DNA of 40,301 bases from an uncultured Pelagibacteraceae bacterium (GTDB lineage Bacteria; Pseudomonadota; Alphaproteobacteria; Pelagibacterales; Pelagibacteraceae), in NCBI GenBank assembly GCA_902597425.1, contig CACJXT010000005.1, positions 1 to 40,301 on the forward strand. Direction: 5' to 3'. The position numbers and the translations under genes are program-made. This document shows, piece by piece, positions 1 to 40,301 of the stretch. The notes under the pieces are model-generated. The model worked only from the letters and a program-made list of their open reading frames with translations, had not been told where the DNA came from and ran no database searches. Positions within the stretch are counted from its first letter, which is position 1. Each line of letters opens with the position of its first letter.

Positions 1-200
1 TTTAAATCTTCAATTGGAAAAATACTTTTAAAAACTCTATCAAAACCTTTTATAAGTTGTTGAAGAGCTTCAGGATGATATTCGGTTAATTCTCTATAAG
101 AATTTTTTTGGACTTCTATAAGATTTGGTATTGACAAACTTTCTTTAAGTTTGCCAAAATTTTTTCTTATATTTTTCTTTTCCGTAAAAGATAATTGCAT
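1..200 (-). CDS. rpoB: DNA-directed RNA polymerase beta subunit, N-terminal part (truncated by window edge)
   Basis: Reverse-strand translation MQLSFTEKKNIRKNFGKLKESLSIPNLIEVQKNSYREL...HPEALQQLIKGFDRVFKSIFPIEDL; start cat at 198-200; directly downstream of rplL. Confidence 0.93.
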   Translation of the reverse strand, partial: MQLSFTEKKNIRKNFGKLKESLSIPNLIEVQKNSYRELTEYHPEALQQLIKGFDRVFKSIFPIEDL

Positions 201-211
201 TTATACAGCTC

Positions 212-233
212 ACTGATTAACATGTTAATCAGT
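212..233. repeat. Perfect 22-bp palindrome between rplL and rpoB (possible mRNA hairpin)
   Basis: ACTGATTAACATGTTAATCAGT equals its own reverse complement; lies 11 nt upstream of the rpoB start. Confidence 0.85.
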
Positions 234-254
234 AATTAAATTCTTTCTATTTAT

Positions 255-626
255 TTATTTAAGTTCTACTTTTGCACCAGCTGCTTCTAATTTTTTCTTA
301 ATTTCTTCAGCTTCTTTTTTGTTTACGCCAGCCTTAACTTCTTTTGGTGCTCCTTCAACTAAATCTTTAGCTTCTTTTAAGCCCAAAGTTGTTACAGCTC
401 TTATTTCTTTAATAACATTAATTTTTTTATCCCCTGCTGCTGCAAGTACAATCGTAAATTCATCTTTTTCTTCTGCCGGTGCTGCTCCAGCGCCTGCTGC
501 TGGTGCGGCTGCTACAGCTGCTGCTGCAGTAACTCCCCATTTTTCTTCAAGTTGTTTTGAAAGTTCAGCTGCTTCAACAACAGTCAAACTTGATAAATTT
601 TCTATAATTTTATTTAGGTCTGCCAT
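255..626 (-). CDS. rplL: 50S ribosomal protein L7/L12
   Basis: Translation [32 protein letters not shown]...AAGAKVELK, characteristic L7/L12. Confidence 0.98.
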
Positions 627-649
627 AATATTTTCTGTTTTTCTAGGGT

Positions 650-1159
650 TTATTTTTTACTTTTTTCGAGCGCTAAAATAGCGATTTTTGTAGCTGGTGC
701 AAGTAAAATACTTACAATTTTTTGTGCTGGTGCCTTTAATAATCCAACAATTTTAGCTCTTGCTTCATCTAAAGTTGGTAAAGATGCAACATTTGCAACC
801 CCTGCTACATCAAGAATATCCTTTCCCATTATTCCTCCAAGAATCTTTAGATTCGTATTAACTTTAGAGAATTTTGTTAATATTTTTGCTGACATAATTG
901 CATCATTTGATAGCGCAACAGCAGTTGGTCCAGTAAACAAATTTGAAAGATCTTTACATTTAGATTTTTCTAAGGCTAATTTTGTTATTCTATTTTTTGT
1001 AATTTTAAACTGAATACCATGTTTTCTCATTTCTGTTCTTAATTCATCAAGCTGTTTAACTGTTAATCCTTGGTAATGAGCTACTAATACAGCTTCAGAA
1101 TCTTCAAACTTAGCTGTCATTTCACTAATATAAGATTTTTTTTGTTCTCTGTTCATCAT
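650..1159 (-). CDS. rplJ: 50S ribosomal protein L10
   Basis: L10-like translation ([25 protein letters not shown]) and synteny with rplL/rplA. Confidence 0.96.
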
Positions 1160-1161
1160 GA

Positions 1162-1851
1162 TTATATATTTTTTTCTAATTTAACTTTATAAGAAACTCC
1201 CATAGTTGAAGTTAAAAAAGTATTTTTAATTAAATCACCTTTAACAATATTGTTTGATTTTTCTTTTTCAAGAGCTTCAATAATAGCATTATAATTTTTT
1301 AAAAGTTTATCGTCATTAAAAGATTTTTTTCCAATACTTACTCCAATATTTCCATCTTTATCATTTCTAATTTCTGCTTGACCAGATTTAGCATTACTTA
1401 CAGCTTGTTTGATATCATTAGATACAGATCCTAATTTTGGATTAGGCATTAAACCTTTTGGTCCCAATATTTTTCCAAGTTTTGAAAGTTTAAGCATCAT
1501 TTGAGGTGTACAAATTAATTTTTCAAAATTTAATTCCCCAGACTTAATTTTTTCAATAAAATCTTCACCGCCAACTATATCTGCTCCAGCATCTTTAGCT
1601 TCTTTAGATTTTGCATCTTCACAAACAACTGCAATTTTTACTTTTTTACCACTACCTCCTGGTAAATTTATTACAGTTCTAATATTTAACTCGCCTTTTT
1701 TTTGTTTATTATTAATTTGAAAACTTAAATCAACAGACTCATCAAATTTTGTTGTGCAATTTTTTTTAACTAAAGGTAATAATTTCTCAATAGATTCAGG
1801 ATTTGATTCTAAAGTTTTTGTTGGTAGTTTTTTAAATCTTTTTGAGCTCAT
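1162..1851 (-). CDS. rplA: 50S ribosomal protein L1
   Basis: L1 motif GKILGPKGLMPNPKLGSV; synteny. Confidence 0.97.
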   Translation of the reverse strand: MSSKRFKKLPTKTLESNPESIEKLLPLVKKNCTTKFDESVDLSFQINNKQKKGELNIRTVINLPGGSGKKVKIAVVCEDAKSKEAKDAGADIVGGEDFIEKIKSGELNFEKLICTPQMMLKLSKLGKILGPKGLMPNPKLGSVSNDIKQAVSNAKSGQAEIRNDKDGNIGVSIGKKSFNDDKLLKNYNAIIEALEKEKSNNIVKGDLIKNTFLTSTMGVSYKVKLEKNI

Positions 1852-2279
1852 TATTCTTTAACCTCTATACCCATAGATCTTGCAGATCCTGCTATGATTT
1901 TTATTGCCTCATCTAAATCATAAGCATTAAGATCGGCCATTTTTTTCTTTGCTATTTCTTCAGCTTGTTTTTTTGTTATTGATCCTACTATTTGTCTTCC
2001 TGGTTCTTGTGAACCACCTTTTAATTTAGCAGCTTCTTTAATAAAATGTGATGCTGGTGGAGATTTAATTATAAAATCAAATTTTTTGTCTTTATAAACT
2101 GTTATAACCACAGGAACTGGTTTACCCATAAAATTTTTCGTTTTTTCGTTAAAAGCTTTACAAAATTCCATTATGTTAATTCCTCTTTGACCTAAAGCTG
2201 GGCCCACAGGTGGAGCAGGATTTGCTTGTCCACCCTTAATCTGTAATTTTACGTATCCTGTAATTTCTTTTTTTGCCAT
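1851..2279 (-). CDS. rplK: 50S ribosomal protein L11
   Basis: L11 motif [34 protein letters not shown]. Confidence 0.98.
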
Positions 2280-2809
2280 TAACTAACCTTCTCTACTTGA
2301 TTATATTCTAAATCTACTGGAGTAGGTCTACCAAATATTGATACGGAAACTTTTAATCTCAACTTTTCTTCATCAATATCTTCTACCATTCCACTAAATG
2401 ATGCAAACGGTCCGTCAATTACTTGTACCTTTTCACCAATATTGTACTCAATACTAGATTTTGGTTGTGAAACTCCATCTTTTATTTGTCCTAAGATTTT
2501 TTCAATTTCTTTGTCTGAGACTGGAACTGGAGTACCTTTTGATCCTAAAAAACCGCTGACCCTCTTAATATTTTTAATCATATGATAAATATTATTGTCC
2601 ATTTCACTTTTTATAAGAACATATCCTGGAAAATATTTCTTTTTTCTTTGTATTCTTTTTCCTCTTTTGACTTCAGTAACATCATGTGTAGGAACTACAA
2701 TTTGTTCAATTTTTTCAGAAATTTCAGCTTTTTCAGCTTCTTCTTTAATTAACCCAGCAACTTTATTTTCAAAGCTAGAATGTGATTGAATGATATACCA
2801 ATTTTTCAT
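2279..2809 (-). CDS. nusG: Transcription termination/antitermination protein NusG
   Basis: [16 protein letters not shown]... and KOW-type [22 protein letters not shown]. Confidence 0.97.
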
Positions 2810-3000
2810 TAAATACTCACTTTAAGCAATATTTCTAAAAAAAATTTTAAAACTTGATCGAGAAGTAAAAAAAATAATGACGCAATTATTGCCATTACTA
2901 CTACCATTAAAGCTCCTTGTAATGTTTCTTTGCCTGTAGGCCATGAAACTTTGAATGCTTCTTGTTTAACTTCTTGAATAAATTTTAAAGGATTTTTCAT
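2809..3000 (-). CDS. secE: Preprotein translocase subunit SecE
   Basis: 63-aa small membrane protein FIQEVKQEAFKVSWPTGKET...; located before nusG. Confidence 0.95.
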   Translation of the reverse strand: MKNPLKFIQEVKQEAFKVSWPTGKETLQGALMVVVMAIIASLFFLLLDQVLKFFLEILLKVSI

Positions 3001-3017
3001 AATTATCTATAATTTTT

Positions 3018-3093
3018 TGGCAGGAGCGGAGGGAATCGAACCCCCAACCTCCGGTTTTGGAGACCGGCGCTCTACCAATTGAGCTACACTCCT
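3018..3093 (-). tRNA. tRNA-Trp (CCA anticodon), CCA end encoded
   Basis: Reverse complement AGGAGTGTAGCTCAATTGGTAGAGCGCCGGTCTCCAAAACCGGAGGTTGGGGGTTCGATTCCCTCCGCTCCTGCCA folds as a cloverleaf; anticodon loop CTCCAAA. Confidence 0.96.
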
Positions 3094-3101
3094 ATAGGAG
3101 C

Positions 3102-4292
3102 TTACTCTAAAATTTTTGTTACTACTCCTGCTCCTACTGTTTTACCACCTTCACGAATTGCAAAATTTAATTTTTCGCTCATAGCGATTGGTGTTATTAA
3201 TTTAACAGTAAATTTAGCATCATCGCCTGGCATGATCATTTCAGTACCTTTAGGCAATTCTACTTCACCTGTAACATCAGTAGTTCTAAAATAAAACTGA
3301 GGTCTATACTTGGTAAAAAAAGGAGTATGTCTTCCACCTTCTTCTTTCTTTAAAACATAAGCCTGAGCTTCAAATTTAGTATGTGGTGTTACCGAACCTG
3401 GTTTTGCTAAAACTTGACCTCTTTCAACATCGGTTCTTTCAACACCTCTTAACAATGCACCAATATTATCTCCAGCTTCACCTGAATCTAAAAGCTTTCT
3501 AAACATTTCAACACCAGTACAAACAGATTTTTGTGTTTTTCTAATACCAATAATTTCTATTTCTTCACCAGTTTTAATTACACCTTGTTCAACTCTACCT
3601 GTGACAACAGTTCCTCTTCCAGAAATTGAAAATACATCTTCAACAGGCATTAAGAAAGGTTTATCTTTAGGTCTGTCAGGTTGTGGAATATGTTCATCAA
3701 CAGCTTTCATTAATTCCATTATTGAATTTTTTCCTGTTGCCTCATCTTTTCCTTCAACTGCATTTAAAGCTGATCCTTTTATTATAGGAGTTTTATCTCC
3801 TGGAAATTTATAAGAAGTTAACAACTCTTTAATTTCCTCTTCTACAAGATCAATTAATTCTTTATCTTTAACTTGATCAACTTTATTTAAATATACAACA
3901 AGAGCTGGAACTCCAACTTGCCTAGCAAGAAGGATATGTTCTCTAGTTTGTGGCATTGGTCCGTCAGCGGCATTAACTACAAGAATTGCTCCATCCATCT
4001 GCGCCGCTCCAGTAATCATGTTCTTCACATAGTCAGCATGACCTGGACAGTCTACGTGAGCATAGTGTCTTTTTTCTGTTTCATACTCAACATGAGCTGT
4101 TGCAATTGTTATGCCTCTCTCTTTTTCTTCAGGAGCTTTATCAATTTGATCATAAGCAATAAATTTTGCTCCTCCAGACTCAGATAAAACTTTTGTTATA
4201 GCTGCCGTTAAAGTTGTTTTACCATGGTCAACGTGTCCGATTGTACCAATGTTACAATGCGGTTTGTTTCTTACAAATTTTTCTTTCGACAT
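3102..4292 (-). CDS. tuf: Elongation factor Tu
   Basis: Full EF-Tu translation with [26 protein letters not shown]. Confidence 0.99.
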
Positions 4293-4335
4293 TACTTTTT
4301 AACCTCAATTTTTTTTAACATTTGTTAATTTTTTT

Positions 4336-4409
4336 TGGAGCGGGTAAAGGGAATCGAACCCTTACATCCAGCTTGGAAGGCTAGCGTTCTACCATTGAAC
4401 TACACCCGC
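4336..4409 (-). tRNA. tRNA-Gly (TCC anticodon)
   Basis: Reverse complement GCGGGTGTAGTTCAATGGTAGAACGCTAGCCTTCCAAGCTGGATGTAAGGGTTCGATTCCCTTTACCCGCTCCA; anticodon loop CTTCCAA. Confidence 0.96.
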
Positions 4410-4453
4410 AACACCCAAGAACTTCACCCCATGTTGATTAAATTTTTATTGAA

Positions 4454-4539
4454 TGGTGGAGGGGGAAAGATTCGAACTTTCGAAGACCGAAGTCAACGGG
4501 TTTACAGCCCGCCCCATTTGACCGCTCTGGAACCCCTCC
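4454..4539 (-). tRNA. tRNA-Tyr (GTA anticodon), long variable arm
   Basis: Reverse complement GGAGGGGTTCCAGAGCGGTCAAATGGGGCGGGCTGTAAACCCG...TTCGAATCTTTCCCCCTCCACCA; anticodon loop CTGTAAA. Confidence 0.95.
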
Positions 4540-4587
4540 CATCGGGGAAGTGTCCCCTTGTTCAATAAAGCTTCAAACAACTAGCGT

Positions 4588-4615
4588 TTTATATATTTTT
4601 ATTGTGTAATTGCAA
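4588..4615 (-). promoter_or_regulatory. Candidate sigma70-type promoter for the tRNA-Tyr/tRNA-Gly/tuf/tRNA-Trp/secE transcription unit
   Basis: Minus strand TTGCAA - 16 nt - TATAAA, about 50 nt upstream of tRNA-Tyr; AT-rich background weakens specificity. Confidence 0.4.
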
Positions 4616-4669
4616 TACGAGATTTACTAGAAAAAAATGATAAAATACCTATAAAACAGCATAATATAT

Positions 4670-5416
4670 ATGAATAAATCATCATTTTTTATAGTTGGCA
4701 AACACCCAGTTGTAGAAGCATTAAAAAATCCAAAAAGAAAGGTTTTGCGTGTTTTTCTGACTGAGGAAAGTAAAAAAAATATTCATAGAAAAAACCAAAA
4801 AAAAAATCTTTTAGAAGGTATTAAAGTTCATTTTAAAACAAAAAAGGAGTTAGACAAATATACTGCTAATGAACAGATAAAACATCAAGGTTGTGTTGCT
4901 GAAATTGAACATCTTGATGATCTTGTCCTTAAAGACTTTATAAAAAAAAAAAATAATTTAACTTTTGCCTGCTTAGATGAAGTAACTGATCCAAGGAACA
5001 TAGGATCATTAATTAGAAGTATGGCTTCATTTGATATTGATGGTTTAATTATAAAAGAAAGACATTTTCCTAAGGAAAGTAAGTTAATGTACAAATCTGC
5101 AAGTGGTTGCATAGAACATGTAAACATTTTTAAAGTATCCAATATTAATTCAACATTAAAAAATCTTAGAGAAAGTAATTTTTGGGTTTATGGATTTGAT
5201 GCTGGAGGAAAAAAAAATTTTACAGAAATTGAATGGAAAGGAAATAATATTCTTCTATTTGGGTCAGAGGGTTTTGGAATGAAAAAACATACTATGAAAT
5301 ACACTGACTTTTTCGTTCGTATAGATATAAATAAAAATATAGAAAGTTTAAATATTTCAAATAGCGCTGCTATTGTTTTTCACCATTTAAACTATATAAA
5401 AAAATGTGTTGATTAG
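4670..5416 (+). CDS. rlmB: 23S rRNA (guanosine-2'-O-)-methyltransferase, SpoU/TrmH family (RlmB-like)
   Basis: VGKHPVVEALKN, LDEVTDPRNIGSLIRS, LLFGSEGFGM, LNISNSAAIVFH: SpoU family motifs. Confidence 0.88.
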   Translation: MNKSSFFIVGKHPVVEALKNPKRKVLRVFLTEESKKNIHRKNQKKNLLEGIKVHFKTKKELDKYTANEQIKHQGCVAEIEHLDDLVLKDFIKKKNNLTFACLDEVTDPRNIGSLIRSMASFDIDGLIIKERHFPKESKLMYKSASGCIEHVNIFKVSNINSTLKNLRESNFWVYGFDAGGKKNFTEIEWKGNNILLFGSEGFGMKKHTMKYTDFFVRIDINKNIESLNISNSAAIVFHHLNYIKKCVD

Positions 5417-5445
5417 TTATAAAATAATTAATACAAAGTGAGAAA

Positions 5446-5521
5446 GCCCTTGTAGCTCAGCTGGTAGAGCAATTGATTTGTAATCAATAGGTCCGCGGTT
5501 CGAATCCGTGCGGGGGCACCA
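5446..5521 (+). tRNA. tRNA-Thr (TGT anticodon), CCA end encoded
   Basis: GCCCTTGTAGCTCAGCTGGTAGAGCAATTGATTTGTAATCAATAGGTCCGCGGTTCGAATCCGTGCGGGGGCACCA; anticodon loop TTTGTAA. Confidence 0.96.
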
Positions 5522-6292
5522 CTACTTAGTTTCTCTTCTTAACTGTTCAATCTTTATTTTTTTTTGGAGACTTCTATTTGAATCGTAAAGCAAATTAAAT
5601 TTAATTTTACTGTTAGTTTTAATGGTAATTGTTTTTGCATTTCTAAATTCAAGGTTATCTGCTACAGCGCTAATTGGTCTTTTATTTGGATTTAAATTTT
5701 TAATTTCTATAGTTGATTTATCGCTTACAATTTTACCTTTCCATCTTCTTGGTCTAAAAGCACTTATTGGTGAAATAGAAAGCTTTTTTGAATTTAAACT
5801 TAAAATTGGACCATGAACAGATAAGTTGTAAGCTGTGCTGCCTGCTGGAGTTGATATTAGAACACCATCAGAAATTAATTTTTTAATAACTGTTTTTTTT
5901 CCGTTTTTAATTAACAATGAAGCGGCTTGTCTACTCTGTCTTAAAACTGAAACTTCATTGATTGCAATAAATTTTTTAATCAATCCGTATTTATTTTTCA
6001 CTTTCATCTCTAAGGGTGAAATAGTAATCATTTTAGCTTTAGATAAATTTCTTATAGTATTTTTTGGTGAAAACTTATTCATTAAAAAACCATAACTTCC
6101 TGAGTTAATTCCATAAAATAACTTTGATGAATTTTCATTTTTTTTAAGAGTTTTAAGCATAAAACCATCACCCCCTATTACAATGACTAATTTTGATTTA
6201 AGAGACGATTTTTTTTTAAAATTTTTTAAAAGAAATGTTTTTATCTTTAATGATTTTTTATTTGAGTCAGAAATAATTATATTTTTATCCAT
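5522..6292 (-). CDS. nadK: NAD kinase
   Basis: GGDGFMLKTL, YGINSGSYGFLMN and STPAGSTAYNLS are NAD kinase motifs. Confidence 0.92.
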   Translation of the reverse strand: MDKNIIISDSNKKSLKIKTFLLKNFKKKSSLKSKLVIVIGGDGFMLKTLKKNENSSKLFYGINSGSYGFLMNKFSPKNTIRNLSKAKMITISPLEMKVKNKYGLIKKFIAINEVSVLRQSRQAASLLIKNGKKTVIKKLISDGVLISTPAGSTAYNLSVHGPILSLNSKKLSISPISAFRPRRWKGKIVSDKSTIEIKNLNPNKRPISAVADNLEFRNAKTITIKTNSKIKFNLLYDSNRSLQKKIKIEQLRRETK

Positions 6293-6297
6293 AATTG

Positions 6298-6383
6298 TGG
6301 TGCCCTCGGCCAGACTCGAACTGGCACTCCCAAAAGGGCAAGGATTTTAAGTCCTTTGTGTCTACCAATTTCACCACGAGGGC
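6298..6383 (-). tRNA. tRNA-Leu (TAA anticodon), CCA end encoded
   Basis: Reverse complement GCCCTCGTGGTGAAATTGGTAGACACAAAGGACTTAAAATCCTTGCCCTTTTGGGAGTGCCAGTTCGAGTCTGGCCGAGGGCACCA; anticodon loop CTTAAAA. Confidence 0.96.
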
Positions 6384-6444
6384 ATGAGTTATTTTCATGA
6401 GTATTTATGCTAATATTTATAATTGAACAAGTTTAATAATCAAA

Positions 6445-6563
6445 TTAAAATCTGCTTCTTAAAGAAATATTTGCACCAATACTTTTTACATATTGATTTG
6501 TATCTTTAGCATCCAATGTAAAAGAGATTTGACTATTTTCAGATAACCTCTTTTCGTATCCAA
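6445..6563 (-). pseudogene. C-terminal fragment of an outer-membrane beta-barrel protein (remnant)
   Basis: Reverse-strand translation NIGYEKRLSENSQISFTLDAKDTNQYVKSIGANISLRSRF* shows alternating-residue strands ending in a C-terminal Phe; no start codon or upstream domain is present. Confidence 0.55.
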
Positions 6564-6589
6564 TGTTTGCCAATTTTACTACGAGAACA
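6564..6589 (-). repeat. Degenerate copy of the 5' end of tRNA-Leu (original at 6359-6384)
   Basis: Ungapped 26-nt alignment: tgtctaccaatttcaccacgagggca vs tgtttgccaattttactacgagaaca; 20/26 identical, all six differences are transitions. Confidence 0.55.
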
Positions 6590-6983
6590 TTAATGCTTTT
6601 ATTAAATACTTTTTGTTTAATTCACAATCTTTATATCCACACTTAACAACATTTAAATATTTTTTAGTTGGATAAGCAAATTTAGTTTTTTTAACCATAG
6701 TGTATGTCATTACTTTTTTTCCATAGTAAATGAAGTAATATTTTTTATATAAAATTGGATAATCCTCATAAACATCAAGTTTTTTTTCATCGCTCTTAGA
6801 AATCTCATATAAAGCACCTGGAACTATTGAATTTTTTTTTTTCTCAATATCTGCTGCTCTATATTTGCTTCTAAATGTTAGTCTAAAATCTTTTAATTTT
6901 ATTTTCTTTATGAATTTACTATCCTTGCATCTTCTTTTCATTTGAAAATGATTAAGATTACTTCCATAAGCAAAATAAAGCAT
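6579..6983 (-). CDS. Gamma-glutamylcyclotransferase/AIG2-like protein
   Basis: N-terminal MLYFAYGSNLN motif typical of the GGCT/AIG2 fold; PGALYEIS...LDVYEDYP. Confidence 0.75.
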   Translation of the reverse strand: MLYFAYGSNLNHFQMKRRCKDSKFIKKIKLKDFRLTFRSKYRAADIEKKKNSIVPGALYEISKSDEKKLDVYEDYPILYKKYYFIYYGKKVMTYTMVKKTKFAYPTKKYLNVVKCGYKDCELNKKYLIKALMFS

Positions 6984-6984
6984 T

Positions 6985-7737
6985 TTAATTATCTTTAATT
7001 ATTTCAATTTTCTTTTGTGAAACAAATTCCATTATTTTAGAATTGCAATCATCAATTTTAGTTTGGTTCTCTGATCTTACAACAATAGAAACTCCTAATT
7101 TTCCCGCTCTAAAAAATGGATAACTTCCTATTTCAACATCTTTATTACTATTTTGAACAGATGTTAATGATTTAGCAATTTCGCTTTCAACAGTTCTTAA
7201 ATTAATTGTATGGCTAATTATTGGTTTACCTCCAGAAATTTCATTTTTTAATCCACCCAACATTGATTTTAAAATTGATGGAACACCAGGTAGACAAAAT
7301 ACATTTTCAACAATAAATCCTGGTGCCCCACTTGTTGGATTTAATATTAATTTAGCATTGGCGGGTGTCCAAGCCATCTTCTGTCTTCCTTCATTAAATT
7401 CACCTGGTTTATAATAAGATTCTAAAATTTTAAAAGCTTCTTTATTAACCTCATAATTTAAATTAAAGGCTTTAGATACTGAAGCTGCTGTAATATCATC
7501 ATGAGTTGGTCCAATTCCACCAGTGGTAAATACATAAGTGTTTTTTCCTCTTACTTCGTTAATTGTTTTAACTATCACTTCTTCTATATCAGGTATTACT
7601 CTAACCTCTTGAACTTTCACCCCTAATAAATTTAACCATAAAGATATTAAGCTAGTGTTTGTATCTTGTGTTCTTCCTGATAAAATTTCATTACCGATTA
7701 TGATTATTGCGGCATTAACTTGTATTTTTTTTTCCAT
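6985..7737 (-). CDS. Molybdopterin-binding/CinA N-terminal domain protein (COG1058-like)
   Basis: AAIIIIGNEILSGRTQDTN, TTGGIGPTHDDIT, LPGVPSILKSML motifs; no C-terminal PncC domain. Confidence 0.85.
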   Translation of the reverse strand: MEKKIQVNAAIIIIGNEILSGRTQDTNTSLISLWLNLLGVKVQEVRVIPDIEEVIVKTINEVRGKNTYVFTTGGIGPTHDDITAASVSKAFNLNYEVNKEAFKILESYYKPGEFNEGRQKMAWTPANAKLILNPTSGAPGFIVENVFCLPGVPSILKSMLGGLKNEISGGKPIISHTINLRTVESEIAKSLTSVQNSNKDVEIGSYPFFRAGKLGVSIVVRSENQTKIDDCNSKIMEFVSQKKIEIIKDN

Positions 7738-7758
7738 TAAGAAATATATTATTTAAAT

Positions 7759-8460
7759 ATGAAATTTACCAAGAGATTAATAAAAGGCAAACTTATCAAA
7801 AGATATAAAAGGTTTTTTGTTGATATCAATCTAAATAAAGAAGTAATTACTGCACATTGTCCTAATACTGGATCTATGATGGGTTTATTAAACATAAATA
7901 ACGATGTCTGGATATCAAAAAATGATGATCCTAAAAGAAAATTAAAATTCACTTTAGAAATAATTAAAGTTAAAAAAAATTTAATAGGCGTTAATACTCA
8001 CTTTGCAAACAAAATTGTCTACCATGGTTTGATAAACAATTTAATTAAAGAATTAAATAATAATCAAGATATAAAACGAGAAGTTTTTTTTAATAAAGAA
8101 ACAAGATTTGATTTTTTGCTCAAAAAAAATAATCAAAAAATTTTTGTTGAGGTTAAAAATGTAACTTTATTTAGAAAGGATAAAATTAGCGAATTTCCTG
8201 ATGCAATCACTTCTAGAGGTTCAAAACATTTAAAAACCCTTATTGATGCCACAAAAAAAGGTTATAAATCTTACATAATATTTTTGGTTCAAATACAAGG
8301 AATGAAATATTTTAAAATAGCAAAAGATATAGATAAGGAATATTATCAAAATTATTTACTGGCAAAAAAAGCTGGTGTTAAATTTTTAGCTTATAGATGT
8401 AATATTGACCCTGCTAAAGAAATTAAAATTGAAGAAAAATTAAAAATAATTGATGCATAA
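7759..8460 (+). CDS. sfsA: Sugar fermentation stimulation protein A homolog
   Basis: RFFVDINLNKEVITAHCPNTGSMMGLL and FPDAITSRGSKHLKTL are SfsA signatures. Confidence 0.92.
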   Translation: MKFTKRLIKGKLIKRYKRFFVDINLNKEVITAHCPNTGSMMGLLNINNDVWISKNDDPKRKLKFTLEIIKVKKNLIGVNTHFANKIVYHGLINNLIKELNNNQDIKREVFFNKETRFDFLLKKNNQKIFVEVKNVTLFRKDKISEFPDAITSRGSKHLKTLIDATKKGYKSYIIFLVQIQGMKYFKIAKDIDKEYYQNYLLAKKAGVKFLAYRCNIDPAKEIKIEEKLKIIDA

Positions 8461-9226
8461 TTATTCAGAAAAATTTGAAAAGATGAAAATAGCTGGAAAT
8501 TTAGCAGCCAGAACATTAGACATGCTAACCGACTATATTAAACCTGGTATTACAACTGATTACATAGATAAGCTTGGATACGAATTTATAAAAGATAATG
8601 GTGGACATTCGGCTCCTCTTTTTTATCGAGGTTTTAAAAAATCTTTATGTACATCATTAAATCATGTTGTATGCCATGGAATTCCTTCAGATAGAATTTT
8701 AGAAGAAGGTGAATCTTTAAATGTTGATGTAACGGCAATAGTTAATGAACATTACGGCGACACTAGTAGAATGTTTTGTGTTGGTAAAGCTTCTATCAAG
8801 GCAAACAATTTAATTAACGCTACTTATGACTCTATGATGAAGGCAATAAAAATTTTAAGACCTGGCTTAAAACTTGGTGATATTGGTCATGAGATTCAAG
8901 CCTATGTTGAAGAAAAAGGCTTTTCAGTTGTAAAAGATTTCTGTGGACATGGCATAGGAACAATTTTTCACGAAGAACCAAATATACTTCATTATGGAAA
9001 AAAAAATACTGGAATAGAACTAGTTCCTGGAATGACTTTCACAATTGAACCTATGATTAATGCAGGAAAGTATGAAACAAAAGTTCTACAAGATGGTTGG
9101 ACTGCAGTAACAAAAGATAAATCTTTATCGGCACAATTTGAACATACAGTGGGAATTACGGAAAATAGTTATGAAATTTTTACAGAATCTGCTAAAGGTT
9201 ATACTAAACCTCCATTTAATAATTAA
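8453..9226 (+). CDS. map: Methionine aminopeptidase, type I
   Basis: CTSLNHVVCHGIPSDR, NVDVTAIVNEHYGDTSRMF, GHGIGTIFHEEPN; start placed at ATG 8453, since the ORF-track start at 8450 is a TTG. Confidence 0.96.
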   Translation: MHNYSEKFEKMKIAGNLAARTLDMLTDYIKPGITTDYIDKLGYEFIKDNGGHSAPLFYRGFKKSLCTSLNHVVCHGIPSDRILEEGESLNVDVTAIVNEHYGDTSRMFCVGKASIKANNLINATYDSMMKAIKILRPGLKLGDIGHEIQAYVEEKGFSVVKDFCGHGIGTIFHEEPNILHYGKKNTGIELVPGMTFTIEPMINAGKYETKVLQDGWTAVTKDKSLSAQFEHTVGITENSYEIFTESAKGYTKPPFNN

Positions 9227-10518
9227 TGATAACAAGGTACTCTAGAAAAGAACTCACTAATATTTGGTCAGAAGAAAATAAATACAAAATTTGGCTTGAT
9301 ATTGAAATTGCAGCAGCCCAAGCAATGGAAAAATACAAAATCATTCCTAAAGGTGTTTCTTCAATTGTTAAGAAAAAAGGGAAAATTAATGTTAAAAGAA
9401 TCCATTCTATCGAGTCTAAAGTTAAACATGATGTCATTGCATTTTTGACCTCAATAACAGAAAAAGCAGGAATAAAAGCTAGATATCTTCATCAAGGAAT
9501 GACCTCTTCTGATGTCTTGGATACAAGTTTTAATCTGCAATTAATCCAATCAGGAAAAATACTACTAAAAGATATTGATCAGATATTAAAAATTTTAAAA
9601 AAACAGTCTAAAAAATATAAATTAACTCCTTGTATAGGAAGAAGTCATGGTATTCATGCTGAACCTTTAACTTTTGGATTAAAATTAGCTTCATTCTATG
9701 AAGAGTTTAAAAGAAACAAAAAAAGACTTTTAAGTGCAATTGAGGAGGTTTCAACTTGTGCAATTTCAGGTGCTGTTGGTACTTTTGCAAATATTAGCCC
9801 AAATGTTGAAAAGCATGTTGCAAAAAAACTTGGACTTAAAATTGAACCAATCTCTACACAAATAATACCAAGAGACAGACATGCCTTTTATTTTTCTGTT
9901 CTAGGTATTATAGCAGGATCTGTAGAAAGAGTTGCAACAGAAATAAGACATTTACAAAGAACTGAAGTTTATGAATTACAAGAATTCTTTTCAAAAAAAC
10001 AAAAAGGTTCGTCTGCAATGCCACATAAAAAAAATCCTATATTGAGCGAAAATCTTACAGGATTAGCAAGAATGGTTAGAAGCTACGTAATTCCTGCATT
10101 AGAAAATATAGCTTTATGGCATGAAAGAGATATTTCTCATTCAAGTGTTGAAAGAAACATTGGACCTGATGCAAATATAACTTTAGATTTTGCTCTTGTA
10201 AGGTTATCCAATATTTTAAAAAATATGATTGTCTACCCTAAAAAAATGGCAACTAATCTTAACATAACAAAAGGTATTATTTTTTCTCAAGAATTAATGC
10301 TGGAACTCACAAAAACTAATTTAAGCAGGGAAAAATCATATAGATTAGTCCAAACACATGCAAAAAAATGCATTACACAAAATTTAAATCTATTTGAAGT
10401 TGTAAAAAAAGATAAAAATATAACTGATAGAATTCCTTTAAATAAACTTAATAAAATATTTAATTATTCATCACACTTTAAGAATGTTAATTTAATTTTT
10501 AATAGAGTTTTTAAATAA
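9226..10518 (+). CDS. purB: Adenylosuccinate lyase
   Basis: [37 protein letters not shown] signature. Confidence 0.97.
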
Positions 10519-11303
10519 TGAAAAAAGGTAAAAAACTATACGAAGGTAAAGCTAAAATTCTTTATGCGGCTTCAGAAAAAGGAACAGCCATACAACACTT
10601 TAAAGATGACGCCACTGCTTTCAATAATCAAAAAAAATCAAATATTGAAGGAAAAGGCATTTTAAATAATAGAATTTCTGAACATATATTATCAAGTCTA
10701 AACCAAATAGGTATTGAAACTCATTTAATTAAAAGGATCAACATGAGAGAACAGTTGGTTAAATTAGTTGAAATTATTCCAATTGAATTTGTTGTAAGAA
10801 ATATTGCCACTGGTTCGCTTACTAAAAGACTAGGTATAGAAGACGGAACTATATTAGAAAAACCACTAATAGAATTTTGTTATAAAAATGATGACTTAAA
10901 CGATCCGTTGGTTGCAAGAGAGCATATTTATTCTTTTGGTTGGGCAACCGCTATAGAATTAGATTGGATAACCAAACAATGCTTTAGAATAAATGATTTC
11001 ATGCAAGGTATGTTCAAAGCTGTTGGAATTAAATTGGTAGATTTTAAACTTGAGTTTGGAAGACTAAATAAAGATGAAAAAACAAAAATTCTACTAGCAG
11101 ATGAAATTAGTCCTGATACATGTAGATTATGGGATGCAACTAGTGACAAGAAACTAGATAAAGATAGATTTAGAAAAGACTTAGGAAATCTACTTGAGGC
11201 ATATCAAGAAGTTGCGAGAAGATTGGATATTCTGCATGAGCAAAATAATGTAAGACCAATTAAATTTCCTAAACCTATAGCGGTAAAAATCAAAAAAAAA
11301 TAA
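10518..11303 (+). CDS. purC: SAICAR synthetase
   Basis: [41 protein letters not shown]. Confidence 0.97.
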
Positions 11304-11546
11304 ATGAAAATTAAAATCATAGTAACACTTAAAAAAAGTGTTTTAGATCCTCAAGGTACAGTTATTCAACAAGCGTTAAATGGAATGGGTTTTAACGATG
11401 TTAATGAAGTAAGACAGGGGAAATTTTTTGAGATTAATATAGATGAAAAAGATCAAAGTAAAGCAGAAGAAAAAGCTGATGAAATGTGTAAAAAACTCTT
11501 AGCAAATCTAGTTATTGAAGATTACAAAATTATTGGATCACAATAA
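11304..11546 (+). CDS. purS: FGAM synthase, PurS subunit
   Basis: 80-aa protein KIIVTLKKSVLDPQGTVIQQALNGMGF between purC and purQ. Confidence 0.94.
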   Translation: MKIKIIVTLKKSVLDPQGTVIQQALNGMGFNDVNEVRQGKFFEINIDEKDQSKAEEKADEMCKKLLANLVIEDYKIIGSQ

Positions 11547-11552
11547 TAAATA

Positions 11553-12236
11553 ATGAATTCATCAGTAATAACTTTTCCAGGATCAAATTGTGATAGAGAC
11601 ATGGATGTTGCTCTAAAAAAATTTGGATTTAAAAATAAAATGGTTTGGCACAATGATGTTGAATTGCCTAAAAGTGAACTTGTCGTTCTACCAGGAGGTT
11701 TTTCTTATGGTGATTATTTAAGATGCGGATCTATGGCTTCGAAATCTAGAATAATGAAATCAGTAATTAATTTTGCAAAATCAGGAGGTAAAATTATGGG
11801 TATCTGTAATGGGTTTCAAATTTTAGTAGAAACCGGACTACTTCCAGGTGTTTTGTTAAGAAATAAATATTTAGAATTCATTTGTAAAAATGTTTTTGTG
11901 AAAGTTAATAATAAAAATAATCCATATTTTAAAGATATTAAAAAAGATACACTCGAACTTCACATTGCTCATAATGAAGGAAATTATTTTTGTTCAAAAG
12001 AACAAATTAAAGAAATTAATAATAACAATCAAATAGCTCTATATTACTCTGATAAAGATGGAAAGATTAATGAAAATACTAATCCTAATGGGTCTATTAA
12101 AAATATTGCAGGTGTTTTTAATAAAGAAAAAAATGTATTAGGGATGATGCCCCACCCTGAACGCATGATTGATCCAGATCTTTCAGGTGAAGACGGTTCT
12201 ATTTTTTTTAAAAACTTAATTAATAATTTAAAATAA
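11553..12236 (+). CDS. purQ: FGAM synthase, glutamine amidotransferase subunit PurQ
   Basis: [46 protein letters not shown]. Confidence 0.97.
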
Positions 12237-14428
12237 TGATAGTTAATGAACAAATTGCGATTGATCATGGTTTAAAAAAAGATGAGTATAAAAAAATTTG
12301 TGATTTATTAAAAAGAATTCCAAATATAACTGAACTTGGAATTTTTTCTGCAATGTGGAACGAACATTGTTCATATAAATCGTCAAGGCTTCATCTTAAA
12401 AATTTACCCACTAAAGGAAAAAATGTGATCCAAGGCCCAGGTGAAAATGCTGGCGTTGTTGACATTGGAGATGATGATGCAATTGTTTTTAAAATAGAAA
12501 GTCACAATCACCCATCATTTATTGAGCCTTATCAAGGAGCGGCAACAGGTGTTGGTGGAATTATGAGGGATGTTTTTACGATGGGTGCTAGACCTATTGC
12601 AAATCTTAACTCAATTCATTTTGGATCACCACAACATAAAAAAACAAAGAATTTACTTAGAGGCGTTGTGCATGGAATAGGTGGATATGGAAACTGTATG
12701 GGTGTTCCAACAATTGCAGGACAAACAAGTTTCGATGAGTCTTATAATGGTAATATTTTAGTAAATGCTATGACCTTAGGATTGGTTAAAAAAAATAAAA
12801 TTTTTTATTCTAAAGCAGCTGGTTTAGAAAAACCTGTTATCTACGTAGGGTCTAAAACTGGTAGAGATGGAATTCACGGAGCCAGCATGGCCTCAGCAAT
12901 ATTTGATGACAAAATAGAAGAAAAAAAACCCACAGTACAAGTGGGTGATCCTTTCACTGAAAAACTTTTGTTAGAAGCATGCTTAGAATTAATGGCCGGT
13001 GATTCTATTATTGCAATTCAAGATATGGGTGCTGCAGGACTTACATCTTCCAGTATAGAAATGGCATCAAAAGGAAAATTAGGTATAGAAATTAACTTAA
13101 ACAAAGTACCTTGTAGAGAAACTAATATGACACCTTATGAAATTATGCTTTCTGAGAGTCAAGAAAGAATGCTTATAATATTAGAAAATGGAAAAGAAAA
13201 TTTAGCAAAAAAAATTTTTGATAAATGGAATTTAGATTTTGCTGTAATTGGTAAAACAACTAATAATAAAAAAATTGAACTTTTTTTTGATAAAAAAAAG
13301 GTTGCAGATATACCTATAGATACTTTAGTTGAAAACTCACCAATGTATGATCGTAAATGGAAGAAATGTAAATTACCAAAAAAAATTAAAATTAAAAAAG
13401 AAGATTTTAAAAATTTAAAAATTATTAATATTTTAAATAAAATTTTATCTAGTCCAAATATATGTAGTAAAGAATGGATTTGGCAACAATATGATCATAC
13501 AGTTATGGGTGATACTATTCAAAAACCCGGTGGTGACTCTGGAGTTGTTAGAGTTCATGGTACTAATAAGGCAGTGGCTGCTTCAGTTGACTCTTCTGCT
13601 GTTTATTGCTGGGCTCATCCTTTAAGTGGAGGAAAACAAATTGTTTGTGAAAGTTGGAGAAACTTAATTGCTGTTGGAGCAAAACCAATTGCTATAACAA
13701 ACTGTCTAAACTTTGGTAGCCCAGAAAATGAAGAAAATATGGGTGAGTTTGTTGAGTGTGTTCAGGGATTAGGTGAAGCTAGTTCATATTTAGATTTTCC
13801 TGTTGTTTCTGGAAATGTATCTTTTTACAACCAAACAAAAAATATTGGAATTAAACCTACACCTGCAATTGGCGGTGTTGGCTTAATAAAAGATTATAAA
13901 AAAATGGTCACTATGAGTTTAAAACAAAGTGATAATATTCTTTTAGTCGTTGGAAAAACTGAAGGAGATTTAAATCAAAGTTTATTTTTAAGGGATATTT
14001 TAAATGAAAAAAATGGTCCTCCACCAGAAATCAATTTATTTAATGAAAAAAATAATGGTGAAACAATATTGAAACTTATTGATAAAAAATTAATAAAGTC
14101 TTCTCATGATGTCTCTTTGGGTGGCATTATTATTGCTCTCTCCAAAATGTGTATTAAAGGAAAAAAGGGTGCAACACTTAAGAAGCCTAACTATTTAATG
14201 AACGAATTTGAATACCTTTTTAGTGAAGACCAAGGAAGATATATAATCGAGATTGAAAAAATTAACTTAAAAAATGTAACTGAAATTCTTGAAAAAAACT
14301 CAGTTCATTATGATGAACTTGGAACTGTCAATGAAAATGAGCTAATTATTAATAATAAATCAAAAGTAACAATTGACGAATTAATTAAATCCCATACAAA
14401 TTGGTTAAATAACTATATGAGTAAATAA
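12236..14428 (+). CDS. purL: FGAM synthase, PurL subunit
   Basis: 730 aa; [47 protein letters not shown]. Confidence 0.98.
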
Positions 14429-14655
14429 TGGCAATGGATTTAAAAGAAATTGAAAAGTGTATTAAAGAAGCTTTACCTGACGCTATAATTGAAATTCAAG
14501 ACTTAGCAGGTGATGGAAACCATTATTCAGCTACCGTTACTTCTTCTAAATTTTCAGGAAAAAGTAAAATTGAACAGCACAAGATTGTATATAATTCATT
14601 AAAAGGTAAAATGGGTAATGAGCTACACGCTTTAGCAATTAAAACAAAGGAGTAA
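14428..14655 (+). CDS. bolA: BolA family protein
   Basis: 75-aa BolA-like sequence; adjacent to monothiol glutaredoxin. Confidence 0.88.
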   Translation: MAMDLKEIEKCIKEALPDAIIEIQDLAGDGNHYSATVTSSKFSGKSKIEQHKIVYNSLKGKMGNELHALAIKTKE

Positions 14656-14661
14656 AAGAAA

Positions 14662-14994
14662 ATGGAACAAAAAACAAAAGATCTAATTACAAATGAAATT
14701 AATGATAATGAAATTTGCCTATTTATGAAAGGTACGCCTGATGCACCACAATGTGGATTTTCCATGGCTATATCTAATATGCTTAAAATTCTAGAAGTTA
14801 ACTTTAAAGGAATAAATGTATTAGAAAATGAAGAATTAAGACAAGGTATTAAAGAGTTTAGTGATTGGCCAACAATACCTCAGTTATACATAAAAAAAGA
14901 ATTTGTTGGTGGGTGCGATATTGTAAAAGAAATGTACGAAAATGGTGAGTTAACAAAAAAATTAGAAGAAAAAAATATTAATTTTAAAAAATAA
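14662..14994 (+). CDS. grxD: Monothiol glutaredoxin, Grx4 family
   Basis: CGFS active site in [36 protein letters not shown]. Confidence 0.96.
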
Positions 14995-15001
14995 ATTTTT
15001 A

Positions 15002-15619
15002 TTATCTCGAGTAATACTCAATAACTAAATTTGGTTCCATTACAACTGGGTATGGTACTTCTTCGAATTTAGGAGTTCTAACAAATTTTGCTTTCTTATT
15101 TTTTTCATCAACTTGAATGTACTCAGGAACTTCTCTTTCTTTATTTGCAAGAGCTATATCTATAAAAGCTAGTTGTTTAGATTTATCTTTAATTTCAACT
15201 GTTGCTTCTTCTTTTAATTGATAGCTAGAAATATTTACTTTTTTTCCATTAACTTTAACGTGTCCATGATTTATTAATTGTCTGGCAGAAAAAATTGTTG
15301 TTGATAATTTTGCTCTATAAACAACTGCATCTAATCTTCTTTCCAATAATCCTATTAAATTTTCGGCACTATCACCTTTTTTCATAATAGCTTTTTTATA
15401 AATATTTCTAAATTGTCTTTCATTGATATTTCCATAGTAAGATTTTAATTTTTGCTTAGCTTGTAACTGGATTCCATAGTCAGAAGGTTTTGCGCTTCTG
15501 GTTTGCCCATGTTGACCTGGGCCATAAGCTCTGGTGTTAAATGGACTTTTAGGTCTACCCCAAAGATTTACTTTTAATCTTCTATCAACCTTATGTTTAG
15601 AATTAAGTCTTTTTGTCAT
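15002..15619 (-). CDS. rpsD: 30S ribosomal protein S4
   Basis: [38 protein letters not shown]4 domain. Confidence 0.98.
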
Positions 15620-15631
15620 TTAATAACAGGC

Positions 15632-15659
15632 TTTATAAACTTACTCATAATTTTGTCAA
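15632..15659 (-). promoter_or_regulatory. Candidate sigma70-type promoter for rpsD
   Basis: Minus strand TTGACA (15654-15659) - 16 nt - TATAAA (15632-15637); -10 box 12 nt from the rpsD ATG. Confidence 0.55.
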
Positions 15660-16373
15660 TCAACCTTTTTTAGCTAAACTTGCAAATACACCTGATAAAA
15701 TACGTGTTTCTTTTTTAGATAATTCCATTTTGTAAAATATACTTCTTAAATTTTCTAACATTATAGGTTTTTTTTCAGTAGATTTAAAAAAGTTTTTTTC
15801 TTCAAGATTTTTTACACAAAGATTCACCATCGATTGAATTTCTTTTTTGCTTGCTAATTTTATTTTATTAGACTTAGTGTACTTTGAAGTTTTTAAATTA
15901 AATAAATTAGCTATTACTTGACAAACAATTATTACACTATGAGATAAATTTAAAGATTTAAAGTTAGGATTAGTAGGAATTTGTAAAGTATAATTTGCAT
16001 AACTAATTTCATTATTAGACAATCCTGAAGATTCTGAACCAAATAGAAAAGCAATTTTTTTGCTAAAATCAATTTTTTTTAAATCATTTAACTTAATATG
16101 TTTAATATTTTTATTTCTGAATCTTGAAGTAGTTGCAATTACAAAATCAACCTTTCTTATTGCAGGTTCTAAAGTTTCATAAATTCTACTATTTTTTATT
16201 ATATCTTTTGCTCCGACAGAAGTTGCTATAATTTTGTCATTAGGAAAAATAGGTTTTGGATTAATAATAGTTAACTTTTTAAAATTAAAATTTTTTAGAG
16301 CTCTTGCGCAGGCTCCTATATTTTCAGAAAGCTGTGGTTTGTGAAGAATAAATGAAATATTAGCAATAGACAT
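15660..16373 (-). CDS. trmJ: RNA methyltransferase, TrmH/SpoU family (TrmJ-like)
   Basis: LHKPQLSENIGACARALKNFN, LFGSESSGLSNNEI, LNLSHSVIIVC. Confidence 0.85.
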   Translation of the reverse strand: MSIANISFILHKPQLSENIGACARALKNFNFKKLTIINPKPIFPNDKIIATSVGAKDIIKNSRIYETLEPAIRKVDFVIATTSRFRNKNIKHIKLNDLKKIDFSKKIAFLFGSESSGLSNNEISYANYTLQIPTNPNFKSLNLSHSVIIVCQVIANLFNLKTSKYTKSNKIKLASKKEIQSMVNLCVKNLEEKNFFKSTEKKPIMLENLRSIFYKMELSKKETRILSGVFASLAKKG

Positions 16374-17974
16374 TAAATGCTTGCCGGAGCATTATCTTTG
16401 AATAATTTATAATCTAAACTATCAACAAGGGCCTTAAATGATGCATCAATAATGTTAGTAGATACACCTATAGTAAACCAATTTTTCCCTTTTGAGTCTG
16501 TGCTCTCGATTGAAACTCTAGTAACAGCTTCTGTTCCTGTATTTAATATTCTAACTTTATAATCAACTAACTTTAAATCTTTTAAATATTGTGAATATTT
16601 AGCAATTTTATCTACATTATTTCTAATCGCATTATCTAGTGCGTGTACTGGACCATTTCCTTCACCTTCACACAAAATTATTTTTTTATCAACTTCCAAG
16701 TGAGCTTTTGCAGAAGAAATTATATTTCCTAATTTATCTTTTTTTACACTTACATCATATTCCTTAATCGAAATATATCTTGGTATTTCTCCCATTAATC
16801 TTCGAGCCAATAACTCGAATGACGCATCAGCTCCATCATAACTATAACCTATGAATTCTCTATCTTTAACTTCATCAAGAAGTTTTTTTATTTTTGGATC
16901 ATCTTCTTTAAATTCTACACCAATTGATTTTAGTCTTGATATAATATTTGATTTACCCGATTGATCAGAGACAACAATATTTCTTGTATTTCCTACTAAT
17001 TTTGGTTCTATATGTTCATAAGTTTTTGGATCTTTTTGAACTGCTGAAACATGTAGACCTCCTTTATGAGAAAATGCAGCTGCCCCTACATAAGGTAAAT
17101 GCTGGTTTGGTTTTCTATTTAATATTTCGTCTAATAATCTTGATGTTTGAGTTATTTTATTAATATTTTCAGATTTAATATTAGTTAAAAAATTTTTGTT
17201 TAAATATTTTTTCAAATGAATTGTAGGTATAATAGACATCAAATTTGCATTTCCACATCTTTCACCGAGTCCATTAATCGTTCCTTGTACTTGTCTAGCA
17301 CCAGCAGATACTGCGGCAAAAGAATTTGCAACTGCATTACCAGTATCATTATGAGCATGAATTCCAAGATTATTACCTGGAATGTGTTTTGTTATTTCTT
17401 TTACAATTTTTTCAACTTCATTTGGTAGAGTTCCTCCATTAGTATCACAAAGAACAATCCATCTTGCACCATTATCATATGCAGATTTAACGCAAGATAT
17501 TGCGTAATCACTATTATTTTTAAAACCATCGAAAAAATGTTCGGCATCAAACATAAATTCTTTATTTTCTTTGACAAAATGCTTCGTACTCTCAACAATA
17601 TTTTCTAAATTTTCCTCTTTTGAAATTCCCAAAGCCACATCAACATGAAAATCCCAGGTTTTTCCAACAAGACAAATTGATGGAGCTTTACTATTAAGTA
17701 AAGCTGATAAACCAGGATCATTTTTAGCACTTCTTCCAGATTTTTTAGTCATACCAAACGCGGTTAACTTTGAATTAATAAGTTTTATTTTTCTTTGAAA
17801 AAATTCTGTATCAGTAGGGTTTGCTCCGGGCCACCCACCTTCAATATAATCAACACCCAATTTATCAAGTGCCTCAGCAATTTTTATTTTATCATCAATT
17901 GAAAAATCAACACCTTGAGTTTGAGCTCCATCTCTCAAAGTTGTATCAAATATGTATAGTTTTTCTTTACTCAT
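16373..17974 (-). CDS. cimA: (R)-citramalate synthase
   Basis: LYIFDTTLRDGAQTQGVDFSIDDKIKIAEALD, HAHNDTGNAVANS; start MSKEKL gives an ATGA overlap with cysS (the ORF-track start is 17986). Confidence 0.92.
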   Translation of the reverse strand: MSKEKLYIFDTTLRDGAQTQGVDFSIDDKIKIAEALDKLGVDYIEGGWPGANPTDTEFFQRKIKLINSKLTAFGMTKKSGRSAKNDPGLSALLNSKAPSICLVGKTWDFHVDVALGISKEENLENIVESTKHFVKENKEFMFDAEHFFDGFKNNSDYAISCVKSAYDNGARWIVLCDTNGGTLPNEVEKIVKEITKHIPGNNLGIHAHNDTGNAVANSFAAVSAGARQVQGTINGLGERCGNANLMSIIPTIHLKKYLNKNFLTNIKSENINKITQTSRLLDEILNRKPNQHLPYVGAAAFSHKGGLHVSAVQKDPKTYEHIEPKLVGNTRNIVVSDQSGKSNIISRLKSIGVEFKEDDPKIKKLLDEVKDREFIGYSYDGADASFELLARRLMGEIPRYISIKEYDVSVKKDKLGNIISSAKAHLEVDKKIILCEGEGNGPVHALDNAIRNNVDKIAKYSQYLKDLKLVDYKVRILNTGTEAVTRVSIESTDSKGKNWFTIGVSTNIIDASFKALVDSLDYKLFKDNAPASI

Positions 17975-19341
17975 TTTAATTTCCAAGAAGTCTTATCATC
18001 TTTATCTTCGATTAATACTCCTTTATCTAACAACTCATCTCTTATTTTATCTGCAAGTTTATAATTTTTTTTATCTCTTGCTTCATTTCTTTGATTAATT
18101 TTTTCCAATATTTCTTGTTCAGATATAACTGATTTACCTATTTTAAATTCTACCCATTTTTTTTCAGTTTCTTCAAGTAATCCAATAAAATTACAAGCTG
18201 AAGTGAAAATTTCTTTATCTTTTAAGTCTCCTTTTTGAGATTTTTCAAATAATTTGTGTAAATTGGTAATATAACTCGGGGTATTTAAATCATCATATAA
18301 TGGATTTAAATATTCTTCAGGTATTAAAACTGGTTTTTTTAATTCAACATAACTTTTATACCATTTGCTTAAAGTATTTTGACATTGATTAATTAAACTA
18401 TCATTCCAATCTAAAGGTTGTTTGTAGTGGGAACTTATTAAAGCCAATCTTAGCACCTGACCGTTAACTTTATTTTTAAAATCATTTATTTTTAAAATAT
18501 TTCCCTGAGATTTTGCCATCTTTTCATTAGACATAGTAATAAAGCCATTGTGTATCCAATAATTAGCAAATGTTTCGTTGTCATTTGCACATCTTGATTG
18601 AGCAATTTCATTTTCATGATGAGGAAAAATTAAATCTCTACCTCCTCCATGAATATCAAATTTTTCTCCTAAATATTTTTTTGCCATTACTGAACATTCA
18701 AGATGCCAGCCTGGCCTCCCATTTCCCCATGGAGATTCCCAGTAAGGTTCTTTATCTTTTGATGGTTTCCATAAAACAAAATCTTCTGGATTTTTTTTAT
18801 TTTTAGAAACTTCAACTCTTGATCCAGCAATTAATTCTTCTAATTTTTTGTTTGATAATTTTCCATAATCTTTGAATTTTTTTACCTCAAAATATACATG
18901 ACGATTATTAGAATAAGCATATCCTTTTTTTAGTAGTTGATTAATCATTTCAATCATTGAAGAAATGTTTTTAGTAGCTTTAGGTTCATAGGTTGGTTTC
19001 TGGCAATTTAGATAAGAGCAATCTTCATGAAAAGTTTTTGTAACTTTGTTAGTAAGATCTTCTGTAGATATGTTTTTTTCTTTAGATGCCTGGATAATTT
19101 TATCGTCTATATCAGTAATATTTCTTACATAAACAACTTTTTTTTCTCCATAATTACATTTTAAAACTCTAAATAAAATATCAAATACAATCAATGGTCT
19201 TGCATTGCCAATATGTGGTTCATCATAAGCAGTCGGTCCACAAACATACATGCTGATATTCTTATTATTTATTGGAATAAATTTTTCTTTCTTGTTTCCA
19301 AAACTATTAGATAAATAAATTTCTTTATTCATAATAATCAT
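17971..19341 (-). CDS. cysS: Cysteinyl-tRNA synthetase
   Basis: MYVCGPTAYDEPHIGNAR, GWHLECSVMA, HHENEIAQS, MAKSQGN; start MIIMNKE gives an ATGA overlap with nadE. Confidence 0.97.
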   Translation of the reverse strand: MIIMNKEIYLSNSFGNKKEKFIPINNKNISMYVCGPTAYDEPHIGNARPLIVFDILFRVLKCNYGEKKVVYVRNITDIDDKIIQASKEKNISTEDLTNKVTKTFHEDCSYLNCQKPTYEPKATKNISSMIEMINQLLKKGYAYSNNRHVYFEVKKFKDYGKLSNKKLEELIAGSRVEVSKNKKNPEDFVLWKPSKDKEPYWESPWGNGRPGWHLECSVMAKKYLGEKFDIHGGGRDLIFPHHENEIAQSRCANDNETFANYWIHNGFITMSNEKMAKSQGNILKINDFKNKVNGQVLRLALISSHYKQPLDWNDSLINQCQNTLSKWYKSYVELKKPVLIPEEYLNPLYDDLNTPSYITNLHKLFEKSQKGDLKDKEIFTSACNFIGLLEETEKKWVEFKIGKSVISEQEILEKINQRNEARDKKNYKLADKIRDELLDKGVLIEDKDDKTSWKLK

Positions 19342-20075
19342 TTTGGAATTTTGCATACAGGAATAGCTTCCATTTTATGCAAATTTAATTTTCTTTTTTC
19401 AAGATATTTTGATCTGTGAGGTGATTTTGAATTTGTCATTGCATCTTCAAGTTCTTGATAAGTAAGACCTAATTGTCCAACATCTGTTCTTCCATCATCC
19501 CATAAACCATCAGTTGGTTGTGCTTTAATAATTTCATCTAAAATTTTCATTTCTTTGCCAAGTTCCCAAACTTCTGTTTTTGTGCAATCTGCTATCGGTG
19601 ATATATCTACCCCACCATCTCCATACTTAGTATAAAATCCTACTCCAAAATCTTCTACTTTATTTCCTGTTCCAACAACTATACCATTATTGGCTGCTGC
19701 TACCTGATAAAGTGTTGTCATCCTTATTCTTGCTCTAGAGTTAGCCATTCCGTGTTCATTATCAAATTTTGATAATTTAGATTGAAAAGACTTAAAAACT
19801 TCATCAAGCTCTATTGTATAAGGTTCTACATTTTTAAATTTTTTTTTTAGCCACTCTTTATGTTTAAGACTTAAATCATGTTGATAAGAAACCTGTTTAA
19901 TTGGCATAGTTAAAACTACAGTCTTAATACCTGTCAAGGCACACAAAGTACTTGTTACGGATGAATCAATTCCTCCTGATATGCCGATTACTAAGGATTG
20001 AGCTTTTTTTGGCATTGAATTTACATAGTTTAAAATCCAATCCTTAATAAAGACAACTTTTTTACTTACTTCCAT
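19338..20075 (-). CDS. nadE: NAD+ synthetase (NH3-dependent type)
   Basis: VIGISGGIDSSVTSTL, GTGNKVEDFGVGFYTKYGDGGVDI. Confidence 0.94.
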   Translation of the reverse strand: MEVSKKVVFIKDWILNYVNSMPKKAQSLVIGISGGIDSSVTSTLCALTGIKTVVLTMPIKQVSYQHDLSLKHKEWLKKKFKNVEPYTIELDEVFKSFQSKLSKFDNEHGMANSRARIRMTTLYQVAAANNGIVVGTGNKVEDFGVGFYTKYGDGGVDISPIADCTKTEVWELGKEMKILDEIIKAQPTDGLWDDGRTDVGQLGLTYQELEDAMTNSKSPHRSKYLEKRKLNLHKMEAIPVCKIPK

Positions 20076-20113
20076 AATTCAAATATACGTTAAAGGATTT
20101 CTTTTATAAACGT

Positions 20114-21499
20114 TTAAGATACCGCTCTAATTCCACTTCTTGCGTTATTAGAATTTTTTTTAATCTCATCAGAAATTAAAAATGCAAGTTCCAAAGCTTG
20201 GTTAGCATTTAACCTTGGATCACAATGAGTACGGTATCTACTAGATAAATCTTGATCCGAAATTTTTTGAGTCCCACCTGTACATTCTGTAACATTTTGT
20301 CCTGTCATCTCAATGTGTAAGCCTCCAGCAAACGACCCCTCACTCTGATGAATGCCAAAAACATTTTTAACTTCATTTAAAATACTGTCAAAAGGTCTTG
20401 TTTTAAATCCTGTGACAGATTTAATTGTATTTCCATGCATGGGGTCACACGACCAAATAACATTTAGACCTTCTTTTTTTATGCCTCTTATTAATTTTGG
20501 TAAAAATTTATCTACATTATTATGACCAAATCTTGAAATTAATGTAATTTTACCTTTTTCATTTTTCGGATTAATTACATTGATAATTTTTGCTATTTCA
20601 TCAGGCTTTGATGTTGGTCCACATTTAATTCCAATTGGATTTTCAATGCCTCTACAAAATTCAACATGACCTCCATCTAATTGTCTTGTTCTATCTCCAA
20701 TCCATACAAAATGTGCAGAAGTATCATGACATTCGCCAGTTGTTGAATCTACTCTTGTCATACTTTCTTCAAAAGGTAACAGTAATGCTTCATGTGAAGT
20801 CCAAAAATTTACTGTTTTTAATCTTCTGTTAAAATCAGAATTGATTCCACATGCGTCCATAAATGCTAATGAATCCGCAATTTTATCTTCTAATTCTTTA
20901 AATTTTTTATTTTGTGGACTTTTTTTAATATATCCCAAATTCCATAAATGAACATTTTTCAAATCAGCAAAACCACCATGAGAAAAAGCTCTTAATAGAT
21001 TTAATGTGGATGCTGCTTGCGAATATGCTTTAAACAATCTTTTAGGATCAGGCTTTCTTGCTTTCTCACTAAATTCTATCCCATTGATGTTGTCGCCTAG
21101 GTAACTTGGTAATTCTTTTTCTCCTTGCTTTTCAGTTGGAGATGTTCTGGGTTTAGAAAATTGACCTGCTATTCTTCCAATTTTAACTACAGGCAAAGAA
21201 GCTGAATATGTCAAAACTAAAGACATTTGCAAAATTACTTTAAATGTATCTCTTATGTTATCAGGATTAAATTCTGCAAAACTTTCTGCACAATCACCAG
21301 ATTGTAATAAGAAAGCTTTTCCATCTACAACATTTGCAAGTTGTTCTTTTAAGTGTCTTGTTTCACCAGCAAAAACTAATGGAGGAAAATTTTTTATTTT
21401 ATTTAGAACCATATTTAGTTCTTTTTCATCCTCATATTTAGGAATGTGTTTTACTGGATAATTTCTCCAACTATTTGTTTTCCATTTTTTCATATTCAA
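20114..21499 (-). CDS. 3-deoxy-7-phosphoheptulonate synthase, class II
   Basis: WRNYPVKHIPKYED, FLLQSGDCAESF, GRIAGQFSKPRT, EMTGQNVTECTGG: class II (plant-like) DAHP synthase. Confidence 0.96.
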   Translation of the reverse strand: MNMKKWKTNSWRNYPVKHIPKYEDEKELNMVLNKIKNFPPLVFAGETRHLKEQLANVVDGKAFLLQSGDCAESFAEFNPDNIRDTFKVILQMSLVLTYSASLPVVKIGRIAGQFSKPRTSPTEKQGEKELPSYLGDNINGIEFSEKARKPDPKRLFKAYSQAASTLNLLRAFSHGGFADLKNVHLWNLGYIKKSPQNKKFKELEDKIADSLAFMDACGINSDFNRRLKTVNFWTSHEALLLPFEESMTRVDSTTGECHDTSAHFVWIGDRTRQLDGGHVEFCRGIENPIGIKCGPTSKPDEIAKIINVINPKNEKGKITLISRFGHNNVDKFLPKLIRGIKKEGLNVIWSCDPMHGNTIKSVTGFKTRPFDSILNEVKNVFGIHQSEGSFAGGLHIEMTGQNVTECTGGTQKISDQDLSSRYRTHCDPRLNANQALELAFLISDEIKKNSNNARSGIRAVS

Positions 21500-21528
21500 C
21501 CTTAGGGTGTTCTAGCAGAGTTTATCGA

Positions 21529-23352
21529 TTATTCAACAGTTACAGATTTTGCTAAATTTCTAGGCTTATCTATATCATAGCCTTTTTTTAAGGCTGAATA
21601 GTAAGCTAATTTTTGCAATGGAATTGTTAACAAGAAAGGCATCAAATCATAACTAGTATTTTCAACTTCAATTTTTTCCCAAATATTTTCTGAAACGACT
21701 TCTTCTTTACTTTTGTTTGTAATTAGTAAAACTTTAGCACCTCTGGCAATAACTTCCTGCATGTTTGAAATAGTTTTTTTATAATAATCATCTCTTGGCG
21801 CTAATACAACAACTGGCATACCATCTTCAATAAGTGCTAATGGTCCATGTTTCATTTCTCCTGCAGGATATCCTTCTGCATGAATATAAGAAAGTTCTTT
21901 TAATTTTAAAGCTCCTTCTAAAGCTATAGAATAAGACAATCCTCTTCCTAAAAACATTGATCCTTTTGCTTCTGTAAATGTTCCAGAAATAGACTGGATT
22001 TTATTTTCTGTTAAAATTGTCTTTTCAACTAATTTTGGCAATTCTTTTAAAGACTTAATTTTTTCAATATATAAGTTTTTATTTATATCTTTTTTTAAAT
22101 AGGATATTTTTAATATTAATATATATAAAACAAGCATTTGACCAAGAAAAGCTTTGGTTGAAGCAACACCGATTTCGGGACCACAATGAATCGGTAAAAC
22201 AAAATTAGAGTCTCTAGCTATTGAACTTTCTATAACATTAACAATGCTAGCAGTTTTCATGTTATTTTTATTACATAGGTCTAATGCTGCATAGGTATCA
22301 GCTGTTTCACCAGATTGTGATACAAAAATATATAGATTGTCTTTTTTAAACCTGTTTTTTCGATATCTAAATTCAGAAGCAATATCAATAGAAACGTCTA
22401 ATGAAGTTAATTCTTCAATCCAATGCTTTGCCACTAAACAAGAATGATAAGCAGTTCCACAACCTATTAAGATTACAGAAGAAATATCATTCATTTTCCA
22501 TGGGAAGTTATAAAAATTTATATCGTTATTAATATTATCAATATATTCTCTTATACAGTTTTGTATTGTAATTGGCTGTTCATCAATTTCTTTTGCCATA
22601 AAATGTTTATAATCACCTTTGTCATAATTTTGCTCATTTGAAGATAATTTTAAAATTTTTTTATTTAATTTAATTCCATTAACATCAAAAAATTCGATTT
22701 GGTTTCTTTTAACAATACAAAATTCTCCATCATTTAAATAAGATATTTTATTTGTCATTGATTTTAATGAGTAAGAATCGGATCCTAAATAATTTTCATT
22801 TGGTCCATAACCAACGGCCAACGGAGAACCTCTTCTAGCACCTACAATTAAATCTGGTTGATCATTAAAAATTATCGCTAAGGCAAAACTTCCTTCTAAC
22901 TGATTTAACATTTTTAAAATTGAATTTTTAAAATCGTTTTTTTCTTTTTGTAATTCAGTTATTAAATGAACTATCACTTCTGTGTCAGTTTGTGATTTAA
23001 ATTTATGTCCCTTTGAAACTAAATATTTTTTTAAGGTTGTTGAATTTTCTATAATACCGTTATGAACAACAGATACTGATTCTGAAGAATGTGGGTGAGC
23101 ATTTATAGTGTTTGGAATACCATGGGTTGCCCATCTGACGTGACCTATTCCAACATGGCCAATCATATTTTTAATATTAGTATTTTTTTCTAGGTTTTCT
23201 ACTCTTCCTTCAGATTTAACTTCATTAATAAAACCGTCAGATAAAGTTGCTATTCCAGCAGAGTCATAACCTCTATATTCTAATTTTTTTAAAGAATTAA
23301 TGATCGCTGAAGAAACTGGTTTATTGCTTGTTATTCCAATTATTCCACACAT
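21529..23352 (-). CDS. glmS: Glucosamine-fructose-6-phosphate aminotransferase (isomerizing)
   Basis: MCGIIGITSNKPV...LEYRGYDSAG; GCGTAYHSC; C-terminal DKPRNLAKSVTVE. Confidence 0.98.
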   Translation of the reverse strand: MCGIIGITSNKPVSSAIINSLKKLEYRGYDSAGIATLSDGFINEVKSEGRVENLEKNTNIKNMIGHVGIGHVRWATHGIPNTINAHPHSSESVSVVHNGIIENSTTLKKYLVSKGHKFKSQTDTEVIVHLITELQKEKNDFKNSILKMLNQLEGSFALAIIFNDQPDLIVGARRGSPLAVGYGPNENYLGSDSYSLKSMTNKISYLNDGEFCIVKRNQIEFFDVNGIKLNKKILKLSSNEQNYDKGDYKHFMAKEIDEQPITIQNCIREYIDNINNDINFYNFPWKMNDISSVILIGCGTAYHSCLVAKHWIEELTSLDVSIDIASEFRYRKNRFKKDNLYIFVSQSGETADTYAALDLCNKNNMKTASIVNVIESSIARDSNFVLPIHCGPEIGVASTKAFLGQMLVLYILILKISYLKKDINKNLYIEKIKSLKELPKLVEKTILTENKIQSISGTFTEAKGSMFLGRGLSYSIALEGALKLKELSYIHAEGYPAGEMKHGPLALIEDGMPVVVLAPRDDYYKKTISNMQEVIARGAKVLLITNKSKEEVVSENIWEKIEVENTSYDLMPFLLTIPLQKLAYYSALKKGYDIDKPRNLAKSVTVE

Positions 23353-23963
23353 TATTTTTTTCTATTATAATTTTTTACTTCAGCCTGAGTAGATCTTGTT
23401 AACGCTAAAGATTTTCTACTAACATTTTTTGTTATTACTGAACCTGCACCAATAATACTATTTTCATTTAATGTAACAGGAGCTACTAATGAAGAATTAG
23501 ATCCTACAAAGACATTATCTTTTATATTTGTTTTATTTTTTTTAATTCCATCATAATTACACGTGATTGTTCCAGCGCCTATATTAACTTTTTTTCCTAA
23601 ATGTGAATCACCTAAGTAAGATAAGTGATTTACTTTTGACCCTTTTCCAATTGTACTTTTTTTTACTTCTACAAAATTTCCAACTCTTGAGCCTAATTTT
23701 AAAACTGTTCCCGGTCGCAATCTAGCGTATGGACCTACTCTAACATTATTTTCTATTTTAGTATCTTCTAAATGAGAAAATGAATGGATTATTACATTAT
23801 TATAAATTTTTACTTTTTTTCCAATTACTACATATGGTTCAATAGAGACATTTTTTCCAATCACTGTATCTTTAGAAAAAAATACTGTTTCAGGAGCAAT
23901 CATTTTTACTCCTTTTTTGATAAATTTTTTTCTTAAATTTTCTTGTATATTTATTTGTTTCAT
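23352..23963 (-). CDS. GlmU-like left-handed beta-helix acetyltransferase domain protein; no uridylyltransferase domain
   Basis: APETVFFSKDTVIG, VGPYARLRPGT, VGNFVEVKKSTIGKGSKVNHLSYLGDSHLG, NIGAGTITCNYDGIKKNKT match the GlmU C-terminal half; ORF is only 203 aa. Confidence 0.88.
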   Translation of the reverse strand: MKQINIQENLRKKFIKKGVKMIAPETVFFSKDTVIGKNVSIEPYVVIGKKVKIYNNVIIHSFSHLEDTKIENNVRVGPYARLRPGTVLKLGSRVGNFVEVKKSTIGKGSKVNHLSYLGDSHLGKKVNIGAGTITCNYDGIKKNKTNIKDNVFVGSNSSLVAPVTLNENSIIGAGSVITKNVSRKSLALTRSTQAEVKNYNRKK

Positions 23964-24035
23964 CTATTAAAATTACTTATAGTTTAGTAAACATGTACTT
24001 TAACTCACAAAATATTTCTTAAAAAAACTTTTAAA

Positions 24036-24725
24036 ATGACTCAAAAATTAACGATATTGTTTGATCTTGATGGAACTTTGGCAGATACAGCGCCTGATCT
24101 TATGATGGCACACAATTATGTAATGAAAAAATTTGGCTACAATACAAAAAGTATTGATGAAATCAAAGAATATGTTGGCAAGGGTGCTGCTGTAATGATT
24201 GGAAGATCAGTTTGGGGTGAAGCAAGAAAAGAATTATCTAAAATCACAGATAAAAAAATAAAAGATGAAATGGTAAAGGAGTTTCTTCTTTTTTATAAAA
24301 AAAATATTGTTGTAAAAAGTAAACTTATAAATGGGGTTTATGAATTTTTAAAATGGGCAAAATCAAATAATATTTCTATGGGCGTTTGTACAAATAAACA
24401 AGAACATTTAGCTGTCGATTTTTTAAAGAAAATAAAAATTTATGATTTTTTTGAATATGTCGCAGGAAGAAATACATTTGATTATTGTAAACCAGATCCA
24501 AGACATTTAATCAGTACAATAGAAATAATGAATGGTGATATAAAAAAAAGTTTGATGATTGGAGATAGTGAAAATGATGCTGACGCAGCAAAATCTGCTG
24601 GTATTCCAATGATTCTTTTGGAAGACGGTTATACTGAAAAAAAAATTGATCAAATTCACCACAATCATTTAATAAAAGACTTTGTAGGTGTAGAAAAAAT
24701 AATTTCTTCATATTTAAATGATTGA
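24036..24725 (+). CDS. gph: HAD-family phosphatase, phosphoglycolate phosphatase-like
   Basis: LFDLDGTLADTAPDL and MIGDSENDADAAKSAGIP. Confidence 0.85.
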   Translation: MTQKLTILFDLDGTLADTAPDLMMAHNYVMKKFGYNTKSIDEIKEYVGKGAAVMIGRSVWGEARKELSKITDKKIKDEMVKEFLLFYKKNIVVKSKLINGVYEFLKWAKSNNISMGVCTNKQEHLAVDFLKKIKIYDFFEYVAGRNTFDYCKPDPRHLISTIEIMNGDIKKSLMIGDSENDADAAKSAGIPMILLEDGYTEKKIDQIHHNHLIKDFVGVEKIISSYLND

Positions 24726-25320
24726 TCTTAATCTTTTTATTGCTTTAGTAAGTTTTTATTTCGTTATGTATGTAACGCCAGGACCAAATAATGCAATGGT
24801 TCTTACTTCAGGTTTAAAGTTTGGTTTTTTAAAAACAATTCCTCATATGTCGGGAATTACAATTGGTCATATTTTACAATTAATTCTAGTTTGCTTTGGT
24901 TTGGGTAAAATATTTCAAATATTTCCTGAAATTCAAAATGTACTTAAAATAATATGTTCAATATATTTGTTATATCTTGGATACAAAATAATTGGTTCTT
25001 TTAGTAAAATTAAAGAAGATGATTCAAGGCCATTAAAATTTCATGAAGCAGCGTTATTTCAAATTGTAAATCCAAAAGCTTGGACAATTTCTAGCATGGC
25101 CGCCTCAAGTTTTTTATCAAAAGATGAAAATTTAATTTTTTCAATATTTTTTATAGCTTTTGTTGCACTAATTATATGCCCTTTATCCATATCTCCTTGG
25201 GCAGCATTTGGGTCTGCAATTAGAAATCTGGTTAAGAATAATAAAATAAAAGCTTTTATTGAGTATTTTTTAGCATTTTTGCTTTTAGTCACTGCCATTT
25301 TGATTGTAATACAAAAATAA
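24718..25320 (+). CDS. LysE/RhtB family amino-acid exporter-like protein
   Basis: Membrane protein with YVTPGPNNAMVLTSGLKFGFLKTIPHMSGITIGH. Confidence 0.88.
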   Translation: MIDLNLFIALVSFYFVMYVTPGPNNAMVLTSGLKFGFLKTIPHMSGITIGHILQLILVCFGLGKIFQIFPEIQNVLKIICSIYLLYLGYKIIGSFSKIKEDDSRPLKFHEAALFQIVNPKAWTISSMAASSFLSKDENLIFSIFFIAFVALIICPLSISPWAAFGSAIRNLVKNNKIKAFIEYFLAFLLLVTAILIVIQK

Positions 25321-25357
25321 ATTATTATTACTATAAGCAAAAATTTAAGGAGATATT

Positions 25358-26860
25358 TTGATTGTACACAAAGTAAGAGTTTATCCTTCTAAAATAAAAT
25401 TAGATAAAAAAAAACAACTCGCATGGAAAATTGCTGAAATTGCGAGTGATAATGCGAAATTAAATAATCATTCGATAGAAATGGCAATTAACAGGATCAT
25501 AGATAATGCCTCTGTTGCAATAGCTTCGTTAAATAGAAAACCAGTCATATCTTCTAGGGAAATGGCATTAAAACACCCAAGAAAAAATGGAGCTACTTTA
25601 TTTGGTGTTAACTCAAAATTAAAATTTGATTGTGAATGGGCAGCTTGGTCAAATGGTACAGCTGTAAGAGAGCTTGATTTTCATGACACTTTTTTAGCAG
25701 CAGATTATAGTCATCCTGGTGATAATATTCCTCCATTATTAGCTGTAGCAGAACAAAAAAAAAGAAGTGGTTTAGACTTATTAAGAGGCATAATTACAGC
25801 ATATGAAGTTCAAGTAAACTTAGTTAAAGGCATTTGTTTGCATAAACATAAAGTAGATCATATTGCACATTTAGGCCCCAGCGTTGCAGCTGGAATTGGT
25901 TCAATGTTAAAATTAAATTCAGAAACAATATACCAGTCTATACAGCAAGCATTACATACAACAATTTCAACTAGACAATCACGAAAAGGTGAAATTTCAA
26001 GTTGGAAAGCATTTGCACCTGCACATGCAGGAAAATTATCTATAGAGGCAGTTGACCGAACAATGAGGGGAGAAGGTGCACCAAGTCCTATTTATGAAGG
26101 TGAAGATAGTGTAATTGCAAGAATACTTGATGGCAAAAAGGCATTATATAAAATTCCTCTACCCAAAAAAAAAGAAGAAAAAAAAGCAATTTTAGAAACC
26201 TATACAAAAGAATATTCAGCTGAGTATCAAGCTCAAGCCTTGATTGATATTGCAATAAAATTAAATAAAAAAATTGAAAATTTAAATCAAATTAAAAAAA
26301 TAGATATTTATACAAGCCATCATACACACAACGTAATTGGAACAGGAGCAAATGATCCTCAAAAAATGGATTCTAATGCCAGTAGAGAAACTTTAGACCA
26401 CTCAATAATGTACATTTTTGCAGTTGCTCTTGAAGATGGAGATTGGCATCACATAAAATCTTACACTAAACAAAGAGCAAAAAAGAAAAGTACAATTAAA
26501 ATCTGGCATTCTATTAAAACGTATGAAGATAAAAAATGGACCAAAAAATATCATGATCCAAATCCAAAAAAGAAATGTTTTGGAGCAAAGGTCATAGTAT
26601 ATTTAAAAAATGGAAAAAAAATTGTAGAAAGTTTAAATAGAGCTGACGCTCATCCTTATGGTTTAAGACCTTTTAAAAGAAATAATTATATAAATAAATT
26701 TTTAAAGCTTACTAAAAACTTAATATCAAAAAAAGAAAGTGATAGATTTTTAAACAATATTAAAAAATTAAAAAAACTAAAAGCTGGCCAATTATACCTG
26801 CTAAATATAGAAGTAAAAAAATCAAATTTAAAAAGAAATAGAAATATGGGGATATTTTAA
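25358..26860 (+). CDS. prpD: 2-methylcitrate dehydratase (MmgE/PrpD family)
   Basis: 500 aa PrpD-like (ELDFHDTFLAADYSHPGDNIPPLLAVAEQ); followed by prpB and prpC; TTG start preceded by AAGGAGA. Confidence 0.93.
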   Translation: MIVHKVRVYPSKIKLDKKKQLAWKIAEIASDNAKLNNHSIEMAINRIIDNASVAIASLNRKPVISSREMALKHPRKNGATLFGVNSKLKFDCEWAAWSNGTAVRELDFHDTFLAADYSHPGDNIPPLLAVAEQKKRSGLDLLRGIITAYEVQVNLVKGICLHKHKVDHIAHLGPSVAAGIGSMLKLNSETIYQSIQQALHTTISTRQSRKGEISSWKAFAPAHAGKLSIEAVDRTMRGEGAPSPIYEGEDSVIARILDGKKALYKIPLPKKKEEKKAILETYTKEYSAEYQAQALIDIAIKLNKKIENLNQIKKIDIYTSHHTHNVIGTGANDPQKMDSNASRETLDHSIMYIFAVALEDGDWHHIKSYTKQRAKKKSTIKIWHSIKTYEDKKWTKKYHDPNPKKKCFGAKVIVYLKNGKKIVESLNRADAHPYGLRPFKRNNYINKFLKLTKNLISKKESDRFLNNIKKLKKLKAGQLYLLNIEVKKSNLKRNRNMGIF

Positions 26861-27756
26861 TGCATTTTGTAAAAAAAAAACCAAAAGAAAAAAGATTAGA
26901 CTTTGTAAAAAAACTAAGAAAAAATAAAATATTAAGAGTTCCAGGTGCATACAACCCATTAACAGCTAAGCTTATTGAAGAAATAGGTTATGATGCTGTT
27001 TATGTTTCAGGTGGAGTTACATCTAATGATCTAGGTTATCCTGATATTGGTTTAACAACTCTTAATGATGTAAGTAACAGATCAAAACAAATAGCTAGGG
27101 TCACAAATCTACCTACTATTGTAGATATAGATACTGGATTTAATTCTTGTAAAAAAACAATAAAAACGTTTGAAAAAGTTGGTGTAACTGCAGTTCATAT
27201 AGAAGATCAAATAAGTCAAAAAAGATGCGGTCATTTAGAAAATAAAGAATTAATCAGCTTAAAAAAAATGGTAAAAAAAATAAAAGAATGCATCAAAGCA
27301 AGAAAAGATAAAAATTTTAAAATTATAGCTAGATCAGATGCAAGAAATGTTGAAGGATTAGAAAAAATGATTGAAAGATGTAAATCTTATATAGACGCAG
27401 GAGCTGAAATTATTTTTCCAGAAGCTTTGAAAGATGAAAAAGAATTCGAAATTGTTAGAAAAAAACTTAAATCTTATTTATTAGCCAATATGACAGAATT
27501 TGGTAAATCAAAACTTCTTAGCTTTAAAAAGTTAGAAAATCTTGGTTATAATATAGTAATATACCCAGTAACAACTCAAAGATTAGCAATGAAAAATGTT
27601 GAAGATGGTTTGCGTGCTATATTTCGGGATGGACATCAAAATAACATTATTGATAAAATGCAAACAAGAAAAAGATTGTATGATTTAGTTGATTATGAAA
27701 AATACAACGCTTTGGATAAAAAAATATACAATTTTAGTACTGATGGACACGAATAA
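26860..27756 (+). CDS. prpB: Methylisocitrate lyase
   Basis: RVPGAYNPLTAKLIEEIGYDAVYVSGG, DIDTGFNS, EDQISQKRCGHLENKEL. Confidence 0.93.
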   Translation: MHFVKKKPKEKRLDFVKKLRKNKILRVPGAYNPLTAKLIEEIGYDAVYVSGGVTSNDLGYPDIGLTTLNDVSNRSKQIARVTNLPTIVDIDTGFNSCKKTIKTFEKVGVTAVHIEDQISQKRCGHLENKELISLKKMVKKIKECIKARKDKNFKIIARSDARNVEGLEKMIERCKSYIDAGAEIIFPEALKDEKEFEIVRKKLKSYLLANMTEFGKSKLLSFKKLENLGYNIVIYPVTTQRLAMKNVEDGLRAIFRDGHQNNIIDKMQTRKRLYDLVDYEKYNALDKKIYNFSTDGHE

Positions 27757-28880
27757 TGACTGAAGAAATAAAAAAAGGACTTTTAGGAATTGTTGTTGAC
27801 GAAACAACAATATCTCAAGTAATGCCTGACATTAATTCTCTCACTTACAGAGGTTATACAGTACAAGAACTTTGTGACAAATGTAGCTTTGAGGAAGTGG
27901 CATATTTAGTTATAAACGGAAAACTTCCTAACAAAAAACAATTAAAAAAATTTATTAAAGAAGAAAGATCAAATAGAAAACTTTCTAATCAAATATTAAA
28001 AGATATTCAAAAAATGCCAAAAAAAGCACATCCGATGGATGTTGTAAGAACTGCGGTGAGTTTAATGGCCTTAGAGGACAAAGATACAAAAGACAACTCT
28101 CCTGAAGCTAATATGAGAAAGGCTATGAGAATATTTTCAAAAACACCTGCTGCAGTAGCTGCTTTCTTTAGAGTAAGAAAGGGCAAAAAGATATTAGCTC
28201 CTAAGAAAAACTTATCCTTTTCAGAAAATTTTTTTCATATGTGTTTTGGGAAAGTACCAAATAAAGAAATAGTAAAAGCATTTGATGTTTCTTTGATTTT
28301 GTATGCTGAACATAGTTTTAATGTTTCAACATTCACTGCAAGAACAATCACAAGTAGCTTATCAGACATTCATGGGGCAATAACAGGTGCAATAGCTAGT
28401 TTAAAAGGACCATTGCATGGTGGAGCTAATGAAGAAGTTATGCGTATGATGAGTAAAATTAAAAAGCCTGAAAACGCTCTAAAATGGATCAATAATGCTC
28501 TTAATAAGAAAGATGTAGTAATGGGCTTTGGTCACAGAGTTTATAAAAAAGGAGACTCAAGAGTGCCAACTATGGAAAAGTATTTTAAAAAAGTTTCTAA
28601 AATAAAAAGCGATAAAAAATTTCATAAAATTTATGACATAGTTAAAAATGTAATGATTGAACGAAAGGGAATTCATCCAAATGTTGACTATCCAACAGGT
28701 CCAACTTATCATTTAATGGGATTTGATACTGATTTTTTTACACCAATCTTTGTTATTTCAAGAATTACTGGGTGGTCAGCCCACATTATGGAGCAACATA
28801 CTGCTAATAAATTAATTAGACCTCTTTCTAAATACAGCGGTGAAAAACATCGAAGAGTGATGCTTTTAAATCAAAGATAA
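27756..28880 (+). CDS. prpC: 2-methylcitrate synthase / citrate synthase family
   Basis: LLGIVVDETTISQV, LYAEHSFNVSTFTAR, GPLHGGANEEVM, MGFGHRVYKKGDSR. Confidence 0.93.
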   Translation: MTEEIKKGLLGIVVDETTISQVMPDINSLTYRGYTVQELCDKCSFEEVAYLVINGKLPNKKQLKKFIKEERSNRKLSNQILKDIQKMPKKAHPMDVVRTAVSLMALEDKDTKDNSPEANMRKAMRIFSKTPAAVAAFFRVRKGKKILAPKKNLSFSENFFHMCFGKVPNKEIVKAFDVSLILYAEHSFNVSTFTARTITSSLSDIHGAITGAIASLKGPLHGGANEEVMRMMSKIKKPENALKWINNALNKKDVVMGFGHRVYKKGDSRVPTMEKYFKKVSKIKSDKKFHKIYDIVKNVMIERKGIHPNVDYPTGPTYHLMGFDTDFFTPIFVISRITGWSAHIMEQHTANKLIRPLSKYSGEKHRRVMLLNQR

Positions 28881-28881
28881 T

Positions 28882-28902
28882 TTAAATTTTTTGAAAATTT
28901 AA
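28882..28902. repeat. Perfect AT-rich inverted repeat between convergent prpC and nrdB
   Basis: TTAAATTTT-TTG-AAAATTTAA, 9-bp arms, 3-nt loop, spanning the nrdB stop codon. Confidence 0.7.
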
Positions 28903-29912
28903 CTAAAAGCTTCCGCCCAAGTACCTTGAGTAGATGCTTTAGAATATTCTGTTGCTCTTCCTTCAAAGAAATTCATATGCTCAACAGCATTCAACATTGT
29001 ATCGAGCCAAGTTAAAGGGTTTTTTTCAACTTTGTAAATCGGTTCCAATCCTAATTGAATTAATCTTCTATTGCCTATCCATCGTATATAATCTTTTATT
29101 TCTTGTGCAGTTAAACCTTCTATTGGCCCCATACTAAATGCTAAATTTATAAAAGCATCTTCGTGATTTATAATGGTTCTGCAAGCTTCATAAATTTCTT
29201 TTTTTAATTGTGGTGTCCATATTTCTGGTTGTTCTTTTATGAAACTGTTAAAAAGTTTAATCATTGAATTACAATGCAATGTTTCATCTCTAACAGACCA
29301 TGTTACTATTTGGCCCATACCTTTCATTTTATTTTGTCTTGGAAAATTTAATAAAATTGCAAAACTTGCAAACAACTGAAGTCCTTCTGTGAATGCGCTA
29401 AAAACAGCTATAGTTTTTGCAATATCGTGATGGGATTTTACGTCAAAGCCTTGCATGTAATCATACTTGTCTTTCATTTCTTTATATTTTAGGAAAGCAG
29501 AATATTCTGTCTCCGGCATACCAATGGTATCTAATAAGTGTGAGTATGCTGCTATATGAACTGTTTCCATTGAAGCAAAAGCTGACATCATCATTAATAC
29601 TTCGGTTGGTTTAAAAACATTCATATAGTGTCTGATATAGCAATTACTTACTTCAACGTCAGCTTGCGTAAAAAATCTAAAAATTTGTGTTAATAGATTT
29701 TTTTCTTCTGGTTTAAGATTTTTTTGCCAATCTCTTACATCGTCTCCTAAAGGAACTTCTTCTGGCAACCAATGAATTCTTTGCTGTGTTAACCATGCAT
29801 CGTAACACCATGGATATCTAAAAGGTTTATAAACAGGATTTTCAACTAATAAGCCCATCTTTTTAGGTTTGTTTTTAATTATCTCAACTTTTTTTAAATT
29901 TTCTACTGACAT
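28899..29912 (-). CDS. nrdB: Ribonucleotide reductase class I, beta subunit
   Basis: Diiron/Tyr pattern: D (ADVEV), E and H (METVH), Y (AAYSHL) with E. coli-like spacing; start placed at MSVENL. Confidence 0.93.
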   Translation of the reverse strand: MSVENLKKVEIIKNKPKKMGLLVENPVYKPFRYPWCYDAWLTQQRIHWLPEEVPLGDDVRDWQKNLKPEEKNLLTQIFRFFTQADVEVSNCYIRHYMNVFKPTEVLMMMSAFASMETVHIAAYSHLLDTIGMPETEYSAFLKYKEMKDKYDYMQGFDVKSHHDIAKTIAVFSAFTEGLQLFASFAILLNFPRQNKMKGMGQIVTWSVRDETLHCNSMIKLFNSFIKEQPEIWTPQLKKEIYEACRTIINHEDAFINLAFSMGPIEGLTAQEIKDYIRWIGNRRLIQLGLEPIYKVEKNPLTWLDTMLNAVEHMNFFEGRATEYSKASTQGTWAEAFS

Positions 29913-31834
29913 GATAAACACTCTTCGTACTCTTGTTCTTCACTTTCTTTTTTTTTATAAACATTCATTTCTATATCTGTAGATGAGCCACTATTTATAT
30001 TTTCAGCCCTTTGGATAGATTTAGATCTACAATAATAAAGGCTTTTAAGTCCTTTTTTCCATGCCTGAAAATGAATATTATGAAGTTCTTTTTTATGAAC
30101 ATCAGCTGGTAAAAATATATTTATAGATTGGGCTTGAGATATATGAGCTGTTCTGTCAGCGCCTAGTTCTACAATCCATTTTTGGTCAAGCTCAAAGGCT
30201 GTTTTAAATACATCTTTTTCCTCTTGTGATAAAAAATCCAAATGCATTACTGAGCCTTGATTTGTTGTAATACTAGACCAAATTTCATCATTATTTTTAT
30301 TATATTTTTCTAAAATTTTTTCTAAATATTTGTTTTTAACATTAAACGATCCAGATAGAGTTTTGTGAGTATAACTATTGGCTGCTATGGGCTCAACACC
30401 TGGTGAAGTTCCACCACAAATTATTGATATTGAGGCAGTTGGAGCAATAGCTGTTTTATTAGAAAATCTTTCATTAATTCCATATTCTGCAGCATCTGGG
30501 CATGATCCTCTTTCTTCAGCAAGCTCTTTCGAAGATTCATCAACTTTTTTTTGAATATGTTTAAATATTTTTTTATTCCACACTTTGCTCATAGCAGATT
30601 CTAAAGGAATGTTTTTTTTCTGAAAAAATGAATGTAATCCCATTACGCCTAAACCAACACTTCTTTCTCTCATAGCAGAATAAGTAGCATCGTTAAATTG
30701 TTCTGGGGCATTCTCTATAAAATCATCTAAAACATTATCTAAAAATCTCATTATATCGCTAACAAAATTTTCATCGTCTTTCCATTCATCATATTTTTCA
30801 ATATTTAATGAAGATAAACAACATACTGCTGTACGATCTTTGCCATCTTTATCTATTCCTGTTGGGAGTGTTATTTCACTACAAAGGTTTGAAGTTTTGA
30901 CATCTAAACCTGCTAATTTATGATGTTGTGGTATTAACCTGTTAACAGTATCAATAAAAATTATATAAGGCTCACCAGTTTCTATTCTTGCGGTTAATAA
31001 TCTAATCCAAAGATTTCTTGCAGATATGGTTGATTGAACTATTCCATCTTTTGGACTTTTAAGAGCCCATTGATCATCCGTTTCTACTGCTCTCATGAAT
31101 GCATCTGATACCAACACGCCATGGTGTAAATTTAAAGCTTTTCTATTTGGATCTCCTCCAGTAGGTCTTCTCATTTCAATAAATTCTTCTATTTCAGGGT
31201 GATCAATAGGAAGATAACAGGCCGCTGATCCTCTTCTTAATGAACCTTGACTTATTGCCATTGTCAAAGAATCCATAACCTTAATAAAAGGAATAATTCC
31301 AGAAGTTTTTCCTACTCTCCCAATTTTTTCTCCAATTGATCTTAAATTTCCCCAGTAACTTCCAATTCCCCCTCCTCTAGCAGCAAGCCAAACATTTTCA
31401 CTCCATAAATCTAAAATTCCATCTAAACTATCTCCAGCTTCATTTAAAAAACAAGAAATTGGTAATCCTCTTTTTGTTCCTCCATTTGACAAAACTGGTG
31501 TTGCAGGCATAAACCAAAGATTGCTTATATAATTATAAATCCGTTGTGCATGTAAATTATTGTCTGCGTAGTAGCTTGATACTCTCGCAAATAAATCTTG
31601 GTATGATTCATTAGCTCCTAAATATCTATCGCTTAAAGTCGCTTTTCCAAAATCAGTTAAATTAGAATCTCTTGTTCTGTCAATCTTGATTGTTATTCCC
31701 TTTGAATTTTGAAATAATTCTGTCTGATCACTTAATGAAAATAAATCTGGTCTTTTTTCTTTTGTAACTTCAACACTATTTGAGTCATATTCAGAGACAG
31801 CTTTCCTGATTGCCTGAGATAAAATTTTGTTCAT
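29903..31834 (-). CDS. nrdA: Ribonucleotide reductase class I, alpha subunit
   Basis: PATPVLSNGG, GLPISCFL, NLCSEITLPT, C-terminal ECLSCQ redox-shuttle cysteines. Confidence 0.95.
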   Translation of the reverse strand: MNKILSQAIRKAVSEYDSNSVEVTKEKRPDLFSLSDQTELFQNSKGITIKIDRTRDSNLTDFGKATLSDRYLGANESYQDLFARVSSYYADNNLHAQRIYNYISNLWFMPATPVLSNGGTKRGLPISCFLNEAGDSLDGILDLWSENVWLAARGGGIGSYWGNLRSIGEKIGRVGKTSGIIPFIKVMDSLTMAISQGSLRRGSAACYLPIDHPEIEEFIEMRRPTGGDPNRKALNLHHGVLVSDAFMRAVETDDQWALKSPKDGIVQSTISARNLWIRLLTARIETGEPYIIFIDTVNRLIPQHHKLAGLDVKTSNLCSEITLPTGIDKDGKDRTAVCCLSSLNIEKYDEWKDDENFVSDIMRFLDNVLDDFIENAPEQFNDATYSAMRERSVGLGVMGLHSFFQKKNIPLESAMSKVWNKKIFKHIQKKVDESSKELAEERGSCPDAAEYGINERFSNKTAIAPTASISIICGGTSPGVEPIAANSYTHKTLSGSFNVKNKYLEKILEKYNKNNDEIWSSITTNQGSVMHLDFLSQEEKDVFKTAFELDQKWIVELGADRTAHISQAQSINIFLPADVHKKELHNIHFQAWKKGLKSLYYCRSKSIQRAENINSGSSTDIEMNVYKKKESEEQEYEECLSCQ

Positions 31835-31867
31835 TATTTAGTGTTATTTTACTTACTTAAAACAAAA

Positions 31868-31914
31868 CAACTATATGTTGTATGTAACTAGCATTGATAT
31901 ACTATATAAAATAT
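31868..31914. promoter_or_regulatory. Candidate pair of NrdR boxes upstream of nrdAB
   Basis: CAACTATATGTTGTAT (31868) and ATACTATATAAAATAT (31899) match ACACTATATATTGTGT at 12/16 and 11/16; starts are 31 bp apart. Confidence 0.45.
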
Positions 31915-31986
31915 AAATCAATAGAACATTTATAGAACATAAATAAATATTTATCAACTAAAAAAATAAAATAAATGTAAGAAATA

Positions 31987-33447
31987 ATGAGTATGACAGA
32001 AGAAATAAAAATAGATCCTTATGGATTTAGAGAATACGACGCCAGATGGTTGTATGAAAAAGATATAAATTTATCAGGAATAAAAAACCTTGGAAAAGGA
32101 CTTGGTACACAAGTCATAAAACATACAAAAAAAAATAATCCAAGAATTGCAGTTGGACACGATTACAGATCTTATAGTGAAAAAATTAAAGGTGCTTTAA
32201 AAGAAGGACTAATTTCTACTGGATGTTATGTCGAAGATATAGGTTTATCACTTTCTCCTACAGTTTATTTTGCTCAATTTAATTTAAACACTGATGCAAT
32301 TGCAATGGTTACAGCTAGTCATAATGAAAATGGTTGGACCGGTGTAAAAATGGGAATTCAAAAAGGTTTAACTCACGCTCCCGAAGAAATGAATGAATTA
32401 AAAGATATTACTTTAAATAAAAAATTTAAAGAAGGTAAAGGTAGTGAAAAAAAAATAGATGAGTTTCAAAAAATTTATAAGAACGATCTAATTGAAAAAA
32501 ATAAAATAAATAAAAAAATTAAAGCAGTTGTTGCTTGTGGTAATGGAACAGCTGGAATATTTGCACCAGATATTTTAAGAGGTATTGGTTGTGATGTAAT
32601 AGAACTTGATTGTAACTTAGATTGGACTTTTCCTAAATATAATCCAAACCCGGAAGATTTGGAAATGCTTGATGCAATATCAAAAGCTGTTAAAGAAAAC
32701 AAGGCTGATATTGGTTTTGGTTTTGATGGAGATGGAGATCGTGTGGGTATAATTGATAACAAAGGAAATGAAATCTTTTCAGATAAGATAGGTTTATTAA
32801 TAGCACGAAACCTTTCTACAAAACACAAAGGATCTAAATTTATTGTAGACGTAAAATCAACTGGCCTCTACTCAAAAGATAAAATACTTTTAGAAAATAA
32901 ATGTGAAACTATTTATTGGAAAACAGGTCATTCACATATTAAAAGAAAAGTTAATGTAGAAAAAGCTTTAGCGGGATTTGAAAAAAGTGGCCACTTCTTT
33001 TTTAACCAACCAATAGGATATGGTTATGATGATGGAATTAACTCTGCTATCCAAATTTGTCACTTATTAGAAAATCAAAATAAAATGATGAGTGAAATAA
33101 TAAATGAATTGCCAAATACTTATCAAACACCAACAATGGCTCCTTTTTGCAAAGATGAAGAAAAATATGAAGTTGTTGAAGAATTAGTAAAACAAATTGA
33201 AAATTTTAAAAAAAACAAAAAACAAATTGATAATCAGGTAATAACAAATATACTTACTGTAAATGGCGTAAGATTTTCTTTTGAAGATGGTTCTTGGGGA
33301 TTAATTAGAGCATCATCTAACAAACCATCTTTGGTTGTCGTAACTGAAAGCCCTACCTCTGACGATAGAAAGAAAAAAATATTTAATTTTATAGATAGTT
33401 TGCTTAAAAAAACTGGAAAAATTGGTGAATATGATCAGAAAATTTAA
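31987..33447 (+). CDS. Phosphomannomutase/phosphoglucomutase family
   Basis: AMVTASHNENGWTGVKMG phosphoserine loop, FGFDGDGDRVGIID metal loop. Confidence 0.92.
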   Translation: MSMTEEIKIDPYGFREYDARWLYEKDINLSGIKNLGKGLGTQVIKHTKKNNPRIAVGHDYRSYSEKIKGALKEGLISTGCYVEDIGLSLSPTVYFAQFNLNTDAIAMVTASHNENGWTGVKMGIQKGLTHAPEEMNELKDITLNKKFKEGKGSEKKIDEFQKIYKNDLIEKNKINKKIKAVVACGNGTAGIFAPDILRGIGCDVIELDCNLDWTFPKYNPNPEDLEMLDAISKAVKENKADIGFGFDGDGDRVGIIDNKGNEIFSDKIGLLIARNLSTKHKGSKFIVDVKSTGLYSKDKILLENKCETIYWKTGHSHIKRKVNVEKALAGFEKSGHFFFNQPIGYGYDDGINSAIQICHLLENQNKMMSEIINELPNTYQTPTMAPFCKDEEKYEVVEELVKQIENFKKNKKQIDNQVITNILTVNGVRFSFEDGSWGLIRASSNKPSLVVVTESPTSDDRKKKIFNFIDSLLKKTGKIGEYDQKI

Positions 33448-34277
33448 AAAGAAAAATATTCGTAAAATAATTTACAAGATATAATTAAAAGATAAACACC
33501 AAATAACTTTCCAATTAGTCTTTTATCAAATTTATGAACTGTTTTAGCTCCAATCTTAGCCATAAACATTGTAATTGGTACAAAAATTAAAAATGTTGGT
33601 ATATTTATAAATCCTAAACTAAAAGGAACGTTGATATTAAGATAACTTCCTGAGCTTGCAAAGCCTATTGCCCCGATTAAAGCAATTATAAACCCAACTG
33701 CTGCTGAACAACCAATAGCAACTTTAATTGGATATCCAAACATTTTTAACACTGGTGTATTAATTACACCTCCTGCAATACCCATAGGAGCTGATAAAAA
33801 GCCTGATAAAAAACCACAAATAACTCTATAAATTAAATTTATTTTCCTAGGTTTAGGATCAATTTCTTCTTTGGTTGTCAAAAAATAGATAGAAAAAAGC
33901 ATCGTCATAATTGAAAAAAATAAAACTAAACTGGAAGTATTTAAACTAACAGCAAATACAGTTCCAAACACAACTCCAATTGCAACAAATACACCAAAAG
34001 TTTTAACAATATTAAAATCAACAGCTTTAAATTTCATGTGTGTCATTGTTGATATTATCGATGTAGGAATTATAATTGAAAAAGAAGTTCCTAATGCTAG
34101 ATGCATAACAAAAGTTTGTTCTATGCCAGCAAAGCTAAATAAGTAAAAAAGAATAGGAACCATTATTAAACCGCCACCTATTCCAAAAAAACCAGCCATA
34201 AATCCAGTAACGACCGCTGATGCAGTCATTACAGTAAAAATAAATATTATTTGATTTTGATCTAGGTTTTCTAACAA
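33444..34277 (-). CDS. TauE/SafE family membrane transporter
   Basis: GFMAGFFGIGGGLIMVPIL and GFLSGFLSAPMGIAGGVINTP paired motifs. Confidence 0.9.
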   Translation of the reverse strand: MLENLDQNQIIFIFTVMTASAVVTGFMAGFFGIGGGLIMVPILFYLFSFAGIEQTFVMHLALGTSFSIIIPTSIISTMTHMKFKAVDFNIVKTFGVFVAIGVVFGTVFAVSLNTSSLVLFFSIMTMLFSIYFLTTKEEIDPKPRKINLIYRVICGFLSGFLSAPMGIAGGVINTPVLKMFGYPIKVAIGCSAAVGFIIALIGAIGFASSGSYLNINVPFSLGFINIPTFLIFVPITMFMAKIGAKTVHKFDKRLIGKLFGVYLLIISCKLFYEYFSF

Positions 34278-34278
34278 T

Positions 34279-35265
34279 TTATCTACCTAAAGAAGTAGCA
34301 TTACCATTATTTTTAATGTGATCCATAATGTGATTTACTTTCTGCAAATCTGCTTCTCTTATACACATATTTTTACTTAAATATCTTTTCCAATCAGCTG
34401 AACCTTTTTGACCATGAAACAATCCGATTGTATGTCTCATTATTTGGTTTAACCTGGTACCTTTGCTGGTCTCTTCTTTTATGTAAGGAAACATTCTCTC
34501 TATAACTTCGGTTCTTGATGGTATATTATAGTTGTTAAAAATTTCTTTTTCAATTTCTGCTAAAAAATATGGAGAATGATAAGCAGCACGACCAATCATA
34601 ACACCATCTACTTTTGTTAAATGATTTTGAATTTGACTTATAGAGTCTATTCCGCCATTTAAAACAATAACATCATTAGAAAAATCTTTTTTTAGTTTAT
34701 AAACAATATCATATTTTAATGGAGGTATGTTCAAATTTTGTTTAGGAGTAAATTTTCCTAACATTGCTTTTCTTGCATGAATAATAAATGTTTTAACTCC
34801 AGTTTTTTTTAATATTTTAATAAAATTTTTTAATGATTCATAATCTTCAACGTCATCATAGCCAATTCTGGTTTTTATTGTAACTGGTATATTGCAAGAG
34901 TTCATCATTTCTGTTAAACAATCGGCAACTAAGTTTGGTTCTTTCATTAAGCACGCACCAAATTTATTTTTTTGAACTTTTCTACTGGGACAACCTAAAT
35001 TTAAATTTATTTCATCATAGCCAAAGTCTTCTCCTGTTTTTGCTGCTTCTGCTAAAAGCTTTATTGAAGAACCTCCAACTTGTAGAGCTAATGGTTTTTC
35101 ATTTAAATTAAATGCTAGTAATTTTTTTTTATCCCCTCTACTGATTGCTTCAGAAACAATCATTTCGGTATACAGCAAAACATTTTTACTTATTAATCTT
35201 AAAAAAAAGCGTTCATGACGGTCAGTACAATCCATCATTGGTGCAACACAAACTTTCCTGTTCAT
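34279..35265 (-). CDS. dusA: tRNA-dihydrouridine synthase A
   Basis: VAPMMDCTDRHERFFLR, LNLGCPSRKVQKNKFGACLM, GLFHGQKGSADWKRYLS. Confidence 0.95.
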   Translation of the reverse strand: MNRKVCVAPMMDCTDRHERFFLRLISKNVLLYTEMIVSEAISRGDKKKLLAFNLNEKPLALQVGGSSIKLLAEAAKTGEDFGYDEINLNLGCPSRKVQKNKFGACLMKEPNLVADCLTEMMNSCNIPVTIKTRIGYDDVEDYESLKNFIKILKKTGVKTFIIHARKAMLGKFTPKQNLNIPPLKYDIVYKLKKDFSNDVIVLNGGIDSISQIQNHLTKVDGVMIGRAAYHSPYFLAEIEKEIFNNYNIPSRTEVIERMFPYIKEETSKGTRLNQIMRHTIGLFHGQKGSADWKRYLSKNMCIREADLQKVNHIMDHIKNNGNATSLGR

Positions 35266-35287
35266 TATATGATTTTATAATATATTT

Positions 35288-35815
35288 TTAGGTATTTGTA
35301 GTCTCTGTATCCTCAGGATTTCCTTCATCCTCTTTAGTTTCATTTTCTGACAATTCGTCTAAAGAAACGTCTACTTCTGATGATTCTTCATTAGATGTAT
35401 CAATGTCTGTTTTTGTTGAACCTTTTAATTGATCAATATCTTCTTTAGAAACTTGTAATTTTTCTGGAATCTTTCTAGCTCTTTTTGATGGCAATATCGG
35501 TGTCCCACTTTTTGAAATTTCACCTTTATAAATATTTTCAAAATCATCACCTATGTCTTTATCGTTTTCAGAGCGATCGTCAATCTGTTCTACATGCTTC
35601 CTTAACTTGTAAACTGCACTTTTGGTTAAATCTGAAACTTTAATGTTTTCTTCAGCAATTTCTCTTAGTGCAATGACTGTGTTTTTATCGTTATCTCTAT
35701 CTAGCGTAGGTTCAAGACCAGAATTTAATTGAGCTGTTCTTTCTTTTGCAACTAAAACTAATTGATAAGGACTTTCTACTTTATCTATACAGTCTTCTAC
35801 TGTTACTCTTGCCAT
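35288..35815 (-). CDS. rpoZ: RNA polymerase omega subunit with long acidic C-terminal extension
   Basis: [33 protein letters not shown]...[11 protein letters not shown]; the remainder is Asp/Glu/Ser/Thr-rich. Confidence 0.92.
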
Positions 35816-35823
35816 GCCGGTTG

Positions 35824-35845
35824 TTTATACTTGGAAAAGTATAAA
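35824..35845. repeat. Perfect inverted repeat (9-bp arms, 4-nt loop) upstream of rpoZ
   Basis: TTTATACTT-GGAA-AAGTATAAA between rpoZ start and the MFS stop. Confidence 0.75.
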
Positions 35846-35857
35846 ATCAAGTAATTT

Positions 35858-37066
35858 CTATATTTTTATAGGGTTTAAGTTTTTTCTTATAAAAAACAAA
35901 GAAATTATTGAAATAGAAATATAAGCTGCTGAAACTAAAGAGATTTGTTCTATAGAAAAACCTGTATCAATTAAAATTCCAAATATAGCTGTCCCTAAAG
36001 CAGTAGCAAAAACCATTAAAGCTGTAGTAAGTGCCTTAATAGATCCTATATATTTTACTCCATATATTTCAGCCCAAGTCGAGGATCCAAGAACGTTACA
36101 AAGTCCATTAGTAATACCAACTAATCCAAAAAATACAAATGAGGAAAATGGTTGGTCAAAATAAAACAATACCATTGCGGCAAAAAACAAAGGAATATTC
36201 ATGTAAATTAAAATTTTTCTACTAGTAAATTTATCAATTAAAAATCCTGATAAAATTAATGTAACAACTGAAAGTATGGAGTAAGACATAAAAGATTGTG
36301 CTATCACATAAGGTCCCCAGTTTTTTGAAGAAAGTATAAATGATTGGTAAACAAAGGTTCCTGTTGCAATAGAAGGCATTGCCAGCATATTGGCACAAAT
36401 AATATAAAATCTATAATCTTTTATAACTTCGATTCTTTTCCATTGTTTAAAATTATCATCACTAATAGTTTTATTTTTTGTTTTTTCTCTTGAATCAAAA
36501 TTAAGACTTTTTACTAAAATAAAAGAAGTTATAGGTAAAAAAACTAAAACAATAATTGAAATTATAATCCAAATATTTTTCCAATCTGTAATAGATAAAA
36601 GGTAAATCATTAGTACTGGTAAAATAAATTCTGCTGCTGATAATCCAAACCATCCAGTGCTTAAAGCCTTTCCTCTTGATTCTGTAAAATATCTAGAAAT
36701 TGTTGTGGTTGCCGTATGAGACATCATCCCTTGACCTGAAAATCTCATTAAAAAAATTGCTATAAATAAAATTGATATTGATGAAATCTTAGAAAAAAAG
36801 AAACAAGAAAATCCAAGTAATAGAATAACAAAAAGGGCAAATTTAGAAATATCTATATCATCAATTTTTTTTCCTACCCAAATTAATAAAAAACCGCTTG
36901 CTAAGGTGGCTGAAGCATAAATTGAGCCAAATTGTCCATGAGTAATGGATAGTTCGTTTCTTATACTTGGGTTAAAAATTCCTAAAAAAAAACTCTGTCC
37001 AAAACTTGAAAAAAATGTAAAAATAAAACCAAATATAATTACTTTTAAACTTAAACTTTTAAACAT
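35858..37066 (-). CDS. MFS transporter
   Basis: About 12 hydrophobic segments, 402 aa, MFS-like organization. Confidence 0.88.
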   Translation of the reverse strand: MFKSLSLKVIIFGFIFTFFSSFGQSFFLGIFNPSIRNELSITHGQFGSIYASATLASGFLLIWVGKKIDDIDISKFALFVILLLGFSCFFFSKISSISILFIAIFLMRFSGQGMMSHTATTTISRYFTESRGKALSTGWFGLSAAEFILPVLMIYLLSITDWKNIWIIISIIVLVFLPITSFILVKSLNFDSREKTKNKTISDDNFKQWKRIEVIKDYRFYIICANMLAMPSIATGTFVYQSFILSSKNWGPYVIAQSFMSYSILSVVTLILSGFLIDKFTSRKILIYMNIPLFFAAMVLFYFDQPFSSFVFFGLVGITNGLCNVLGSSTWAEIYGVKYIGSIKALTTALMVFATALGTAIFGILIDTGFSIEQISLVSAAYISISIISLFFIRKNLNPIKI

Positions 37067-37074
37067 TTTTTTTT

Positions 37075-37944
37075 ATGACTTGTAAAGTTGCTTTCATTGG
37101 TCTTGGTGTAATGGGATACCCAATGGCTGGATATATATCAAAAGCCAGACATAATGTAACTGTATTTAATCGTACAACTTCAAAAGCAGACAAATGGCTT
37201 AAAGAATATAAAGGTTCTAAAGCTGACACGCCAGCAAAAGCAGCTGAAGGAGCAGATTTTGTTTTTACATGCGTTGGAAATGACAATGATTTGTCAGAAG
37301 TAACAATTGGTAAAGACGGCATTTATAATACTATAAAAAAAGGGGCTGTTCATATTGATAACACTACAGCTTCAGCAGAAATTGCAATAAAATTATACAA
37401 ATCTTCTAAAGCTCATGGTTGGGGATTTTTGGATGCACCAGTATCTGGTGGTCAAGCAGGAGCAGAAAATGGTGCCTTAACTGTAATGATTGGTGGAGAC
37501 CAAGAAGATTTTGAAAAGGCAAAAGATGTAATTGATTGTTACAGCAAAAAAGTGAAGTTACTCGGTAAGGCTGGTAATGGTCAGTTAGCTAAAATGGTTA
37601 ATCAAATTTGTATAGCTGGACTTGTTCAGGGATTATCTGAAGGTATTAATTTTGGAATTAATTCAGGTTTAAACATGGAAGAAGTGATTGAAGTAATCTC
37701 TAAAGGTGCTGCTCAATCCTGGCAAATGGATAATAGATATAAAACAATGATTGATGACAAGTTTGAATTTGGTTTTGCAGTAGATTGGATGAGAAAAGAC
37801 TTAAAAATTGCATTAGAGGAAGCAAAAAAAAATAATTCATTACTTCCTGTTACAGAAATTGTTGATCAATATTATGGTGATGTACAAAAATTAGGTGGTA
37901 ATAGATGGGATACATCAAGTTTGATTAGAAGGCTAAGAAAGTAA
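37075..37944 (+). CDS. NAD-binding beta-hydroxyacid dehydrogenase (3-hydroxyisobutyrate dehydrogenase/tartronate semialdehyde reductase family)
   Basis: VAFIGLGVMGYPMAGYISK, DAPVSGGQAGAENGALTVMIGG, GQLAKMVNQI. Confidence 0.9.
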   Translation: MTCKVAFIGLGVMGYPMAGYISKARHNVTVFNRTTSKADKWLKEYKGSKADTPAKAAEGADFVFTCVGNDNDLSEVTIGKDGIYNTIKKGAVHIDNTTASAEIAIKLYKSSKAHGWGFLDAPVSGGQAGAENGALTVMIGGDQEDFEKAKDVIDCYSKKVKLLGKAGNGQLAKMVNQICIAGLVQGLSEGINFGINSGLNMEEVIEVISKGAAQSWQMDNRYKTMIDDKFEFGFAVDWMRKDLKIALEEAKKNNSLLPVTEIVDQYYGDVQKLGGNRWDTSSLIRRLRK

Positions 37945-37950
37945 AATAGT

Positions 37951-38550
37951 ATGCAACCAGCATACTATGAGGATTTTAAAGAAATTAAAAAAAAAATTTG
38001 GTCAATGCTTGATGATGCAGTGTCCAATAGAAGTTCTTCATTTAGAATTCCTGTTTTTGTTTGTGGAGATCAAAAAGATTTTGATGGAAGAATTGTAGTT
38101 CTTAGAAAATCTGACCAATTAAATAATCTTCTTCAATTTCATAGTGATATTAGATCAGATAAAATACCTAAATTAAAAAATAATAAAAATGCCTCTATGC
38201 TTTTTTATGATAAGGAAGAAAAAATCCAAATAAGATTAAAAGTTGAATGTATTATTAATCACAACAATAAAATAACAAAAGAGTCTTGGTCAAAAACAGG
38301 ACATATCAGCAGAAAATGTTATTTGGTTGATAATGGACCAGGAACTGAGTCTCCTACCCCAACTTCTGGTTTAAAACCTGAGTTAGATAATTTTGAATTT
38401 ACAATGGAACAAAGCGAAGAAGGTTATAAAAACTTTACTGTAATTCAATGTAAAATAAAAACTATTGAATGGCTTTATTTAGCTGTCAAAGGTCATCGTA
38501 GAGCCAGATTTGAATTAGATAATAATAAAGAATATTGGTTAGTTCCTTAG
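37951..38550 (+). CDS. Pyridoxamine 5'-phosphate oxidase-like FMN-binding split-barrel protein
   Basis: GRIVVLRKSD, FHSDIRSDKIPKLKNNKNASMLFYD, EWLYLAVKGHRRARFE. Confidence 0.8.
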   Translation: MQPAYYEDFKEIKKKIWSMLDDAVSNRSSSFRIPVFVCGDQKDFDGRIVVLRKSDQLNNLLQFHSDIRSDKIPKLKNNKNASMLFYDKEEKIQIRLKVECIINHNNKITKESWSKTGHISRKCYLVDNGPGTESPTPTSGLKPELDNFEFTMEQSEEGYKNFTVIQCKIKTIEWLYLAVKGHRRARFELDNNKEYWLVP

Positions 38551-38557
38551 AATTTTT

Positions 38558-39070
38558 TCATTTTATTGATTTAGAATATTTTTTCCAATTTTCTTGATAT
38601 CTTATTGCATTTTCTTTTACCGCTTTAATTTCATCTTCAGTGAGTTTTCTAATTACTCTACCAGGAGATCCTACAACTAAAGAGTTATCAGGAATTTCTT
38701 TATTTTCAGTTATTAAAGATTTAGCACCTATGACACAATTATTTCCGATTTTAGCATTGTTTAAGATTACTGTTCCTATTCCAATTAAACTATTATCTCC
38801 AATTGTACATCCATGAAGCATAACCATATGACCAACTGTTACATTTTTTCCTATCTTTAATGGGTACCCTGGATCAGTGTGTAAAATGCTTCCATCTTGA
38901 ATATTTGAACCCTCACCTACATAAATATTTTCAATATCTCCTCTTAGAGTTGCATTAAACCAAATACTTGTATTTTTTTCTAATGTAACATCTCCAACAA
39001 TAGTAGCATTGGGCGCTACCCAATTTTCGCCTGAATTTTTTGGTTTTTTATTTTCCAAATCGTAAAACAT
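38558..39070 (-). CDS. Gamma-class carbonic anhydrase-like hexapeptide-repeat protein
   Basis: NATLRGDIENIYVGEGSNIQDGSILHTD, VGHMVMLHGCTIGDNSLIGIG. Confidence 0.9.
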   Translation of the reverse strand: MFYDLENKKPKNSGENWVAPNATIVGDVTLEKNTSIWFNATLRGDIENIYVGEGSNIQDGSILHTDPGYPLKIGKNVTVGHMVMLHGCTIGDNSLIGIGTVILNNAKIGNNCVIGAKSLITENKEIPDNSLVVGSPGRVIRKLTEDEIKAVKENAIRYQENWKKYSKSIK

Positions 39071-39076
39071 ACTTTA

Positions 39077-39082
39077 TATAAT
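39077..39082 (+). promoter_or_regulatory. Consensus TATAAT 7 nt before the redoxin ATG (candidate -10 box of a leaderless transcript)
   Basis: TATAATACCTAACATG; the -35 region is weak. Confidence 0.4.
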
Positions 39083-39089
39083 ACCTAAC

Positions 39090-39647
39090 ATGTCACTAAC
39101 AAAAACTCCAATATGTGATTTCGGAAAAAAAGCTGAAAATTTCCAATTAAATTCTACTGATAATAAAATTATTTCACTTAAAGATATTAAAGGTAAAAGT
39201 GGCACCCTCATAATGTTTATTTGCAATCACTGTCCATATGTTAAAGCGGTAATTGAAGACATTGTTCAAGATTGTAAAAAATTAGAATCGGATGGAATAA
39301 AATCTGTAGCAATTTGTTCTAATGATGTAATAAATTATCCCGAAGACTCTTTTGACAATATGATAAAATTTGCAAAAGAAAATCATTTTAACTTTCCTTA
39401 CTTAATTGATAAGACACAAAAAGTAGCTAAAGCCTATGGTGCAGTATGTACTCCTGACTTTTTTGGTTACAATAATAATCTAGAATTACAATATCGAGGC
39501 AGAATAAGAGAGCTTAGAGAACTAAAACCTGTAAAAGGTGGTAATAGTGATTTATTAAATGCAATGCAAATGGTGGCACAAACTGGCAAAGGTCCATTAG
39601 ATCAAATCCCAAGCATGGGCTGTAATATCAAATGGTTAGATAATTAA
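39090..39647 (+). CDS. Thioredoxin-like/AhpC-TSA family redoxin
   Basis: AENFQLNSTDNKIISLKDIKGKSGTLIMFICNHCPYVKAV with CNHC motif. Confidence 0.88.
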   Translation: MSLTKTPICDFGKKAENFQLNSTDNKIISLKDIKGKSGTLIMFICNHCPYVKAVIEDIVQDCKKLESDGIKSVAICSNDVINYPEDSFDNMIKFAKENHFNFPYLIDKTQKVAKAYGAVCTPDFFGYNNNLELQYRGRIRELRELKPVKGGNSDLLNAMQMVAQTGKGPLDQIPSMGCNIKWLDN

Positions 39648-40301
39648 TGTATATAGTTGTAACAAGATCTTTCCCTCCTGAGCTTGGAGGAATGCAAAAC
39701 TTAATGTGGGGATTGTCTAATTCTCTATCAAAATATTATATGATTAAAGTATTTGCAGATTATCATGAGCATCATCAAATTTATGACAAAAAAGTATCCT
39801 TCAGTGTAGAAAGAGTTGGTGGAGTTAAAATACTAAGAAAATACAGAAAAGCTTATTTAGTAAACGAATATATAAATAAAAATAAAAATATTAAAGGAGT
39901 TATTGCAGACCATTGGAAAAGTTTAGAGTTAATTAAAACAAATAAAAAAAAAATATGTTTAATTCATTCAAAAGAAATTAATCATGAACAGGGAAGTAGT
40001 TTAAACAAAAGAATTTTAAATGTTTTAAATAATGTAGATCATGTAATATCAAATTCAAAGTATACTAAAGATTTAGCAATTAATTGCGGTGTTAATACAA
40101 ATAAAATTAAAGTTATTAATCCTGGAATATATCCAGCAAAAGAGTTAGACAAAAAAACATTAAACGAAGCTGAAAATTTATTAAAAAATAAAAAACCAAG
40201 ATTAATTACAGTTTCAAGATTTGATAAAAGAAAAAATCACGAAAAAATTATAATGGCCTTGAGAAATCTAAAACAAAATTACCCAAATATTATCTATATT
40301 T
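39647..40301 (+). CDS. Glycosyltransferase family 1/GT4-like (truncated by window end)
   Basis: Translation MYIVVTRSFPPELGGMQNLMWGLSNSLSKYY...INPGIYP...RLITVSRFDKRKNHEKIIMALRNLKQNYPNIIYI. Confidence 0.88.
   Translation, partial: MYIVVTRSFPPELGGMQNLMWGLSNSLSKYYMIKVFADYHEHHQIYDKKVSFSVERVGGVKILRKYRKAYLVNEYINKNKNIKGVIADHWKSLELIKTNKKKICLIHSKEINHEQGSSLNKRILNVLNNVDHVISNSKYTKDLAINCGVNTNKIKVINPGIYPAKELDKKTLNEAENLLKNKKPRLITVSRFDKRKNHEKIIMALRNLKQNYPNIIYI

Follow-up and report, generated by a model that had tools for sequence, protein, structure and literature searches.

The window, the whole stretch of 40,301 nucleotides of DNA analysed here, contains an intact tRNA-Leu(TAA) gene at 6298–6383 on the minus strand, as identified by ARAGORN. 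Upstream of it, and on the same strand, are a 63-bp block immediately before the gene (6384–6446), a 3' remnant of about 42 codons from an outer-membrane-type protein (OMP) gene (6445–6573), and a ggct-like gene of the GGACT/AIG2 family (6579–6983; 134 aa; Pfam PF06094, E=1.1e-9). The first 26 bases of the tRNA recur at 6589–6564, on the same strand and on the upstream side of the tRNA, 205 bp from its start. This match is ungapped and covers 20 of 26 positions; all six mismatches are transitions and five of these are towards A/T. A sequence-only reading had described the repeat as a decayed copy of the tRNA-Leu 5' end and a possible scar of an integrated element. Its coordinates, orientation, match count and spacing were all correct on recounting, and the alignment bears out the pattern of substitutions. 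Is this fragment the trace of a mobile element, or could it have arisen in some other way?

Read 5' to 3' on the minus strand, the first 20 bases of the fragment differ from the tRNA by four C→T or G→A changes, and the last six by one T→C and one G→A. The secure part of the fossil is 6570–6589, with 16 of 20 positions matching and only C→T or G→A differences. The last 6 bp or so of the proposed 26-mer, 6564–6569, are probably coding sequence of the OMP fragment rather than fossil. Dinucleotide-preserving shuffling of the 300 bp downstream (3000 trials) did not reproduce a match of this quality: the tRNA 5' 26-mer never scored above 18, and a score of 20 was reached once when any 26-mer of tRNA-Leu was allowed.

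Comparison with relatives places the tRNA-Leu 5' end at the very position of the fossil. Three relatives (G365, G221 and G314) have an empty site, in which ggct runs directly into a complete tRNA-Leu; the final codons of its tail, ALMPSW*, are supplied by the start of the tRNA (ATG CCC TCG TGG TGA). Two others (G359 and G375) have an occupied site, with the identical ggct/tRNA junction followed by tRNA nt 1–39 and then by other DNA, which in G375 opens with an element left end bearing AGTC repeats. At the ggct junction there is a decayed tRNA half in G138 and a truncated one, with about 20 nt kept, in G250. Empty, occupied and decayed states, and the scar in the window, can thus all be read in these genome sequences. 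A wider search of the genus brought up genomes in which the match runs to the end of the 26-mer. The earlier reading had named an unrelated intact coding gene at 6564–6589 in relatives as evidence against a scar, and none appeared; its other refuting condition, that such matches would be common among shuffled sequences, did not materialise either.

The states form a graded series when the tRNA match is scored, out of 27, at one set position following the conserved A-L codons of ggct. It is 27 in five relatives, 23 in G250, 22 in G138 and 21 in the window, then 15 in G240, 14 in G372 and 13 in G103. These last three are the closest sampled relatives and group with the window in the ggct tree, which is approximate, being that of a single short gene. 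Other genomes score 4–11, in or near the chance range. A search by junction pattern gave mostly cassette right ends and few ggct junctions, and no clean count of the states. The overlapping ggct/tRNA state is common to diverged genomes in one part of the tree. Most members of the genus have other genes behind ggct and no recognisable relic, so this state may not be ancestral for the genus as a whole. At an outgroup locus (L033), tRNA-Leu has other neighbours and there is no ggct–tRNA neighbourhood.

Insertion of an element upstream of the 3' half of the tRNA should have left element sequence in front of the gene, and the 63-bp block agrees with this. It is identical at 61 of 63 positions to the right ends of elements elsewhere in SAR11, and dozens of genomes have a block of this type at the right end of a cassette. 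Against the empty-site relatives, where ggct coding sequence stands instead, it matches at 26–29 of 63 positions, and against G012 at 29 of 63. The block is probably the tRNA-Leu promoter, with a candidate -35 element TTGTTC (6430–6425) and a candidate -10 element TAAATA (6407–6402) at a spacing of 17. The corresponding motifs in the circular elements discussed below are TTGAGT-17-TAAATA (L067) and TTGAAT-17-TAAATA (L069), in blocks otherwise unlike that of the window. Gene debris and a likely tRNA promoter had been noted in this interval before; the debris is present as the OMP remnant, and the promoter is not native but came with the element. The 5' half of the tRNA would also be element-derived, and its 3' half original. 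A regenerated tRNA with a displaced tRNA fragment nearby is the textbook sign of an integrated island (Islander, PMC4383910). The window has both parts, the tRNA being regenerated with element sequence and the displaced fragment lying on the far side at 6564–6589.

It is very probable that the window holds the emptied integration site of a mobile element, with the tRNA-Leu 5' end left behind as a fossil. The notion of a scar has held up, and the fossil is a decayed tRNA 5' end as proposed, but it is the original chromosomal end and not a stray copy. We speak of a scar rather than an island because the island is gone and the window has no integrase gene in the ggct–tRNA-Leu interval. It has no arm repeats left either.

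The proposed history begins with a site at which tRNA-Leu(TAA) would have overlapped the 3' end of the ggct-like gene. Into this site would have inserted an element of the tyrosine-recombinase type, with a promoter block of its own and an att site comprised of the first ~39 nt of tRNA-Leu, as far as the anticodon loop. The tRNA would have been restored from the element promoter, the element 5' half and the chromosomal 3' half, while the original 5' end stayed at ggct. Later deletions would have taken the left end and the cargo, leaving the fossil, 42 OMP codons and the element promoter block. The fossil, of 20–26 bp, would then have drifted, and the new TAG would end ggct one codon early (MFS* for MPSW*); in the window the residues M-F-S and the stop are encoded by the fossil. 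The deletion step is a reconstruction, because the ggct–OMP–tRNA arrangement of the window was found in no other genome. The exact deletions, and which element inserted, are likewise inferred.

The OMP remnant is 74% identical to the C-terminal end of a 573-aa protein that is intact in G028. This homology begins near 6573–6574, and the last 11 nt of the 26-mer align with OMP coding sequence. The remnant is probably what is left of the cargo, or else a passenger of the emptying deletion. That it was once cargo is unproven, since the homologs found in relatives, including that in G028, sit elsewhere and not at the ggct/tRNA-Leu site. No unit carrying OMP was found among those examined in relatives.

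What kind of element uses this site? In most of the relatives examined there are islands between ggct and tRNA-Leu, and many of these have 1–3 extra copies of the promoter block plus tRNA nt 1–39, separating units that are often in tandem. Cargo units parted by partial-tRNA repeats, as in a cassette array, are found in the relatives; the window has only the scar. The 39-mer was matched in 110 of 151 genus genomes, many of which are incomplete, and 48 of these 110 have 2–4 copies of the 5' half. The 101 units that are delimited at each end have a median size of 2.2 kb and range from 267 bp, an empty unit in G101, to 8.8 kb. No ORF of at least 60 aa runs against the tRNA direction in 81 of the 101, and integrase genes of this family were found in two, those of G144 and L067. 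In most units the repeats stop at one tRNA position, near nt 39 in the anticodon loop. Behind 17 of 19 half-copies there are at least two AGTC motifs within 70 nt, spaced at about 10 bp; these 19 were found without use of the motif, and loci L101–L220 were left out because their search pattern contained AGTC. The repeats resemble arm-type integrase sites and may function as such. An exact-pattern scan of GTDB genomes found at least 120 stretches, and the titles among the matches listed were all Pelagibacteraceae, Pelagibacterales or Ca. Pelagibacter.

Some elements at the site encode their own mobility functions. In G144 an element of 8.8 kb has an integrase of 551 aa directly behind the left half-tRNA and a primase of 766 aa, and is autonomous. 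Integrase is present in L224 and L067, both elements of relatives. The latter, from IMG/VR, has a 99-bp terminal repeat which indicates a circle of ~7.7 kb, and encodes integrase, primase and a RusA-like protein; no capsid genes were recognised in it. The integrases were identified, from sequence, by PHROGs and Pfam matches and R/R-H-Y motifs, and the primases by PHROGs. Among 121 genomes of the genus, a single one was found to have the L067 integrase. L067, L068, L069 and L070 form a satellite-like family with integrase and a primase with DUF5906; they are filed in IMG/VR as viruses and have no recognised capsid genes. The Charybdis elements (PMC12324425) were considered as the identity of the circular element and dropped, as their size, gene content and host differ.

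Units that lack an integrase have also moved. One is 99.5% identical over 2354 bp between two genomes whose nadK-side flanks are 78% identical, and for two further unit pairs the identities of unit and flanks are 95 vs 86% and 93 vs 79%. These differences indicate recent movement between species. An integrase acting in trans would account for the integrase-less units, and homologous recombination may also be a route of unit transfer. Three SAR11 genomes (L156:3256, L162:913 and L220:3975) share a 2654-bp cassette at 98–99% identity; its two ORFs are of 241 and 480 aa.

Even if the window is an emptied integration site, the original insertion might have been a T7-like pelagiphage and not a satellite or cassette. 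Two viral contigs from IMG/VR (L221 and L222) with a T7-like RNA polymerase carry the tRNA-Leu 5' half, L221 with the same upstream block, and a pelagiphage with tRNA-Leu 5' sequence has been reported (PMC8163748). However, no phage genes are left in the window, its upstream block is of the type shared by cassette right ends, and that of L221 may be the host side of a prophage; we consider a phage origin unlikely. L221 and L222 start beside the half-tRNA and their arms differ from the AGTC type, so that the tRNA-Leu site may serve two or more integrase families.

A second alternative dispenses with site-specific integration, the repeat arising by local duplication or homologous exchange of the ggct–tRNA region. 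Blocks of ~100 bp are common to all units and could recombine by homology, and the single-copy state of the window could have been imported whole. Such events would not be expected to end the repeats at the same tRNA position in most units, nor to produce arm-like repeats or integrase-bearing and circular forms with the same ends, and we think this very improbable. At first the 26-mer was taken for a fortuitous join of the native ggct end, a few spacer bases and the OMP start, with no tRNA ancestry: ggct stops within 2–4 codons of the A-L pair in nearly all relatives, and the OMP alignment reaches into the 26-mer. This reading was overturned by the relatives that have tRNA-Leu itself at that very position, with ggct in the same frame, and by the graded decay series; it is at odds with the shuffles and now has hardly any probability.

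SAR11 genomes are streamlined and have few recognised prophages, yet their gene content is highly variable. Beyond the probable emptied integration site in the window, we tentatively suggest, as a possibility, that tRNA-Leu hosts an integron-like cassette system in SAR11. Integrase-less units would cross species by means of a satellite or phage integrase; insertion would place the cargo behind the displaced promoter and half-tRNA, and the fresh promoter and 5' half of the unit would keep tRNA-Leu(UAA) working. A hotspot of small units that can be exchanged, whose ends are recognisable and for which there is a candidate integrase, would offer a concrete route for SAR11 gene exchange. Such insertions also leave lasting traces, as the fossil shows, here extending to the last residues of the adjacent ggct product. 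In annotating tRNA genes it should be borne in mind that a 39-nt half-gene close to a real tRNA can be what remains of an att site.

Islands at tRNAs with a displaced fragment are already known, and the arrays described here, in which each cassette brings a promoter and a 5' half, are a variant of these. As in islands of the Islander type (PMC4383910), the element regenerates the target tRNA and the displaced fragment marks the far end; unlike those, the displaced fragment here is the 5' end and the element resupplies the promoter, and the window keeps the decayed fragment only. The att sites of T7-like cyanophages are 39 bp long and match the first half of a tRNA-Leu gene (PMC8776855), the same tRNA family, half and length as here, but they are phages, infect cyanobacteria and do not form arrays of small cargo units. 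Closer in host type are the additive flexible islands, or tRNA cassettes, of Ca. Actinomarinales (PMC7771536) and the tRNA-Lys repeats of Ca. Methylopumilus (PMC10872708), also streamlined aquatic bacteria with cassettes at tRNAs marked by partial-tRNA direct repeats. In Methylopumilus the final 20 bp of tRNA-Lys are repeated, whereas here the repeat is the promoter plus nt 1–39 of tRNA-Leu, and the system has arm-like repeats and an identified integrase-bearing relative. The tycheposons of Prochlorococcus, going by the second-hand description in PMC10872708, are likewise tRNA-bordered cargo carriers with a tyrosine recombinase, but are reported at 4–200 kb, whereas most units here are 1–4 kb and without a recombinase. 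No paper describing tRNA-Leu cassette arrays in SAR11 was found, which is weak evidence as few subscription papers were covered.

Other integrases occur in these genomes away from tRNA-Leu. One contig (L225, G063:C72) has at ~6400–13600 a second satellite-like element with an integrase of 451 aa and a primase of 768 aa. It lies between nadK and an rlmB-like gene; the equivalent site in the window is tRNA-Thr(TGT) at 5446–5521, which may be another integration site. A different Phage_integrase-family gene is present at 5250–6590 of L227 (G080:C7), with neighbouring small ORFs, on a contig without a tRNA-Leu half; it may belong to a further element.
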